Positions 1 to 64,000 of a DNA stretch of 64,000 nt are shown in pieces; positions within the stretch are counted from its first letter, which is position 1; every line of letters starts with the position of its first letter. The position numbers and the translations under genes are program-made. Under the pieces are notes generated by a model. It did no database searches. It had not been told where the DNA came from and saw nothing but the letters and a program-made list of their open reading frames with translations. Source of the DNA: Sediminibacterium sp. TEGAF015 (GTDB lineage Bacteria > Bacteroidota > Bacteroidia > Chitinophagales > Chitinophagaceae); contig NZ_AP026683.1 of the NCBI RefSeq assembly GCF_025997995.1, positions 1,922,501 through 1,986,500 on the forward strand, read 5' to 3'.

Positions 1-223
1 TCCGCTGCAAAACATTTTTTGGAATAGTGTCACCAACAAAAGGCTCCATTACACGAAAAGCAATTTCCTCTTTTGAAAAACTGCGAAGTTGCTCAATGAA
101 CGTCTTCTCATGCAAAGGAATCTCTTCGGGAAAATACAAGCCCTTATCTGGCGCTTGTCCTTTTAGTGTAGCTTCCCTAAAATCTACCGGAGAAGATTGT
201 TTGTTTAAACTAAAATATTTCAT
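1..223 (-). CDS. thrC: Threonine synthase, N-terminal 74 residues (cut by window edge)
   Basis: Threonine synthase is the PLP enzyme that converts O-phosphohomoserine to threonine, the last step of the pathway. Only the N-terminal domain is in the window; the gene runs off the left edge, so the PLP lysine is not seen. The start MKYFSLNKQ and the motif APDKGLYFPE (about residues 26-35) are typical of the family. The ATG (223-221) overlaps the thrB stop in an ATGA, which suggests translational coupling. It is the last visible gene of the leu-ilv-thr block. Confidence 0.9.
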   Translation of the reverse strand, partial: MKYFSLNKQSSPVDFREATLKGQAPDKGLYFPEEIPLHEKTFIEQLRSFSKEEIAFRVMEPFVGDTIPKNVLQR

Positions 224-1149
224 GAAGCTTCGCTTAAAAGGATTCCGCGTGTATTAATGGTTGTTAGGTAGGTATGGTAACCCAGTCCAATCTGATCGTA
301 AATCTGACACATGGCCAATTCAACGGATTTGGCAGTACTTTCATTCGTACTTAACATGAAGATAGAAGGGCCTGAACCTGAAATACCTCCTCCGAGTGCG
401 CCCAACTCTTTACTCGCTTTTTTAACTTTGTCAAATGCAGGGATGAGAATACTTCTAGTAGGTTCAATTAAAAAGTCTTCCAATGATCTTCCGATTAAAT
501 CATAATCGCCCTGTTGCAATCCAGCCACAAGTCCTGCAATATTCCCCCATTGCTTAATGGCATCTTTTAATAACACCTGCTGTTTCAATATGCTTCTTGC
601 ATCAGAAGTTTTTACTTCAATTTGGGGATGAATGATGGTGACGTATAAATCAGGCACATTCAACTTTACAATATCCAATGGAAAAACAGAGCGAATTAAA
701 GTAACGCCACCATAAATGCAGGGCGCAATATTATCTGCATGCTTAACCCCTGAAGCCAGCTTCTCCCCATTCATGGCAAATTTCACCAGCTCTTCTTTGG
801 AAAATGGATTGCCAAGCAAAGCATTGGCGCCTGCTACTGCACCAGCAGAACTAGCCGCACTGGAACCCACACCACTTCCTGGCTTTATCTGTTTGTTAAT
901 CGACAGCTTAAATCCCACAGGCTGCCCATAAGCTTCCATTAATGCAAGCAATGCAGCACCCGCAACATTTTGCAAAGGATCAGTTGGCAAATTAAAATCA
1001 TCTTCATTTACAATAACAATTCCAGGCTCCGGGGTTAACTCAATATGCATGATATCATAGGGCTCATGCACGGCAAAACCCAGCACATCAAAACCACAAA
1101 CCATATTGGCTACCGTAGCAGGACTATGTATCGTAATTTTTTTACCCAT
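220..1149 (-). CDS. thrB: Homoserine kinase
   Basis: Homoserine kinase of the GHMP family phosphorylates homoserine with ATP to give O-phosphohomoserine. The protein has 309 residues, the normal length. The ATP-binding GHMP motif PGSGVGSSAAS lies at residues 90-100, and a glycine-rich C-terminal GHMP motif GGGISGSGPS lies near residue 255. The ATG directly follows the thrA stop with no gap, and the 3' end overlaps thrC by four bases, so thrA, thrB and thrC are tightly coupled. The order matches the order of the reactions. Confidence 0.95.
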   Translation of the reverse strand: MGKKITIHSPATVANMVCGFDVLGFAVHEPYDIMHIELTPEPGIVIVNEDDFNLPTDPLQNVAGAALLALMEAYGQPVGFKLSINKQIKPGSGVGSSAASSAGAVAGANALLGNPFSKEELVKFAMNGEKLASGVKHADNIAPCIYGGVTLIRSVFPLDIVKLNVPDLYVTIIHPQIEVKTSDARSILKQQVLLKDAIKQWGNIAGLVAGLQQGDYDLIGRSLEDFLIEPTRSILIPAFDKVKKASKELGALGGGISGSGPSIFMLSTNESTAKSVELAMCQIYDQIGLGYHTYLTTINTRGILLSEAS

Positions 1150-3588
1150 TTAAGCTATGCGTATAATATCTGCAAATACACCAGAAGCAGTTACTTCAGC
1201 TCCGGCTCCTGCTCCTTTAATTACCAATGGCTGTTCGGGATACCTTTCTGTATAAAACAATACAAGGTTATCCTTTCCATATAAATGATAGAAATCAGAA
1301 TGCGCCGGAATTTCCTGTAAACCAACTTTGGCTGACCCATTATAGTACTCAGCAACAAATTTCAATTTGGCATGATTGGCTTTTGCGCTTGCTAATAATT
1401 GTTGAAAATGCGGTTCTTGCCTTTCCATTTCAGCATAAAAATCAGCGACTGTCCCTTCAAAACAACTCGCAGGCAAGAAAGCCTCATTGGTAATCTGATC
1501 CATTTCCATCATCTCGCCTGCTTCTCTTGCTAAAATCATTATTTTTCTCATCACATCCGTTCCTCCCAAATCCAATCTTGGATCTGGCTCTGTATACCCT
1601 TCGTCCTGTGCACGCTTTACTACCTGTGCAAAAGGTATGGTTCCGTTATAATGATTGAATACAAAATTTAAAGTGCCCGATAAAACAGCCTGTATTCTGG
1701 TTATCTTATCTCCACTTCTCATTAAGTCATTGAGCGTCCCAATAATTGGCAAACCAGCTCCTACATTGGTCTCAAATAAAAAGCGCGTATTGTAGGTTCT
1801 GGCCAGATGCTTTAGCTTTTTATAATTTTCATAAGTAGAGGAGCAGGCAATTTTATTGCAAGCAACCACTGCAACACTTTTGGCTAATAAAGTACCATAC
1901 ACAGACGCTACAACTTCATTGGCTGTAACATCAACAAAAACACTGTTGCGGAGGTTCTTTTCTATAATGGCAGTAACAAAACCATGAATATCTGTTTCAG
2001 GTGATTCTTCTAAAACCGATCTCCAGTTATTCAAATCAATCCCTGCATCATCCAATATAGCACGTCTGCTATTTGCAATACCTACGACTTGTATTTGCAA
2101 ACGCATATGATCTTTTAAATACTGCAACTGCTGATTCAACTGCCCCAATAATTTTCCTCCCACATTACCTGCTCCAGCTACAAATACATTCAACTGCTTA
2201 TAGGTTGTTTCAAAGAAGTCTTCGTGTAAAACATTAATGGCTTTTTTAACATCAGTTGCAGCAATTACGGCAGATATATTTTTCTCAGAAGATCCTTGAG
2301 CAATGGCTCTTACATTTATTCCGTTTCTGCCCAAACCGCCAAACATTCTTCCACTGATACCTGGTAAGCTTTTCATTTGTTCTCCTACTACTGCTACAAT
2401 ACTTAACCCAGTTTCTACTGATACAGGATTTACTTTCCCATTTTCAATTTCGTAGGCAAAAAAAGCGTCAATTGCCCGTTGGGCAGTATTTGCATCTGCT
2501 TCATTAATGGCAACACAGATAGAATACTCAGAGGAACTTTGGGTAATTAAAATAACATTGATTCTATTCAATGCCAACACTTCAAACAATCGCTTACTAA
2601 ATCCGGGTATACCAATCATACCACTTCCCTCCAAACTCAACAAAGCAATTCGGTTAATGCTGGATATCCCCCTTACTACATCAGAGTTGGCAACCGCATG
2701 TTGTTGAATAACGGTGCCTGCTGCTTCAGGTTCAAAAGTATTCTTCACCCAAACAGGAATGTTTTTTTTCATCACTGGCTGAATGGTGGGCGGATAAATT
2801 ATTTTAGCCCCAAAATGAGATAGCTCCATGGCTTCCTCATAAGAAATAGCTTCAATAGGTCTTGGATTCAAAACCAAACGCGGGTCTGCTGTCATCATCC
2901 CGGTAACATCCGTCCAAATTTCAAGTGCGGTAGCATCAGTTGCGGCAGCAAAAATAGCTCCTGTATAATCAGATCCCCCTCTACCCAATGTAGTAGTATA
3001 TCCTTTTTCATTGGCAGCAATAAATCCGGGAGCAACATACAAAGAGGAGGAATTACTTTGTAAAAAAGAAAGAATCCGTTGATTAGTCATTTCAAATTGC
3101 ACACTTGCATTTCCATAGAAATCATTGGTAATAATGAGCTCTCTGGAATCGGTCCAGACAGGATTCGTATTCAATTCCTTCAATGCAGCAGTAATGATAT
3201 AAGAAGAAAGCAACTCTCCATAACTTACCAGTCTATCCTGTATTCTGGCCGACAACTCTCCCAATAAAAAAATACCATCACAAATCCTTTCCAGTTCATT
3301 TAGTTGCTGCTTCACCCAACTTAAAGTAGCACTTTGATTTTGTACGGGCAACAACCCTCGTACTGCTTCCAGGTGTTTTACTTCAAGCTCCTTGATTTGT
3401 TCTTTATAACTTTCATCACCACCAGCAGCTTTTGCACCAATAGCAATCAGCTGATCGGTTACGCCCCCCAATGCAGATACTACTAAAATAACAGGCTCTT
3501 TTTGTACAGCCTTTGCCACTATAGCTGTTACCTTACCGATATTTACAGCATTAGCAACAGAACTTCCTCCAAACTTTAATACCTGCAT
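1150..3588 (-). CDS. thrA: Bifunctional aspartokinase / homoserine dehydrogenase I
   Basis: This fused enzyme phosphorylates aspartate and reduces aspartate semialdehyde to homoserine, the first and third steps toward threonine. It has about 812 residues, the usual length of the fusion. The N-terminal aspartokinase motif KFGGSSVAN is at residues 5-13. Two ACT-type regulatory segments fall around 310-460, so threonine feedback inhibition is likely by family knowledge. The homoserine dehydrogenase Rossmann motif FVAGAGNVGGKLL follows near residue 465. I start at the ATG at 3588 (MQVLKFGG); an in-frame TTG two codons upstream is less likely. The gene begins 10 bases after the ilvA stop. The partner asd is not in this window. 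Confidence 0.95.
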   Translation of the reverse strand: MQVLKFGGSSVANAVNIGKVTAIVAKAVQKEPVILVVSALGGVTDQLIAIGAKAAGGDESYKEQIKELEVKHLEAVRGLLPVQNQSATLSWVKQQLNELERICDGIFLLGELSARIQDRLVSYGELLSSYIITAALKELNTNPVWTDSRELIITNDFYGNASVQFEMTNQRILSFLQSNSSSLYVAPGFIAANEKGYTTTLGRGGSDYTGAIFAAATDATALEIWTDVTGMMTADPRLVLNPRPIEAISYEEAMELSHFGAKIIYPPTIQPVMKKNIPVWVKNTFEPEAAGTVIQQHAVANSDVVRGISSINRIALLSLEGSGMIGIPGFSKRLFEVLALNRINVILITQSSSEYSICVAINEADANTAQRAIDAFFAYEIENGKVNPVSVETGLSIVAVVGEQMKSLPGISGRMFGGLGRNGINVRAIAQGSSEKNISAVIAATDVKKAINVLHEDFFETTYKQLNVFVAGAGNVGGKLLGQLNQQLQYLKDHMRLQIQVVGIANSRRAILDDAGIDLNNWRSVLEESPETDIHGFVTAIIEKNLRNSVFVDVTANEVVASVYGTLLAKSVAVVACNKIACSSTYENYKKLKHLARTYNTRFLFETNVGAGLPIIGTLNDLMRSGDKITRIQAVLSGTLNFVFNHYNGTIPFAQVVKRAQDEGYTEPDPRLDLGGTDVMRKIMILAREAGEMMEMDQITNEAFLPASCFEGTVADFYAEMERQEPHFQQLLASAKANHAKLKFVAEYYNGSAKVGLQEIPAHSDFYHLYGKDNLVLFYTERYPEQPLVIKGAGAGAEVTASGVFADIIRIA

Positions 3589-3598
3589 AAACAATTTA

Positions 3599-4858
3599 TT
3601 AAATTAAATACCCGAATAAGTTATCGTTCTTGTTGATAGGAGTAAAATTGATATGATAGCGTTGCATATTTTCCAGCAAACGTTCATAATCAGCTTTATC
3701 CTGCATTTCAATCCCTACCAATGCGGGACCGGTTTCTTTATTATGCTTTTGCATATATTCAAATCGAACAATATCATCCGTTGGTCCCAATACATGATTC
3801 ACAAACTCTTTTAATGCACCCGGTCGTTGTGCAAAACGGATTAGAAAAAAATGTTTCAACCCTTCAAACTGCAAGGACCTTTCTTTAATTTCCTGCATTC
3901 GGTCAATATCATTATTGCTTCCACTTACAATACATACTACTTTCTTCCCCCTGATCATTTCACTATAGTTATCCAATGCAGCCACAGACAAAGCACCTGC
4001 AGGTTCCACCACTATCGCATCTTCATTGTATAATTTCAGAATTACAGAACATACTTTGCCTTCATTTACCAAAACCATCTCATCAATTACCTCTTTACAA
4101 ATTTCAAAAGGATAGTCTCCTACTCGCTTTACGGCTGCACCGTCTACAAAGGGATCAATACTGTCTAATTTTACAGGCATTCCTTTTTTTAATGCTTCCG
4201 ACATAGAGGGAGCTCCTTCGGGTTCAACGCCTATGATTTTAGTATTGGGCGATGCCTGCTGAAAATAGGCACCAACTCCCGCAATTAATCCTCCACCACC
4301 AACGGGTGCAAACAAAAAATCAATTTCCTGCAAATCGGCTAAAATTTCCACTCCAACGGTGGCTTGCCCTTCAATCACTTTGGGATGATCAAATGGAGGT
4401 ATGAAAGTCATACCATTTGCTTCAGTAAATATCTTTGCGGCTGCTGCACAATCATCAAATGTGTCTCCAACTAGTTTAATCTCAATATTTCCATCACCAA
4501 ACATTTTCGTTTGTCTCACTTTCTGATTGGGAGTAATGATGGGCATAAACACAACCCCTTTTATATTCAACACTTTACAGCTATAGGCAAATCCCTGCGC
4601 ATGATTTCCAGCACTGGCACATACAACCCCTTTAGCTCGCTGTTGTTCGGGCAAACTGCTAATCATGTTGTACGCACCTCTTAATTTATAAGAACGTACT
4701 ATTTGCAAATCTTCCCTTTTTAAATAAACGGAGCAGCCATATTTCTTAGAGAGAGAGGCATTGTAAATAAGTGGTGTATGCTTCACCACAGCCTTCAATT
4801 TTTCTTTTGCTGCTTCAATTTCTAAGCCAAATCCTGCTATGGTAGTTTGTTCCTGCAT
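3599..4858 (-). CDS. ilvA: Threonine dehydratase, biosynthetic
   Basis: IlvA deaminates threonine to 2-oxobutanoate, the entry point to isoleucine. The protein has 419 residues. The PLP-lysine motif SYKLRGAYN has its lysine at residue 58, and the phosphate-binding glycine loop GGGGLIAG is near residue 187. The segment from about residue 335 to the end resembles the single ACT-like regulatory domain of the shorter (Bacillus-type) enzymes, so isoleucine feedback is likely. It sits between ilvC and thrA, joining threonine synthesis to isoleucine synthesis in one transcription unit. The gaps are 14 bases (to ilvC) and 10 bases (to thrA). Confidence 0.95.
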   Translation of the reverse strand: MQEQTTIAGFGLEIEAAKEKLKAVVKHTPLIYNASLSKKYGCSVYLKREDLQIVRSYKLRGAYNMISSLPEQQRAKGVVCASAGNHAQGFAYSCKVLNIKGVVFMPIITPNQKVRQTKMFGDGNIEIKLVGDTFDDCAAAAKIFTEANGMTFIPPFDHPKVIEGQATVGVEILADLQEIDFLFAPVGGGGLIAGVGAYFQQASPNTKIIGVEPEGAPSMSEALKKGMPVKLDSIDPFVDGAAVKRVGDYPFEICKEVIDEMVLVNEGKVCSVILKLYNEDAIVVEPAGALSVAALDNYSEMIRGKKVVCIVSGSNNDIDRMQEIKERSLQFEGLKHFFLIRFAQRPGALKEFVNHVLGPTDDIVRFEYMQKHNKETGPALVGIEMQDKADYERLLENMQRYHINFTPINKNDNLFGYLI

Positions 4859-4872
4859 TTGTATGTAACTGC

Positions 4873-6357
4873 TTACTGATTGGTTGCGATGGTTTTCATA
4901 TCGGTCATCGCTTGTCTTAATTTTTCTCCTACTATTTCTACAGGATGATATCTGATTACTGCATTCACTGCTATCAGTGTTTTATTGTCAACACCGTTGT
5001 CTTTGCCGTCATTGAAATTTTTTCCAATCACATCAGTATCAATTTTGGTCATGAAATTGGCTAATAAAGGCTTACAGGCATGATCAAATAAATAACAACC
5101 ATATTCAGCCGTATCAGATATTACACGGTTCATTTCGTATAGTTTCTTTCTGGCAATCGTATTGGCAATCAATGGTGTTTCATGAAGCGATTCATAATAG
5201 GCAGACTCTTCCTTAATGCCAGCTTCTACCATTGTTTCAAATGCCAGTTCTACTCCTGATCTAACAAATGCTACCATCAATAATCCATTATCGAAGAATT
5301 CCTGTTCGGAAATTTTCATATTCCCAGCCGCTGTTTTTTCAAACGCTGTTTCACCTGTCGCTTCTCTCCAAGTCAATAATTTTTTATCCCCATTGGCCCA
5401 GTCTTCCATCATACCTGAAGAAAAGGCACCGCTCATAATATCGTCCTGGTGTTTCTGAAATAAGGGACGCATAATTTCTTTCAATTCTTCTGAAAGTTCA
5501 AAAGCTTTCAGCTTGGCAGGATTAGATAAGCGATCCATCATAGCAGTAATACCACCCTGCTTTAAAGCTTCTGTAATCACTTCCCATCCGTACTGAATTA
5601 ATTTAGCTGCATAGCCAGCGTTGATTCCTTTTTCAATCATTTTATTGAAAGACAAAATAGAACCTGTCTGTAGCAAACCACATAATATTGTCTGCTCACC
5701 CATTAAATCTGATTTTACTTCAGCAACAAAAGAAGATTTTAATACACCTGCTCTATGACCACCTGTTGCTACACAATAAGCTTTAGCGTAATCCCATCCC
5801 TTTCCTTCCGGATCATTTTCAGGATGAACCGCAATCAACGTAGGGACTCCAAAGCCACGCTTGTATTCTTCCCGCACTTCTGTACCTGGACATTTGGGAG
5901 CAACCATAATTACCGTAATGTCTTTTCGAATCTGCATGCCTTCTTCTACAATATTAAAGCCATGAGAATAGGAAAGCGTAGCACCTTTTTTCATCAAAGG
6001 CATAACAGCTGCTATTACCGAACTATGTTGTTTATCCGGAGTAAGATTGATTACCACATCAGCCGTTGGAATCAATTCTTCATAAGTGCCTACTTTAAAA
6101 TTATTTTCTGTTGCATTAACATAGGAAGCCCTTTTTTGATCAATCGCCTCTTTTCTCAATGCATAAGAAATATCCAGTCCAGAATCGCGCATATTCAACC
6201 CCTGATTCAAACCTTGCGCGCCGCAACCAATAATCACCAGTTTTTTGCCAACCAATGCATTGATTCCATCAGCAAAAGCAGCTTTATCCATGAATTCGCA
6301 AACACCCAGCTGATTCAGCTGCTCGCGTAAAGGAAGAGAATTGAAATAATTAGCCAT
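4873..6357 (-). CDS. ilvC: Ketol-acid reductoisomerase, long class II form
   Basis: IlvC isomerises and reduces acetolactate and acetohydroxybutyrate with NADPH, the second common step of valine and isoleucine synthesis. At 494 residues it is the long (class II, E. coli/plant-like) form rather than the roughly 330-residue class I. The nucleotide-binding motif [12 protein letters not shown] starts near residue 45. The extra C-terminal length fits the duplicated knotted domain of class II enzymes. It lies between ilvN and ilvA in the same operon. Confidence 0.95.
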
Positions 6358-6391
6358 AGTATGTTGTTTGTTAAAGTTTTTAAATGAGGAT

Positions 6392-6979
6392 TTACATAGT
6401 GAAAACAGCCTGTCCCTGATTAAGAAATTCGTTCTCTACCAATTCTTCTGCAGGCTCTACTGCTTCAAATTCTTTAATCTTTTCATGAAAACCACTGCTG
6501 GCTTTAATGATAGCGATTCTGGCAGTACGGACAAATTCAATTAAGCCGTATGGTTCCAGAAAATGAATCAATCGATCGGTTTCTTCCCTTTGACCCGTTG
6601 TTTCAAAAATGGTATAGTCTTTTCTAATTACGACTGCTCTTGCACCATATTCGCGAAGCAATCTTTCTACTTTCAGTTTTTCTGCTACCGCATCCGTAGG
6701 CACTTTATACAATGCCATTTCCTGCCAGATAATCTCATCATTGGTATTAAAATAGGCTTTTAATACTTCAACTTGCTTTTCAATCTGTAGACAAAGCTTT
6801 CGAACCACTTCTTCTGTTTCATTTATCACAATGGTGAAGCGATGGATAGATTCCACTTCAGAAGGAGAAACATTGAGGCTATCAATATTGATTTTTCTTC
6901 TGCTGAAAATAATCGCAATGCGATTTAGTAAACCCACCTGATTTTCTGTATAAACCGTTATAGTAAATTCTTTTTTCAT
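6392..6979 (-). CDS. ilvN: Acetolactate synthase, small regulatory subunit
   Basis: This is the regulatory subunit of acetohydroxyacid synthase; it confers valine sensitivity on the large subunit. It has about 195 residues, with an N-terminal ACT domain ([20 protein letters not shown], roughly residues 5-25) and a C-terminal second domain. The start is taken at the ATG 6979 (MKKEFTITV); the in-frame TTG at 6985 directly abuts the ilvB stop and is less likely. The gene follows ilvB almost without a gap, as is usual for the two subunits. Confidence 0.93.
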
Positions 6980-6985
6980 TGCCAA

Positions 6986-8740
6986 TTATTTTAAACGGAT
7001 TTCTGAAACACTGCAACCCTGGGGCACCATTGGGAAAACATTGTTTTCTTTTCCCACCATTACTTCCAGCAAATAAGAACCTTCTGAGTGTAGCATAGTT
7101 GATAAAGCAGCTCTTAGATCATTTCTATCAGAAACACTGGATCCATCAATGCCATACGCTTTAGCCAACTGAACATAATCAGGGCTTTGTATATCAACAA
7201 ATGAATAGCGTTTGTCATTGAATAATTCCTGCCACTGACGAACCATCCCTAAGAATCGGTTGTTCAGAATAAGGATTTTTACATTCAGCCCTGTTTGCAT
7301 AATGGTACCTAATTCCTGTAGGGTCATTTGAAAACCACCATCTCCAATGATGGCCACAACAGTTCTTTCCAGCGCGCCAAACTTAGCACCAATGGCAGCT
7401 GGTAAGGCAAAGCCCATGGTACCCAAACCACCTGAAGTAATATTACTTTTGGACGTATTGAATTTAGCATATCGGCAAGCCACCATCTGGTGTTGTCCTA
7501 CATCAGTAACAATGATGGCATCTCCGTTGGTCAATTCATTCAATTGCTGAATCACTTCACCCATGGTCATTTCACCTGATTTCGGAAACAATTCTGCATC
7601 CATCACCGCTTCTTTTTCTTCGGCAGTATATTGGTTAAACAAAGCCAACCATTCTTTGTGTTGCTTTGCTTCAACCAACTGTGTTAACAGTGGAAGCGTT
7701 TCCTTACAATCTCCCCAAACCGGTACTGTTACTTTTACGTTCTTATTAATTTCTGCCGGATCAATATCCAAATGAATAATTTGCGCTTGTTTGGCGTACT
7801 TATCTAATCGACCTGTTACCCGATCATCAAATCGCATGCCTACCGCAATTAAAACATCACACTCGTTGGTCAATACATTAGGTCCATAATTACCATGCAT
7901 TCCTAACATACCTACATTCTGTGGATGATCAGTTGACAAAGCACTTAATCCTAATATCGTCCAGGCAGCAGGGATACCAGACTTTTCAATGAAAGCCTTG
8001 AATTCTTTTTCTGCCTTACCCAGAATTACACCCTGTCCAAAAATTACAAATGGTTTTTTAGCTTCATTAATCAATTTGGCAGCAGCTTCAATATATTCTC
8101 TTCTTACAATTGGCTTGGGACGATAACTGCGAATATGGTTACAACGCGTATACCCTTCGTAGTTAAATTTTTGAATCTGTGCATTCTTACTTATATCTAT
8201 TAATACAGGTCCGGGTCTTCCAGAGCGGGCAATATAAAATGCTTTTGCCAACACATGTGGTATTTCTGTTGCATCTGTAATCTGATAATTCCACTTTGTA
8301 ACAGGGGTTGTTATATTTACTACATCGGTTTCTTGAAATGCATCAGTCCCCAGCAAATGTGCAAATACCTGTCCGGTGATACAAACCAAAGGCGTGCTAT
8401 CAATCATTGCATCAGCAAGTCCAGTTACCAAATTGGTGGCACCCGGACCACTGGTAGCAAATACTACTCCTACTTTACCGCTGCTTCTTGCATAACCCTG
8501 ACCTGCATGTATTCCACCCTGCTCATGTCTTACCAATATATGTTTCAGTTTGTCGTGATAATCGTACAAGGCATCATAAATGGGCATGATGGCACCACCA
8601 GGATACCCAAAAATGGTATCAACTCCTTCTACAATACAAGCTTCCAAAACCGCTTGTGATCCAGATAGTTCACGAACAACTGTTCCTGCTTTTGCAGTAA
8701 GTGTTTCTTTATTGGTTAACATGTCTAGTGTAGTACTCAT
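6986..8740 (-). CDS. ilvB: Acetolactate synthase, large catalytic subunit
   Basis: This thiamine-diphosphate enzyme condenses pyruvate with pyruvate or 2-oxobutanoate, the first common step of valine/isoleucine synthesis. About 584 residues are present, a full-length protein. The N-terminal substrate/FAD region shows GVDTIFGYPGGAIMP and GPGATNLVTGLADA, and the C-terminal TPP motif shows GDGGFQMTLQEL. I chose the ATG at 8740 (MSTTLDML), 10 bases after the ilvD stop. An ATG at 8761 would add seven residues and overlap ilvD by 11 bases, and it cannot be excluded. Confidence 0.95.
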   Translation of the reverse strand: MSTTLDMLTNKETLTAKAGTVVRELSGSQAVLEACIVEGVDTIFGYPGGAIMPIYDALYDYHDKLKHILVRHEQGGIHAGQGYARSSGKVGVVFATSGPGATNLVTGLADAMIDSTPLVCITGQVFAHLLGTDAFQETDVVNITTPVTKWNYQITDATEIPHVLAKAFYIARSGRPGPVLIDISKNAQIQKFNYEGYTRCNHIRSYRPKPIVRREYIEAAAKLINEAKKPFVIFGQGVILGKAEKEFKAFIEKSGIPAAWTILGLSALSTDHPQNVGMLGMHGNYGPNVLTNECDVLIAVGMRFDDRVTGRLDKYAKQAQIIHLDIDPAEINKNVKVTVPVWGDCKETLPLLTQLVEAKQHKEWLALFNQYTAEEKEAVMDAELFPKSGEMTMGEVIQQLNELTNGDAIIVTDVGQHQMVACRYAKFNTSKSNITSGGLGTMGFALPAAIGAKFGALERTVVAIIGDGGFQMTLQELGTIMQTGLNVKILILNNRFLGMVRQWQELFNDKRYSFVDIQSPDYVQLAKAYGIDGSSVSDRNDLRAALSTMLHSEGSYLLEVMVGKENNVFPMVPQGCSVSEIRLK

Positions 8741-8750
8741 ACAGTATAAT

Positions 8751-10430
8751 TTAAGCTTCATCGGTTACACAACCCTGAGAAGCATCTTTAACAGATTTAG
8801 CATATTTAAATAGTAGTCCTTTAGTGGCTTTCAAAGCAGGTTTACTCCATTTCTTTCTTCTCTCTTCAATAATATCATCTGCTACTTTCAACGTCATTTT
8901 TTTGGTAGCCACATTCAATTCAATGATATCATCATCTTCTACCAATCCTATCAGTCCTCCATTCACCGCCTCTGGCGTAATATGGCCTACTACAAATCCA
9001 TGCGTGCCCCCACTGAATCGTCCATCAGTAATCAAGGCAACTGACTTTCCTAATCCGGCTCCAATGATGGCTGATGTAGGCTTCAGCATTTCCGGCATTC
9101 CGGGAGCACCAACTGGCCCAACATTTTTGATGACAACCACATCTCCCGGTTGAATTTTCCCAGTATTAATTCCTTCAATCAATGCATGTTCGCCATCAAA
9201 TACCCTGGCAGGGCCTTCAAATAATTCGCCTTCCTTACCACTGATTTTTGCTACACTTCCTCCAGTTGCAAGATTGCCGTATAAAATTTGCAAATGACCG
9301 GTAGCTTTAACTGGGTGCTCTAAAGGAAGAATAATTTTCTGCTGATCAAAATCCAGATCAGGAACTGAAGCTAGGTTCTCTGCCAAAGTTTTACCAGTAA
9401 CTGTTAAGCAATCCCCGTGCAACAGTCCTTTTTGTAATAAATATTTCATAACAGCAGGCACGCCACCATACTGATGCAAATCCTGCATTAAATATTTTCC
9501 GCTGGGTTTAAAATCTGCAAGCACAGGAACCCTGTCAGATATGGTTTGAAAATCATCCTGTGTTACAACAACCCCTACACTTTTTGCCATAGCAATCATG
9601 TGCAATACGGCATTGGTGCTTCCTCCCAGCACCATGATAATTGTAATGGCATTTTCAAATGCCTTGCGGGTCATAATATCTGAAGGAAGAATATTATTCT
9701 CCATTAACACTTTAATTGCTTTACCAGCAGCCAGGCATTCCTCTTTCTTCTCGGAACTCAAAGCCGGATTAGAAGAAGAGAACGGCAAGCTCATACCCAA
9801 TGCTTCAATTGCAGAAGCCATAGTATTGGCTGTATACATACCACCACATGCTCCGGCTCCAGGACATGCATGCTTGATGATTCCTTTGAAATCATTTTCA
9901 TCTAATTGTCCTGCCAGTTTTTGGCCAAGTGCTTCAAATGCTGAAACAATATTTAAATCCTGCCCTTTATAATGGCCTGGCGCAATGGTTCCTCCATACA
10001 CCATAATGGCCGGTCTGTTTAATCGGCCCATCGCAATTAATGCACCGGGCATATTTTTATCACAACCTGGAATGGCAATGATTGAATCGTAGTATTGAGC
10101 GCCACATACTGCTTCAATGGAATCTGCAATTACATCCCTACTTACCAAAGAATAACGCATACCATCGGTACCGTTACTCATACCGTCGCTCACGCCGATG
10201 GTATTAAAAATCAATCCAACCAAATCATTTTCCCATACGCCTTGCTTAACTAGCTTTGCCAAATCATTCAAGTGCATATTACAAGTGTTCCCGTCATACC
10301 CCATACTCACTACCCCCACTTGCGCTTTCTGTAAATCTTCATCGGTTAACCCAATCCCATAAAACATTGCTTGCGCAGCAGGCTGCGTAGGATCCTGGGT
10401 AATGGTCTTACTGTATTTATTCAATTCCAT
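8751..10430 (-). CDS. ilvD: Dihydroxy-acid dehydratase
   Basis: IlvD is an iron-sulfur dehydratase that makes the 2-keto acids for valine and isoleucine (third common step). The protein has 559 residues, normal for the family. Cluster-ligand regions are visible as [10 protein letters not shown] (near residue 120) and [14 protein letters not shown] (near residue 190). The C-terminal [11 protein letters not shown] motif is present. The gene starts 16 bases after the ilvE stop and ends just before ilvB, within the attenuated ilv-thr unit. Confidence 0.95.
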
Positions 10431-10446
10431 TGCTTCTATTTAAAAA

Positions 10447-11328
10447 CTAATTACTCAAAGGTGTAACCACCATTTTTTTGTATGCCTGCTGAACCTGATA
10501 ACTTTTTGTTTCCAAAAAAGATGCAGGAAAAACATAGTCATCCAATGATTCCCATCCAATTACTTCGGCTGCAGTACCACAGAAAAAAGCAGCATCAGCA
10601 GATTTGATATCCTGCAGCGTATATGTCCCTTCTCTCACTTCAATGCCCAATTGAGTACAGATTTCTAAAACAGTAGCTCTTGTTATACCAGCCAGAATAT
10701 GTCCTGGCTTTGGTGTAAACAATACACCGTCTTTCTCAAAAAACATATTTGCTCCCGGGCCTTCAGCCAAATGATCGTTCATGTCCAATAAAAAGGCTTC
10801 ATCATAGCCTTTGTCTTTTGCCTCCTGACTTGCCAGAATCGAATTCACATAGTGACCAGCTGCTTTTGCATGAATTTTAAAGGCTTTGGGATTAGGACGC
10901 TGAAAAGAAGAAGTCATCATACGCAATAATTTGTCACCTAAAAAAGGTGCCATTTCCCAGGCTTCAATAAAAACATAGGATTCAGTATTACGTGCAAAAC
11001 TCATATTAGCAGGAGCATACACAACAGGTCGTATATAAGCATCGCCTAACTTATTTTGATTCAATACTTCATAAGTGGCTGCAATTAATTCTTTTGTGTC
11101 AAAAGAATAGGGAAGATTTATTGCTTCTGCAGAAACCTTTAAACGCTCAAAATGCTCAACTGCTTTAAAGATAGCAGTCGAGCCATCTGTTGTTTTATAG
11201 GAGCGAATCCCCTCAAAAACGGAATAGCCATAGTGAAGCGACTGACTATATAAGTCCATGGTTGCTTCAGAAGCTTTTACAAATTTTCCATTATGATAAA
11301 TAATGGTATTCGATTGATAATAATTCAT
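10447..11328 (-). CDS. ilvE: Branched-chain amino-acid aminotransferase
   Basis: IlvE transfers the amino group in the last step of leucine, isoleucine and valine synthesis. It is a PLP fold-type IV protein; SVFEGIRSY (near residue 36) and GITRATVLEI (near residue 210) are family motifs. I place the start at the ATG 11328 (MNYYQSNTIIY), giving 293 residues. The longer in-frame version starting at 11391 would be translated through the terminator hairpin at 11345-11373 and is rejected. This is the first gene behind the leader-peptide attenuator, so its expression should follow Ile/Val/Thr supply. Confidence 0.93.
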   Translation of the reverse strand: MNYYQSNTIIYHNGKFVKASEATMDLYSQSLHYGYSVFEGIRSYKTTDGSTAIFKAVEHFERLKVSAEAINLPYSFDTKELIAATYEVLNQNKLGDAYIRPVVYAPANMSFARNTESYVFIEAWEMAPFLGDKLLRMMTSSFQRPNPKAFKIHAKAAGHYVNSILASQEAKDKGYDEAFLLDMNDHLAEGPGANMFFEKDGVLFTPKPGHILAGITRATVLEICTQLGIEVREGTYTLQDIKSADAAFFCGTAAEVIGWESLDDYVFPASFLETKSYQVQQAYKKMVVTPLSN

Positions 11329-11344
11329 TACAATTGGTTTAAAC

Positions 11345-11373
11345 AAAAAAGCCCCGCTGATGAGGCGGGGCTT
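11345..11373 (-). terminator. Attenuator terminator of the ilvE-thrC unit
   Basis: On the minus strand the sequence forms a stem of AAGCCCCGC with GCGGGGCTT (forward 11365-11373 and 11349-11357), nine base pairs with a seven-base loop. It is followed by an unbroken run of Ts, a textbook intrinsic terminator. It lies between the stop of the leader peptide (11395) and the ilvE start (11328). A segment at the end of the leader peptide can pair with its 5' arm, which makes it a regulated attenuator rather than a simple end of the leu transcript. Confidence 0.9.
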
Positions 11374-11394
11374 GTATATTAAGTGATTCAATAC

Positions 11395-11502
11395 TTAGTT
11401 AAGTCCACCTCCTTGCAGAGCGGTAATAATAATAATCGCAATCGCAATCATGTTAATGACTGTGTTTGTTGAAGTGATTACTATATTTTTTTTATTCTGC
11501 AT
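11395..11502 (-). CDS. ilv-thr leader peptide (35 aa, Ile/Thr/Val-rich)
   Basis: The 35-codon reading frame begins with ATG at 11502 and ends with TAA at 11395. It contains nine Ile, four Thr, two Val and two Leu, including the run IAIAIIIIT at residues 19-27. These are exactly the products of the downstream genes ilvE to thrC. It ends with LQGGGLN, whose codons include GGAGGTGG. It is preceded by a good Bacteroidota promoter about 12-15 bases upstream of the likely start of transcription. The product has no expected function of its own; its translation is the sensor. A longer in-frame reading to 11592 has no support. Confidence 0.88.
   Translation of the reverse strand: MQNKKNIVITSTNTVINMIAIAIIIITALQGGGLN
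11401..11414 (-). promoter_or_regulatory. Antiterminator arm inside the leader peptide
   Basis: The minus-strand segment AAGGAGGTGGACTT contains GAGGTGG (11411-11405), which can pair over seven positions (one G-U) with CCGCCTC of the terminator 5' side (11368-11362). CTT then pairs with AAG after a small internal loop. It lies 5-7 codons past the Ile run. A ribosome stalled on Ile codons would leave it free to form the antiterminator, while a ribosome at the stop codon would mask it. It also resembles a perfect anti-SD match but has no start codon behind it. Confidence 0.75.
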
Positions 11503-11520
11503 GGAGCTATTCGATTCATT

Positions 11521-11551
11521 CGAAGGTAGGCGTATGCAGTAATAAAACAAA
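11521..11551 (-). promoter_or_regulatory. Promoter of the ilv-thr leader
   Basis: On the minus strand a -33 element TTTG (11551-11548) is followed after exactly 19 bases by TACCTTCG (11528-11521), one mismatch from the Bacteroidota -7 consensus TAnnTTTG. The leader-peptide ATG at 11502 follows 18 bases later. This gives the ilv-thr half of the block its own start of transcription, separate from leuA. Confidence 0.7.
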
Positions 11552-11572
11552 GAACTTTTAAAAAAAATATTT

Positions 11573-12685
11573 TTAAATAATGGTTGACGCATTCAAAGCT
11601 GCATTCTTACCCTGATGGGTTTCATGTTTTTTTCGAATAAAATCAGCCAATAAATCGCCAACAGCTTCTGTTCCGTAATTATTAATAGGATCAATATCTT
11701 TTGTAACAAAAGCATGCGTTAGCGTCCAATCAACGGCAGCCCTTACTGCAGTTGCTTCTTCCGCTAAACCAAAATGATCCAACATCATGGCAGCAGAAAG
11801 TACTGATCCAATGGGATTGGCAATGTCTTTACCAGCAGCCTGTGGATAAGAACCATGAATCGGTTCAAACATGGCAGCAGTTTTGCCTATAGAAGCAGAA
11901 GGAAGCAAACCGAGTGAACCACTCAGTACACTGGCTTCATCACTGATAATATCGCCAAACATATTTTCAGTAAGAATCACATCAAACTGTGCGGGATTTA
12001 CAATAATCTGCATAGCCGCATTGTCTACAAACATATAGTCCACGGTAACATCTGGAAACTGCATGGCCATAGCTTGCACAATACGACGCCATAAGCGGGA
12101 AGTCTCAAGCACATTGGCTTTATCAATCAGGGTCAATTTCTTCTTGCGTTGTTGTGCATACTGAAAAGCCATTTTAGCAACGCGTATAATTTCTAGTTCA
12201 TGATAAGCACATTCATCCGTAGCATAGGTCTTATCTTCTGTTACCATTCTTTTGCCAAAATAAATGCCGCCAGTAAGTTCTCGGAAAATGATACAATCAA
12301 CCCCTTCTAGCTGTTTGGCTTTTAGAGGAGACAAATGATGAAGGGAGCGATAAGTAGTAATGGGTCGAATATTAGCAAACAAGCCCAGTTCCTTGCGTAA
12401 CTGCAATAAGCCCTGCTCTGGTCTAACTTTGGCAGAGGGGTCGTTGTCAAATTTTGGATGGCCAATGGCACCAAATAAAATAGCATCACTTTCCTTGCAA
12501 ACCGCCAGGGCTTCATCTGGCAAAGCAGATCCTGTTGCATCAATGGATACAGCGCCCATCAATGCGTGCGTAAAACTAAACTGATGTCCAAACTCTTCTG
12601 CAATGGCATTAAGCACTTTGATAGACTGGGCGGTAACTTCAGGACCTATTCCATCTCCATTAATGACGGCTATTTTCTTTTCCAT
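11573..12685 (-). CDS. leuB: 3-isopropylmalate dehydrogenase
   Basis: LeuB oxidatively decarboxylates 3-isopropylmalate with NAD+ in leucine synthesis. The protein has about 370 residues. The start motif IAVINGDGIGPEV is the substrate/NAD loop of the family, and ENMFGDIISDEASVLSGSLG (near residue 237) is the metal-binding signature. The ATG at 12685 lies one base after the leuD stop. An ATG at 12715 inside leuD would add ten unlikely residues. It is the last gene of the leu half; the leader and attenuator of ilvE follow. Confidence 0.95.
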   Translation of the reverse strand: MEKKIAVINGDGIGPEVTAQSIKVLNAIAEEFGHQFSFTHALMGAVSIDATGSALPDEALAVCKESDAILFGAIGHPKFDNDPSAKVRPEQGLLQLRKELGLFANIRPITTYRSLHHLSPLKAKQLEGVDCIIFRELTGGIYFGKRMVTEDKTYATDECAYHELEIIRVAKMAFQYAQQRKKKLTLIDKANVLETSRLWRRIVQAMAMQFPDVTVDYMFVDNAAMQIIVNPAQFDVILTENMFGDIISDEASVLSGSLGLLPSASIGKTAAMFEPIHGSYPQAAGKDIANPIGSVLSAAMMLDHFGLAEEATAVRAAVDWTLTHAFVTKDIDPINNYGTEAVGDLLADFIRKKHETHQGKNAALNASTII

Positions 12686-12686
12686 A

Positions 12687-13271
12687 TTATCCTTTTGCTG
12701 TTTCAAATTGTTCAATCACTTCTTTTCTACTGATGAGAAAATCTATATCATCATATCCATTGAGTAAACAAGTTTTCTTGTAAGGATTCAATTCAAAAGA
12801 TTCTTTTTCTCCTGTTTTCTCAATAGTAATAGTTTGTGCTGCCACATCAATTTGCAAAGCTTCTGCAGGTTCAAGGGAAAAGATTTTCTGAAGAAATCCC
12901 TCAGATACAATAACAGGCAAAACGCCGTTGTTCAATGCATTGTTCTTAAAAATATCTGCAAAAAAACTAGATACAACCGCTTTGAACCCATAATCCAACA
13001 GTGCCCAGGCTGCATGTTCACGGGAAGATCCGCAACCAAAATTTTTGCCAGCTACCAAAATGGATCCACTGAACTTTGATTGATTCAAAACAAAATCTGC
13101 TTTCGGTTTTGTTTCATCATCATTTTCATAACGCCAGTCTCTAAAAAGATTTTTTCCAAATCCATCTCTTGTGGTGGCTTTAAGAAAACGGGCAGGAATA
13201 ATCTGATCAGTATCCACATTTTCAACTGGTAACGGAACAAATGGACTATGTATTTCTTTTAATGCTTGCAT
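12687..13271 (-). CDS. leuD: 3-isopropylmalate dehydratase, small subunit
   Basis: LeuD is the small subunit of isopropylmalate isomerase, which together with LeuC moves the hydroxyl group of isopropylmalate. It has 194 residues, the normal bacterial length. [15 protein letters not shown] near residue 17 and [14 protein letters not shown] near residue 79 are the swivelling-domain signatures that complete the active site. It lies between leuC (24-base gap) and leuB (one base). Confidence 0.95.
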
Positions 13272-13295
13272 TGCTATTCTAACTGTTTAGTGCAA

Positions 13296-14699
13296 TTATT
13301 TAATCAATTCTCTAACATCTGTTACCACACCGGTAATGGCGGCCGCGGCAGCCGTCAAAGGACTTGCCAATAAAGTTCTGGCGCCGGCACCCTGTCTTCC
13401 TTCAAAGTTTCTGTTGCTGGTGCTGATACAGTATTCACCAGCAGGTACTTTGTCTTCATTCATTCCCAAACAGGCACTACAGCCCGCCTGACGAATCTGG
13501 AAACCCGCTTCGGTAAAAATTTTATCTAGTCCTTCTGCATGCACCTGTTTGGCAACCTGCTGCGATCCGGGAACAATCATCACTTTAACAGAATCATGTT
13601 TTTTTCTTCCCTTCACCAGGTTCGCTACCAATCGGAGATCTTCAATTCTTGAATTGGTACAGCTACCAATAAATACATGTTGTATGGGCATACCCAACAA
13701 AGAAGCACCGCTTTGCAAATCCATATAGCGTAGCGCCTGCTCTATATTTTTCCTTTCGCCTTCACTTGCAATACTTTCCAACAGCGGTATTTGAGCCTTA
13801 ACCGGAATACCCAATCCAGGATTGGTTCCATAGGTAATCATCGGTTCAATTTCACTAGCATCAATATGTAATTCAGCATCAAAAACAGCATCTGAATCAG
13901 AATACAATTCCTTCCATTCAGAAAGCTTTTGCTCCCATGCATTCCCCTTTGGCGCATACACTCTTCCTTTAACATAATCGTAGGTAACTTGATCCGGTGC
14001 AATCATTCCACCTCTTGCTCCCATTTCAATACTCATATTGCAAATGGTCATCCTGGATTCCATGGAAAGTGAACGAATGGTACTTCCTGCGTACTCAACA
14101 AAATACCCCGTAGCACCACTAGCAGAAATTTTGGCAATGATGTAAAGAATAATATCCTTTGAAACCACACCGGGCTGCAAAGTCCCCTCAATATTGATGC
14201 GCATGGTTTTAGGTTTGGTCTGCAATACACATTGTGAAGCAAAAACCATTTCTACTTCACTGGTACCAATGCCAAAGGCAATTGTACCAAAAGCACCATG
14301 AGTGCTGGTATGACTATCTCCGCAAACAATCGTCATGCCTGGTTGTGTCATACCCAACTCTGGTCCAATTACGTGTACAATCCCCTGATAAGGATGACCT
14401 AATCCATATAATTCTACTCCATGTTTCTCGCAGTTTTCTATCAACTGATCTACCTGCATTTTGCTCAGCTGATCCTTGATAGGCAAGTGCTGGTTTAAAG
14501 TAGGCACATTGTGATCAGCCGTTGCAATGGTCTGCTTGGGTCTGAACAAAGAAAGACCTCGCTTCTCTATACCTTTAAATGCCTGTGGGCTGGTTACTTC
14601 ATGAATAAAATGTCTGTCAATATATAAAACAGATGGACCGTCTTCTATTTTCTCCACTACATGTGCATCCCAGATTTTATCAAATAATGTTTTACCCAT
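13296..14699 (-). CDS. leuC: 3-isopropylmalate dehydratase, large subunit
   Basis: LeuC is the aconitase-fold subunit that carries the [4Fe-4S] cluster. It has 467 residues, full length. The family motifs [12 protein letters not shown] (near 130), FIGSCTNSR (near 342) and [10 protein letters not shown] (near 405) supply the cluster cysteines and active-site residues. The gene starts 9 bases downstream of leuA, and leuD follows. Confidence 0.95.
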
Positions 14700-14708
14700 A
14701 ATACTTCA

Positions 14709-15875
14709 TTAAGCAATTGCTCTCTGTTTTTTATATTGGTTAGCTAAAAGATTCAGATCAGATTCTTCTACTTCTTTCTTGCTATCAGCAATCAGTAAGA
14801 AATCCTCATAGAGTACATCTATATCATCTCTGTTAAAATCGTATCCCAGTTTCTGTAACCGGTGTGCAAGTGCACTTCGTCCGCTTCTGGCAGTTAAAAC
14901 AATTTTGCTTCCTTCTGCACCAACTAATTCCGGATTGATAATTTCATAGGTTTCTGCAGACTTCAGAAATCCATCCTGATGAATGCCAGAAGAGTGTGAA
15001 AATGCATTGGAACCTACAATCGCTTTGTTGGGTTGAACAGGCATGCGCATGACTTCAGAAACCTCCCTGCTCAAAGGATTTAGCAACTGCGTCTTAATAT
15101 TGGTATATAAATCCAATTGCTTGTGCTGTGCAATAATCATAACTACTTCTTCCAAAGAAGTATTTCCTGCTCGTTCACCCAATCCATTAATGGTACATTC
15201 AATTTGTCTGGCACCATTAATTGCACCACTGATAGAGTTGGCAGTAGCCAAACCCAGGTCATTATGACAATGACAGGAAATAATCGCTTTGTCTATATTC
15301 GAAACATTGTTTTTCAAGAAAGCAATTTTTTCGCCATACTGATGGGGCAAACAATATCCGGTAGTATCTGGAATATTTACTACAGTAGCACCTGCTGCAA
15401 TAACAGCTTCAACCACTCTTGCCAGGTATTCATTGTCTGTTCTGCCTGCATCTTCTGCATAAAACTCTACATCATCGGTAAAATTCCTTGCCCACTTTAC
15501 GCATTGAATAGCTCTTGCTAATATCTCTTCGCGGGTAGAATTGAATTTGGCTTTGATATGAAAATCAGAAGTACCAATACCGGTATGAATTCTGGGTCTT
15601 ACTGCATACTTCAGGGCCTGGGCAGCTACTTCTATATCTTTTTGAACTGCTCTTGTTAAACCGCATACGGTAGCATTCTTAATGGTTCTTGCAATCTGAG
15701 AGACAGACTCAAAGTCTCCCGGGCTGGATACAGGAAATCCAGCTTCAATAATGTCTACGCCCAACTCTTCCAATTGCACAGCCAACGACAGTTTTTCTTT
15801 TGTATTAAGTTTACAGCCAGGAACTTGTTCACCATCACGAAGGGTAGTATCAAAAATGTGAATCTTATCAGCCAT
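14709..15875 (-). CDS. leuA: 2-isopropylmalate synthase, short form
   Basis: LeuA condenses acetyl-CoA with 2-oxoisovalerate, the committed step of leucine synthesis. The metal/substrate motif [13 protein letters not shown] is at residues 8-20, and [12 protein letters not shown] near 200 supplies metal-binding histidines. With about 388 residues it ends soon after the linker region and lacks the roughly 120-residue C-terminal regulatory domain of the classical 510-520 residue enzyme. Leucine feedback through that domain is therefore not expected. The ATG at 15875 matches the family start; an in-frame extension to a TTG at 15941 runs through a hairpin and is rejected. First gene of the block. 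Confidence 0.93.
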
Positions 15876-16081
15876 TGTATTGGTTTTTATAGATAAAAAG
15901 ACAGGCGCGTATCCATTGCTATTGATTGCCTTAAATAACAACAGTACGGCCTGTCGTATTCGAATTTAGATTGCCTTATCTTTAGTCTTGAAACAAAATA
16001 GACGGGGTTTTACAATGCGCAACAGCAGTTAAAAACAATGAAACCCAATACAGTATTGAATTGTAGCTTAATATTTTTACG
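15876..16081. promoter_or_regulatory. Divergent promoter region with a terminator-like hairpin before leuA
   Basis: This 206-base gap separates leuA (minus) from the 519-residue protein gene (plus). For leuA a candidate promoter is TTG (16022-16020), 19 bases, TATTTTG (16000-15994). The implied leader of about 115 bases contains a stem of GACAGGC (15955-15949) with GCCTGTC (15906-15900), extended by four more pairs past one bulge. Its loop is about 33 bases, and TTTTT follows directly (15899-15895), 20 bases before the leuA ATG. I find no ATG-started leader peptide. The plus-strand gene has TATTTTTA at 16072-16079, just before its ATG. Confidence 0.45.
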
Positions 16082-17641
16082 ATGCCCAACCGGAATACAG
16101 ACCCGCTTCATCAATTGATTCACTCCCTGGAAAGGGCAGAGAAACGCAATTTTAAATTGTATATCACCCGGAATTCGGCATCAGGCAACTTAAAAGTCGT
16201 TCAGTTATTTGATGCGCTCGATAAAATGAGCCAATACGATGAAGCCCAACTACTAAAGAAAAACCCTGGATTCCAAAAGCAACAGCTATCCAACTTAAAA
16301 GCACATTTATACCAGGAAATACTAGCGAGCGTTCGTTTGTTACAACAAAATGAGAATATTGACCTTCAGTTAAATGAACAACTCGATTTTGCCAGAATTC
16401 TGTACAACAAGGGTTTAAATATTCAGAGTTTAAAAGTATTGGACAAAGTAAAAGAACTGGCCAAGGCGAATAATCAGGTTACCTATATTCAACAGGTATT
16501 GTTTCTGGAGAAAAAAATTGAATCGCTATATATTACAAGAAGCATGCAGGACAGGGCTGCAAAGCTTTGCAAAGAGTCGGATGAAACCAATTTACGACTA
16601 AGCAATATAAGCACCCTTTCTAATTTGTCTTTGATGTTATATGAATGGTATATCCGGCACGGACATGCACGAAACGAATCGGACAAAAAAGCCCTTGCTG
16701 TTTATTTTAATCACCCGCTTTTGCACGAAAATGAACAGGAGAAAGGATTCTATGAAAAATTGTATGCTTACCAATGTTATTGCTGGTATGCATTTATTAC
16801 ACAGGACTTTCTGATGTATTATCGCTACTGCATAAAGTGGACCGAACTTTTTAAGGCAGAGCCTAAAATGATGGAGATTGAAACAGCACACTATATCAAA
16901 GGCATGCACAATTTGCTGGGCGCACATTTTGATTTAAGAAATTACCGGAAATTCAATGAAGCGGTAAAAGAGCTAGAAGCATTCATGGAAATGCCCTTTG
17001 TACAAAACAATATCAACCATACGGTTCAATGCTTTACCTACTTGTATACGGCAAAACTGAACAAGCATTTCATGGAAGGCAGTTTTACTAGGGGATTACA
17101 ACTGATCCCAGAGATAGAAGCTAAACTGGAGGCATACGAAGACTATCTGGACCGGCACAGAACCCTCGTGTTCTATTATAAAATTGCGTCTTTGTATTTT
17201 GGCAGCGGAGATCCGGCCAAATGTATTGACTACTTAAATAAAATAATACACTTAAAAGTAGACTTAAGAATTGACTTACAGTGTTATGCCCGTTTACTTC
17301 ATCTGATTGCACATTACGAATTAGGAAACAACGACTACTTAAAATACCTACTTAAATCTGTTTACAGATTTATGGGCAAAATGCAGCACCTGAGCGCCGC
17401 TGAAGAAGCTATTTTTAAATTCTTAAAACAGAGTTTCCATAGTCTACCCAATCAAACAAAGCCCTTATTCGAAAAATTATTAGAGACACTCAAAAATATG
17501 GCAGAAGATAAAATGGAGACAAGGGCCTTTATGTACCTGGATGTTATTTCCTGGCTCGAAAGTAAAATTCAACGCAAACCCGTACAATCAATTATTCGAC
17601 AAAAGTTTCTTTCCGCCAAAAAACGACTTAGTGACGCATGA
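16082..17641 (+). CDS. Conserved hypothetical protein, 519 aa, helical
   Basis: I do not recognise a named family. The sequence is almost entirely helical in character, rich in Leu, Lys, Glu and Tyr, with no signal peptide or membrane segment, so it is probably cytoplasmic. It has a TPR-like look in the middle and C-terminal half (for example AKCIDYLNKIIHLK and YELGNNDYLKYLL), but no clean repeat can be drawn by eye. It is transcribed away from leuA from a very short leader. Its 3' end overlaps the convergent histidine kinase gene by 14 bases. Confidence 0.8.
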   Translation: MPNRNTDPLHQLIHSLERAEKRNFKLYITRNSASGNLKVVQLFDALDKMSQYDEAQLLKKNPGFQKQQLSNLKAHLYQEILASVRLLQQNENIDLQLNEQLDFARILYNKGLNIQSLKVLDKVKELAKANNQVTYIQQVLFLEKKIESLYITRSMQDRAAKLCKESDETNLRLSNISTLSNLSLMLYEWYIRHGHARNESDKKALAVYFNHPLLHENEQEKGFYEKLYAYQCYCWYAFITQDFLMYYRYCIKWTELFKAEPKMMEIETAHYIKGMHNLLGAHFDLRNYRKFNEAVKELEAFMEMPFVQNNINHTVQCFTYLYTAKLNKHFMEGSFTRGLQLIPEIEAKLEAYEDYLDRHRTLVFYYKIASLYFGSGDPAKCIDYLNKIIHLKVDLRIDLQCYARLLHLIAHYELGNNDYLKYLLKSVYRFMGKMQHLSAAEEAIFKFLKQSFHSLPNQTKPLFEKLLETLKNMAEDKMETRAFMYLDVISWLESKIQRKPVQSIIRQKFLSAKKRLSDA

Positions 17642-19469
17642 TTGCCTGCGTTATAGGAAAACTCATATGCATCGCACAACCAGCAGTAGGGGCAGTATGA
17701 ATACTAATGGTTCCATTAAACAATTCAACGCGGCTGGTAATATTGTACAAACCAATTCCTTTTTTCTGAACAGAAGCATCAAAACCCACCCCATTATCAT
17801 AAATGGACAAATAAATACTATTTTGATTTCTACCCAATTCTACTTTTAAAGTACTTGCCCGTGCGTGTTTTAAAACATTGTTTACCTGTTCCTGCACAAT
17901 ACGGAACAAACTGAGTTTAAAATCATAATGAATATCGTCTTCAAAGAAAGTATCGTTCAAAAATTCAATCTTCATGTCTTTAACAGCTTGCACATCTTCC
18001 AGCACACTTTCAATGGCTTTTACCAGACCAAAGTCTTTAATCAAAGGAGTAACCAATCCTTTCGACAATCTTCTGATTTCTTCAATGGCATGCAAAATAT
18101 AATCTGCGGATTGTCTCAACAACTCAGATCCAGGCACCTGCTTTTTTTCAGCAGAGGCAATATACATCATGGCAACAGTGAGTTGTTGATTTACATTATC
18201 GTGCAGTTCTCTGCTGATATCGTGCCGCTCTGTTTCCTGGGTATTGATAACAGCTTCTGCAATTTCTTTTTGCTTAATCATTCTCTCTTCTTCCAGCTTT
18301 TTCTCCAGCAACAATTTGGCAGTTACATTCTGCGCAATGGCCATCACTGCATCTTTACCACTGTATTGAATTCGGTGCGAATACACATTCATAATAATGC
18401 GCTCACCAGATTTGGTTAGGTGCTCCCAAGTGCCGCCTGAATCCATTTCAGGAGCGCTGGAAATATGCTCAATAAACTGCTTCAGTTTTGAATAATGTTC
18501 AGGAGACCGCAAATCCCAGATAGTCAATTTCAAAAGCTCTTCCCGGGTATAGCCATACTCTTTCACAGCCATATCATTGACTTCAAGAATCTGCTGAGTT
18601 TGTAAGTCCCAGATAAAGATGGCCATAGGGTTATAATAGAACAAACTACGGTAGCGTTTTTCAGAAAGCAGGATTTTTTCGGCACTTTCTTTTCTTTCCG
18701 TAATATCCTGCATGGCACCAATCATTCTGACAGGTTGATCATTTTCATAGATAATATACCCACGATCCAATACATAAGCATAGGAACCATCAGCCTTTAA
18801 AAACCGATATTCTTCTTTCCAATAAGGACTCCCAGATTTTGAATATGCATTGGTAATACTAGTTTGTACCCTCTCCCTGTCCTCCGGATGAATTTTTATA
18901 ATCCAATCTGTAGCATCCACATATACATCCACCAAATCATAACCAAAGGTTTTTTTGAAATTATCGCCTACCCAAAGCACGGTTTGATTGGCTAGATTCA
19001 TTTCCCAGACTGCATCACTGGTAGCTTGTACTACAATATTATACCGCTCATTACTAACGCGCATATTTTCAAGATTGCGCTTTCGCTCAATGCTGTACTG
19101 TATAGATTTGGAGAGTAGTTTTTCATCAAACTCCCCTTTCACCAGATAATCCTGTGCACCTGCGGCCATGGTTTCCAAAGCCATATCCATATCAGACAAC
19201 CCAGTTAATACAATGATTGGAATAGCAGGTGCAACCTGGTTAATATGTGTAAAGGAGTCAATACCCATACTATCGGGTAAAGAAAGATCCAACAAAATTA
19301 AACTGGGCTTTTCTTTATTCAACCATGCATCCGCCTCTGCATTGCTACTGGCACGCGTAATCTGATGAATAGGTAATCTTGTCTTCCATAATAATGCCTC
19401 TAAAACAACCTGATCCGCGGGGTTATCTTCTACAACTAAAATGCGCAACAAGGCGTTAGACTCAGGCAT
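17628..19469 (-). CDS. Hybrid histidine kinase: REC-PAS-PAS-HisKA_3-HATPase
   Basis: A soluble sensor kinase of 613 residues with the receiver domain at the N-terminus. REC spans about 8-125 with acidic pair E14/D15, phospho-acceptor D61 and K111. PAS domains span about 140-260 and 268-388. A NarL/DesK-type dimerisation domain carries the phospho-histidine H423 in SRELHDNVNQQ, and an HATPase_c domain with DNGVGFD closes the protein. No membrane segment is seen. An N-terminal REC suggests control by another kinase. Its ATG overlaps the end of the acyl-CoA synthetase gene by eight bases, so they are probably co-transcribed. No NarL-type response regulator is adjacent. Confidence 0.9.
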   Translation of the reverse strand: MPESNALLRILVVEDNPADQVVLEALLWKTRLPIHQITRASSNAEADAWLNKEKPSLILLDLSLPDSMGIDSFTHINQVAPAIPIIVLTGLSDMDMALETMAAGAQDYLVKGEFDEKLLSKSIQYSIERKRNLENMRVSNERYNIVVQATSDAVWEMNLANQTVLWVGDNFKKTFGYDLVDVYVDATDWIIKIHPEDRERVQTSITNAYSKSGSPYWKEEYRFLKADGSYAYVLDRGYIIYENDQPVRMIGAMQDITERKESAEKILLSEKRYRSLFYYNPMAIFIWDLQTQQILEVNDMAVKEYGYTREELLKLTIWDLRSPEHYSKLKQFIEHISSAPEMDSGGTWEHLTKSGERIIMNVYSHRIQYSGKDAVMAIAQNVTAKLLLEKKLEEERMIKQKEIAEAVINTQETERHDISRELHDNVNQQLTVAMMYIASAEKKQVPGSELLRQSADYILHAIEEIRRLSKGLVTPLIKDFGLVKAIESVLEDVQAVKDMKIEFLNDTFFEDDIHYDFKLSLFRIVQEQVNNVLKHARASTLKVELGRNQNSIYLSIYDNGVGFDASVQKKGIGLYNITSRVELFNGTISIHTAPTAGCAMHMSFPITQAIMRH

Positions 19470-21246
19470 AGATTCTTTCTATGGCGTCTTTGAATTTCTC
19501 ATTCACTACTTTTCTTTTCAGGCTCAACTTGGGTGTCATTTCACCTGTGTCAACCGTCCATTCATTAGGCAAAAGTTCAAACTTTTTAATCTGTTCAACA
19601 TGGTTAAAAAACTTATTAAAGCTTTCCACCAACTCGCGATACAATTCCAGAACTTTCGGATGATGAATCACATCTTCATTGGTGGTAAAAGGAATATTTT
19701 TTTCTCTCATCCACTCTTTTAACGTAGCAAAAGAAGGAACAATTAGCGCTCCTACGAACTTTCGCTCAGAACCCACCACCATTACTTGTTCTACAAATGG
19801 GCTCTCTTTTAATTTATTTTCTATTGGCTGAGGAGCTACATATTTCCCTCCGCTGGTTTTAAACAATTCTTTTTTGCGATCTGTGATTTTCAAAAATTTA
19901 TTTTCATCCCAAATGCCAATATCACCCGTTAACAACCAACCATCTACTACTGTTTCAGCAGTTAAATCAGGTCGTTTGTAATATCCCTTCATCACACACG
20001 GCCCTGTAACTAGAATTTCTCCGTCCTCTGCTAATTTCACTTGAATGCCGTCAATCGCAGGACCTACTGTCCCAAACTTAGTCCCCCCTTTTTCCTGACG
20101 ATTTACGCAAATAACAGGGCTGTTTTCTGTAGGACCATAGCCTTCATACACTGGCACACCTGCTGCGTTGAAAATACGCAAGAGCTTTACCTGACAAGCC
20201 GCGCCTCCCGTTATGATAAACGAAATATTTCCACCCAATGCTTCTCGCCATTTAGAGAAAATTAGTTTATTGGCAATGGCTAGTTGAATATTGTACCAAA
20301 GTCCTCCACTAACTCTGTTATCGTATTTTTCAGCCAGGTCAACTGCCCAGAAGAAAAGCTTTCTTTTGGTACCCGTTAACTCGTTGCCCTTAGCCATGAT
20401 TTTTTCAAATACTTTTTCTAGCAAACGAGGCACAGTAGTAAATCCATTGGGTTTTATTTCTTTGAGGTTATCCCCAATGGTATCTAAACTTTCTGCATAA
20501 TAAATACTGATGCCGCTGTACAAATAAATATAGGTGCAGGTTTTTTCAAAAATATGATTCAGCGGAAGAAAGCTAAGCACTTTGGATTCCGGTGCATCAT
20601 TAAAAGGAAAACTCTTTTTGCTGAATTGCACATTGTTATAAATATTTGAATGCGACAACATAACACCTTTGGGTGTACCCGTTGTACCTGAAGTATAAAT
20701 AATGGTAGCCAAATGATCAACCGGCACACTTGCTTTTATACGATCTACGTCAGTTAATAAAGAAGAGGTAGCCAATTGGGTAACTTCAGACCAATGCTTT
20801 GCACCAGCAATGGTATCAAATGTATACATACCCTGTAAAGAAGGCACTTTATCTACAATGCTATTGACTTTAGACAGCAATTCTTCGTTGCTTACAAAAA
20901 TGTATTTAACTGCCGCATCATTTAAAATAAAAGTTAGTTCATTAGGGTTGGTAGTTGGATAAACGGGAACCAAGATGGCACCTATCTGCTGTACAGCCAA
21001 ATCAGTAAAAACCCATTCTGGACGATTGTTACTAATAATGGCTATTTTATCGCTGCCTTCTGGAGAGAAGTCGTTGGCACGAACCCCTAGGGATAGCAAA
21101 CCTGCACTTAATCGGTTCACCGTATCTGCCACTTCCGCAGTACTATATTTTTTCCATTCTCCATTTATTTTAGCCGACAACATATCCTGTTTCGGAAAAT
21201 GATCCAGCTGGTGCTGTATGGCATCAAAAAGTCGCTTTATAGTCAT
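19462..21246 (-). CDS. Long-chain acyl-CoA synthetase (AMP-forming)
   Basis: An adenylate-forming ligase of 594 residues that activates fatty acids to acyl-CoA. The AMP-binding P-loop IIYTSGTTGTPKGVMLSH lies near residue 188. YEGYGPTENSP near residue 365 and the adenylation motif TGDIGIWDEN with DRKKELFKTSGGKYVAP further on are typical of FadD/FAA-type enzymes. The length and the eukaryote-like C-terminal segment fit the long-chain class common in Bacteroidota. A perfect 14-bp palindrome stands in its promoter region. The stop overlaps the start of the kinase gene. Confidence 0.9.
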   Translation of the reverse strand: MTIKRLFDAIQHQLDHFPKQDMLSAKINGEWKKYSTAEVADTVNRLSAGLLSLGVRANDFSPEGSDKIAIISNNRPEWVFTDLAVQQIGAILVPVYPTTNPNELTFILNDAAVKYIFVSNEELLSKVNSIVDKVPSLQGMYTFDTIAGAKHWSEVTQLATSSLLTDVDRIKASVPVDHLATIIYTSGTTGTPKGVMLSHSNIYNNVQFSKKSFPFNDAPESKVLSFLPLNHIFEKTCTYIYLYSGISIYYAESLDTIGDNLKEIKPNGFTTVPRLLEKVFEKIMAKGNELTGTKRKLFFWAVDLAEKYDNRVSGGLWYNIQLAIANKLIFSKWREALGGNISFIITGGAACQVKLLRIFNAAGVPVYEGYGPTENSPVICVNRQEKGGTKFGTVGPAIDGIQVKLAEDGEILVTGPCVMKGYYKRPDLTAETVVDGWLLTGDIGIWDENKFLKITDRKKELFKTSGGKYVAPQPIENKLKESPFVEQVMVVGSERKFVGALIVPSFATLKEWMREKNIPFTTNEDVIHHPKVLELYRELVESFNKFFNHVEQIKKFELLPNEWTVDTGEMTPKLSLKRKVVNEKFKDAIERIYA

Positions 21247-21260
21247 AACGCAATCGTTTC

Positions 21261-21274
21261 AAGTGAATTCACTT
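21261..21274. promoter_or_regulatory. Perfect 14-bp palindrome before the acyl-CoA synthetase
   Basis: AAGTGAATTCACTT is perfectly self-complementary and lies 15 bases upstream of the ATG at 21246. A weak -7-like element TAATTTG (minus strand, 21292-21286) is just upstream, so the palindrome would sit at or just after the start of transcription, as expected of a repressor operator. The binding protein is unknown. Confidence 0.5.
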
Positions 21275-21306
21275 CATTTAGATGGTCAAATTAGGCAATT
21301 AAAGAC

Positions 21307-21334
21307 AAAAAAAAAAGCCAGTTTGCACTGGCTT
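21307..21334 (-). terminator. Intrinsic terminator after the TPR gene
   Basis: On the minus strand AAGCCAGT and ACTGGCTT form an eight-base-pair stem with a four-base loop (forward 21315-21334), followed by ten Ts (forward 21316-21307). It ends transcription from the TPR protein gene 20 bases past its stop codon and separates it from the acyl-CoA synthetase gene. Confidence 0.9.
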
Positions 21335-21354
21335 AACAACTTGAATCTATATCA

Positions 21355-22377
21355 CTAATTTAAATAATACTGACCAGCGGGTTGTCTATAAACCCGGCTC
21401 TGTTGAAACTCCTTAAATTTATTGGCTTCTTCCGCATGCGTCGCCTGCCATTTTTGATAGGCATCTGCATCATAAACAGCGCCAAACAGCCACTGATTAT
21501 AGGCTTCAAAAAATCCTTCCCGAATCATATGCTGCCAGTGCTGAAATAACTGGTAGGGATAGGCTGTAGCACTTTCGGTCATCCACTCCGTAAGCAAACG
21601 GGTTCTAATACTACCAATATTATCCATGGTTAATCCATCAGCAACCATGGGCTTGGTTTTCTCATAAATAGCCAATTGCTTTTGTTCAAATACAGAATAC
21701 TTGGGTACTAAGTGGTAAGGCGTTTTCACAATAGGACGCAACAGATTACGATAAGCATCCCAAAGCGCTTTTTTTACTTCTTCTGTTCGGGTAGAATAAC
21801 TCTCTAAGTTTACAAATAACTCTCCGTGTATCAACACACGGATCCAGTTCATTTCTTTATAGTAATATTTTGCTGCATAATAATAGTTGCCGCTATAAGA
21901 AGGGGCCAATTCAATTCCTTTTTCCCAGGCAGCAATGGCTTCCTCTTTTTTATTTTCTTGCATCAGCGACTCGCCGTACTCACTGTAAATAACACCCCCA
22001 TCAGGAAATTTTTTCAAGGCACGCTTATATACTTTATTGGCTGCCGCATAATCTGCAATCGCTTTATAAGACATGCCCAAAATCTGAAAGCTTTGCTGAT
22101 CTGCATTGGGATGTTCAATGGCAATTTTCCCCGCATCAATGGCTTGAGCAAATTCTCTTTGCAGAAAATAACAGAAAGAAATATTCTTTAGGGTTTCCAG
22201 GTTTTGTGGCTCTTGTACCTTTGCTTTTTCCAACGCCACCATAGCATTGGTAAAGTCTCCCTGCTGCATCAATGCCATGGCAGATTCCTGCAATTGCTTA
22301 ACTGTGGGCGCTTGCGCAAATAGCTGTAAGGCCAACAAAAATCCACAGCATCCTAACAATATTTTTTTCATATTCAT
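21355..22377 (-). CDS. Secreted/periplasmic TPR protein
   Basis: The protein has 340 residues with a cleavable signal peptide (KKILLGCCGFLLALQLFAQA, residues 4-23). TPR-type helical repeats cover about residues 25-200, for example ALEKAKVQEPQNLETLKNIS and AIAAWEKGIELAPSYSGNYY. A C-terminal segment of about 130 residues rich in Trp, Tyr and Gln has no domain I recognise. It is probably a periplasmic protein-interaction factor. It lies downstream of DUF1015, and the two are separated by a 12-bp inverted repeat. An alternative start two codons later (22371) is possible. Confidence 0.85.
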   Translation of the reverse strand: MNMKKILLGCCGFLLALQLFAQAPTVKQLQESAMALMQQGDFTNAMVALEKAKVQEPQNLETLKNISFCYFLQREFAQAIDAGKIAIEHPNADQQSFQILGMSYKAIADYAAANKVYKRALKKFPDGGVIYSEYGESLMQENKKEEAIAAWEKGIELAPSYSGNYYYAAKYYYKEMNWIRVLIHGELFVNLESYSTRTEEVKKALWDAYRNLLRPIVKTPYHLVPKYSVFEQKQLAIYEKTKPMVADGLTMDNIGSIRTRLLTEWMTESATAYPYQLFQHWQHMIREGFFEAYNQWLFGAVYDADAYQKWQATHAEEANKFKEFQQSRVYRQPAGQYYLN

Positions 22378-22392
22378 GCTTTAGTAATATGC

Positions 22393-22426
22393 ATCAATGA
22401 TTAATCAAATACTTTTAATCATTGAT
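22393..22426. repeat. 12-bp inverted repeat at the DUF1015 stop
   Basis: ATCAATGATTAA (22393-22404) is repeated in inverted form as TTAATCATTGAT (22415-22426) with ten bases between. The right arm contains the last three codons and stop of the DUF1015 gene. There is no T-run, so it is a poor intrinsic terminator; it may be an mRNA-end stabiliser or an operator for the TPR gene, which begins at 22377. Confidence 0.6.
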
Positions 22427-23650
22427 TAAATGTGTCAAAAGCCCATCTCTCAACTTCGGTTCAAACCAGGTACTTTTAGGAGGCATTACATTGCCGCTAT
22501 CCGCAATAGCAAATAACTGATCAATCGTAACCGGATACAAGCTAATGGCAGCAGCCATTTCGCCACTATCCACTCTTTGCTCCAATGCACCCAACCCTCT
22601 GATACCACCTACAAAATCAATGCGCTTATCAGTACGCTGATCCATAATTCCTAGAATAGGACCCAATATTTTTTCCTGTAAAACAGATACATCTAACACG
22701 CCAATTGGATCATTGGAATAAGTGCCAGGCTTTGCCGTTAGCAAAAACCACTCTCCGCCAACATACAAGCCCATGGTATGCAATTGTTCGGGCTTCACCA
22801 TTTGTTTTCCCATAGAAACCACATCGAAGGAACTAGCCAGCGCTGCTAAAAAGTCGGCTTTGCTCAACCCGTTCAAATCCTTTACTACTCTATTGTAATC
22901 CATTATATAGAGTTGATTCGAAGGGAATAAAGTGGTCAAAAAATAATTAGCCCCCTCAGGCACTTCCCCACCCAACTGCCTGCGCACTTTAGCAGCAGAA
23001 GCTGCACGATGATGACCATCTGCGATATAGGTACAGGGAATTTCTTTTTCAAAAACAGCGGTGATGGATTCAACAACATCAGAGTCGTTTACAATCCAGA
23101 TGCTGTGCTGAATCCCGTCTTCTGCTACAAAATCATACACAGGAGATTTAGCCTGCTTCCACTTCTCAATAATAGCATCAACAGCAGCATGGTTGCGATA
23201 AGCTAAAAACACATTACCCGTTTGCGCACCTGTTGTTTTAATATGATTGATACGATCCTGTTCTTTTTCCGGACGGGTAAACTCGTGTTTTTTAATCAGG
23301 TCATTTTCATAATCATCTACACTGCTTACACAAACCAAACCGGTCTGGCTTCTGCCATTCATGATGAGCTGGTAGATATAATAACAAGGCTTGGATTCTC
23401 TAAACAACACATCTCTCTTAATAAATGCGTCTAAATTGTCTTTAGCCTGTGCATACACTTCTGCACTATGAATATCTATTTTATCAGATAAGTCAATTTC
23501 ACTTTTGGTGATATGTAAAAAAGTATGCGAATTGCCTTGTGCAGCAATTTTTGCTTCTGCACTGTTCAATACATCATAAGGTAAGCTGGCTACCTGCTTG
23601 GCCAGTTGTGGTTGGGGCCTGAGCGCCCTGAAAGGTTTGATTATTGCCAT
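22415..23650 (-). CDS. DUF1015 family protein
   Basis: The full-length 411-residue protein matches DUF1015: the start IIKPFRALRP, SLPYDVLNSAEA near residue 23, and YIADGHHRAASAAKV near residue 210 (a conserved DGHHR motif that looks catalytic). It is cytoplasmic. The family is commonly found next to serine-biosynthesis genes, and here serC ends about 1.1 kb of the same strand upstream with a 48-base gap, so a role in serine or phosphoserine metabolism is a reasonable inference. I am not certain of any biochemical assignment. Confidence 0.88.
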   Translation of the reverse strand: MAIIKPFRALRPQPQLAKQVASLPYDVLNSAEAKIAAQGNSHTFLHITKSEIDLSDKIDIHSAEVYAQAKDNLDAFIKRDVLFRESKPCYYIYQLIMNGRSQTGLVCVSSVDDYENDLIKKHEFTRPEKEQDRINHIKTTGAQTGNVFLAYRNHAAVDAIIEKWKQAKSPVYDFVAEDGIQHSIWIVNDSDVVESITAVFEKEIPCTYIADGHHRAASAAKVRRQLGGEVPEGANYFLTTLFPSNQLYIMDYNRVVKDLNGLSKADFLAALASSFDVVSMGKQMVKPEQLHTMGLYVGGEWFLLTAKPGTYSNDPIGVLDVSVLQEKILGPILGIMDQRTDKRIDFVGGIRGLGALEQRVDSGEMAAAISLYPVTIDQLFAIADSGNVMPPKSTWFEPKLRDGLLTHLIND

Positions 23651-23698
23651 TCGGCAAATATCGGTGAATATTTACAAATGAAAAGTTAGGATAATATG

Positions 23699-24769
23699 CT
23701 AACCGTGCTTCTGCGCAAAGTAATGGAGCAGATTACAAAACTCGGTAACACTATCAAAAGGCAAAGCATTGTACATGCTTACCCTGATACCACCAACAGT
23801 TCTGTATCCCTTTACTCCAACCATCCCTTCCTGTTTGCAAAGCGCTAAAAAAGATTCTTCTAAAGATGGATCTTTCAAGAAAAAAATCGCATTCATTTCA
23901 CTTCTATCCTCTTTAGCAACAGGTGCATCAAAAAGCGGAATGGAATCAATGGTATCATATAAAAGAGAAGACTTTCTGGCATTGCGCATGCCCATCGCAT
24001 CCAAACCGCCTTCCTGAATAATCCAGCGAAGCGTTAGCATGCTCACATATACAGCAAACACAGGAGGCGTATTCATTAAAGAACCCGCTTCAATATGTTT
24101 CTGGTAATTCATGATGGTGGGGATTTTACGCGCGACTTTTCCGAGCAACTCTTTTTTCACCACCACCAGGTTCACACCCGCAGCACCCATATTTTTTTGA
24201 GCGCCTGCATAGATCAATGAAAGCTTATTATACGGTGCGGGTCTGCTAAAAATATCGCTGCTCATATCTGCCACCAGTGGCACCGATGTTTCAGGATATT
24301 GATGCCATTGCGTGCCTTCCACCGTGTTATTCGAAGTAAAATGCAAATAGGCAGCATCATTGGGTACTTCAAAATTTTTAGGGATGGATCGGTACTGGCT
24401 GCCGGATCCGTCAGACACTATATCCACTTTACCGAAAAGGCTGGCTTCCTTCCAGGCTTTGTTGCCCCAAACGCCGTTATCGCAGTAGGCAGCCGCTGCA
24501 TGGCTGTCTAACAAATTCATAGGAACCTGCATGAACTGCGTGGTTGCTCCCCCATGCAAAAACAATACTTCATACGAATCATCTATTTGCATGAGCTCTT
24601 TCACTGCATTTCTGGCTTCATCTAAAATTTCCAGAAACCAGGGTGTTCTATGACCAATTTCCAACAAGGAAAGACCTGTGTTTTTATAATTCAACACCGC
24701 TTCAGCTGCCTGTTTCAGCACAGGCGCTGGCAAAATGGAAGGACCAGAATTAAAATTATGCAGCTTCAT
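23699..24769 (-). CDS. serC: Phosphoserine aminotransferase
   Basis: SerC converts 3-phosphohydroxypyruvate to phosphoserine with glutamate as donor. About 356 residues, with the family start HNFNSGPSILP and the PLP-lysine region YAGAQKNMGAAGV near residue 190. The ATG at 24769 gives this start; six further in-frame residues upstream have no family support. It is divergent from recR with a 43-base shared promoter region, and DUF1015 is downstream. serA is not in the window. Confidence 0.94.
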   Translation of the reverse strand: MKLHNFNSGPSILPAPVLKQAAEAVLNYKNTGLSLLEIGHRTPWFLEILDEARNAVKELMQIDDSYEVLFLHGGATTQFMQVPMNLLDSHAAAAYCDNGVWGNKAWKEASLFGKVDIVSDGSGSQYRSIPKNFEVPNDAAYLHFTSNNTVEGTQWHQYPETSVPLVADMSSDIFSRPAPYNKLSLIYAGAQKNMGAAGVNLVVVKKELLGKVARKIPTIMNYQKHIEAGSLMNTPPVFAVYVSMLTLRWIIQEGGLDAMGMRNARKSSLLYDTIDSIPLFDAPVAKEDRSEMNAIFFLKDPSLEESFLALCKQEGMVGVKGYRTVGGIRVSMYNALPFDSVTEFCNLLHYFAQKHG

Positions 24770-24812
24770 ACACAAAAGGTAAAGCACAAAGTAAACCGAT
24801 TATCTTTACAAA

Positions 24813-25427
24813 ATGCAACTCCCTTCCACCTTATTAGAAAATGCAGTAGCGCAATTTGCCAAGCTACCGGGCATTGGAAAAAAGACCGCGCTCAGACTGG
24901 TCTTACATTTATTGAAGCAGGATGTAAATGAAGTCGCTTTGTTTGGAGACACTTTAACCAAAATGCGAAAGGAGATACAGTTTTGCAAACGCTGTAACAA
25001 TATCAGTGACGGCGAAATCTGCAGTATCTGCAGCAATACAGCGCGCAATCAGCATATTGTTTGCGTAGTAGAAAATATACGGGATGTAATTGCGATAGAA
25101 AGCACCCAGCAATTCAACGGCACGTACCATGTGCTCGGAGGGATTATATCCCCCTTAGATGGCATAGGCCCCGATCAGCTAACGATTGAGCTGCTGGTGA
25201 AACGGATTACGCAGGAACAGGTAGACGAATTGGTTTTTGCACTGAGTCCGAATATACAGGGAGACACGACCATTTATTTTATTCAGAAAAAAATTGCCCA
25301 TTTGTCCTGCAAAATCACCACTATCGCCCGTGGCATAGCATTTGGGGGAGAACTGGAATATGCAGACGAAATGACTTTGGCCCGAAGCATTGCCAATAGA
25401 CTGCCTGTTCAGCAGTATGTGCAATAA
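24813..25427 (+). CDS. recR: Recombination mediator RecR
   Basis: RecR works with RecO/RecF in loading RecA at gaps. It has 204 residues. Residues 10-50 contain the helix-hairpin-helix region (AKLPGIGKKTALRLVLHLL). A four-cysteine zinc finger follows (CKRCNNISDGEICSIC, near residue 58), then a Toprim domain (VVENIRDVIAIE...). A -7-like TATCTTTA ends only four bases before the ATG, so the mRNA may be leaderless. Divergent from serC. Confidence 0.95.
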   Translation: MQLPSTLLENAVAQFAKLPGIGKKTALRLVLHLLKQDVNEVALFGDTLTKMRKEIQFCKRCNNISDGEICSICSNTARNQHIVCVVENIRDVIAIESTQQFNGTYHVLGGIISPLDGIGPDQLTIELLVKRITQEQVDELVFALSPNIQGDTTIYFIQKKIAHLSCKITTIARGIAFGGELEYADEMTLARSIANRLPVQQYVQ

Positions 25428-25491
25428 GAATTTGTAGGGGTTTACAAACAATTGCTTAATTTCGTTGTTTAAACATTAAAATAGTTCCGTT

Positions 25492-25908
25492 ATGAAAAAA
25501 TGGGTAAAAATCATATTGATGCTGGGACTGGCAGGAGCCATTACCGGTGGGATTATAGCTTACAAAATATTGACCAAGCCGCACAGGGATGTAACCACCG
25601 AAAAAGCAATTGCCATAAAGGCCCAAGCTCTATTTGAAGCTTTTAAAAAAGATGAAGCCGCAGCCAACGCACAATACTTGGACAAAGCCATTGAGATTGA
25701 AGGAGAAATTGTAGACTTTAGTACCAACCAAGATGGACAGGTAGTGGTGAATTTTAAAACAGACGATCCCTTTTTTGTAATCAACTGTACCTTTAAAACC
25801 AATCCGGGTGAGCTGAAAGCAGGTACTACCATACGTTTCAAAGGAATTTGTACCGGATATATTCCGGACGCCAATGTAGTGATTAACGAGGGAGTACTCC
25901 TCCAATAA
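25492..25908 (+). CDS. Membrane-anchored OB-fold (tRNA_anti-like) protein
   Basis: A 138-residue protein with one N-terminal membrane anchor (residues 4-25, VKIILMLGLAGAITGGIIAY), then a helical stretch and a beta-rich C-terminal domain. The pattern IEIEGEIVDFSTNQDGQVVV...INCTFK...LKAGTTIRFKGICTGY resembles the OB-fold family called tRNA_anti-like in Bacteroidota. The domain probably faces the periplasm. Function unknown. It may be co-transcribed with the YceI gene 78 bases downstream. Confidence 0.8.
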   Translation: MKKWVKIILMLGLAGAITGGIIAYKILTKPHRDVTTEKAIAIKAQALFEAFKKDEAAANAQYLDKAIEIEGEIVDFSTNQDGQVVVNFKTDDPFFVINCTFKTNPGELKAGTTIRFKGICTGYIPDANVVINEGVLLQ

Positions 25909-25986
25909 CAATGCAAAAGATAAAATTGCAGAAAGAGTGAAATTAATTTTTATTAAAACTTTACAGCAAAATAAAAGAGCAATACA

Positions 25987-26508
25987 ATGAAAAAGTTTTT
26001 ATTCATAGCGCTATTAACCTTCGCATTTACACAAACGCAAGCACAAAAAATATACGGCACGCGCAATGCCAAAGTAAGCTTTATAGCTACCAACGATGAA
26101 GACGTTAAAGCCGTAAACAATGAAGTAGCCAGCCGCTTATCCGATAAAGGAGAGATCAGCTTTAGCTTGCTCATCAAAGGGTTTAAGTTTGAATACGCAG
26201 AAATGCAGGAAAAGTTCAACAACGACTACGCAGAGAGCAACAAATTCCCCAGAGCAGAATTCAAGGGCACTATCAGCAATATCAAGGATATTAATTTTAC
26301 CAAAGATGGCAACTACAAAGCAGTGGTAAAAGGCAATTTAACCTTACATGGCGTAAGCAAACCCATTACCGTAAATGGTACCATCACTGTAAAAGCGGGC
26401 AAATTATCTGCAACTGGTAAGTTCCCGATTTTAATGAAAGACCATAAAATTGAAGCCTCTGCGGTAACAGAAAAAGTGAACGCAGAAATCAATGCGGTTT
26501 ATCAATAA
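25987..26508 (+). CDS. YceI family periplasmic protein
   Basis: The 173-residue protein has a signal peptide (residues 1-20, ending QTQAQ) and a lipocalin-like YceI domain: AKVSFIATNDEDVKAVNNE, FPRAEFKGTISN, KGNLTLHGVSKPITVNGTI. YceI proteins bind isoprenoid or amide lipids in a barrel; the exact ligand here is unknown. The YceI segment LHGVSKPI is intact. It precedes the metH promoter region. Confidence 0.88.
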   Translation: MKKFLFIALLTFAFTQTQAQKIYGTRNAKVSFIATNDEDVKAVNNEVASRLSDKGEISFSLLIKGFKFEYAEMQEKFNNDYAESNKFPRAEFKGTISNIKDINFTKDGNYKAVVKGNLTLHGVSKPITVNGTITVKAGKLSATGKFPILMKDHKIEASAVTEKVNAEINAVYQ

Positions 26509-26543
26509 AATTAGAAGCAAGAAAGATTAAGGCGGGGCCTTAT

Positions 26544-26574
26544 TTTGACGGAATACAATATGGGTGTATCTTTA
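26544..26574 (+). promoter_or_regulatory. metH promoter
   Basis: TTTG (26544-26547), 19 bases, then TATCTTTA (26567-26574) fits the Bacteroidota -33/-7 promoter with one mismatch in the last base. Transcription should begin about 26578-26581, exactly where the first leader hairpin starts. Confidence 0.65.
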
Positions 26575-26579
26575 CACCG

Positions 26580-26739
26580 ACTTTGGTGGATTTGTTTATT
26601 GTTCAGCCAAAGACCTGGCCATAAAGGTTATATACCCTTATGGCTTGCAAACTAGAACTAATAAACGTTGAAGTGCTACTCCCCAACATTCCTTCGTTTA
26701 TTGGTTCATTCAATCACCAGCGGTGTAAGAACCAATATT
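26580..26739 (+). promoter_or_regulatory. Structured 5' leader of metH, possible riboswitch
   Basis: The 160-base leader contains CTTTGG (26581-86) paired with CCAAAG (26607-12). Within the loop, TTTAT (26595-99) is complementary to ATAAA (26621-25), which would form an H-type pseudoknot. The same ATAAA region can instead form a hairpin GGCCATAA (26617-24) with TTATGGCT (26638-45). A last hairpin ATTGGTTC (26700-07) / GAACCAAT (26729-36), with an inner CACC/GGTG stem, ends four bases before the metH ATG. Mutually exclusive pairings plus a start-codon hairpin are what a switch needs. The pseudoknot layout recalls SAM-II, but I cannot assign a class. Confidence 0.5.
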
Positions 26740-27753
26740 ATGTTACTAAAAGAAGAACTACAAAAAAGAATTCTGGTAATTGATGGTGCCATGGGTACCA
26801 TGATACAGAAGCATCATTTAACCGAAGCCGATTACAGAGGCGAGCGATTCAAAGACTGGCATGTGGATGTAAAAGGCAATAACGATTTGCTATGTATTAC
26901 GCAGCCGCAAATCATCAAAGGCATACACTTACTGTATTTAGAAGCAGGTGCAGATATCATTGAAACCAATACCTTCAGTAGTACGGTCATTGCCATGGCA
27001 GACTACGATATGCAAAGTTTGGCTTATGAGTTGAACGTAGCTGCCGCTAAATGTGCCCGCGAAGCAGTTGCGGAATACCAGCAAAAACATCCAGAAGCAG
27101 GCCCCAAATTTGTTGCCGGTGCCATTGGCCCATTGAATAAAACCTTGAGTCTGTCGCCAGATGTAAACAATCCAGGATACAGAGCAGTCAGTTTTGATGA
27201 AGTAGCCAATGCCTATTATGAACAAATAGATGGATTGGTTAACGGAGGTGTAGATATCTTATTAATCGAAACCATTTTTGATACACTCAATGCAAAGGGA
27301 GCCATCTACGCAGTCAAAAAATATTTCAGAGACAAGGGCATACCAGAACTACCCATCATGATCAGCGGCACCATTACCGATGCATCGGGTAGAACCCTGA
27401 GTGGACAAACCTTAGAAGCATTTTACACATCGGTAATGCATGCCAACCCCATCAGCATTGGATTAAACTGTGCATTGGGAGCAGCAGAAATGAGAAGTCA
27501 TATAGAAGAGTTGTCTCAAATAGCCGCTTGCTATACATCGGCCTATCCCAATGCGGGTTTGCCAAACGCCATGGGCGAGTATGATGAAGCACCCCACCAA
27601 ACCGCACACTTTATAGAAGAGTGGGCTAAGGAAGGATTTGTCAATATCGTAGGTGGCTGTTGCGGAACCACACCCGACCATATTAAACATATTGCAGACA
27701 ACGTAAGAAAAATGCAACCCAGACCCTTACCTGTGGTTGAAACAACTATTTAA
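26740..27753 (+). CDS. metH: Methionine synthase MetH, homocysteine-binding half
   Basis: This is the N-terminal module of cobalamin-dependent methionine synthase as a separate 337-residue protein. It binds homocysteine through zinc; the ligands are the Cys of GLNCALG (near 245) and the CC pair in [10 protein letters not shown] (residues 307-308). The start at 26740 ([20 protein letters not shown]) matches the family; 24 residues of in-frame sequence upstream overlap the start-codon hairpin. The second half follows after three bases. A split MetH of this kind is known in Bacteroidota. Confidence 0.93.
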
Positions 27754-27756
27754 GCA

Positions 27757-30462
27757 ATGAGTACCATCAAACCCTTTTTAAGGCTTTCCGGATTAGAGCC
27801 TTTAGTCATAAGACCAGAGACCAATTTTGTAAACGTAGGCGAAAGAACCAATGTAACTGGTTCTAAGAAATTCGCACGTTTAATTAGAGAGAACAAATAC
27901 GAAGAGGCTTTATCCGTTGCCAGACAACAGGTAGAAAGCGGAGCGCAAATTTTAGACGTGAACATGGACGATGCATTACTAGATGGAGTAAAAGCCATGA
28001 CAACGTTTTTAAATCTATTACAAAGCGAACCCGATATCGCGCGCATTCCCATCATGATAGATAGTTCCAAATTTGAAATCATAGAAGCGGGATTAAAATG
28101 TGTGCAGGGAAAATGTATAGTGAATTCTATCTCCATGAAAGAAGGGGAAGAAAAATTCATTGAGCAAGCATTTATTTGTAAATCCTTTGGTGCGGCAGTG
28201 ATTGTAATGGCCTTTGATGAAATTGGTCAGGCAGATACCAAAGAGAGAAAAGTAGAAATTTGTCATCGTGCTTATAAAATATTAACCGAGCAAGTAGGTT
28301 TTGCTCCACAGGATATCATTTTTGACCCGAATATTTTTGCCATTGCAACGGGTATAGAAGAGCACAACAATTATGCAGTAGATTTTATAGAAGCCACCCG
28401 AGAAATCAAGCGATTGATGCCATTGGCAAAGGTTTCAGGAGGGGTGTCAAATGTATCATTTTCATTTAGAGGCAATGACCATGTAAGAGAAGCCATCCAC
28501 TCTGTATTCTTATTACACGCCATTAAAGCGGGTATGGATATGGGGATTGTAAACGCCGGACAGTTGGTAGTGTACGACGAAATAGAACCCACTTTAAGGG
28601 AATTGTGCGAAGACGTTATCTTGAATAGAAACAACGACAACAACGAAGCCACAGAAAAATTAATCCAACACGCAGAAACAGTAAAAGCAAAAGGAAAAGT
28701 TGAAATAAAAGACGAAGCCTGGAGAAAAGAACCCGTTGAAAAAAGATTGGCACATTCCTTAATCAATGGCATCACCGATTATATAGACCAAGACACTGAA
28801 GAAGCCAGACAAAAATATCCAAGACCCTTGGATGTGATAGAAGGTCCATTGATGGATGGCATGAATATAGTAGGCGATTTATTTGGAGCAGGAAAAATGT
28901 TTTTACCACAGGTGGTAAAAAGTGCCCGCGTAATGAAAAAAAGTGTGGCTATTCTTACCCCTTATATTGAACAAGAAAAAGAAGACAGAAAGCAAGCGCA
29001 TTTAGCCGCAGGAACCGTAAATGAAGAAACTGCAGGTGCTGCCAAAATTTTATTAGCAACTGTAAAAGGGGACGTACACGATATTGGAAAAAATATTGTG
29101 GGCGTGGTACTAGGCTGTAATGGCTATGATATAGTAGACATGGGGGTGATGGTACCTGCCGATAAAATATTAGACGCAGCAGAAAGAGAGCAAGCAGATA
29201 TTATTGGATTGAGTGGATTGATTACGCCATCCTTGGATGAAATGGTGCATATCGCGCGTGAAATGAAGCGCAGAAATATGAAGCAGCCTTTATTGATTGG
29301 AGGGGCTACTACTTCCCGAATGCATACAGCGGTAAAGATTGCGCCGGAATACGGAAATGGCGTAGTGCATGTATTAGATGCATCTAGAAGTGTAACTGTT
29401 GCAGGATCATTATTGAACAAAGAACAAAAAGAACCCTTCTTGCAAGAAATTGCACAAGAGTATAACAAACTCAAAGAAGGATTTGATAACAAAAAATCAG
29501 TCAAGCAATACCTGCCCTATGCAGAGGCATTGAAAAATAAAGTGGCTATTGATTGGGACAGTTATACTCCCCCTACACCCAGCTTTACAGGCACCAAAGT
29601 ATTTGACCATTACGATTTGAATGAGTTAAGAACATTCATTGATTGGAAACCATTTTTCATCACTTGGGAAATGCATGGCAATTTCCCGGAAATATTAACA
29701 GACGCCGTAGTTGGTGCAGAAGCAACGAAATTATACAATGATGCCAATGCCTTGTTAGATAAAATCATTGCAGAAAAATGGTTGACTGCCAAAGGGGTGA
29801 TTGGTTTCTGGGAAGCAGCAAGCAACAATGATGATGTAGAAGTAAGTACAGGAAATAACAAAGTGCAATTGTGTTTTCATCGCCAACAAATCAAGAAAGC
29901 ACCCGGACAACCCAATTTATCATTAGCCGATTTTATCAGCCCCACAACTGCCAATAAAAAAGATCATATAGGTGCATTTGCTGTAAGCATCCATGGCATT
30001 GAACCTCATCTAGAAAAATTTGAAGCGGCACACGACGACTACAATAAAATTATGTTGCAAGCATTGGCTGATCGCTTTGCAGAAGCATTTGCAGAAGCAT
30101 TGCACTTGCATGTGCGTAAAGAATATTGGGGCTATGATGCACAAGAACAATTAAGCCCAGAAGAATTAATTAAAGAACAATACAAGGGTATTCGCCCCGC
30201 ACCAGGCTATCCAGCTTGCCCTGATCATACAGAGAAATATAAATTATTTGATTTGCTGAGTGCACAAGACAATGCAGGCATCTCCTTAACAGAAAGCTTG
30301 GCCATGTATCCAGCAGCTTCTGTTTGTGGTTGGTATTTTTCGCATCCGCAGAGTCAGTATTTTGGAATTGGCAAAATTGAGCAAGACCAATTTACAAACT
30401 ATGCTGCCCGTAAAGGCATGGATGAAGCCACTGCAGAGAAATGGTTGAGGCCGATATTATAG
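27757..30462 (+). CDS. metH: Methionine synthase MetH, folate/cobalamin/activation half
   Basis: The 901-residue protein holds the remaining three MetH modules: pterin-binding (about 1-290, [16 protein letters not shown] near the start), cobalamin cap and B12-binding (about 320-545, [12 protein letters not shown] with the cobalt-ligating His at about 441) and the SAM-dependent activation domain (about 570-901, with [15 protein letters not shown]). It transfers methyl from methyl-THF to homocysteine with the preceding protein. The last 50 bases of this gene are duplicated at 33430-33479. Confidence 0.95.
30412..30462 (+). repeat. Direct repeat copy A: 3' end of metH
   Basis: The last 51 bases of metH (ending with its TAG) match 33430-33479 with one missing base and three substitutions. 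The substitutions ACT/ACG, GCA/GCG and TTA/TTG are all synonymous third-position changes. Both copies end with the stop codon. Together they bracket the outer-membrane receptor gene. Confidence 0.9.
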
Positions 30463-30497
30463 GTTTTGAGATGGATTTTGGGGAATACTATATGCAA

Positions 30498-33287
30498 TTA
30501 CCAGTTAACCTTATTATTCTTCTCGTTCTTGAAAGTCTTGAAATTATAAGAAAATGTAAGCATGAAATATCTGCCTAAAACATTGGTATTCGTTTCAGTA
30601 ATATTATTCCCGATAACATTTCTACTAAAATTATTGTTTCGATTGAGTAGGTCGCGAACAATAAATTTAATTTCACCCTTATCCTCTTTTAAACAATAAA
30701 CAGATACGGAGGGATTAATAAACAGATTGATCGGTAAAGCTGGTAAATTTTCATAGACAATTTTATTTGCCAATAAAGTAGTGTTAAAAGAGATTTTTTT
30801 AAATAATCTAGCAGTTACTTCTACATCAAGATTCTGAACATTCGATAATACATCAGCCGTAAAATTATTCGTGAACCGATTGACATTAGCAGTATAAGAA
30901 TAACTATAGTAAAAACTAAACTTATCTTGCCAATTAAAACTGTTGCCTATAGTTGTTTGAAAAACATTCACTTTCTGAGAAAATTCAGTTTCATTAAATA
31001 CTGTAGGCGTAACCATATTTTGGTAACTTAGATTTAAGTTAACTGAGTGATTATAGCGATTGAGTTTTTGGAAACTCTTACTAATTCCCAATCTCGTTAC
31101 AACTGAATGCCTATTTCCTGCATTCATTGATTTGATTTCCTGTTTACCAGTATTCAAAATTTTAACAGATTGAATTATTGGATTTTGAGTGCCTTCATAA
31201 TAAAGTTCAGAATTAAAATTGACCTGTTTCTTCACATCATATTTTCGGTATGAAATACTAAATGTAGTTGCCTTTTCAGCTCTTAAATTAACATTACCAT
31301 TAAATACAAACAATGGATTTGTATTATCCATGATTGGAGTTAGGTCTCTAGCTCGAGGCAAATTAACCTGCTGATTAAAAGACAAACTTATACCACCTCT
31401 TTTATAAAAGAGTACATTTAATAAAGGATAAGTATAAATATTTTTATAATTATCAAATAACTTATTACTAATATTTAAATTTTGATGTGCAGAAAAATAT
31501 GTGGGTCGAATTGATAAAGTATATTTCATTATTTCAAAATCTAGTTGTGGAGTTACTTTAAAAATAGAATTAGATACACTTACATCACTAGTTAAATTTG
31601 CGTCTATACTATCATAATTGATATGACCTATGGGTTGTAAGTATGTAACAATAGTATTTTTCTCATTATTAACATCAAAATTACTAGCTAAGGAAAAATC
31701 AAATTTCTTAGCCCTCCAACCAGACAAAACCAACCGATTAATTATATTTTGAATTCGGGGATTAAAGATTCGTAGTTGCTTTATAATTGAAGTAGTGGGT
31801 GTTGGAATCAAACTTAAATTATCAATTTCAGTTAAAAAATTGGTAGCATCTTGCGATATTTTATAAGATTGCTGAAAAATGAATGCTTTGTATTTATCAT
31901 TTTTCTCAAATAATCGTGAAAAAAAATATAAAGCATGATAATAATTCTTAGGATCGATACTTTGATCAAGTTTCCCATTAGAATTAAGTATTTCTCCAAC
32001 TTTATCATCCGAATTAATTGTTGTATTCAGTGTAGTTGAATTTATAGTAGACCACTGATTACCTACATTCAATGTCAAATTTCTGTTACCAGATTTACTT
32101 TTGCTCTTCAACCCAAAATTTAAATTCTGAACAGTCTTAATTGAAGCAAACTGATTTTTAATTTTATACTCATTTATTGTATCGTTATTGTAAAAAAGTG
32201 TTTTGGCATTTTCATTCGTATAGCCGTCTTCATGTGATACAAAATATTGCGCATAAAACGAAGTATTCTTTGTAGGTGCATGATTAAAATTAATACCCCC
32301 ACCAGTTGACTCTGTCTCAGCAGTCACTCCGCCTCCAAAGGATATATCATTAAAGGTGTAAGAATTTCTATCACCATTAAAACTCATTTTGTATTGACTT
32401 CGATTAAACGCACCTAATGCCCGCATTTCTGAACTATTAAAAACCCCTCTGTTAAGATTGTTTTTATAGCCTATTAATGTAAGTTGAACTGTATCTCGTA
32501 AAAAATTGACTGCTCCAGCTAGTTCATATCGATTGTCTGTTCCCCCTGAACTTGACACTTTGCCAAAAGTACTTTTCTTGACATGTTGTTTCAGTTTAAG
32601 ATTGATAATCTTATTGTAATCAGTATTTTTTTGAGTAGCATCTAATTGCTCTTTATCATCATATACTTGCACATTGGCTACTATTGCACTTGGTAAAATT
32701 TGTGTAGCTGCTTTATAATTGTCATTAAAGAAACTCTTTCCATCTACATATATTCTAGAAACGGGCCTGCCGTTATAGGTAATATTGCCGTCCCGATCCA
32801 CTTGCATACCTGGCAGTTTTTTAAAAAGGTCTTCCACCAATGCATTGGGTAATGTTTTAAAGGCAGTCGCATTAAATTCAATGGTATCTTTTTTAACAAT
32901 AATGGGTGGTCGTTCCGATTTTACAATTACTTCATCTAAAGATTTTGAAGTTGGCATTAATAAAATTGTACCAATCGGATAATTAGTAGAAGCAGTTAAT
33001 CGAACTTCTCTTCGGTCTACTTCATACCCTTCAAATGTGGTGACTATTTTTAAGGGTTGATTGATTGGTATATTCCTTATTTCAAAACCACCCTTATCAT
33101 CACATAACTTAAAGGAAACAATACTTGAATCGGTTAACTTAAAAACGGAAACAGTCGCCAAGCTCAATCCCTTTTTAGTAGCACTGTCTTTTACTAAACC
33201 ACTAATTGCGCCAATATTTGGCTGTTGAGCATACGATTGACTAAAAATCAAGATAAATAAACAAACAGGAAAAGCTTTGATACCCAT
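30498..33287 (-). CDS. Outer-membrane beta-barrel protein, TonB-receptor-like with carboxypeptidase-regulatory domain
   Basis: The 929-residue protein has a signal peptide (residues 1-20, ending SYAQ) and an N-terminal Ig-like carboxypeptidase-regulatory domain (ISGLVKDSATKKGLSLATVS). A plug-like domain follows (DEVIVKSERPPIIVKKDTIE; LPGMQVDRDGNITYNGRPV). The rest is an amphipathic beta-strand barrel of the OMP_b-brl_3 type that ends in an aromatic residue (KNEKNNKVNW). It probably imports or exports a small molecule or peptide across the outer membrane. No SusD partner is adjacent. The same-strand TlpA cluster at 35096-40529 may once have been contiguous; the AbiE pair now lies between. Confidence 0.88.
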   Translation of the reverse strand: MGIKAFPVCLFILIFSQSYAQQPNIGAISGLVKDSATKKGLSLATVSVFKLTDSSIVSFKLCDDKGGFEIRNIPINQPLKIVTTFEGYEVDRREVRLTASTNYPIGTILLMPTSKSLDEVIVKSERPPIIVKKDTIEFNATAFKTLPNALVEDLFKKLPGMQVDRDGNITYNGRPVSRIYVDGKSFFNDNYKAATQILPSAIVANVQVYDDKEQLDATQKNTDYNKIINLKLKQHVKKSTFGKVSSSGGTDNRYELAGAVNFLRDTVQLTLIGYKNNLNRGVFNSSEMRALGAFNRSQYKMSFNGDRNSYTFNDISFGGGVTAETESTGGGINFNHAPTKNTSFYAQYFVSHEDGYTNENAKTLFYNNDTINEYKIKNQFASIKTVQNLNFGLKSKSKSGNRNLTLNVGNQWSTINSTTLNTTINSDDKVGEILNSNGKLDQSIDPKNYYHALYFFSRLFEKNDKYKAFIFQQSYKISQDATNFLTEIDNLSLIPTPTTSIIKQLRIFNPRIQNIINRLVLSGWRAKKFDFSLASNFDVNNEKNTIVTYLQPIGHINYDSIDANLTSDVSVSNSIFKVTPQLDFEIMKYTLSIRPTYFSAHQNLNISNKLFDNYKNIYTYPLLNVLFYKRGGISLSFNQQVNLPRARDLTPIMDNTNPLFVFNGNVNLRAEKATTFSISYRKYDVKKQVNFNSELYYEGTQNPIIQSVKILNTGKQEIKSMNAGNRHSVVTRLGISKSFQKLNRYNHSVNLNLSYQNMVTPTVFNETEFSQKVNVFQTTIGNSFNWQDKFSFYYSYSYTANVNRFTNNFTADVLSNVQNLDVEVTARLFKKISFNTTLLANKIVYENLPALPINLFINPSVSVYCLKEDKGEIKFIVRDLLNRNNNFSRNVIGNNITETNTNVLGRYFMLTFSYNFKTFKNEKNNKVNW

Positions 33288-33387
33288 AAATAATTGAAAA
33301 TCTTTGCATTATATCGAAAAAAGGCACAAAAGCTTTTCTTTGATAATTAAATATCGTACAAAAGAATTATATATTCAAAAACAACCG

Positions 33388-33415
33388 GGGGGTATTTTTA
33401 CCCCCAGCATATGCT
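33388..33415. repeat. Two stacked palindromes upstream of the barrel gene
   Basis: GGGGGTA (33388-33394) and TACCCCC (33399-33405) form a perfect hairpin around a four-T loop. AGCATATGCT (33406-33415), also a perfect palindrome, follows at once, then AATTTTTT. They lie about 100 bases upstream of the barrel gene (minus strand) and 15 bases before the second metH-end copy. They may be an operator, a plus-strand terminator, or a junction scar. Confidence 0.55.
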
Positions 33416-33429
33416 AATTTTTTAACAAA

Positions 33430-33479
33430 AAAGGATGGATGAAGCCACGGCGGAGAAATGGTTGAGGCCGATATTGTAG
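33430..33479 (+). repeat. Direct repeat copy B: orphan metH 3' end
   Basis: A 50-base orphan segment reads in frame as [14 protein letters not shown] followed by TAG, identical in protein to the MetH C-terminus, with silent changes only. No coding sequence precedes it here. It stands 65 bases before the AbiEi start codon. See copy A at 30412-30462. Confidence 0.9.
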
Positions 33480-33500
33480 ATTTATGTATATTTTTTTGCA

Positions 33501-33525
33501 AATAATCGGAAATTATCCGATTATT
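33501..33525. promoter_or_regulatory. Inverted-repeat operator of the AbiE pair
   Basis: AATAATCGGA (33501-33510) and TCCGATTATT (33516-33525) are a perfect 10-bp inverted repeat with a five-base spacer. It begins right after a TTTG (33495-33498) that can serve as -33 element and ends 19 bases before the AbiEi ATG, so binding would block the promoter. AbiEi antitoxins are known to repress their own operon by binding inverted repeats. Confidence 0.75.
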
Positions 33526-33544
33526 GTATAATAATTTAACATAA

Positions 33545-34183
33545 ATGGATTTTATTTATGCCCTCAAGGAATTTGAAGAAGAGCCAATCACCAGACAATT
33601 GGTATTGGACCTACTTAAGGAGTATAAGAGGCCCAATGATAAAATCAATGAATTAGTTAAGCAAAATATATTGACCTCCATTAAAAGAGGGCTATATATG
33701 CCTGGGCTAAATAGTCATTTAAAACCACCGGATCCATTTTTAATCGCGAATCATTTATGGGGGCCGAGTTATATTTCACTTGAATCTGCCTTGTCTTATT
33801 GGGGAATAATTCCAGAACGAGTATATGAAATCAGTTCTGTTACCCTAAAGCCAACCAAAATATTTAAAACAGCAATTGGGCGTTTTAATTATTTACATGC
33901 CAAAGCACCGTATTATACATTTGGCATTCAAAGCATTGCGCTCAGTGCTAAGCAAATGGTAATGATCGCATCTCCTGAAAAAGCATTGTTCGATAAAATC
34001 ATAATGACATCAGGCATTGTAATTAGGAGTACAAGCCAAGCAAGAGATTTACTGATAGAAGATTATAGAATGGAAGAAACCATTCTAAAAAAATTAAACT
34101 TAGCAATGATGAAAAGCTGGATAGTTGACTCCCCTAAGCGGAGCAGTTTAGCTATCCTACTAAAAATGATTGAACATTTATGA
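33545..34183 (+). CDS. abiEi: AbiEi family antitoxin (type IV toxin-antitoxin)
   Basis: The 212-residue protein has an N-terminal winged-helix segment (about 1-60: PITRQLVLDLLKEYKRP...IKRGLYMPG) and the C-terminal AbiEi antitoxin domain (YISLESALSYWGIIPERVYE near 78; MIASPEKALFDKI near 138). It is expected to repress the operon and to counter AbiEii without direct binding. It overlaps the toxin gene by four bases (ATGA). The strand is opposite to its neighbours on both sides, which suggests a separately acquired module. Confidence 0.88.
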   Translation: MDFIYALKEFEEEPITRQLVLDLLKEYKRPNDKINELVKQNILTSIKRGLYMPGLNSHLKPPDPFLIANHLWGPSYISLESALSYWGIIPERVYEISSVTLKPTKIFKTAIGRFNYLHAKAPYYTFGIQSIALSAKQMVMIASPEKALFDKIIMTSGIVIRSTSQARDLLIEDYRMEETILKKLNLAMMKSWIVDSPKRSSLAILLKMIEHL

Positions 34184-35031
34184 TTAAAGAGTGGCTAGAA
34201 CAATACCAACCGAAAAACAGAATCGAAGCTGAGTCTGCATTACGTGAGATAATGCAAGATGTTGCTTTGGCAGGATTAAACCGCAGTGGTTTTTTTGAGA
34301 AAGCTGCATTTTATGGAGGTACAGCTTTAAGAATTTTTCATGGATTAGATCGATATTCTGAAGATTTAGATTTTTCATTATTAGCAGCAAACCCATCTTT
34401 TTCCTTAGAGCCATATTTTGAAGGAATGTTACAGGAATTCGAAGCAGTAGGCATGAAAGTAAGTGTGCAGGAAAAAATAAAAACAAAGGCTACAAATATT
34501 GACTCCGCATTTTTAAAAACAGAAACCATTTGGAAAGAACTAGTACTTGAAAAAATGATTCCTCAACTTGGTTTAGACCTATCGCCAACAATTAAAATCA
34601 AAATTGAAGTTGACACTAACCCACCCTTAGGATTTGAAACAGAAGAAAAACTTCTTTTACGTCCTTATTCATTTTACGTAAAATGCTTTACCCTTCCTCA
34701 TTTATTTGCAGGAAAAATGCACGCATTATTGTTTAGACAATGGAAGCAAAGAGTGAAAGGAAGAGACTGGTACGATTTAGAATGGTATATTAAAAAAGGC
34801 GTGCCATTAAATCTTTCACATTTTGCATTAAGAGCAAATGATTCAGGTGATTGGACAAAACCTAGTATTAAAGAAAAAGAAATTAAAGAACTGCTGCTAT
34901 CAAAAATCAACACTGTTTCATTTGAAGCCATAAAGGACGACATTATTCGCTTTATACCAGACGATACAGGTCTTAAGATTTGGGGGCCAGATTATTTTAA
35001 AGAATTGGTGGAAAAATTGAAGTTTATTTAA
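34180..35031 (+). CDS. abiEii: AbiEii family nucleotidyltransferase toxin
   Basis: The 283-residue protein carries the DNA-polymerase-beta-like nucleotidyltransferase signature GGTALRIFHGLDRYSEDLDF (about residues 46-65), that is GG(S/T) followed by DxD. KMHALLFRQWKQRVKGRDWYD near residue 180 is the second conserved block of the AbiEii/AbiGii family. Such toxins add nucleotides to target RNAs and cause growth arrest, often as phage defence. Active-site residues are all present, so it looks functional. Confidence 0.9.
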   Translation: MIKEWLEQYQPKNRIEAESALREIMQDVALAGLNRSGFFEKAAFYGGTALRIFHGLDRYSEDLDFSLLAANPSFSLEPYFEGMLQEFEAVGMKVSVQEKIKTKATNIDSAFLKTETIWKELVLEKMIPQLGLDLSPTIKIKIEVDTNPPLGFETEEKLLLRPYSFYVKCFTLPHLFAGKMHALLFRQWKQRVKGRDWYDLEWYIKKGVPLNLSHFALRANDSGDWTKPSIKEKEIKELLLSKINTVSFEAIKDDIIRFIPDDTGLKIWGPDYFKELVEKLKFI

Positions 35032-35038
35032 ATTTATT

Positions 35039-35092
35039 TTGTCGTCTGTATTCGACAATTTGCATGCTATTTTGTCGTTTGCAGTGGACAAA
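35039..35092. terminator. Tandem TTGTC/GACAA hairpins between AbiEii and the TlpA cluster
   Basis: Two related dyads stand side by side: TTGTCG (35039-44) with CGACAA (35053-58), and TTTGTC (35071-76) with GACAAA (35087-92). The first ten bases (ATTTTGTCGT) of each unit are identical. They lie between two convergent genes and could be a weak bidirectional terminator, although no long T-run follows. Confidence 0.4.
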
Positions 35093-35095
35093 TAA

Positions 35096-36442
35096 CTATG
35101 GTTTTAGGCTCATTTTAGTCAACAAAGGAATGAGTTGCTTATCACCAGGACCTGGTGCATACAATTGTTCAATAGTAAAGTCTTTATTAATTAAAATCAT
35201 CCTTGGCACAGAAAGTAAGTTGTAATTAGAAAGTTTATTTCGGTCAACAATAAACTCGTCTTTAAATACACCCTGCTTAGTCAAATACTTTTTCCACGCA
35301 TCAAGGTTGTCATCAATGGAAACTGATAAAAAAACAATAGAATCATCATTTTTAAATTGTTGTTTTAATAATTCCATTATTGGTTTATCGGCTAAGCATG
35401 GCCCACACCAAGTTGCCCAAAACTCTAAGTAAACTACTTTGTTTTTAAAGTTGGAAAGTGGAATTGTTTGATTATCCGTATTTGTAAATAATATATCAAT
35501 TGCTGGGTCTCCCTGATTTAGTTGAGTTAACTGAGCTATGGTAGATTCAATTGCATTTTTATACACATCAGTATTAATTGAATCGATTCCTTTATATAAG
35601 GCAATTAAGTCGTTTTTATTATTCAACGTAATGGCTTTCTGTTTAATAGCACTTGCCTTAAACCAATCAGTTATTTTCTGTGGTATCGAAAAAGTTGAAG
35701 GTTGATTTTGGAGGATTGTGTTTAATACATCACGGTAAACCACTAATTTCAAATGAAGGGGATCAACTAACCCCTTCGAAAGTTTTGCAATAATCGGCTT
35801 AGTCAAAGAATCTCTTTGTTGCTGAATCATTAAAGCACTATCTGTTGAAGTTTTATGAACCCAACTATAATAGATAGGTAAACTCATGAAGCTATTGATA
35901 ATATCCGCTTTAATTCTAACCGATTCTAATCGATAAAATTCAGGTGAAACAATTCTTTGAATACTATCCAATTGCCGGCTTCTTTCTTTACTTTTAGTGA
36001 GAATATAATCAATTGTTTTTGCGATAGAGGATTGGATACCCGTTTCGCCATCTAAAAAAGATCCCGCCTTCGGAAATGGTGTAAGCTTCAAATATGTATT
36101 TTCAATTTGACGAGAACCGCTAAAAATAGCTTTAGTGGGATTTTTCCAATCAATGGATGCTTTAATATCATCACCCGGTGATATATATATAATATTTCGA
36201 CCTATACGATAATAACCAGGTATTCCTATTTTAAATTGAATTGAAAAGTTTTGGTTTGAATCAGGAACGAAAATTCGTTCGTTAGAGGATAAGCTAATGT
36301 CCTTAAACTCAGTCATATCTTCCACTTCAACCGAATTATTGAAATTAAAAGCTTTACCAGAAATTTTAACTGCTTTAAATTCTTGTGCCTTGGCAGAAAG
36401 TAAAGAGACAAATAAACAAAATAAGATGCAGCGCTTTCTCAT
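35096..36442 (-). CDS. Secreted TlpA-like thioredoxin-fold protein
   Basis: The 448-residue protein has a signal peptide (MRKRCILFCLFVSLLSAKAQ). The N-terminal part is an unassigned beta-rich domain (DISLSSNERIFV...GYYRIGRNIIYISPGDDI, DUF4369-like). A helical middle follows, then a C-terminal thioredoxin domain with the active-site motif WCGPC near residue 344 and cis-Pro region SVPRMILINK. It is probably a periplasmic thiol-disulfide oxidoreductase. Start taken at ATG 36442, four bases after the upstream stop; an in-frame extension to 36481 overlaps that gene. Confidence 0.85.
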   Translation of the reverse strand: MRKRCILFCLFVSLLSAKAQEFKAVKISGKAFNFNNSVEVEDMTEFKDISLSSNERIFVPDSNQNFSIQFKIGIPGYYRIGRNIIYISPGDDIKASIDWKNPTKAIFSGSRQIENTYLKLTPFPKAGSFLDGETGIQSSIAKTIDYILTKSKERSRQLDSIQRIVSPEFYRLESVRIKADIINSFMSLPIYYSWVHKTSTDSALMIQQQRDSLTKPIIAKLSKGLVDPLHLKLVVYRDVLNTILQNQPSTFSIPQKITDWFKASAIKQKAITLNNKNDLIALYKGIDSINTDVYKNAIESTIAQLTQLNQGDPAIDILFTNTDNQTIPLSNFKNKVVYLEFWATWCGPCLADKPIMELLKQQFKNDDSIVFLSVSIDDNLDAWKKYLTKQGVFKDEFIVDRNKLSNYNLLSVPRMILINKDFTIEQLYAPGPGDKQLIPLLTKMSLKP

Positions 36443-36446
36443 AGAT

Positions 36447-37667
36447 TCATTTTTCCTTCTCAATTCCTTTATTACTAACATTAAATTTTATGTTTAAAAG
36501 TAAGTTACGATTAGTTTCTATTTGATACCCTGAATTAAAGCATTCCGCATTGATTGAGTCGATAAAGTATTTACCAGTATGAACATCCTTATTATACATA
36601 TAATCATACTTGTAAATTATTTTATCTGATATCAATTTTGTAACACGATTTGCATTCCATGTTTTAGTATGAAATAAATTGGTTGTGGCTCTATTAAGAG
36701 ATTCAACTTTCATTTCCCAGATAAATTTCAATCTAATAATTGAATAATCAAATTCTCTTATCCTAACTTCTCCTTTCAGGTACCCTCTTGCTAACCCTCC
36801 AACAGTTCTACCTAAAAATGAATCTTTAAAAGATTGATTGGGCATGAAACTTACAATATAAATAAGACCATATTTTTCATCCTGGTATTTGGAAACAAGT
36901 TTAAAGTCTAATCCTTTATTATTATTTGCATCAATTGGTAACCCTTTTCGGAGCATATCAAACCATGGAATAATATCACCTGTACATAATCGGGGAAGTC
37001 CAATAAAATTAGTGAAAAGTTTATCCTGATATAAAGTGTCTTTAATCCAATTAGGAGATTTCATGCTTTTATCAGCATTTCGATAATAAACCTTTGCAAA
37101 TTCTTCAGCCTTTTCTTTTAAAGTGTCGTAATTATAAATTTCTGAGGAAATTTTTAAATTTTGACTAAAAGAAAAATTGCCATAGTTATCCTCAAAGCGA
37201 TTGGCTACATGTTTAATTATAGCGTTTGCGCTCTTTGTTTTCTTTGCCTTACTTCTAACGATAATTTCAGGTAGTAAGCTCTTAAAAGGCTTCAAAAGCA
37301 ACCGATTAACATGAAACAAATAAAACAGTTGTTCTTCATAACCAACTGCAGAAATTTTTACCTTTTTGGGGAAGCTTGAATTGGGAATAGAAAATAAACC
37401 ATCTTCATTTGAAACAATAGACATTTTATTTGTGTCATTTTCAATAAAAATGATTGTTGCAAATGGAATAAATTCCTTTGTAATAGAATCAATTATTTTA
37501 AAATAAATATTACTATCCTGTAATGCATAATTTTTATTATATGCAGGATTATTGTTTACATAGATGGGATTCCCCTTTACAGCTAATTGAGGGAATATTG
37601 AATTAAGTAGTAAAAAAAATATAATAGAAATATCAAGTCTTAATTCATAATTAGTTTTATTTAACAT
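36447..37667 (-). CDS. Carboxypeptidase-regulatory-like domain protein
   Basis: A roughly 406-residue exported protein. A hydrophobic signal segment (ISIIFFLLLNSIFPQLA) precedes an Ig-like carboxypeptidase-regulatory domain (KIIDSITKEFIPFATIIFIE ... ISAVGYEEQLFYL, about residues 55-120). The C-terminal 280 residues, with KAKKTKSANAIIKHVANRFEDN and later charged/aromatic strands, resemble DUF5686-like Bacteroidota outer-membrane-associated proteins, but I cannot name the family with confidence. It lies between two TlpA-like genes on the same strand and is probably in one operon with them. Confidence 0.75.
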   Translation of the reverse strand: MLNKTNYELRLDISIIFFLLLNSIFPQLAVKGNPIYVNNNPAYNKNYALQDSNIYFKIIDSITKEFIPFATIIFIENDTNKMSIVSNEDGLFSIPNSSFPKKVKISAVGYEEQLFYLFHVNRLLLKPFKSLLPEIIVRSKAKKTKSANAIIKHVANRFEDNYGNFSFSQNLKISSEIYNYDTLKEKAEEFAKVYYRNADKSMKSPNWIKDTLYQDKLFTNFIGLPRLCTGDIIPWFDMLRKGLPIDANNNKGLDFKLVSKYQDEKYGLIYIVSFMPNQSFKDSFLGRTVGGLARGYLKGEVRIREFDYSIIRLKFIWEMKVESLNRATTNLFHTKTWNANRVTKLISDKIIYKYDYMYNKDVHTGKYFIDSINAECFNSGYQIETNRNLLLNIKFNVSNKGIEKEK

Positions 37668-37743
37668 AGTAGTTTTTGATGAAAGCAAAGATTATAAATT
37701 AAGATCATAATTAATTGTTAGATAAGTATCGGCTAAACAAGAA

Positions 37744-38907
37744 TTATTTTAAATTTTTTGTCAGGGCCTCCATTAATGGTATATTTCCTTGTGTTCCTTC
37801 ATAACGCATTAATATAGTGCCATCTTTCCCAATAAGTAGTTTGGCTGGAATTGGTTGAATACTATATAGTTTACCTAAATCATATACGGTTCCTGCACCT
37901 TGTAAAATATGTCGCCAAGCTCCAGTTTTGTCATTTTGAATAGCTTTTTTCCATGCTTCCTTTCTTTCATCATCATTGGCTATGCTTATAATTTCAAGCC
38001 CTTTTGATTTAAATTTTGTATGTAACTCTATTAAAAAGGGAGATTCATCTCTGCAGGGTTTACACCAAGTAGCACAAAAGTCTAACAATACATAATTTTT
38101 ACCTTTAAACTGCTCTACAGAGATAGAGTCTCCGTTGATGTCGATGGTATTGAAATTTTTAGCTTTAGAACCCGGACTACCTCCTTGAATCGCTCTTATA
38201 TTGGCTGCGATTCTTTGGCCATAATAACTATTTTGAATTTCAATAGAAAATGAATTAAATATTTTTATTACTGTGTCAAGTGGAAGTCGATAAAGAAGAA
38301 CTTGCAAATAAAAGGCACTATAGTAAGAGTTAATATTTTCATTGACAAATTTTTCAGTTCGCATATTAATATCACGATAATATGGTTCTAATTGCTGTCT
38401 GATTTCTTTTGCCCTATCCTTAAATTGAATTTTTGTTGGATCATATTTATATGCCAAATCAAAATAAAAAATTCGTTTATCCAAAGAATCTACTATTTTC
38501 TTGTGGATATAAGTATTATTAAGAGAATCAATTTGATTTTGTGTGTTTGAGCCGCTAAGTTTTAAATCTTTGAATTTATCTTTTTCCAAAACAAGGTGCA
38601 TGATACCAGGTTCTATGAAAATGGAATTAGAATTAATGTCACTGGTATTTTTGAAAGCCCTATCACCATAAATATCTGCATTTATAGGATGTGGGATATA
38701 CCCTTTGAAAATAAAAGACTCGTTAATAACCTCAGCACTGTCTGTTATATATTCGCCCTCATAATTTATATATTCTAATTTAATAAAACCTGAAGATTGA
38801 TTTTTTATTATACCGTATATAGTAAATTGCTTGGGGGATAATTGAGCTACTAAGTCAGAAGTAAATAATACAAATAAAAAAGAAAGAAGTGCTTTCATTT
38901 GATACAT
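37744..38907 (-). CDS. Secreted TlpA-like protein with DUF4369-like N-domain
   Basis: The 387-residue protein has a signal peptide (residues 4-22, ending SDLVAQ) and an N-terminal DUF4369-like beta domain (FTIYGIIKNQSSGFIKLEYI ... ADIYGDRAF). A helical linker follows, then a C-terminal thioredoxin fold with WCKPC near residue 279 and cis-Pro region IQPIPAKLLIGKDG. By family it would reduce or carry disulfides in the periplasm. It is the second of three such paralogous-looking genes in a row, though their sequences outside the motif differ strongly. Confidence 0.85.
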   Translation of the reverse strand: MYQMKALLSFLFVLFTSDLVAQLSPKQFTIYGIIKNQSSGFIKLEYINYEGEYITDSAEVINESFIFKGYIPHPINADIYGDRAFKNTSDINSNSIFIEPGIMHLVLEKDKFKDLKLSGSNTQNQIDSLNNTYIHKKIVDSLDKRIFYFDLAYKYDPTKIQFKDRAKEIRQQLEPYYRDINMRTEKFVNENINSYYSAFYLQVLLYRLPLDTVIKIFNSFSIEIQNSYYGQRIAANIRAIQGGSPGSKAKNFNTIDINGDSISVEQFKGKNYVLLDFCATWCKPCRDESPFLIELHTKFKSKGLEIISIANDDERKEAWKKAIQNDKTGAWRHILQGAGTVYDLGKLYSIQPIPAKLLIGKDGTILMRYEGTQGNIPLMEALTKNLK

Positions 38908-38991
38908 TTTAACTAAGATTTATTCAATACGATACTTATTCGATAGTTTAAGAGGGCAGTTTATTTTAAAAAGTGGTGACTAAGCTAAAAT

Positions 38992-40089
38992 TTATTTAAT
39001 CTCGTTCCTTATAGTTTCTTCAAGGGAGGAATTAAATCCTGTAAATGTATTGATGAGTTGTTTTTGTGAATTATAAAGATAGCTTTTAGGAATGGCGTTT
39101 ATTGCATAGTGCTCATTTAACTGCATACGAGAACTATCGATAGCCAATAACTGCTGCCAGTTCATTTTTTCAAACGCTAATGCAGCTAACCAATCCTGTT
39201 TATTACCATCTATAGAAATACTTGTTATTGCTAGTCCTGCATCTGAATATTTAGCAAGGATTTTTTTTAATTCGGGGATTTCCTTTCTACAAGGAAGACA
39301 CCAACTCGCCCAATAGACAATTAAGTGTACCGATTGATTATTTGTACTTACTTTTTCCTTTTCGCCTTTTGCATTTTCAAATTTGATGAAAGAGGGATAT
39401 TTAGTATCAAAAAATTTATTATCAGCTAAGTAGTTTTGTAATGACTGATACAAATCATACTGTTTAACTGCCGGATTAAAGTAACTAAGCAATTTTTTAA
39501 TCTCTTCAGGAGCAAAAAATTGCTTGTAGCTGTAAAGCTGCTTTAGTATCAAATACGAATCTGGGTAAGACTGTATAATTTTCTTATTGTGTTCATGTAT
39601 CTTTGTATCAAAGGGATTACTCGCTTCTGGATAGTTTAAAACTAAATCTTTAAAATAAGGAGCATTTTGCTTACTACCATTAAACCAAGACTTTTCTAAT
39701 TTTGCTGTATCAAATACTACTATTTCAGTAAATGTCTCATCAGCATAAAATAGTGAATAAACATGATTCTGTGTAGAAAGTTCTGTACAAAATCCAATCG
39801 GCCGCAAACCTTTAAAACCGTTGTAAACATCATAGTGCTTAATGCTAAGGAATAAAGGATTCAAATTTAATCGTTGAATCTTAGTGAATTGCAATTCTGG
39901 CTTATCCACTAATACCGAATCTAATGTAGCTTTGCTTTGCACATCTATCAAATAAAGATATTTGCCCTTAAGTTTTTGAAATCCGCTTTTTGGTAATTTG
40001 ATATGTATATCACCGTAATATTTTGAGTTACTATTAGTAGTGCATTTTAATGATAGTAAAACAAGTATAAGTACAAAGTATCGCTTCAT
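38992..40089 (-). CDS. TlpA-like lipoprotein
   Basis: The 365-residue protein has a lipoprotein signal with lipobox LSLKC (Cys at residue 16). A DUF4369-like N-terminal region covers about 25-150, helices follow, and a C-terminal thioredoxin fold carries WCLPC near residue 262 and the cis-Pro region INAIPKSYLY. It is membrane-anchored, presumably facing the periplasm. It lies 84 bases upstream of the next TlpA gene on the same strand and is probably co-transcribed. Confidence 0.85.
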   Translation of the reverse strand: MKRYFVLILVLLSLKCTTNSNSKYYGDIHIKLPKSGFQKLKGKYLYLIDVQSKATLDSVLVDKPELQFTKIQRLNLNPLFLSIKHYDVYNGFKGLRPIGFCTELSTQNHVYSLFYADETFTEIVVFDTAKLEKSWFNGSKQNAPYFKDLVLNYPEASNPFDTKIHEHNKKIIQSYPDSYLILKQLYSYKQFFAPEEIKKLLSYFNPAVKQYDLYQSLQNYLADNKFFDTKYPSFIKFENAKGEKEKVSTNNQSVHLIVYWASWCLPCRKEIPELKKILAKYSDAGLAITSISIDGNKQDWLAALAFEKMNWQQLLAIDSSRMQLNEHYAINAIPKSYLYNSQKQLINTFTGFNSSLEETIRNEIK

Positions 40090-40139
40090 AGTAAAATTTA
40101 AACTATGTTAAGACGCAATAATGAGAGAATTCCATAAAA

Positions 40140-40529
40140 TTAATTTGTACTCAAATGAATATTGGGAGATTTTATCTTATTTTTTTGTAAGTACTTTACT
40201 TTATTCTTGTTTAGATAAAACGAGTCAATCTGAGTAGATTTCTGGGGAAAGTCAAATTGTTTAACAAAAGTGGAGTCCGGATGTAAAGCAATAAATCGTT
40301 CGTATAAATTGATTCTTTTTTTCAATTCCCGAAAGGAAACAGTATCAAGAAAATGATTATTCCTTATTACGGCATTTAATTTAGCAGCTTCTCCTGAAAG
40401 AATAATAGTACGGTTATTATTGTAAGCGGTAAAAATTCGTTCCCCTCTTTTATCAATGTAGTCTTTTTTGAATTGAATTGAACGGCAACTTAAAAAGAAG
40501 GGTAGTAATAAAAAAAGTATCCATCGCAT
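40140..40529 (-). CDS. Small lipoprotein, unknown function
   Basis: A 129-residue protein with a clear lipoprotein signal (MRWILFLLLPFFLSC, lipobox FLSC at residues 12-15). The mature part is basic and rich in Lys, Asn and Ile, with two predicted helices (LKKRINLYERFIALHP) and no motif I know. It is the first gene of the TlpA run (50 bases before the lipoprotein TlpA), so it may serve the same system. Confidence 0.65.
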   Translation of the reverse strand: MRWILFLLLPFFLSCRSIQFKKDYIDKRGERIFTAYNNNRTIILSGEAAKLNAVIRNNHFLDTVSFRELKKRINLYERFIALHPDSTFVKQFDFPQKSTQIDSFYLNKNKVKYLQKNKIKSPNIHLSTN

Positions 40530-40613
40530 ACTTAGAATTTAAAAAAGTTAAATTATTTTAATTTATGATTCCCGCCGTAAGTTTATTAACTAAAAAAGTA
40601 TGAATTTGATACA

Positions 40614-41360
40614 CTATCGCTTCTCAAAAAACCACCACAAACGCTTGCGGGGTTTTACTTTGTAATTCTTGCGAACATAAGTGCTAATATGATGGCCTGC
40701 TTCGTGTACATCATCGGTTAGCAAAACCAGTTTTAAATCTTCTTTTGAAATCGTGCCTTGTTCGGCCATGAATGCACAATAATCCATAAGAGGTTGATAA
40801 TATTCTTTGCCAAACAATACCATGGGGAAATCATTGATGGTTTTGGTTTGTATAAGGGTTAATGCTTCATAGAACTCATCCATAGTGCCAAATCCGCCCG
40901 GCATGCAAACAAATGCATAAGAGTATTTCACTAACATTACTTTTCGTACAAAGAAATATTTAAGTGTAATGGATTTGTGTACATAGGGATTTTCGTGTTG
41001 CTCAAAAGGGAGTTTAATATTAATACCTACCGATTGACCCCCATTTTCAAATGCGCCTCTGTTGGCTGCTTCCATGATACCAGGACCTCCTCCCGTAATA
41101 GTGGTAAATCCTAACTCTGCAATATGCTTTCCTATATCTTGTGCAGCTTTATAATAAGGATGGTCTTCCTTGAATCTTGCACTTCCAAATACCGTTACAC
41201 AGGGACCTAGAAAATGTAAAAACCGAAATGACTTGATAAATTCGGAGAACACGTCCCAGGCAAAGCGTAATTCATTGATTCTGGGTTTGGGGCCATCTAA
41301 ATAAACCGGTTGTTCGGCCGGAATAATTCTCTTCAAAGCCTCACTCTTACTCTCCTTCAT
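40614..41360 (-). CDS. LOG-family (TIGR00730) Rossmann-fold protein
   Basis: The 248-residue protein carries the two LOG motifs: ITGGGPGIMEAANRG near residue 84 and MPGGFGTMDEFYEALTL near residue 150 (PGGxGTxxE). The family has phosphoribohydrolase activity toward nucleoside monophosphates, best known for cytokinin activation; the bacterial role is often in nucleotide clean-up. It is cytoplasmic. The C-terminal tail is basic and aromatic (RKRLWWFFEKR), which is somewhat unusual. Confidence 0.9.
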   Translation of the reverse strand: MKESKSEALKRIIPAEQPVYLDGPKPRINELRFAWDVFSEFIKSFRFLHFLGPCVTVFGSARFKEDHPYYKAAQDIGKHIAELGFTTITGGGPGIMEAANRGAFENGGQSVGINIKLPFEQHENPYVHKSITLKYFFVRKVMLVKYSYAFVCMPGGFGTMDEFYEALTLIQTKTINDFPMVLFGKEYYQPLMDYCAFMAEQGTISKEDLKLVLLTDDVHEAGHHISTYVRKNYKVKPRKRLWWFFEKR

Positions 41361-41434
41361 TTTAAGTACATTTAAATTCCATTCAAATTAATACTTTCTG
41401 TTAAGTCTAGCCCGATATTTGTAATAACCTAACT

Positions 41435-42778
41435 ATGATTAAATCCATTTTTAGCATTTTGCTAACCTGCTGCTCCTTTTTAATGCTACAGGCACAAAGC
41501 ATAGTAAAACCAGTAAATTTTCATTGTATATCGCTGGAGGGCCCCATGATGTACTACTGGAAAAATCCAATGGTTATTCAGCAATTTCAAGAGGCACTTG
41601 AACTGCAGCTAAAAACACATAAAAATTTGCGTTTAGAAAATCCAGCTATTGAGTTTATAAATTTTACCAATTTCAAGGATTTCAGTAGCCAACAAAACAA
41701 TGCGGTTACTACCCCTTCCATAAACTTTAAAATGGCGGAATATTCTGCCAAAGTTTTTTGGAATCAAATCAATGCAGCGAATCAACCCCTCGATACTAAT
41801 TTGTTTTCCATACAATCGGTTGTAATAATGGAATTAAGTATTCAACAACCAGCACCGGCACCCGCATATAGTAAAACGTTGGAAGTCTATATTAAAAGAG
41901 CCAAAACCAATGGCATAGGCGTTCCGTTTGGAAACCTTCATTTTAGCGCCAAGGGCTTCACTGAGTTAATGAAAAAATCGGTTGAAATTCTTTTAGACAG
42001 CAGCAACGAAACAGAACAAATTGAAATAAAAGCCTCCCCTCCTTTTATGGGAGACAATTTTATTATAGGAGCTATTGGCAATGCCTCCAAAATCAATATT
42101 GAAAGTAAAAACCTGTTTAGTAAATACCAGCTTAAAGGACAATCCGAATTGATACGCTGGGACGAACAGCGTTTTCTGGAAATTATTCTTAAAGGAAAAA
42201 ACAGAACCCAGTTATCCGCGGATATGGCCAAGGCGGTTGAGAATTCATTACGGGAACATGGCAATGAAATTCATGTATTCTTGTTACAGGATGCCAGAAA
42301 TATTATACTGAATAAAAACTATCAATTGATTATTCCCGCCCGTGTTTCTGCTAGTGACGCTTATTCTGCCGCAGGAATGCCACAGGTTGAACCGCTGGAG
42401 GGCTACAACAATTATTTGTTGAATGAAAAAGATACTATTGCCAAATTCAGCATCCTGATTGATAAAAAAGATTTGACCAAAAAGCTTTACCCTCATATTG
42501 CCACCAATGGCATCGATAGCAGTTCTGCTGTAAGAGTGAATGATAAAGAAACTGAAATGATTTACAATAGCAAGTATTCCATCACGGGTACCTTCCGCAA
42601 CCAGCCTTTTGGAATAGAAATTGGTCAGTATTTCAGAGAAGTCTATTTAAACAACGAGCGAATCTTAATTATCAGCGGAACAGAAGGACCTGAAAGAATG
42701 GTATTGCTGAATCCTGACATACCCAGCGATTTACTGAATGAACTAATTTTGCTGGGCTTTAATCGTTTCTTTCAATAA
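41435..42778 (+). CDS. Secreted protein of unknown family, 447 aa
   Basis: A signal peptide (IKSIFSILLTCCSFLMLQAQS, residues 2-22) is followed by a 420-residue mixed alpha/beta protein without known motifs. Around residue 205-225 there is a short glycine/asparagine stretch (MGDNFIIGAIGNASKINIES). The C-terminal region has strands such as YSITGTFRNQPFGIEIGQYF. The gene is followed after six bases by exonuclease III, probably in one operon. I cannot propose a function. Confidence 0.75.
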   Translation: MIKSIFSILLTCCSFLMLQAQSIVKPVNFHCISLEGPMMYYWKNPMVIQQFQEALELQLKTHKNLRLENPAIEFINFTNFKDFSSQQNNAVTTPSINFKMAEYSAKVFWNQINAANQPLDTNLFSIQSVVIMELSIQQPAPAPAYSKTLEVYIKRAKTNGIGVPFGNLHFSAKGFTELMKKSVEILLDSSNETEQIEIKASPPFMGDNFIIGAIGNASKINIESKNLFSKYQLKGQSELIRWDEQRFLEIILKGKNRTQLSADMAKAVENSLREHGNEIHVFLLQDARNIILNKNYQLIIPARVSASDAYSAAGMPQVEPLEGYNNYLLNEKDTIAKFSILIDKKDLTKKLYPHIATNGIDSSSAVRVNDKETEMIYNSKYSITGTFRNQPFGIEIGQYFREVYLNNERILIISGTEGPERMVLLNPDIPSDLLNELILLGFNRFFQ

Positions 42779-42784
42779 TATACT

Positions 42785-43552
42785 ATGCGCATTATTTCAT
42801 ACAACGTGAATGGCATCAGGGCTGCCATAAAAAAAGGTTTTGCAGAGTGGATCCAAACGGATCCTGCTGATATCATTTGCTTACAAGAGAGTAAAGCTAC
42901 TCAAGAAGATGTTGACCTTAGCATTTTTGAAAAAGCGGGCTATCACAGCTATTGGTTTACAGCCCAGAAGAAAGGATACAGTGGGGTAGTGATCCTTACT
43001 AAAATAAAACCTGATGCAGTACACTATGGCAGCAATATGGAACAGAGTGATATGGAAGGTCGTGTGATTCGGGCTGATTTTGGAGACATCACCCTTGTAA
43101 ATGCTTATTATCCTTCTGGCACTAGTGGGGATGAAAGACAGGCGTATAAATATATTTGGCTTGATGAATTTCAAGTTTTCTTAACTGAGCTAAAAAAAAC
43201 CAGGCCCAACTTAATTGTGGTGGGAGATTACAACATTGCCCACGAAGCCATCGATATTCATGATCCTAAAGGAAATAAAAAATCGTCTGGATTTTTACCA
43301 GAAGAACGAGCATGGATGACCCAATTTTTGGCCAGTGGATGGATCGACAGTTTCAGACACTTGCATCCGGAAGCTACAGGTGCGTACAGCTGGTGGAGTC
43401 AACGTTTCCCTTCTGTCCGCTTAAACAACAAAGGCTGGAGAATCGATTATATCTGCCTTACAGAATCTTTGGGTAAACAGCTAAAAGCCGCTGCCATTTA
43501 TCCTGATGTAAAGCACAGTGATCATTGTCCTATTTATGCAGAAATAAAATAA
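42785..43552 (+). CDS. xth: Exodeoxyribonuclease III / AP endonuclease
   Basis: The 255-residue protein is an exonuclease-endonuclease-phosphatase fold enzyme. Motifs are SYNVNGIRAAIKKGF (4-18), DIICLQESKA (metal Glu, near 35), VNAYYPSG (near 101), VVGDYNIAHEAIDIHDPK (near 146) and the catalytic HSDHCPI at the end. It repairs abasic sites and trims 3' ends. All active-site blocks are intact. The DUF4286 gene follows after two bases. Confidence 0.95.
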   Translation: MRIISYNVNGIRAAIKKGFAEWIQTDPADIICLQESKATQEDVDLSIFEKAGYHSYWFTAQKKGYSGVVILTKIKPDAVHYGSNMEQSDMEGRVIRADFGDITLVNAYYPSGTSGDERQAYKYIWLDEFQVFLTELKKTRPNLIVVGDYNIAHEAIDIHDPKGNKKSSGFLPEERAWMTQFLASGWIDSFRHLHPEATGAYSWWSQRFPSVRLNNKGWRIDYICLTESLGKQLKAAAIYPDVKHSDHCPIYAEIK

Positions 43553-43554
43553 CT

Positions 43555-43860
43555 ATGTATATATATAACGTAACTACCAAAGTGTCGCATGACATTCACA
43601 CCGATTGGTTTCATTGGATGCAACAAGAGCATATTCCTGCAGTCATGGCATCTGGTTGCTTTACCCACTTTCAATTTGTTCGTTTATTAGAAACCGATGA
43701 AGAAGATGGAATTACCTATGCAGTGCAATATCATGCAGCAGCCAAGGCAGATTACAACCGCTACGTTGAATTGCATGCACCTGCATTGCGCAACGATTCT
43801 GTGCAGAAATGGGGCAACCAAATGATTGCTTTTAGAACATTAATGCAGGTTGTGAATTGA
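43555..43860 (+). CDS. DUF4286 family protein
   Basis: A 101-residue protein that starts at the ATG 43555 (MYIYNVTTKVSHDIHTDW), two bases after the xth stop. It resembles the DUF4286 family (ferredoxin-like fold), with WFHWMQQEHIPAVMASGCF (about residues 19-37) as the conserved block. Function unknown. An earlier in-frame ATG inside xth (43525) would add ten residues and is less likely. Confidence 0.85.
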   Translation: MYIYNVTTKVSHDIHTDWFHWMQQEHIPAVMASGCFTHFQFVRLLETDEEDGITYAVQYHAAAKADYNRYVELHAPALRNDSVQKWGNQMIAFRTLMQVVN

Positions 43861-44094
43861 GTGTGGATAGTTTTTGAAAACAAATTTGGAATTTGAAAAT
43901 CTTCCTTATATTCCTTTGAAAGCCTTGCAGGGATTGAATTGTAGAATAAATGCCCTGAAACCCTTTGCTGATAAGGATTTCATTGATTAATCGTGTTGTT
44001 TTTACACGCTAATACAAAACCAGAATTTCGCTCCAACCCTTTATTTATAAGGGTTTTGAGCCAAAAAAATCAAAAAAGAAAAAAGAATAAAAAT
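43861..44094. other. Gap before the HU promoter
   Basis: I see no gene in this stretch. It contains one hairpin, AACCCTT (44035-44041) with AAGGGTT (44049-44055) followed by TTGAG, a possible weak terminator for the xth-DUF4286 transcript, and then a very A-rich tract leading into the HU promoter. Confidence 0.5.
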
Positions 44095-44124
44095 TTTGTT
44101 GGTAATGAAAAGCCAATAAATTTG
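44095..44124 (+). promoter_or_regulatory. Promoter of HU
   Basis: TTTG (44095-44098), 18 bases, then TAAATTTG (44117-44124) is a full match to the Bacteroidota consensus TTTG/TAnnTTTG. The predicted leader to the ATG at 44158 is about 28 bases, AT-rich and without an SD sequence, which is typical for highly expressed genes in this phylum. Confidence 0.75.
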
Positions 44125-44157
44125 TCCCGTTATCAAAAATTATTAAAAATCACATCT

Positions 44158-44427
44158 ATGAACAAAGCTGAATTAATCGCGCACCTAGCTGATGATGCAG
44201 GTATCACCAAAACACAAGCAAACGCTGCATTGGATTCTTTTATTGATGCAGTTACAAAAACCTTAAAGAAAGGTGATAAAGTAACCCTAGTAGGTTTCGG
44301 TACTTTCTCTGTATCTAAGCGTGCTGCACGTACTGGTCGTAACCCTCAAACTGGTGAGACTATCAAAATTAAAGCTAAGAAAGTTGCTCGCTTCAAAGCT
44401 GGTAAAGAATTAAGCGGTAAGTTATAA
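44158..44427 (+). CDS. hup: HU-family DNA-binding protein
   Basis: The 89-residue histone-like protein starts with [16 protein letters not shown]. The DNA-binding arm signature [20 protein letters not shown] is at about residues 46-65. It compacts and bends DNA as a dimer. An in-frame extension upstream to 43993 crosses the promoter and is rejected. It is followed by a strong terminator and then the THX gene. C-rich codon endings (GGT, CGT, CTA) differ from the neighbours and fit high expression. Confidence 0.95.
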
Positions 44428-44449
44428 TTCTGACCCAAAAAAAGAATTG

Positions 44450-44474
44450 AACCCCGCTTTCGCGGGGTTTTTCT
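44450..44474 (+). terminator. Intrinsic terminator of HU
   Basis: AACCCCGC (44450-44457) pairs with GCGGGGTT (44462-44469) around a four-base loop, followed by TTT C T. It lies 23 bases after the HU stop codon. Confidence 0.9.
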
Positions 44475-44481
44475 ATTTTTG
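44474..44481 (+). promoter_or_regulatory. -7 element for the THX gene
   Basis: TATTTTTG matches TAnnTTTG exactly and begins at the last base of the HU terminator. The THX ATG is 33 bases downstream. A TTG at 44447-44449 could be the -33 element but the spacing (24 bases) is long. Confidence 0.5.
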
Positions 44482-44514
44482 CACTTTATTAAACAACTTA
44501 TTCAAATTATTACC

Positions 44515-44643
44515 ATGGGTAGAGGTGACAAAAAAACAGCTAAAGGAAAACGTTTCCAAGGGTCTTTCGGTAAGTCTAGACCTGCAAATCCTGCAGCAGC
44601 CAAGAAAGCAGCCGCAAAAAAAGCAGCTACCAAAGCTTCTTAA
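44515..44643 (+). CDS. 30S ribosomal protein THX (42 aa)
   Basis: The 42-codon frame ATG...TAA encodes MGRGDKKTAKGKRFQGSFGK followed by SRP and an Ala/Lys-rich tail (KKAAAKKAATKAS). The first half is diagnostic of the small basic ribosomal protein THX known from Thermus (MGKGDRRTRRGK...) and annotated in many Bacteroidota. It stabilises the head of the 30S subunit. The Ala/Lys tail is longer than in Thermus. It has its own promoter behind the HU terminator and a hairpin after its stop. Short length makes it easy to miss. Confidence 0.88.
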   Translation: MGRGDKKTAKGKRFQGSFGKSRPANPAAAKKAAAKKAATKAS

Positions 44644-44653
44644 ATTCAATAAC

Positions 44654-44693
44654 AAGTGGATCAGTCCCGCTATGCGGAGTTGCTGATCCACTT
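44654..44693. terminator. Bidirectional hairpin terminator after THX
   Basis: AAGTGGATCAG (44654-44664) and CTGATCCACTT (44683-44693) form an 11-bp perfect stem, with an inner CCGC/GCGG helix in the loop (44667-44677). It separates the convergent THX and aminotransferase genes. Only a weak T-tract follows on each strand. Confidence 0.7.
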
Positions 44694-44716
44694 ATTGTTT
44701 ACCCCCAACACTTAAA

Positions 44717-46012
44717 TTATCCTTTTACGCCGGACGCTATCTTTTGAATGGCCAACACCAATAGGTCTAAGTCGGCAGGTCTTGTATACACATGAGGGGT
44801 AATTCTTACACAACTGATATTTTCCCAAACAATTCCTACGGTATGTATTTTATACTGATTGTATAATTGCTGGTCTAACTGGGCAGGGGTTAGTCCTTTA
44901 ACACTTACCCCGCAAATAGCACAGGAATAGGCCGATTGCAAAGAAGTATGCAATTGTACCCCTGGAATATCTTTTACCCTAGTTGCCCAGTAATTTTTTA
45001 AATAGCGTATGCGCTCTTCTTTTCTCTTGGCACCAATGGCATTGTGAAAAGCCAATGCTTCACCAATGCCCTGTTCAATAGGGAAGCTTCTGGTACCAAG
45101 GGTTTCAAACTTTCTGATATCCGGGCTTTGTGGTTTATCATTACATACCAATGGCCAAACTTTTGAGATTTTTTCTTTTTTAATCCAAAGCATTCCTGAA
45201 CCAATGGGAGCACTTAAGAACTTATGCAAACTGGTACCAAAATAATCGCACTCCAAATCGGGTATGGCAAAATCGAGTAAGCCAAATGAGTGGGCTCCAT
45301 CTACAATCACTTCCAAACCGCGACGATGTGCCATCTGACAAATCTTTTTCACCGGTAAAATTTGCCCCACCCAATTGACTATATGGGTTACATGCAAAAT
45401 TTTGGTTTTAGGTGTAATGGCTTTTTCAAATGCCTGAACAATGGCTTCATCGTCTTCTATCGGAAAATCAAAACTGATTTGTTTGTACACAATACCATCG
45501 CGCAGTGATCGCTGACGCCAGGCTTGTATCATGTTGGGATAATCCTGCTTAGTGCCAATTACTTCATCACCTCGCTGTAAATCCAACCCAAAAATGACAG
45601 AATTTAAGGCCTCTGTTGCATTCCGGTTAACCGCAATCTCTTCTGGAGAACATCTTGCTAGTAAAGCAAGTTTCTGCCGTAGCGGCTCTCTTCCCTGGTC
45701 TAATATGCGCCACATAAAATAGGATGGCCCCTGGTTAGAGAGTTGATTATACCGCTCTACTGCTTGTTGCACCACTATCGGAGAAGGGCTTACACCCCCA
45801 TTGTTTAAATTGATAAAATTGGCAGGAACCGAATAAGCCTGTTGAATCAATTGCCAGTAATCTTCATCTGAAGCCGCCACAATAGGATTATCTGAAGTGA
45901 TTGCAGCCGCTGCTGTAAACTCGGCTGCTTGCAATTGATTGAATATGCCATAGCCAGCAAATACACCCGCTAAAGCGCCTGCTTTTTTAATGAAATTTCT
46001 CCTGGGCTCCAT
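44717..46012 (-). CDS. Tat-exported class V PLP aminotransferase (isopenicillin-N-epimerase-like)
   Basis: The 431-residue protein has a twin-arginine signal (RRNFIKKAGALAGVFAGYG, residues 4-22). The rest is a fold-type I PLP enzyme of the class V aminotransferase/NifS group: NLNNGGVSPSP near 68, VDGAHSFGLLDF near 238 (the Asp that binds the PLP nitrogen) and the PLP lysine in GTSLHKFLSAPIGSG near 265. Family members act as epimerases, desulfurases or lyases on amino-acid substrates; the substrate here is unknown. A folded PLP holoenzyme sent through Tat to the periplasm is the notable point. Confidence 0.88.
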   Translation of the reverse strand: MEPRRNFIKKAGALAGVFAGYGIFNQLQAAEFTAAAAITSDNPIVAASDEDYWQLIQQAYSVPANFINLNNGGVSPSPIVVQQAVERYNQLSNQGPSYFMWRILDQGREPLRQKLALLARCSPEEIAVNRNATEALNSVIFGLDLQRGDEVIGTKQDYPNMIQAWRQRSLRDGIVYKQISFDFPIEDDEAIVQAFEKAITPKTKILHVTHIVNWVGQILPVKKICQMAHRRGLEVIVDGAHSFGLLDFAIPDLECDYFGTSLHKFLSAPIGSGMLWIKKEKISKVWPLVCNDKPQSPDIRKFETLGTRSFPIEQGIGEALAFHNAIGAKRKEERIRYLKNYWATRVKDIPGVQLHTSLQSAYSCAICGVSVKGLTPAQLDQQLYNQYKIHTVGIVWENISCVRITPHVYTRPADLDLLVLAIQKIASGVKG

Positions 46013-46060
46013 GATTCAATTTTAACGCTTAAGTTAAACAATATCATGGTAAATCGGTTA

Positions 46061-46068
46061 TATCTTTG
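46061..46068 (+). promoter_or_regulatory. -7 element TATCTTTG
   Basis: TATCTTTG matches TAnnTTTG exactly and ends 12 bases before the ATG at 46081, so the leader would be only about 6-9 bases. No clear -33 element. Confidence 0.5.
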
Positions 46069-46080
46069 TGCTTTAAATCT

Positions 46081-46332
46081 ATGGGTATGACGAAGAAGGG
46101 ACTTTACTTGTTTTTGGTGGTTTTCTTAGTATTGGCTGCACAGTCATTAAATGCCCAATGTTCCATCTGTACCAAAACCGCTTCTCAATTAGGAGAAGGT
46201 CCTGCCAAAGCACTTAACTCTGCCATTATCTACTTAGCATTTGCGCCCATCGCCATTATTGGCTTTATTGGATTCCGCTGGTGGAAAAAAGAGCAAACCA
46301 TTATTGCTGCGGAAGAGAGTCGAAAACCATAA
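46081..46332 (+). CDS. Small membrane protein with CxxC motif
   Basis: An 83-residue protein, start at ATG 46081 (ATG 46087 is also possible). The N-terminal hydrophobic segment (GLYLFLVVFLVLAAQSLNAQ) looks like a signal peptide and is followed by CSICTKTASQLGEG. A second membrane segment follows (LNSAIIYLAFAPIAIIGFIG) and then a basic tail. CxxC at the outer face followed by a membrane helix is a pattern seen in small Bacteroidota proteins of unknown role. It ends one base from the convergent TlpA gene. Confidence 0.7.
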   Translation: MGMTKKGLYLFLVVFLVLAAQSLNAQCSICTKTASQLGEGPAKALNSAIIYLAFAPIAIIGFIGFRWWKKEQTIIAAEESRKP

Positions 46333-47613
46333 TCATTCCAGCGTTTTAATCAGTAAGTCTTCCAATTCGCTGGCTTTGGGATCAATGGCTACAATTTTGC
46401 CCTGCTGGTCTACTACCACCATCATTCCAATTCCATTATTAATACCGTATTTATTCCAAATATTTAATTTATCGTCTATATCAAACAGGTTTTGCCATAC
46501 ATAATTTTCAATGGCAATACGATTTTTTACTGCAGCAAAACTTTGAAACTCCCTGGCAATACCTACAATTACAAATCCTTTATTTTTAAATCTTTCATAA
46601 AGGGGTTTTACCAGTCGCATTTTAGCAATACATGGACCACACCAGGAACCCCAAAAATCAATTAAAGTTATTTTGCCAGTTATGGCTTTTGACAATAGCA
46701 TCGTATCTCCATTCAATGTAAAAGCTTTTACATCCAAAAAAGGATTTCCCACAGCTACTTTCTGAAGACCATTTAGTTGTTGTTCAATTGACTTCGTATA
46801 AACATGTCCCGGAAATTGTTTCTTATAAACTGGAAATAATTCTCTTATATACTGGGCAACAATCCGATTGTCTTTTGCAACCCTCATCACATCTGTCCAA
46901 AGTGAATAGTAGCTAGAAAGAGAAATATGCTGAGTTAAGTATTGGTATTTCCAATGATACTCTACTCGTATTAATGAATCAAAAGGGTTTACATATAGCT
47001 GCTTTGCTAAATCGGTATAGCGAGCCCCTGTTTTTTCCATTTCATCACTTTTTTGATACAACGGAACTTTTCCATCATGGTCGTTAGGCTTTAGCTGGCG
47101 CAAGTCCTTAAAAATTTGTTGATAGGCCTCTGTTTCAAATGCATTTACACGAATCAGTGAATCTCGTGTTTGGTATAAACTGTTCTTTGCAGATTGGAAC
47201 TTTTCTTGATTGACTGCTTTGAATGTAGCATAACTTTTATTCAATTCTCCACCAACTACCCGATTGTTGAGCCAATCTTTCTGAGGATACAATTCGAATG
47301 AAACCCTTCCCAAATAAGGGAAAAAGAGAATGGGGCTCCAACTTCCCTTTTCTATTTCATCCTGAAAAATCAATTCTAAAGCCTCGGTTTCAGTAAAGGG
47401 AAGCTGATAGGTAAATGCACCGTTTTTTACGGGGATTTTGACTGGATTTTCTAAAAATGCACGTAAATCCTGTGTAGATTTTCGAATGTAAATTGTATCG
47501 CTTGTTCTATTTTTTACAACCCCTTGTAAAAGGCAAACTGATTGGTTTTTTTGCGCAATGGCAATCTGACTAAATAGGAAAATAGTGCAACACAGGATAC
47601 AATATTTACGCAT
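46333..47613 (-). CDS. Secreted TlpA-like thioredoxin-fold protein
   Basis: The 426-residue protein has a signal peptide (MRKYCILCCTIFLFSQIAIAQ), a DUF4369-like N-terminal domain (LLQGVVKNRTSDTIYI ... GAFTYQLPF), a helical middle and a C-terminal thioredoxin domain with WCGPC near residue 322. Family function: periplasmic thiol-disulfide exchange. It is the fourth TlpA-type gene in the window but lies 5.8 kb from the other three and pairs with different neighbours. Convergent with the small CxxC protein. Confidence 0.85.
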   Translation of the reverse strand: MRKYCILCCTIFLFSQIAIAQKNQSVCLLQGVVKNRTSDTIYIRKSTQDLRAFLENPVKIPVKNGAFTYQLPFTETEALELIFQDEIEKGSWSPILFFPYLGRVSFELYPQKDWLNNRVVGGELNKSYATFKAVNQEKFQSAKNSLYQTRDSLIRVNAFETEAYQQIFKDLRQLKPNDHDGKVPLYQKSDEMEKTGARYTDLAKQLYVNPFDSLIRVEYHWKYQYLTQHISLSSYYSLWTDVMRVAKDNRIVAQYIRELFPVYKKQFPGHVYTKSIEQQLNGLQKVAVGNPFLDVKAFTLNGDTMLLSKAITGKITLIDFWGSWCGPCIAKMRLVKPLYERFKNKGFVIVGIAREFQSFAAVKNRIAIENYVWQNLFDIDDKLNIWNKYGINNGIGMMVVVDQQGKIVAIDPKASELEDLLIKTLE

Positions 47614-47667
47614 GTCTGATTCAATTTATTATGGGTACTTACATCATCTCAACCAGTTATACATTAA

Positions 47668-48408
47668 CTAAACCAAGTCTTCATTTATAAACACCAGGTT
47701 CTCATCAGAAAAAGAAAAGGAGAAATTGTATTTGCTGATAGCTGCAAATACCGACTTGGAACATCCTTTCTTCATTTGATCGTGCAACTCTAAATATATG
47801 ACTTTGGTTTTAGGTAACCAAAATTCATAATTGGCTTCAAACACTTCTTTCTCCGAACCCTCAATATCTATCTTCAATAAATCAATGGTGTCCCAGTTTT
47901 CGCCCCTCATGATGGTTTCCACCGATTCTGCAGGGATGGCTTCAGGATTGTCCGGACTGGTTTCGGTAAGCATAAAAGAACTGCTTGGACCATCCGGATT
48001 TGTAATCAACAAGTAAACATCTCTGTTCCACAAACCCATACAATTGGCTTTGATATTGGGATGACCTGCAATATTTTTAAGCAATGCCTGAAAATTATCC
48101 CTGCTGGGTTCTACTGCCACAATTTTACTATTGGGGTAACGATGTGAAAAATAAACAGCGGCTAAACCAATATTAGCTCCTGCATCTATGATTCGCTCAG
48201 GTGTAAAGGGCAAATCCACATTGTACTGATCATCTAAAAAAACCTGCTTAAATGTATACTTGTCTGTCGTTTTACTTCTTAAATGAAAAGTAGTATTGTA
48301 ACGGGAAGAAGTAAATGAACCGTATTTTTTAAATAACAAGTGTATATAAAACTTGATTCCATCTACTGGACCAAATGCTTTAATTAATAAATTCAATTTG
48401 TATGTCAT
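47668..48408 (-). CDS. FkbM family methyltransferase
   Basis: About 246 residues with SAM motif I IIDAGANIGLAAVYFS near residue 67, the post-I acidic region VAVEPSRDNFQALL, and LLKIDIEGSEKEVFEA near 180, all typical of FkbM-type O-methyltransferases that often modify surface sugars. Start at the ATG 48408; an in-frame TTG one codon upstream is unlikely. It is the first of the glycan-related genes. Confidence 0.9.
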   Translation of the reverse strand: MTYKLNLLIKAFGPVDGIKFYIHLLFKKYGSFTSSRYNTTFHLRSKTTDKYTFKQVFLDDQYNVDLPFTPERIIDAGANIGLAAVYFSHRYPNSKIVAVEPSRDNFQALLKNIAGHPNIKANCMGLWNRDVYLLITNPDGPSSSFMLTETSPDNPEAIPAESVETIMRGENWDTIDLLKIDIEGSEKEVFEANYEFWLPKTKVIYLELHDQMKKGCSKSVFAAISKYNFSFSFSDENLVFINEDLV

Positions 48409-48411
48409 CAA

Positions 48412-48638
48412 TAATAAATTAGTTCTAAGGTAAAAGTAATTTTAATTTTTTCCCTAGTTAATTGGCGAAACTCTTCATTAAGGTTAAACCTACAAAAGTT
48501 CTAATTCCTAAAACATAAATGCCAGACCATATACAAAAACGGCCTGGCAAATTTATACCTATAGATATAACAGATAATTATAAGATTGTTGGAAAGTAGT
48601 GCGCTTCAATTAATATTTGACTAATATTTAATTTGTTC
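48412..48638. other. Gap between FkbM and metallopeptidase genes
   Basis: No gene seen. GCCAGACC (48521-48528) and GGCCTGGC (48541-48548) form a stem with one mismatch; no T-run follows. AT-rich elsewhere; it holds the promoter of the FkbM gene by position but I cannot mark it. Confidence 0.4.
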
Positions 48639-49829
48639 TTAATTACTCATTACATAAAAAACTACTCTTTCAAAAGTATACCCATTGGAAGGCCCTTCTC
48701 CATATTCAGTAGTATAAAAATGTCCGTGATTAGGTAAATAAAACTGGTATAAAGGAACCGAACCCGAAATTTGATTTGTTGGCGCAAAGCCAATAATTCC
48801 TTGATACTGGTAACCCCATTTACCACTTCCAAGTTCATTATAGTTAGTTGTGTAAAAATAGTCATTTTGGGAGGGCAGCCAATATCTATGAATATTTGAC
48901 ATCCCAGCTCTTGCAACTGAAAAAACATATCCTTCAGCCCATTCATAAGTCCACCCTAAATTACCAGTAGTAAGTTCACTCCAACTTGTTGAATAAAGGT
49001 GTTTGCCAACATTTTTATACCTGTAGAAGGGCACCTGAATTTCATCTAAAGGATAAGTATTTCGAATTGCAATTCTATCAAATCGTGAAAAGGCTCGACC
49101 TAATAGATTCGTTTGATTTGACATTCTATTCATAATAGATACAGGATCGGGATTAGGCCAAATATTATTAGAGGGATATGTCCCAGCAATTTGAAAATAC
49201 TGGCCGCTTTCTGAGACCAAATCAGTATGCCTAAATCCAATAGTATGACCAATTTCATGCGTTATTATCAATTGTCTATGACCAGCATCTATTGTTGATT
49301 TTAAGGGGTCTATATAAATCGCACTACCAACATTACCAGAATTAGAAAAAATTCCAGCCGCAATTTCATCTCCAGGTATGTTTGAATAGCTTATTTGAAT
49401 GTCTGAATTATTATTTGACCCCAAAAAGAAATTTAATTTGAAATTTGGAATTGTGTTCCAAATCTGAATTGCATTTGTAATTGCAGTAATCCAGTCAGCA
49501 CTAACTGAAGGATCTATACCAACAGATATGCTCAATTTATTTACTATTGGTTGATTTGTTATAGCTTGATTCGGGATTAAATTTGCCTTAGAAGTTTGAG
49601 TGACTTTAGATAAATTAATTCCATGTATTTTACTTACATCAATAATGATATCATTTTCAACAATATAGTTCTCTTTAAACCTCTTGATATTAGTTGTATT
49701 GAAACCCATGGATTTCATCTCATTAATATGTGTAATATTGAATTCCGGGGCATAATTCTTTTGACAAGAAGTTAAAAAAAGAACTGTGCAAAGATTCCAA
49801 AAAATAAGAGTGAATAGTGATTTTTTCAT
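48639..49829 (-). CDS. HEIGH-type metallopeptidase lipoprotein with DUF5648-like repeats
   Basis: The 396-residue protein has a lipoprotein signal (LTSC, Cys near residue 22). A zinc protease domain of the M10/M57 kind follows with HEIGHTIGFRH (about residues 190-200) and the downstream SIMNRM Met-turn-like segment. Three repeats of about 43 residues close it: PFYRYKNVGKHLYSTSWSEL, IHRYWLPSQNDYFYTTNYNE and VPLYQFYLPNHGHFYTTEYG, the pattern of DUF5648. The repeats may bind sugar or peptidoglycan. Surface-exposed protease is likely; substrate unknown. Confidence 0.88.
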   Translation of the reverse strand: MKKSLFTLIFWNLCTVLFLTSCQKNYAPEFNITHINEMKSMGFNTTNIKRFKENYIVENDIIIDVSKIHGINLSKVTQTSKANLIPNQAITNQPIVNKLSISVGIDPSVSADWITAITNAIQIWNTIPNFKLNFFLGSNNNSDIQISYSNIPGDEIAAGIFSNSGNVGSAIYIDPLKSTIDAGHRQLIITHEIGHTIGFRHTDLVSESGQYFQIAGTYPSNNIWPNPDPVSIMNRMSNQTNLLGRAFSRFDRIAIRNTYPLDEIQVPFYRYKNVGKHLYSTSWSELTTGNLGWTYEWAEGYVFSVARAGMSNIHRYWLPSQNDYFYTTNYNELGSGKWGYQYQGIIGFAPTNQISGSVPLYQFYLPNHGHFYTTEYGEGPSNGYTFERVVFYVMSN

Positions 49830-49950
49830 TAGATTGTTTTAAAATATGAAGTAACTAAATAGTCATCGTTTAATTCGTTGAAACAGATTAACCAATTGTT
49901 AATTAAAAATTATACTGCGGATAAAATTAAGCCGCTTTAAAAAATATTAG

Positions 49951-50835
49951 ATGCAAGATCACCATCCAATCATTTCCGTAATCATACCCTGTTTTAATCA
50001 TGGCAAATACATCAATGAAGCAATTGAAAGCATAAAGCTTGATGAAAGCAATTACTCAATTGAAATAATTATTGTTGATGACGGTTCAACTGATTTAAAT
50101 ACAATTCAAAAGCTAGAAGTATTACAGAATAAAGGCTTTACAGTTATCAAACAGGAAAATGGCGGCCCTGCAAAAGCAAGAAATACAGGTATTACAATTG
50201 CAAAAGGTAAATATATTCTACCAATAGACGCTGATAATAAGATTAAAATAGATTACATAAATAAATCGATACCATTTCTAGAAGCGAACGATTATGATAT
50301 TGTTTATGCAAAACCAATATTTTGGAACGAAGAAAAAGAAGTAAAGAAAAAGTTCAAAGTAAGACCTTTCGACGAATTGTCGTTTGTAACTGGAAATTTT
50401 GCAGATGCATGTGCGATATATAGAAAGTCGGTATGGGAAAAAAACAATGGGTACGACGAGAAAATCCCCTATCACGGTTTTGAAGATTGGGAATTTTGGG
50501 TTAATGCCGCCTCAAATGGATTCAAATTTAAATTCATAGATGAATACTTATTTTATTATAGGGTACTTGAAAACTCTGTTATAAGCACTTATAATGAAGA
50601 AAAAAGTGTAATTAACCATAGATATATTGCAAAAAAACACAGTGATTTATTCCTAGAGAAACTAGTGAAATTAAACTATGTGAGAGAAAAACATGAAATT
50701 GACATTTTAAGATTTCCGTTAGTGCCTTTCATTTACATATTCTATTTACTTGGCTTTGCAAAAAAACCCTCCATAAAAGCAAGGGAAAAATTTACCTTAT
50801 ACCGTTCCTTAAAAAACAAAATCCAAAATGACTGA
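49951..50835 (+). CDS. Glycosyltransferase family 2
   Basis: The 294-residue GT-A enzyme shows the start SVIIPCFNHGKYINEAIESI (about residues 9-28), the nucleotide-sugar acidic motif IIVDDGSTD (near 47) and PIDADNKIK (DxD-like, near 92). The C-terminal third has no obvious membrane helix apart from a hydrophobic LVPFIYIFYLLGFA. Probably adds a sugar to a surface polysaccharide. Its stop overlaps the next gene by eight bases. Confidence 0.9.
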   Translation: MQDHHPIISVIIPCFNHGKYINEAIESIKLDESNYSIEIIIVDDGSTDLNTIQKLEVLQNKGFTVIKQENGGPAKARNTGITIAKGKYILPIDADNKIKIDYINKSIPFLEANDYDIVYAKPIFWNEEKEVKKKFKVRPFDELSFVTGNFADACAIYRKSVWEKNNGYDEKIPYHGFEDWEFWVNAASNGFKFKFIDEYLFYYRVLENSVISTYNEEKSVINHRYIAKKHSDLFLEKLVKLNYVREKHEIDILRFPLVPFIYIFYLLGFAKKPSIKAREKFTLYRSLKNKIQND

Positions 50836-51559
50836 AAAGGAAATTGAAAAAATATATATAAAACCAACGTTAAAATTAGGTTATGGTTACTACTTAATAC
50901 AGAAGTCTCTGATTGAAGCAGTGAAGGATTTAAAATCAAAAATAAATGGGAATGTACTCGATATTGGCTGTGGAGTAATGCCATATAAAAAGTTCTTATT
51001 AGAATCTGGTCGAATCAAAAATTACATAGGCGTTGATTTAGAACATTCAGAATATCACAATAAGGTAAAACCAGATTTATTTTGGAACGGTTTTACCATT
51101 CCTTTGGATGACAATACCCAAGATTGGATTATTGCAACGGAATTTCTAGAACACTACTATGACACTAATCATATTTTATCAGAAATATTAAGGGTTCTTA
51201 AACCAGGAGGTAAATTATTTTTTTCAGTTCCATTTATTTATACACTTCATGAAATCCCTCATGATCACCACAGATTTACCCCATTTTCACTTAAGAATCA
51301 CTTTAATAAAAGTGGATTTTCTAATCATCAAATATATCCAAGAGGTGGATTTAATTATAGTCTATTAATTATGATGAGTCTTTGGGCAAAAAATGCAGGA
51401 AGTAGTGGATTAATTAGGTACTTGGTTAAGTTTTTTATGTTTTGTTTTCATAAACAATTAATAAAAAAAGATCAAAAGTATGCAACTTATGAATTAGACT
51501 ATACATCCTTTGAAAATGGCACGATGCCTTCTGGCTTGTGGGGCTATGCCACAAAATAA
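50828..51559 (+). CDS. Class I SAM-dependent methyltransferase
   Basis: The 243-residue protein carries SAM motif I VLDIGCGVMPYKKFL near residue 40 and motif III LRVLKPGGKLFFSVPF near 125, with a C-terminal amphipathic segment. The substrate is probably a surface sugar or a lipid-linked glycan, judged by the glycosyltransferases on both sides. It overlaps the preceding gene by eight bases and abuts the convergent gene with no gap. Confidence 0.88.
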   Translation: MTEKEIEKIYIKPTLKLGYGYYLIQKSLIEAVKDLKSKINGNVLDIGCGVMPYKKFLLESGRIKNYIGVDLEHSEYHNKVKPDLFWNGFTIPLDDNTQDWIIATEFLEHYYDTNHILSEILRVLKPGGKLFFSVPFIYTLHEIPHDHHRFTPFSLKNHFNKSGFSNHQIYPRGGFNYSLLIMMSLWAKNAGSSGLIRYLVKFFMFCFHKQLIKKDQKYATYELDYTSFENGTMPSGLWGYATK

Positions 51560-52615
51560 CTAATGAATACTTCGATAGATATTTAAATATTCCTTTGCAG
51601 TATTAGACCAATCAAACCTCTTAGCACTAGCTTTAATAGAATTACTTAAATTTAGTGAACTATATTGTTGTAAACCACTTTCAAATACGCTTTGCATATC
51701 TTTTGGTTCAAAAGAGTTAAAATAAAAAGCTACATCTGCTCCAATTTCGGGCAAACTAGTTTTATTTGATAGAAACAAAGGTTTACCGTAAGCCATTGCT
51801 TCTACTACGGGCATTCCAAAACCTTCTGTTAAAGAAGGAAATAAGAATGCTTTGCAATTTTTAAGGTACCAGTTTTTATCATTTTCCGATATGGGTCCAG
51901 TAAAAATTAAACGGTTTTCTACTTTGGATTTTCTTGCTTCTTGCACAATCAATTCCAGATAATTTTTGTCATGACTATTCCCAGCTATAACTAAATAATA
52001 ATTATTGTTAACCAGTAATGATGGCAAAACATGAATATTTTTTTTGGGGCTAATTGAACTAACAGTAAATAAAAATTCGCTTTGGGGTTTAAGCTTTGGT
52101 GGAATAATCAACAAATCATGATCTATATTACAGCCATTATAAATTACCGAATAAAACTTCGAATCAAGGTTGATATACTCTAAAACATTATTTTTAACAA
52201 ACTCAGAAATAAAAACAACACAATTAGCTCTTTTAATCTTCTTTGTTAACTGATTTATCAAATACTTTCTTTTAAAACGAGACTTTTCGTCTGAGTGCAT
52301 AAAATTGATATCATGTATCGTTAAAACCAAAGGACTCTTCCACTTATGAGGAAAATATTCGGTTTCTTGAAAAGTAGCATGCCAAACAGCATTGATAGGT
52401 ATCTTTGGAAAAAATAGCTTGTGTAAATTACTTTGCTTTAAATATTTAACATTATTACCAAAATAATTTATCTCTTTGGAAGAAGTATAAAATGTCAAAT
52501 CTTCATTTACCTCTTTTTCTTTTATCAAAGACCAGCCAAGATGTTCGCAAAATTTACATAAACCAGTATTTGGATACTTCATTCGTTCACAATCAATATA
52601 ATAGGTTAAGTCCAT
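51560..52615 (-). CDS. Glycosyltransferase family 4 (GT-B)
   Basis: The 351-residue GT-B enzyme has the conserved C-terminal motif FPSLTEGFGMPVVEAMAYGK (near residue 265, the E(x7)E retaining-GT motif) and LFTVSSISPKKN (near 180). Donor and acceptor cannot be told from sequence. It is downstream of the GT2 gene with a six-base gap, in the meaB-GT2-GT4 minus-strand run. Confidence 0.9.
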   Translation of the reverse strand: MDLTYYIDCERMKYPNTGLCKFCEHLGWSLIKEKEVNEDLTFYTSSKEINYFGNNVKYLKQSNLHKLFFPKIPINAVWHATFQETEYFPHKWKSPLVLTIHDINFMHSDEKSRFKRKYLINQLTKKIKRANCVVFISEFVKNNVLEYINLDSKFYSVIYNGCNIDHDLLIIPPKLKPQSEFLFTVSSISPKKNIHVLPSLLVNNNYYLVIAGNSHDKNYLELIVQEARKSKVENRLIFTGPISENDKNWYLKNCKAFLFPSLTEGFGMPVVEAMAYGKPLFLSNKTSLPEIGADVAFYFNSFEPKDMQSVFESGLQQYSSLNLSNSIKASAKRFDWSNTAKEYLNIYRSIH

Positions 52616-52621
52616 GGATTA

Positions 52622-53578
52622 TTATTGAATAGTTACAAACATTTTAATACAAAACAACCACCTGCGCAATAAGCTCCTTTTTTTGAAAGAAAGTATAAGT
52701 TTATTAAACTCAAAGAAGAGTATTGTTCTTTTAATATTATTAAAAAGTGAGAAGTTTTCATAACTTCTTAACATGCGTTCGTAAAAAAATTTTTCATATT
52801 TTAAAGCATCTGGGCACTTGTTATACATTATTAAAACCCTATCTTTTATAAGTGAAAGCTTTTTGTCTTTTGGTATTCTCTTTTTTGAAACTCCAACAAC
52901 TTTTCCTTGCTGATTAACTGCTTTTTTTGCTCCAAAAACACTTAAAGAATGTTGCCTATATTGAACTAAAACTTTATTAATGAACTTTACATTCCCACTT
53001 AAACTTGCAACAAATCCCAACCAATGATCATGGGGAATCATTGTTGGAAAAGGAATAGAATCAAATACCACATTTCGTTTAATTAGCATTGCATGTCCTG
53101 CTGCAGAATTTCCAATAGCAAACATTATGCAATTATTAAAATTAGTTAGTTGCTTTACATCGGATAAATTTTTTCCTAAGCTTTCTCCTTTATAGTTTAC
53201 TAGCAAAGAGTCACAGTATACTATATTAGTGTACTCATCTATCGAATTAATTAAGATTTCTATTTTTTCAGGATGCCAAATATCGTCTTGGTCGGCTGGT
53301 GCAATAAAGGCTCCTTGTGCCAAAGACATGCCTTTTTCAAAATTTTTAATATACCCTAAGTTGCTCTCATTTTTAATTAGTCTACAAGAGTTATTATTGT
53401 TGCAAAAATCCTGAATAAGATTTAAGGTGTTATCTGTAGAACAATCATCTATAATTATTAATTCAATGTTCGGATAGGTCTGATTAAGTATGCTTTCTAA
53501 CTGTTCACGAATAAACATTTCTCCATTATATGTAGCTAGAATTACAGAAACAAGTGGTTTAATTTCTTGAGCTATCAT
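52622..53578 (-). CDS. Glycosyltransferase family 2
   Basis: The 318-residue GT-A enzyme has SVILATYNGEMFIREQLESI (near residue 11), IIIDDCSTDNTL (near 41) and ADQDDIWHPEKI (near 93), the signature of rhamnosyl/galactosyl-type GT2 enzymes. It lies between meaB (12-base gap) and the GT4 gene. AT-rich compared with meaB, as common for glycan loci. Confidence 0.9.
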   Translation of the reverse strand: MIAQEIKPLVSVILATYNGEMFIREQLESILNQTYPNIELIIIDDCSTDNTLNLIQDFCNNNNSCRLIKNESNLGYIKNFEKGMSLAQGAFIAPADQDDIWHPEKIEILINSIDEYTNIVYCDSLLVNYKGESLGKNLSDVKQLTNFNNCIMFAIGNSAAGHAMLIKRNVVFDSIPFPTMIPHDHWLGFVASLSGNVKFINKVLVQYRQHSLSVFGAKKAVNQQGKVVGVSKKRIPKDKKLSLIKDRVLIMYNKCPDALKYEKFFYERMLRSYENFSLFNNIKRTILFFEFNKLILSFKKRSLLRRWLFCIKMFVTIQ

Positions 53579-53590
53579 TGTTAGGTAATA

Positions 53591-54502
53591 TCAGAATTTT
53601 TGATTTTTTAAAAAATTATTTACATACCCGAAAAGATTGAAATCTATTGAATTAAACTTTACCGTGATTTCATCAAAAATGAAACGTTTATTTACACTTC
53701 GCATTTTTTCTTTTGCAATCAACTGATATACCCTTTCGGTGAGCAACCATATTTTTCTTTCGGTCAGCGCAATATGTTGGTGGTGGATTGCAATGGCAGT
53801 TGCTAGTTCCTCAATTCCTTCTTTTTGGGAAGCCACTGTTTTAACCACTTCAATTGTTTTGTCTTGTTGAAAGGCAGGCGCCATCATCAATCGAAGATTC
53901 CGAACGAACGCATCGGCATCAGGGCGATCACTTTTGTTGACCACAAATACATCCGCAATTTCCATCAGTCCTGCTTTCATGGTCTGCACTTCATCACCTG
54001 CTTCGGGCACTACCACTACCACAGTGGTATCTGCCAGACCTGCAATTTCAATTTCACTCTGCCCAACACCTACGGTTTCAATGATAATTTCATCGAATCC
54101 ACCCGCTTGCAAAATGGCCGTAATCTCAATAATAAAAGGATGCAATCCACCCAATGAACCCCGAGTCGCAAGCGATCGTATATATACGCCTGGATGATTG
54201 TACCAATCGCTCATGCGTATTCTGTCTCCTAATAAAGCACCCATATTAAAAGGAGAGGAAGGATCCACACATAGAACCGCCACTTTTTTTCCTTCAGCTG
54301 TCCAGTAGCCAATCAATGCATCGGTCAAGGTACTCTTACCTGCACCAGGAGGACCAGTAATGCCTGTTACAGGGGTATGTCCATTGGGCAAGCTTTGTAA
54401 AAAAGCTTTGTGTCCTTCCACTTCATTTTCTACCAATGAAATGGCACGGGCGATTGCCTGAAAATTACCTGCCTGTATCCTTTCTAATAATTGATGCCAC
54501 AT
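53591..54502 (-). CDS. meaB: Methylmalonyl-CoA mutase-associated GTPase MeaB
   Basis: The 303-residue G3E GTPase protects and reloads adenosylcobalamin-dependent methylmalonyl-CoA mutase. The Walker A GITGPPGAGKSTL is near residue 47, the switch/metal motif ETVGVGQSE near 140 and NKSD near 190. It is a housekeeping gene placed upstream of two glycosyltransferases; the mutase is not in the window. The start MWHQLLERI and a short divergent promoter to the next plus-strand gene are as expected. Confidence 0.92.
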   Translation of the reverse strand: MWHQLLERIQAGNFQAIARAISLVENEVEGHKAFLQSLPNGHTPVTGITGPPGAGKSTLTDALIGYWTAEGKKVAVLCVDPSSPFNMGALLGDRIRMSDWYNHPGVYIRSLATRGSLGGLHPFIIEITAILQAGGFDEIIIETVGVGQSEIEIAGLADTTVVVVVPEAGDEVQTMKAGLMEIADVFVVNKSDRPDADAFVRNLRLMMAPAFQQDKTIEVVKTVASQKEGIEELATAIAIHHQHIALTERKIWLLTERVYQLIAKEKMRSVNKRFIFDEITVKFNSIDFNLFGYVNNFLKNQKF

Positions 54503-54536
54503 ATATGCTTACGGAATGTAAATTTATGCTATTGCC

Positions 54537-55709
54537 ATGCAAGATATCAGAAAAAATATACCGCTGTTATTGATGATTATCAGCCTCGCAGGACTCTACT
54601 TTAGTCGTGCACTCTTGTCCATTGCAACAGGTTTATGGTTTGTGTCTGGTATTATTGAGGTAATCAGGCAAAAAGAAAAACTATACAAACAACCTTTTCT
54701 GATTTGGTCATTTGTATTTCCCCTACTCTGTCTCCTGGGCTCCTGGCAAAGCTCTTGGTCGCATCCTCAGAACCAGCAAATCTTACTGACAGCATGGGCA
54801 TATCCGGCCTGGGCATTAGGATTGCTAGCCATTAAAGACAAACAGCAATTGAAATGCATTCAAATTACCTGGGTTATTGCAGCCATCATCGGTTTATGCT
54901 ATCCGCTCATTGCATTCGTTGGCGATATACAGGGAAATATTCAGGCACTGGGATCCGGAAAAGCCTTGCCCGTTTTCATGGACACAGACCATGTTCGCTT
55001 TGGGATATTATTGGTGAGTGCTGTTGCGGTGAATTGGATTTTATTGAAAGGAGATTCATCGAACAAGTGGTTAAAAATTTCATTATTCTTTTTAATTGCA
55101 GGTATCATTTTTACTGCCATCCGTACTGCCTGGGCTTTGTTGTTTATTCTTTGCCTGGGATGGGTTTTGCTGGAAGCAAAGAAAAAAGTGGTCGTATTTT
55201 TTTTACTAATCGCAATTGGTGCAGCTACCTATCAGATTCCGACCGTGAAAAATAAAATTCATTATACCCTTTACGACTTTGAGCAATACAATCAAAAAGG
55301 GTATGACCCGAATTATTCAGATGGAGTAAGAAGAGCACTGAACCAGGTGAGCTGGAAAGCCATACAGGAAAAGGGTTTCAGCAATATGGGCTGGGTAAAA
55401 ATCCCAGACCAGTTACAGAAGGAATTCAAAAATTCTACACAGGGTAGGCAAACCAATTTTGGCTGGCCTTTTAATCAATGGTTGTTTTGGTGGATGGGTG
55501 TGGGCCTTGGAGGCATACTTTTATTCAGCCTCTGGTTGTGCTATCCTATATTATATGCATGGAGAAATAAAAATGCTTCCATTGCTATCTGGACTTTAGC
55601 AATTGCAGCTTCCTGTTTGGTGGAATGCACCCTTAATTATCAGTACGGAACCTTATTGCATGTTGTTCCGCTTTTATTGTTGCAGAAAAATTATTTCAAA
55701 ACTTTGTAA
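54537..55709 (+). CDS. O-antigen ligase-like polytopic membrane protein
   Basis: The 390-residue protein has about ten hydrophobic segments and a large loop before the last two. The periplasmic loop contains GYDPNYSDGVRRALNQVSW and WPFNQWLFWW, in the position of the Wzy_C/O-antigen ligase domain (RRxxxN-like). It is expected to ligate or polymerise a surface glycan. Divergent from meaB with 34 bases between. The 3' end overlaps the convergent GT2-like gene by 19 bases. Confidence 0.8.
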   Translation: MQDIRKNIPLLLMIISLAGLYFSRALLSIATGLWFVSGIIEVIRQKEKLYKQPFLIWSFVFPLLCLLGSWQSSWSHPQNQQILLTAWAYPAWALGLLAIKDKQQLKCIQITWVIAAIIGLCYPLIAFVGDIQGNIQALGSGKALPVFMDTDHVRFGILLVSAVAVNWILLKGDSSNKWLKISLFFLIAGIIFTAIRTAWALLFILCLGWVLLEAKKKVVVFFLLIAIGAATYQIPTVKNKIHYTLYDFEQYNQKGYDPNYSDGVRRALNQVSWKAIQEKGFSNMGWVKIPDQLQKEFKNSTQGRQTNFGWPFNQWLFWWMGVGLGGILLFSLWLCYPILYAWRNKNASIAIWTLAIAASCLVECTLNYQYGTLLHVVPLLLLQKNYFKTL

Positions 55710-56563
55710 TTGGTAAAATCAAAAGGTCTGAAACCCGTTGCTTTTTCAAAATAATATAGAATCTTATCTTTTAAATCAAACTTTTTCTTTGATAAATCTA
55801 ACTCAACCTTCCAGTTTTGCTTCAAAATCCGATTTGTCATAACATTTGGATGTGTTCCTGTGAATTTTTCTAAAGAATCGAACTGGCTAAAATCAAAGAA
55901 ATCAGGTCCATTTAAAAAATTTTCCAGCTTTTCAGGGGCATGAAAGAGTTTACTAAACTCTTTCTGTTTTTTCATCATTTGTACGGGCGACTTTACCCAT
56001 CCATAATGGTATACATAGGCATCAATAGGCTTCACTTTAATTTTGTTTCCCTGCTTTCTGAAACCCTGTGCATCTTTATAAGCCTGTATAGACTTGTCGT
56101 TTCTGATTACCCTTACTTCATTTCTATACCAGGTTCTACTATCCCCTACATAATCATAGGTTCCATAAAAGTGGAGGTATTTAAATAAGAGACCTTCTAC
56201 GCGCTGGTCTTGCAGATAAGTTTCACAAGCTCTGCGTATAGTTGCATGATATTGTTCGTGTACCACTTCATCGCCCTGTATATAAAAAGCCCAGTCGAAT
56301 TCAGCGGGTATTAGTTGCAAGGCTTTATTTGTTTCCTCGGCCAGTACCGATCCCCCCGACCTTAATTGCGGATCCCATACGGAATGATGAATTTTAATTT
56401 TAGGGCTTTGTATGGATTCAATTAGCTCAATGGTGCCATCTGTGCAGTCCCCAATCAATACAAACATTTCATCTACTACCGGTAAAATAGATTGAATGGC
56501 TTCCACAATTGGATAATCATTTAACACAGCGTTTTTAATAATTGTGAAGCCCGCAATTTTCAT
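55691..56563 (-). CDS. Glycosyltransferase family 2-like protein
   Basis: The 290-residue enzyme begins MKIAGFTIIKNAVLNDYPIV, typical of the GT2 group annotated as beta-1,4-glucosyltransferase-like. FVLIGDCTDGTIELIESIQ follows near residue 35, and FYIQGDEVVHE near 92 holds the QGDE acidic site. It probably takes part in LPS core or surface-glycan synthesis. It is convergent with the ligase-like gene (19-base overlap). Confidence 0.85.
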   Translation of the reverse strand: MKIAGFTIIKNAVLNDYPIVEAIQSILPVVDEMFVLIGDCTDGTIELIESIQSPKIKIHHSVWDPQLRSGGSVLAEETNKALQLIPAEFDWAFYIQGDEVVHEQYHATIRRACETYLQDQRVEGLLFKYLHFYGTYDYVGDSRTWYRNEVRVIRNDKSIQAYKDAQGFRKQGNKIKVKPIDAYVYHYGWVKSPVQMMKKQKEFSKLFHAPEKLENFLNGPDFFDFSQFDSLEKFTGTHPNVMTNRILKQNWKVELDLSKKKFDLKDKILYYFEKATGFRPFDFTNYKVLK

Positions 56564-56620
56564 TTTAGCTAAATTGTGCTGTAAAGAACTGAAATATTTT
56601 GCAGGGGCAAGCCTAAGTGT

Positions 56621-57259
56621 ATGATAAATTTTATCCCGATTTTCCCGCTGGAATTAGTTGTGTATCCTGGTGAAGAATTAAATCTTCACATTTTTGAACC
56701 AAGGTATAAAGAACTGATTACCGAATGTTATGCCGAAGCAAAGCCTTTTGGAATTCCAACTGTAATGGGCGATAAAGTAGCTGAAACTGGCACCATGGTT
56801 GAGATTACAGAGATTGTGCAAGTATATGAAGATGGCAGAATGGATATTAAAACCAGGGGCACCAAAGTATTTCAGGTGCTGGAAATGATAGAACAGATTC
56901 CAGATAAATTATACAGTGGCGCTATTGTAAACTATCCCAACAACGATACCATGGCAAAGCCCTTTATTTCTTTTAAAATTCTTGATTCGGTGTACATTCT
57001 TCACCGTTTATTGAATGTTACCAAAAAGTTTCAACAGAAAATTGCCGAAATACTGAGTTATGATATGGCGCATCATGCTGGGCTTTCACTAAAAGAGGAA
57101 TATGAATTACTTTGTTTGTTTCAAGAAGATCAGCGTCTTGAATTTTTGAGAAGACACTTAGAAAAAGTAATTCCCGTAATTGAAGGCATGGAACAATTAA
57201 AAGAAAGAATTGCCATCAACGGGTCTTTCAAAAAAATAACAGGTTATAACCTTAATTAA
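56621..57259 (+). CDS. LON substrate-binding-domain protein
   Basis: The 212-residue protein corresponds only to the N-terminal substrate-binding domain of Lon protease (FPLELVVYPGEELNLHIFEP at residues 8-27, a PUA-like fold), with no AAA or protease domain. Such stand-alone proteins are common in Bacteroidota, role unknown. It is four bases upstream of coaX and probably co-transcribed with it. Confidence 0.9.
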   Translation: MINFIPIFPLELVVYPGEELNLHIFEPRYKELITECYAEAKPFGIPTVMGDKVAETGTMVEITEIVQVYEDGRMDIKTRGTKVFQVLEMIEQIPDKLYSGAIVNYPNNDTMAKPFISFKILDSVYILHRLLNVTKKFQQKIAEILSYDMAHHAGLSLKEEYELLCLFQEDQRLEFLRRHLEKVIPVIEGMEQLKERIAINGSFKKITGYNLN

Positions 57260-57263
57260 TACC

Positions 57264-57992
57264 ATGGAAATATCATTGTGTTTAGACTTCGGTAATACCA
57301 GACAAAAAGTGGGGGTATTTAAAGGTCGTGACTTTCTAAAAGAAATCAATTTGCCAGACACTTCTTTGAATAGCATTGAGGCTTTGCTGAATGAATGGAG
57401 TCCGGAGAAGATTATTCTCTCGTCTGTAATTAACCATGATCCGGCCATTGAAACCTTTATGGCGGGAAAAACCAGGTTTCATCGCCTGAACCATACCAGC
57501 CAATTGCCTTTAACCACTCCAGTGGGCAAACCGGAGACCATTGGCGCCGACCGGCTTGCACTCGTAGCTGCCGCAGTGGATTTGTTTCCCAATAGCCATA
57601 ACCTGGTGATTGGCCTGGGGACTTGCATTACCTATAATTTCATCAATAATCAGCATGAGTTTCTGGGAGGAAGCATTTCTCCTGGAATGAATATGCGTTT
57701 CAGGGCCATGCACGAACAGACCGCTTTGTTGCCCTATATTAAGGCAGAAACGCAGTTTCCCCTGATTGGTTACGACACCAAAACCAACCTGCTTAGCGGG
57801 GTTATCTGGGGTATGTCTAAGGAAATTGACGGAATAATTGACGAATATGCCCTAAAATACAGCAACTTTAACGTGCTATTAACCGGGGGGGATATGCCTT
57901 TTTTTGTACCACACCTAAAAAACAGGATATTTGCCGACCCAAACCTAATTTTTAAAGGCTTATATGCAATCAGTGAGTTCAACAACAGGTAG
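57264..57992 (+). CDS. coaX: Type III pantothenate kinase
   Basis: CoaX phosphorylates pantothenate, the first step of CoA synthesis; type III needs a monovalent cation and is not feedback-inhibited by CoA. The 242-residue protein has the N-terminal phosphate motif LCLDFGNTRQKVGVF (5-19), TIGADRLALVAAA near 92 and the second nucleotide motif GLGTCITYNF near 117. It is in a run with the barrel protein (29-base overlap) and lptC. Confidence 0.93.
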   Translation: MEISLCLDFGNTRQKVGVFKGRDFLKEINLPDTSLNSIEALLNEWSPEKIILSSVINHDPAIETFMAGKTRFHRLNHTSQLPLTTPVGKPETIGADRLALVAAAVDLFPNSHNLVIGLGTCITYNFINNQHEFLGGSISPGMNMRFRAMHEQTALLPYIKAETQFPLIGYDTKTNLLSGVIWGMSKEIDGIIDEYALKYSNFNVLLTGGDMPFFVPHLKNRIFADPNLIFKGLYAISEFNNR

Positions 57993-59340
57993 GCTGGCTT
58001 TTGTGGTTAGTTACCTTTTTTTATACGCAATCCAATCATCAGCTCAGGTTAATTCACCGTTTTCCCGTTATGGATTGGGCAATCTGGTCGGTTCCCAGCA
58101 CGCCATCAGTCGTTCAATGGGGGGCATTTCAGCCGCATATGCAGATGGCAACAGCTACAATGTGGGTCAGTCTGTCAACTTCAACAACCCGGCAACTTAC
58201 GGTGCCAACTACATGGTTACATATGACCTTGGCCTGTCAATAGATTCCAGAAAACTAAGAAGCCAAAACCCCAATGGTACATTTAGTTCAGTTTACCTTA
58301 TTCCAAGTTACTTATCTGTAGGAATTCCTGTTAAGAAAGCTAAGGGATTGGGCATGGCTTTTGGATTAAGACCGCTAACCAGAATTAATTATGGTATAGA
58401 ATCAAGAGCAAGAGTGGCTGGAGACAGCATTGGTTCCATTTATGAAGGTTCCGGTGGTACCTACCAGGGATTCATTGGTCTGGGAAAAAAATGGAAGAAT
58501 TTCAGTGCTGGTTTCAATACAGGTTATACGTTTGGAAGACAAGAATTGAGCACCACAAAAACTTTTTATAACGACACTTTACAATACTTTGAGTCGAGAA
58601 GTGCAACACAAACCAACTTTGGTAAAATGTTTTTGCAGGCTGGTCTTCAATACGAATTCACCCTTAGCAAAAAAGAGAATGTGGCAGAGAAATCTTCCAG
58701 AAATCTCTCGATGCGTATAGGGGCTACTGCAAGTTTTCAGCAGAATATGAATGCATCCCAAAAGCTAACCAAGCAAACCTATGTATTAACTGCTGCGGGT
58801 GGATTAATTGAAGTAGATAGTATTGCCAAGCAGGACAATATCAAGGGAACCATTGTCATGCCCGCTACCTACGAAGCAGGATTTATGTTGGTAAAAACAT
58901 TAAGTAATACAAGAGGTAACTTTCAATTGTGGACAGCGGGCATGGAATTTACTACCACCCAATGGACCAAATACAGATCTTATGGTCAGGCTGATATGCT
59001 GAATAACAGTTGGGCATTGAAATTTGGTGGCCAGATAAGTCCGAGTGCAGAAGGCGCAACCAGTTACTTAAGCAGTGTGAATTATCGCTTTGGATTCCAG
59101 TTTGGAAAAGATTACATAAATGCAGACGGAAACGGATTGAAACATAGTTCATTCACTTTGGGTGCTGGATTCCCTATCAGAAAATGGAGAAATTACGAAA
59201 CCCAATACACAGTAGTACAAGCTGCTGTTCAGTTTGGCAAAAGAGGTTCTTCTGTAAATAATATTACAGAAAACTATACCCAACTTACTTTAGGATTCAG
59301 CCTAAGCGATGTTTGGTTCATTAAACGCAGATATGACTAA
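57964..59340 (+). CDS. Outer-membrane beta-barrel protein, FadL/PorV-like
   Basis: The 458-residue protein has a signal peptide ending SSAQ near residue 28, then NSPFSRYGLGNLVGSQHA and repeated amphipathic strands with glycine/aromatic turns to the end (LGFSLSDVWFIKRRYD). The start region (RSMGGISAAYADGN) is typical of the FadL-like Bacteroidota barrels often called hypothetical. It overlaps coaX by 29 bases and lptC by eight, so the three genes are translationally linked. The lptC neighbourhood suggests a part in envelope biogenesis. Confidence 0.82.
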   Translation: MQSVSSTTGRLAFVVSYLFLYAIQSSAQVNSPFSRYGLGNLVGSQHAISRSMGGISAAYADGNSYNVGQSVNFNNPATYGANYMVTYDLGLSIDSRKLRSQNPNGTFSSVYLIPSYLSVGIPVKKAKGLGMAFGLRPLTRINYGIESRARVAGDSIGSIYEGSGGTYQGFIGLGKKWKNFSAGFNTGYTFGRQELSTTKTFYNDTLQYFESRSATQTNFGKMFLQAGLQYEFTLSKKENVAEKSSRNLSMRIGATASFQQNMNASQKLTKQTYVLTAAGGLIEVDSIAKQDNIKGTIVMPATYEAGFMLVKTLSNTRGNFQLWTAGMEFTTTQWTKYRSYGQADMLNNSWALKFGGQISPSAEGATSYLSSVNYRFGFQFGKDYINADGNGLKHSSFTLGAGFPIRKWRNYETQYTVVQAAVQFGKRGSSVNNITENYTQLTLGFSLSDVWFIKRRYD

Positions 59341-59920
59341 TCGTTCTACAATATTTACATTAGCAGCCTTTTTAACAGGCTGCTTTTTTATGCTCGCTTG
59401 TGAGAACGATGTAAATGAAGTAAAGCGGCTGGGCAAAAAAAATCCAGGTATTGAAGAAGGAAAAAACATCACCAGCTTTCTAAGCATGGGGGGTAAAATG
59501 AAAGCCAAACTAACTGCTCCTGTTTTATTGCGCTACCAGGGCGATAGTGCTCTAAAATCAGAATTCCCTAAAACACTCTTCGTTGAATTTTATAACGACA
59601 GCACCAAATTAGAAAGTACCCTGAGTGCCAAATACGGGCGCTATATGGAAAACGAAAATAAAATTTATCTCCGTGATAGTGTAGTAATTATCCGGATTAA
59701 CGGCGACACATTAGAAACTTCTGAACTATACTGGGATCAGACCCTGGGTCGTTTTCATACAGATAAACCCGTTACTACCAGTCAGCGAAATCCCCGCCAG
59801 AAACTGTTTGCCCGTAAAGGCTTCAGTTCCAATCAAACCTTAACAGATATTACTTATTACGAATTAGATTTAGGATCCTTTTTATTTTTACCAGATAGTA
59901 GTTCTAACAAAAAACAATAA
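59333..59920 (+). CDS. lptC: LPS export protein LptC
   Basis: About 195 residues. The start at 59333 (MTNRSTIF) overlaps the barrel gene stop by eight bases. A lipoprotein-like signal (FFMLAC, Cys at about residue 22) precedes the LptC/OstA-like beta-jellyroll: MKAKLTAPVLLRYQGDSA, LESTLSAKYGRYMENENKIY and LRDSVVIIRINGDTLETSEL. It carries LPS from the inner-membrane LptBFG complex to LptA. Bacteroidota LptC is commonly a lipoprotein rather than a membrane-helix protein. Confidence 0.88.
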   Translation: MTNRSTIFTLAAFLTGCFFMLACENDVNEVKRLGKKNPGIEEGKNITSFLSMGGKMKAKLTAPVLLRYQGDSALKSEFPKTLFVEFYNDSTKLESTLSAKYGRYMENENKIYLRDSVVIIRINGDTLETSELYWDQTLGRFHTDKPVTTSQRNPRQKLFARKGFSSNQTLTDITYYELDLGSFLFLPDSSSNKKQ

Positions 59921-59929
59921 AATTATTTT

Positions 59930-60919
59930 ATGGAATATAGAAGAATGGGAAGAACCGGACTTCAGTTAAGTGTACTAAGTTTCGGTAGCTGGGTATCTTT
60001 TCATAAGCAAATTAATGACAACAGTGCAGATGAACTAATGGGTATTGCCTATGACCATGGTGTCAATTTTTTTGACAATGCAGAAGTATATGCACTTGGT
60101 GAAAGTGAGAAAATGATGGGCCGCGTATTGAAAACAAAAAACTGGGACCGTACTTCCTATACCCTTTCTTCTAAAGCTTTCTTTGGCTGGAGAGGCAAAG
60201 ATAACAAGCCCAACCAAACAGGTTTAAGCAGAAAGCATCTTACAGAAGCCTGTAATGAAGCATTGCAAAGGCTTCAGACCGACTACCTTGATTTATATTT
60301 CTGTCATAGACCCGATAAAAACACACCCATTGAAGAAGTGGTACTTACGATGAATACCCTGATTCAACAAGGAAAAATTTTATACTGGGGCACTAGTGAA
60401 TGGAGTGGCGTAGAATTAATGGAAGCTAATAGAGTAGCGAGAGACTATCGCCTGATTGGCCCCGCAATGGAACAGCCGCAATACAATTTATTTGAAAGAG
60501 ACAAATTAGAAAAAGACTACCTAGAAGTCTTTAAAAATGTAGGCCTAGGTACTACCATCTGGAGCCCATTGGCATCTGGTCTCCTTACCGGCAAATACAA
60601 CAACGGCATTCCTGAAGGAAGCAGATTGGCAATTGAAGGCTTTGACTGGCTGAAAGAACGCTTGATTATGGAAGAAAAAATTGAAAAAGTAAAACAATTG
60701 CAGCAATTGGCCAATGAGCTTGGCTGCAGTCTTCCTGCCTTAAGCATTGCTTGGTGTATTAACAACCCGAATGTAACTACGGCTATTTTAGGCGCCACTA
60801 GAAAAGAACAACTGCTGGATAACTTAACTGCCTTACAAGCCGTTGAACTAATTAGCTCAGCGGTTTTGCAGAAAATAGAGTCCATTATGCAGAATAAACC
60901 TGTTTTAGCAGAATATTAA
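59930..60919 (+). CDS. Aldo/keto reductase
   Basis: The 329-residue (alpha/beta)8 NADPH oxidoreductase of the Kv-beta/YghZ-like group. MGRTGLQLSVLSFGSWVSF (6-24) and FFDNAEVYALGESEKMMG (near 47; catalytic Asp and Tyr) are seen, with Lys in LSSKAFFGW (near 80), the fourth residue His in LYFCHRPDK (near 120) and SPLASGLLTGKYNNG near 215. Substrate unknown. It follows lptC after nine bases. Confidence 0.93.
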   Translation: MEYRRMGRTGLQLSVLSFGSWVSFHKQINDNSADELMGIAYDHGVNFFDNAEVYALGESEKMMGRVLKTKNWDRTSYTLSSKAFFGWRGKDNKPNQTGLSRKHLTEACNEALQRLQTDYLDLYFCHRPDKNTPIEEVVLTMNTLIQQGKILYWGTSEWSGVELMEANRVARDYRLIGPAMEQPQYNLFERDKLEKDYLEVFKNVGLGTTIWSPLASGLLTGKYNNGIPEGSRLAIEGFDWLKERLIMEEKIEKVKQLQQLANELGCSLPALSIAWCINNPNVTTAILGATRKEQLLDNLTALQAVELISSAVLQKIESIMQNKPVLAEY

Positions 60920-60982
60920 GCAAGATTTTTACCAACCCTTTCCAACTTTTCATCAAATACCACTCTTACTCATGAAAACTGC

Positions 60983-61534
60983 TTGGAACAGGTAATAGAC
61001 ATACAAAAAGCTGCTGTAAAAAAGGCTTGCACCGGAGATGCAAAAGCCCAGGCTTGGTTATACGAGCAATACAGCAAAGCTATGTTTACTATCTGTACCA
61101 GAATGACGGGTAATACCTCAGACGCAGAAGACATTCTACAAGACTGTTTTGTAATTGCATTTAAAAATCTGCATCAGCTGAAAGTTGCTGAGCAGTTTGG
61201 AGGATGGCTAAAAAGAATTGTAGTAAACGAATGCATTCGTTTTTGTAAAAAAAATATGCATTGGGAAACCTGGGACAACGAAAAGCAGGGGAACCTGGTG
61301 GAAGAAGAGACAGAATGGTGGAAGACCATTGATTTCAAAATTATTCACCGGACCATCAAAGAATTGCCCGAAGGATGCAGACAGGTTTTTACGCTGTATG
61401 TATTCGAAGAATTTTCGCACAAACAAATTGCAGAAAGCATGGGCATTTCGGAGTCTACCAGCAAAAGCCAGTACCAGAGAGCCAGGTCATTATTGCAACA
61501 AAGAATTCAAAAACAAATTCAAATTCATGGATGA
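60983..61534 (+). CDS. ECF-family RNA polymerase sigma factor (TTG start)
   Basis: The 183-residue protein has sigma region 2 (AWLYEQYSKAMFTICTRMTG, SDAEDILQDCFVIAF) and region 4 (LPEGCRQVFTLYVFEEFSHK, helix-turn-helix IAESMGISESTSKSQYQRAR). The frame is open back to the aldo/keto-reductase stop with no ATG, so TTG at 60983 is the only sensible start. A seven-codon ATG frame (MKTAWNR, 60972-60995) overlaps that start in another frame. The next gene overlaps the stop by eight bases and is probably its anti-sigma factor. Confidence 0.88.
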   Translation: MEQVIDIQKAAVKKACTGDAKAQAWLYEQYSKAMFTICTRMTGNTSDAEDILQDCFVIAFKNLHQLKVAEQFGGWLKRIVVNECIRFCKKNMHWETWDNEKQGNLVEEETEWWKTIDFKIIHRTIKELPEGCRQVFTLYVFEEFSHKQIAESMGISESTSKSQYQRARSLLQQRIQKQIQIHG

Positions 61535-62321
61535 GTTTAAAAAATATCTACAGGAAAACCGAGCTGCGCTGGATCTGGATGAACCAGGACCACAGAGTTG
61601 GGAAAAAGTGCAGGCCAGACTAAAGCAAGAGCGTCCAACTGCTAAAGTGGTGGCCATTAAAAAATATTTTCAATGGTCGGTAGCTGCTTGTGTGTTTGTA
61701 TTGGCAGGGATAGGATTATGGTCTCTATTAGATTCAAAATCAGAAACACTTCAGCAGCAGGTTCTTAACGCACCTAACACACCAAAGTATAATGCAACTG
61801 AAAACAATAAGACAATTGAAGTTCAGCGTGGAAATGAAGAATTGAAGAAAACCAACTTCGGTCAAACTACCACGGAAAATGAGGCCGGATTAGCAAAGAA
61901 TGAAAAAGCTACCGATAATGGAGTTTCTAAAACCTTCGCCGGTAAACAAAACAACAGTAGCTCTCAAGGTTTGTCTAAAGATGTACTTGCCTCATTGGCC
62001 AGTGTTGAAACCGGTTTTACTCAGGTGATCAATTTACAAAGAGGGAAAATTAGCACCACGCCTATGTACGCAGAATCTGCAGCTTACTTCAATGAATTTA
62101 AAATGCAGATTCAACAGATTGAAGCTGATGAAAAACAACTGAAAAAAGAAATTAGTAAAAAAGGACTTACTGCCAATCAGCTTGATCAACTGATTGACTT
62201 GTATCAATATAAATTAACTGTTCTGAAACAGCTGCAGCTGGAAATGAACAAAACCAACAATCGTTTCAAACAAAACCGCGGACCGGTAGACTCTACCCGC
62301 GCCTACTTTATCAATATTTAA
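61527..62321 (+). CDS. Putative single-pass anti-sigma factor
   Basis: About 264 residues, ATG at 61527 (MDEFKKYLQENRAALDLD), overlapping the sigma stop by eight bases. The N-terminal 45 residues are cytoplasmic. One membrane helix follows (WSVAACVFVLAGIGLWSLL, about residues 51-69), then a periplasmic tail of low complexity and a helical end (LTANQLDQLIDLYQYKLTVL). The position after an ECF sigma gene supports the role; no zinc-binding (ZAS) motif is visible, so this is inference from context. Confidence 0.75.
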   Translation: MDEFKKYLQENRAALDLDEPGPQSWEKVQARLKQERPTAKVVAIKKYFQWSVAACVFVLAGIGLWSLLDSKSETLQQQVLNAPNTPKYNATENNKTIEVQRGNEELKKTNFGQTTTENEAGLAKNEKATDNGVSKTFAGKQNNSSSQGLSKDVLASLASVETGFTQVINLQRGKISTTPMYAESAAYFNEFKMQIQQIEADEKQLKKEISKKGLTANQLDQLIDLYQYKLTVLKQLQLEMNKTNNRFKQNRGPVDSTRAYFINI

Positions 62322-62344
62322 AATTTTGATCTAAAAACAGTGTT

Positions 62345-63820
62345 ATGAAAAATAGAATTCAACAATTGCTTTTGGTAACAGCCTGTATGCTGAGCTTTTT
62401 TGCAGTCTCTGCTCAACAAACTACTACAGAAAAAGAAGCAGAAAAGGAAAGGCAGAAAGCCGAAAAAGAAATGCAAAAGGCAGATAAGGAAATGAAAAAT
62501 GCCACCAAAGAAATAAAAGCTGCGAATATCGAAGTACGCAAAGCAGTAAAAGAAAGCATGGCAAAAGCCTTAGAACCCATTGTAGTAGAGGGTTTTCCAA
62601 TGAGAGCACCAGGTGCTATTACTGTTACCGGATTCCCTATGGAACGATTTTTCCATGAAGAATATAGTTTCAAGGATTTAAAGGACGTGAAATCCAAAGA
62701 GATAAGCCAGGAAATCAACACCACTAAATCTCCCGAAATTTTTGTAGACAATACTTCCAGAAATCTACAAATAAAAACCTGGGACCAGCCAAAAGTAAAA
62801 GTAGTTACTACTGTTTACTTTGAGGGTGAAGGCAAATTAAGCGATGACGAATGGTTTGAAAAAATGAATCTTTCATTGAAGTCGGTTGGCAATATCGTTC
62901 GAATTAAATCGGGAACTATTTCTGGTGGAAGCTATACCATTAATGGCAGCACATTTGGATGGAGCGGCAACCCTGCTGTTGCTGTATTCAATGACAAAGG
63001 AGAAAATATTGGCAGCAAGTCAAATGTAAAAAGAGTGGTCACCATTTATTTACCCTCAACAGCCAAACTGGATGTAGATACCAAATATGCAGACATGCAG
63101 ATAACAGGCAATGTAGGAACAGCCACCATCAGTATTACCAACGGCAATATAGAAGCAGAAAGCTTCACCAAGTTATTCCTTCGTTCTAAATATTCCAATG
63201 TGAATATTGAAAACGCAGCCGTAGCTGAAGTTGAATTCATGAATGGCCGCTTCAATGCCAGAACCATCACAGATGCAGACTTGGATACCAAATATGCAAC
63301 GGTAGAAATTGGCAGTACCAAAAAAACAGTGTTCAGAAGTACCAATGATGAGTATGAAATTGATGAAGCCGAAGAACTGCGAGGCAGAAAGAATTACGGA
63401 AACTTAAGGGTAACGCAGTTGAATGGTTCACTAGAAATGGATGGCACCAACGCAGACGTAAAAATCAGAAATGTAGGAGCCAATTTGAATATGATTAAAG
63501 TTGACAACAAATACGCTGATATACGCATCCCCTTAAGAAACGTAAAGAACTATACGGTAAACTTCAATGGCGCCTACAGCACTGTTTATGGAAACTTTGA
63601 AAAACAGCCGGTAGTGGTTGAAGAAGCCAAAAAACCTGTATTAAAAGACAAGGAAAAAGAAACAGATGCACTGGCCAGACAGTTGATCGAAATCAATCGG
63701 TCAATAACCAGGTATTCAGAAGCAACCGGCAACGATTCCCGATTCATGGCAAAAGTTGGGGAAGGCAAGGGGCTTAAAATTGACATGAGTTGTCAGAATT
63801 GCACTGTAGACTTTAAATAA
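62345..63820 (+). CDS. DUF4097-like secreted beta-solenoid/adhesin-type protein
   Basis: The 491-residue protein has a signal peptide (ending FFAVSAQQ). A Lys/Glu/Ala-rich coiled-coil-like stretch follows (about 27-75, EKERQKAEKEMQKADKEM). The beta-rich C-terminal domain has repeated short strands (KLDVDTKYADMQITGNV, LFLRSKYSNVNIENA, DADLDTKYATVEIG, VDNKYADIRI) as in DUF4097/GIN-type putative adhesins. It is the third gene of the sigma/anti-sigma unit and a likely target of it. A strong terminator follows. Confidence 0.82.
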   Translation: MKNRIQQLLLVTACMLSFFAVSAQQTTTEKEAEKERQKAEKEMQKADKEMKNATKEIKAANIEVRKAVKESMAKALEPIVVEGFPMRAPGAITVTGFPMERFFHEEYSFKDLKDVKSKEISQEINTTKSPEIFVDNTSRNLQIKTWDQPKVKVVTTVYFEGEGKLSDDEWFEKMNLSLKSVGNIVRIKSGTISGGSYTINGSTFGWSGNPAVAVFNDKGENIGSKSNVKRVVTIYLPSTAKLDVDTKYADMQITGNVGTATISITNGNIEAESFTKLFLRSKYSNVNIENAAVAEVEFMNGRFNARTITDADLDTKYATVEIGSTKKTVFRSTNDEYEIDEAEELRGRKNYGNLRVTQLNGSLEMDGTNADVKIRNVGANLNMIKVDNKYADIRIPLRNVKNYTVNFNGAYSTVYGNFEKQPVVVEEAKKPVLKDKEKETDALARQLIEINRSITRYSEATGNDSRFMAKVGEGKGLKIDMSCQNCTVDFK

Positions 63821-63871
63821 AAAACCTATATAAACTTTACAGCACCGATTCTCATGTGTTAAATCGGTCAC

Positions 63872-63896
63872 GTACCCCGTTTCTACGGGGTACTTT
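63872..63896 (+). terminator. Intrinsic terminator after DUF4097 gene
   Basis: GTACCCCGT (63872-63880) pairs with ACGGGGTAC (63885-63893) around TTCT, followed by TTTGTTT. A smaller hairpin ACCGATT/AATCGGT (63844-63850 / 63862-63868) stands just upstream. Confidence 0.88.
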
Positions 63897-63912
63897 GTTT
63901 GGGTATATCCCT

Positions 63913-63920
63913 TAACTTTG
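63913..63920 (+). promoter_or_regulatory. -7 element TAACTTTG of the last gene
   Basis: TAACTTTG matches TAnnTTTG exactly, ending seven bases before the ATG at 63928. The transcript would have an almost absent 5' leader. Confidence 0.55.
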
Positions 63921-63927
63921 GCTTATT

Positions 63928-64000
63928 ATGGCGCATATCTATACCATTCTTAGTATAGTGGGTACTTTATTGTTCATTGGCTTTTTTGCCGGATACGAAA
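63928..64000 (+). CDS. Probable CNNM/hemolysin-family membrane protein, first 24 residues
   Basis: Only the start (MAHIYTILSIVGTLLFIGFF, then AGYE) is inside the window. It is a membrane helix ending in FFAGYE, which fits the N-terminus of DUF21/CBS-domain (CorC/CNNM, 'hemolysin family') proteins, where a helix ending in FFSGxE precedes IAF. The evidence is short, so this is tentative. The ATG lies behind an exact -7 element. Confidence 0.4.
   Translation, partial: MAHIYTILSIVGTLLFIGFFAGYE

Follow-up and report, generated by a model that had tools for sequence, protein, structure and literature searches.

A putative leader-peptide attenuator in front of the ilv–thr genes of Sediminibacterium and similar leaders in other Bacteroidia

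Organization of the Locus

The window, that is, the whole stretch of 64,000 nucleotides analyzed here, carries at its beginning nine consecutive ilv and thr genes on the minus strand. A first-pass annotation made from the sequence had read these as one nine-gene unit whose products are the very amino acids sensed by a leader in front of it, and NCBIfam models indeed name them ilvE-D-B-N-C-A-thrA-B-C, in the order of transcription:

10447..11328, minus strand: ilvE, branched-chain aminotransferase, the first gene 3′ of the attenuator region (TIGR01122)
8751..10430, minus strand: ilvD, dihydroxy-acid dehydratase (TIGR00110)
6986..8761, minus strand: ilvB, acetolactate synthase large subunit (TIGR00118)
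6392..6985, minus strand: ilvN, acetolactate synthase small subunit (NF008864, 112.8 bits, just below the cut-off of 119)
4873..6357, minus strand: ilvC, ketol-acid reductoisomerase (NF003557)
3599..4858, minus strand: ilvA, threonine ammonia-lyase (TIGR02079)
1150..3594, minus strand: thrA, bifunctional aspartate kinase/homoserine dehydrogenase, immediately following ilvA (NF006959)
220..1149, minus strand: thrB, homoserine kinase (NF002288)
1..223, minus strand: thrC, threonine synthase, 5′ part only (TIGR00260)

The curated cut-off is passed by every gene except ilvN. Most of thrC lies beyond the window (L080:1929-3224, reaching about window position 223), and the next long open reading frame past it is encoded on the opposite strand. 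Between ilvA and thrA the gap from match to match is about 14 nt, which offers no room for a separate Thr leader. The closest named relatives of the IlvE protein belong to Sediminibacterium (91 % to S. salmoneum NBRC 103935); a metagenome-assembled genome with 94 % carries only the name Sphingobacteriia.

The gap between leuB and ilvE, read on the minus strand, holds a leader of 35 codons, an intrinsic terminator, and the motif GAGGTGG at the end of the leader:

11521..11551, minus strand: Bacteroidota-type promoter-like site by sequence pattern, TTTG (11551-11548), N19 and TACCTTCG (11528-11521)
11395..11502, minus strand: leader open reading frame, 35 codons, translated as MQNKKNIVITSTNTVINMIAIAIIIITALQGGGLN and then a stop codon
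11422..11448, minus strand: putative regulatory run, codons 19-27, ATT GCG ATT GCG ATT ATT ATT ATT ACC (IAIAIIIIT)
11405..11411, minus strand: GAGGTGG, 5′ strand of the putative antiterminator, within Gly codons 31-33
11368-11362, minus strand: CCGCCTC, 3′ strand of the putative antiterminator, located partly in the 5′ arm and partly in the loop of the terminator
11349..11373, minus strand: intrinsic terminator hairpin AAGCCCCGC-CTCATCA-GCGGGGCTT, then the U-rich tract TTTTGTTT

Each of these parts had been claimed in the first pass. The promoter-like site (TTTG-N19-TACCTTCG), the terminator hairpin at 11373-11349 with its U-rich tract, and the frame at 11502-11395 with nine Ile, four Thr and two Val codons and the run IAIAIIIIT are all present on the minus strand. 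The promoter-like site ends 18 nt 5′ of the leader ATG, and the terminator starts 21 nt past the leader stop. The leuB frame ends about 20 nt upstream of the promoter-like site; transcripts of leuACDB therefore probably also traverse the attenuator region.

Occurrence of the Leader in Family, Genus, and Class

For the family, an IlvE search in 147 genomes gave 57 matches, the window among them, with an E value of 1e-70 or lower, and the upstream kilobase was taken for 55 of the 56 relatives, with G044 left out because of a contig end. An Ile/Val-rich leader followed by a terminator was found in 52 of the 56 family loci including the window (51 of the 55 relatives). In all 52, the terminator starts 17-39 nt past the leader stop, so that a ribosome terminating at the stop codon should leave the terminator free. 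By eye, the peptides share the pattern M-x6-NVIS-x4-IIIVVVIIIPAxxGGG. In the genus set, a match was obtained for 24 of 61 genomes, counting that of the window, and 20 of the 23 others were taken (without G181, G184, and G189). Thirteen of these 20 further loci have leader and terminator, and in L067, which is cut by a contig end, the pairing segment and the terminator are visible. Conservation of an Ile/Val/Thr codon bias in relatives, which the first pass had put forward as a check on its reading, thus held up in family and genus. Across the class, 34 of 296 genomes matched at E 1e-80, and the 30 outside the family were taken; 23 of the 30 loci carry a terminator and a candidate leader, with five leaders doubtful by eye (L142, L143, L144, L151, and L156) yet counted, while seven have no terminator by the rule used. 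The ilv leader is accordingly regular in the family loci read, and similar candidate leaders occur in other families of the class.

Upstream of the leaders, the pattern TTTG-N16-23-TAnnTTnG was met within 100 nt of the start in 32 of the 65 family and genus leaders, as compared to 0.7 expected from letter shuffles, and was not matched in the other 33. The spacer is 19 nt long in 23 of the 32.

No ilv leader was seen in four of the 56 family loci (L042, L047, L048, and L056) and in six of the 20 genus loci (L062, L068, and L070-L073), so the leader is dispensable. In L042, L047, and L048, ilvE lies close behind leuB, and L056 has a short leaderless gap. Losses seem to have occurred repeatedly, in the genus tree in L062/L108/L109, L068/L070, L071-L073, and L121 and in the family in the four loci just named. 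In the leaderless loci of the genus tree, ilvE follows 11-47 nt behind leuB, and leu, ilv, and sometimes thr genes apparently form one long operon. A further observation concerns Cytophagales (Cyclobacteriaceae and relatives), where L118-L120, L122, L124, L125, and L127 have Ile/Leu/Val-rich frames and then GC-rich terminators before ilvE; several of these loci combine a GGGGCG-type end with CCGCCCC or CCGCCTCG in the terminator, as judged from the sequence.

Pairing between Leader End and Terminator

GAGGTGG and CCGCCTC can form seven pairs, six Watson–Crick and one G–U, just as the first pass had noted. To score such pairing across loci, the leader end was set against the 5′ arm and loop of the terminator, with leaders and terminators picked by codon content and hairpin score and not by mutual complementarity. 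Own pairs reached a mean of −15.66 kcal/mol in the 65 family and genus loci as compared to −14.49 kcal/mol for swapped ones, and −14.50 versus −9.48 kcal/mol in the 23 class-level loci, and none of 20,000 permutations was as low in either set; letter-shuffled leader ends gave a mean of −7.25 kcal/mol. The covariation of GAGGTGG with the terminator arm, the second check proposed in the first pass, was thus borne out, and comparison of these sequences indicates that the two pairing strands coevolve in the relatives. The class-level sequences differ greatly, for example, in L145, where GGATGAGG goes with CCTCATCC. For the unusual sequences of L050, L051, L054, and L055, just 0 or 1 of 64 swapped terminators equals the own one. 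At the other end of the range, in the window, L060, L064, and L069, the own terminator is equaled or surpassed in pairing by 55 of 64 swapped ones, because in these loci the terminators have CCGCCTC followed by A and not C. The corresponding values are 59 of 64 in L061, 62 of 64 in L063, and 61 of 64 in L029, and own pairing is weak (−8.0 to −9.2 kcal/mol) in L063, L065, L066, and L077.

Three relatives separate the peptide from the RNA. In L025, the leader stop TGA overlaps GAGGTGG; in L040, GGAGGTGG is translated as REVV; and in L027, the peptide ends in SPAGSIV and the RNA pairs through another segment. The glycines are thus lost, partly lost, or in another frame, while a pairing RNA segment is kept, which makes them look like a by-product of the RNA segment. 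The claim that the antiterminator is encoded by the glycine codons of the leader is therefore correct as to position (codons 31-33), but the glycines themselves appear to be incidental. The same loci bear on the possibility that the conserved product is a small hydrophobic membrane protein, with terminator and pairing merely accompanying it. A hydrophobic stretch in the peptide and start and end motifs that recur in the family would suit such a protein; however, its C-terminal residues are lost, altered, or frame-shifted where the RNA pairing persists, and the candidate peptides of other families are quite unlike it while the terminator still matches its own leader. We consider this explanation very improbable.

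Proposed Attenuation Mechanism

In the window, the terminator piece folds with −19.5 kcal/mol (z −4.55), in agreement with the strong intrinsic terminator of the first pass. With the terminator 3′ arm removed, the antiterminator reaches −12.8 kcal/mol (z −1.30), which is not exceptional against shuffles, and in the fold of the entire piece it is the terminator that forms (−21.7 kcal/mol). Since the antiterminator is less stable than the finished terminator, it can prevail only kinetically, and the switch must be decided during transcription. Support for the window antiterminator helix, as a feature predicted from sequence, is comparative and not thermodynamic.

The last Ile of the run is codon 26, and Gly codon 31 begins 12 nt beyond it. 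The same 12-nt spacing from the last codon of the run to the GG segment is found in 47 of 65 leaders including the window; in the other 18, it differs or was unscored, partly owing to the automatic run-finder. The remark that the pairing segment sits at the right distance past the Ile run was well founded in this respect. Going by the textbook size of the footprint, a ribosome whose A site is occupied by the last Ile codon extends roughly as far as the border of GAGGTGG, and a ribosome that has arrived at the stop codon lies over this segment.

The leader region combines an upstream open reading frame rich in codons for the products of the genes below, an intrinsic terminator before the first structural gene, a mutually exclusive antiterminator (seen in coevolution and in the fold without the 3′ arm), and a geometry fitting both stalling and termination. 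It is very probably a ribosome-mediated (leader-peptide) transcription attenuator of ilvE-D-B-N-C-A-thrA-B-C. With Ile-tRNA (and Thr-tRNA) in the charged state, translation would continue to the stop codon, where the ribosome would mask GAGGTGG; the terminator could then form, and transcription would end before ilvE. When charged Ile-tRNA is scarce, the ribosome would stall on IAIAIIIIT with its leading edge just short of GAGGTGG, and the free segment would capture CCGCCTC before the terminator 3′ arm exists, so that RNA polymerase would proceed into ilvE-D-B-N-C-A-thrA-B-C. This would be a three-segment design, in which the antiterminator is masked by the ribosome itself; no conserved protector hairpin was found. 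A classical protector (1:2) helix, UGCAGA (codons 1-3) with UCUGCA (codons 28-30), does appear in the window fold, but its letters were seen by eye only in the closest relatives, and it was therefore left out of the mechanism.

Regarding the amino acids sensed, the first pass had proposed Ile, Thr, and Val. The leader is Ile- and Thr-rich, whereas Val is weak, with Val at codons 8 and 15 only; many relatives instead have a Val run beside the pairing segment, and Val sensing is accordingly doubtful in the window species. The run of S. salmoneum (leader in L107) includes one Val codon, that of the window none. In the window's clade, no separate leader stands immediately before the thr genes, which leaves the ilv leader as their only visible attenuator.

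Two further readings of the gap have to be weighed against the attenuator, both of which we regard as highly unlikely. According to one, the strong terminator would be constitutive or part of a translation-independent RNA regulator between leuB and ilvE (riboswitch, T-box, or protein-bound leader). However, Rfam 15, which covers T-box, riboswitches, and known leaders, gave nothing at gathering score in the window or in eight loci (five with an ilv leader), and all 24 hits of a lax scan, including Trp, Leu, Phe, and Thr leader models and many small RNAs, fell below the cut-offs and are taken as chance plus shared architecture. Moreover, the part that recurs is the Ile/Val codon run, commonly at a fixed spacing to the pairing segment. 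According to the other, the terminated leader transcript (about 150 nt) would also have a function in trans, as a small RNA, and attenuation would be a side role; a promoter-like site and a strong terminator do delimit such a short transcript, but attenuation already accounts for the conservation.

Relation to Known Leaders

The mechanism proposed for the window is of a known kind, namely textbook ribosome-mediated attenuation, and searches of an open-access library gave no description of this ilv leader in Chitinophagaceae. The peptide is unnamed by Pfam and NCBIfam. Against the Pfam model of the enterobacterial leader (PF08046, IlvGEDA_leader), the window peptide gave no match, and one of three relatives' peptides matched below the cut-off (L059, E 0.058, 13.4 bits as compared to 25). 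The E. coli ilvGMEDA leader has an Ile/Val codon run and an intrinsic terminator before the ilv genes. This architecture is shared here, including, in many relatives, Pro after the run; unlike the enterobacterial attenuator, however, the window has Thr and not Pro at this place, and its putative antiterminator lies in the last leader codons.

Of the ilv leaders described elsewhere, the nearest that we met are the frames upstream of Corynebacterium ilvB-II (PMC10272879). They are likewise short, rich in branched-chain codons (two motifs also with Thr), located before branched-chain amino acid genes, and proposed to act by attenuation. They differ in preceding ilvB and not ilvE and in encoding peptides of usually 15-17 residues, and the likeness drawn here is one of description. 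Within the same phylum, passages on Flavobacterium psychrophilum report "strong clues" for leader-peptide attenuation before amino acid biosynthesis operons, but these passages contain no ilv-leader sequence or covariation (PMC9723704). Small open reading frames reminiscent of leader peptides are mentioned for B. thetaiotaomicron in an excerpt of PMC7366714. According to passages of PMC2965389, leader-peptide attenuation had by 2010 been demonstrated in Proteobacteria and Actinobacteria only; the paper itself proposed a case in Firmicutes. Motifs for ilv genes of other phyla are treated in parts of PMC8632094, and Lopatovskaya 2010, met as a citation in an extract of PMC4833913, may be relevant.

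The best-documented cases of leader-peptide attenuation come from Proteobacteria and Actinobacteria, and the present comparison adds a covarying leader–terminator pair before ilvE in most loci read of a Bacteroidota family and in loci of other families of its class. Shine–Dalgarno initiation is little used in this phylum. On comparative grounds, the ilv leader may be regarded as a candidate sensor for the control of branched-chain amino acids in environmental Bacteroidota. The set of loci could seed an RNA family, and it offers a natural experiment on sensor codons at operon fusion.

Position of thrA and a Possible Retuning of the Leader

The gene thrA was found in 54 of 56 family genomes. Only in the genome of the window and in its genus mate G082 is it encoded on the strand of ilvE at a downstream distance of at most 7 kb; in 13 genomes, this distance is 16-25 kb, again on the strand of ilvE. 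All 19 family thrA loci read have a Thr-rich open frame whose end lies some 90-240 nt upstream of thrA; a strict ATG start filter caught ten of these 19 frames. In those genus loci that extend as far as thrA, the gene comes after ilvA or ilvC. Here, L071, L074, L076, L078, L079, and L103 have a gap of 219-297 nt before thrA and retain the Thr leader, whereas in nine loci (L060-L066, L068, and L069) the gap measures 13-43 nt and contains no Thr leader.

The ilv leaders of the short-gap group contain a mean of 4.12 Thr codons (n=8, window included), as compared to 2.00 in the other genus loci (n=7, including L075 and L077, whose gaps were not seen) and 1.74 in the rest of the family (n=50; in L039 and L041, which have no suitable ATG, codons were counted over the last 35). 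With kinship ignored, P is 0.0042 against the genus and 5.1e-5 against the family; yet the short-gap loci with a leader are essentially one clade (tree support 0.765 at one node) and thus represent a single evolutionary event, so that these P values are suggestive only and not independent evidence. Ile codons are slightly more frequent in the short-gap group (8.88 versus 7.26). Val codons average 3.00 as compared to 5.10 in the rest of the family (P 0.004), but are not clearly fewer than the 3.71 of the other genus loci (P 0.44), and the loss of Val is therefore not tied to the Thr leader. Furthermore, the Pro after the run is replaced by Thr in the window's closest relatives; since L009, outside the genus, also has Thr here, this change alone is no mark of fusion.

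One might suppose that the ilv leader was retuned at operon fusion, that is, that the Thr leader was lost while the ilv leader gained Thr codons, so that one leader would now gate the flux from aspartate to both Thr and Ile. We advance this tentatively, as a reading with somewhat less than even chances. Against it stand L065 with just two Thr codons, L062 and L068, which have short gaps and no ilv leader, and L121, located elsewhere in the tree, with a gap of 68 nt and no ilv leader. If retuning did occur, the codons of an attenuator would be a readable record of the gene content of its operon.

A parallel thr fusion outside the family, with thrA behind ilvA, was encountered in three genomes of one family among the 30 class genomes searched. 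L160 and L161 have thrA behind ilvA with the Thr leader still there, and L162 has a gap of 695 nt with repeated stretches; these loci were rejected as replicates of the window state because the Thr leader is kept or the gap is long. In L118, L119, and L120, thrA is also found behind ilvA.

The Thr leader itself was observed before thrA in L081-L099, in the ilvA/ilvC–thrA gap of L071, L074, L076, L078, L079, and L103, and in L160 and L161. Its stop codon lies in or beside the loop of a small hairpin, CAACCC/GGGTTG, in which one pair is U–A instead of C–G in four of 20 aligned sequences (fold support is weak, −5.93 kcal/mol). The hairpin is mostly followed by a CATATTACC...GGGC block, of which GGGC was not seen in L092 and L093. 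There is no obvious U-tract terminator, and five loci scanned gave no Rfam match.

Codon Choice and the leuA 5′ Untranslated Region

Across the 58 loci with both sequences, Val is encoded by GTC in 86 of 271 leader codons as compared to 44 of 743 in leuB, about five times as often, and Ile by ATT in 314 of 440 as compared to 412 of 921, with ATT favored over ATC. This departure from the codon usage of leuB speaks in favor of attenuation. Codon bias is known for attenuators, as described in passages of PMC1183508; the selective-charging theory presented there does not by itself, that is, without tRNA data, explain the Val GTC excess.

Of 12 loci inspected for a leucine leader before leuA, none had a convincing one. 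Instead, genus loci share a conserved hairpin before leuA, which was not seen by eye in L101, L116, and L129 and gave no Rfam match in the window. The window copy (15885-15958, minus strand) is very stable (−26.9 kcal/mol, z −5.31), with GGCAAU in the loop, GACAGGC/GCCTGTC closing it, a U tract after it, and a promoter-like site just before it. In the consensus of five aligned loci, which has 21 pairs, both partners are changed at five pairs, and six pairs are interrupted or gapped in one or two of the loci. The hairpin is possibly a regulatory RNA.
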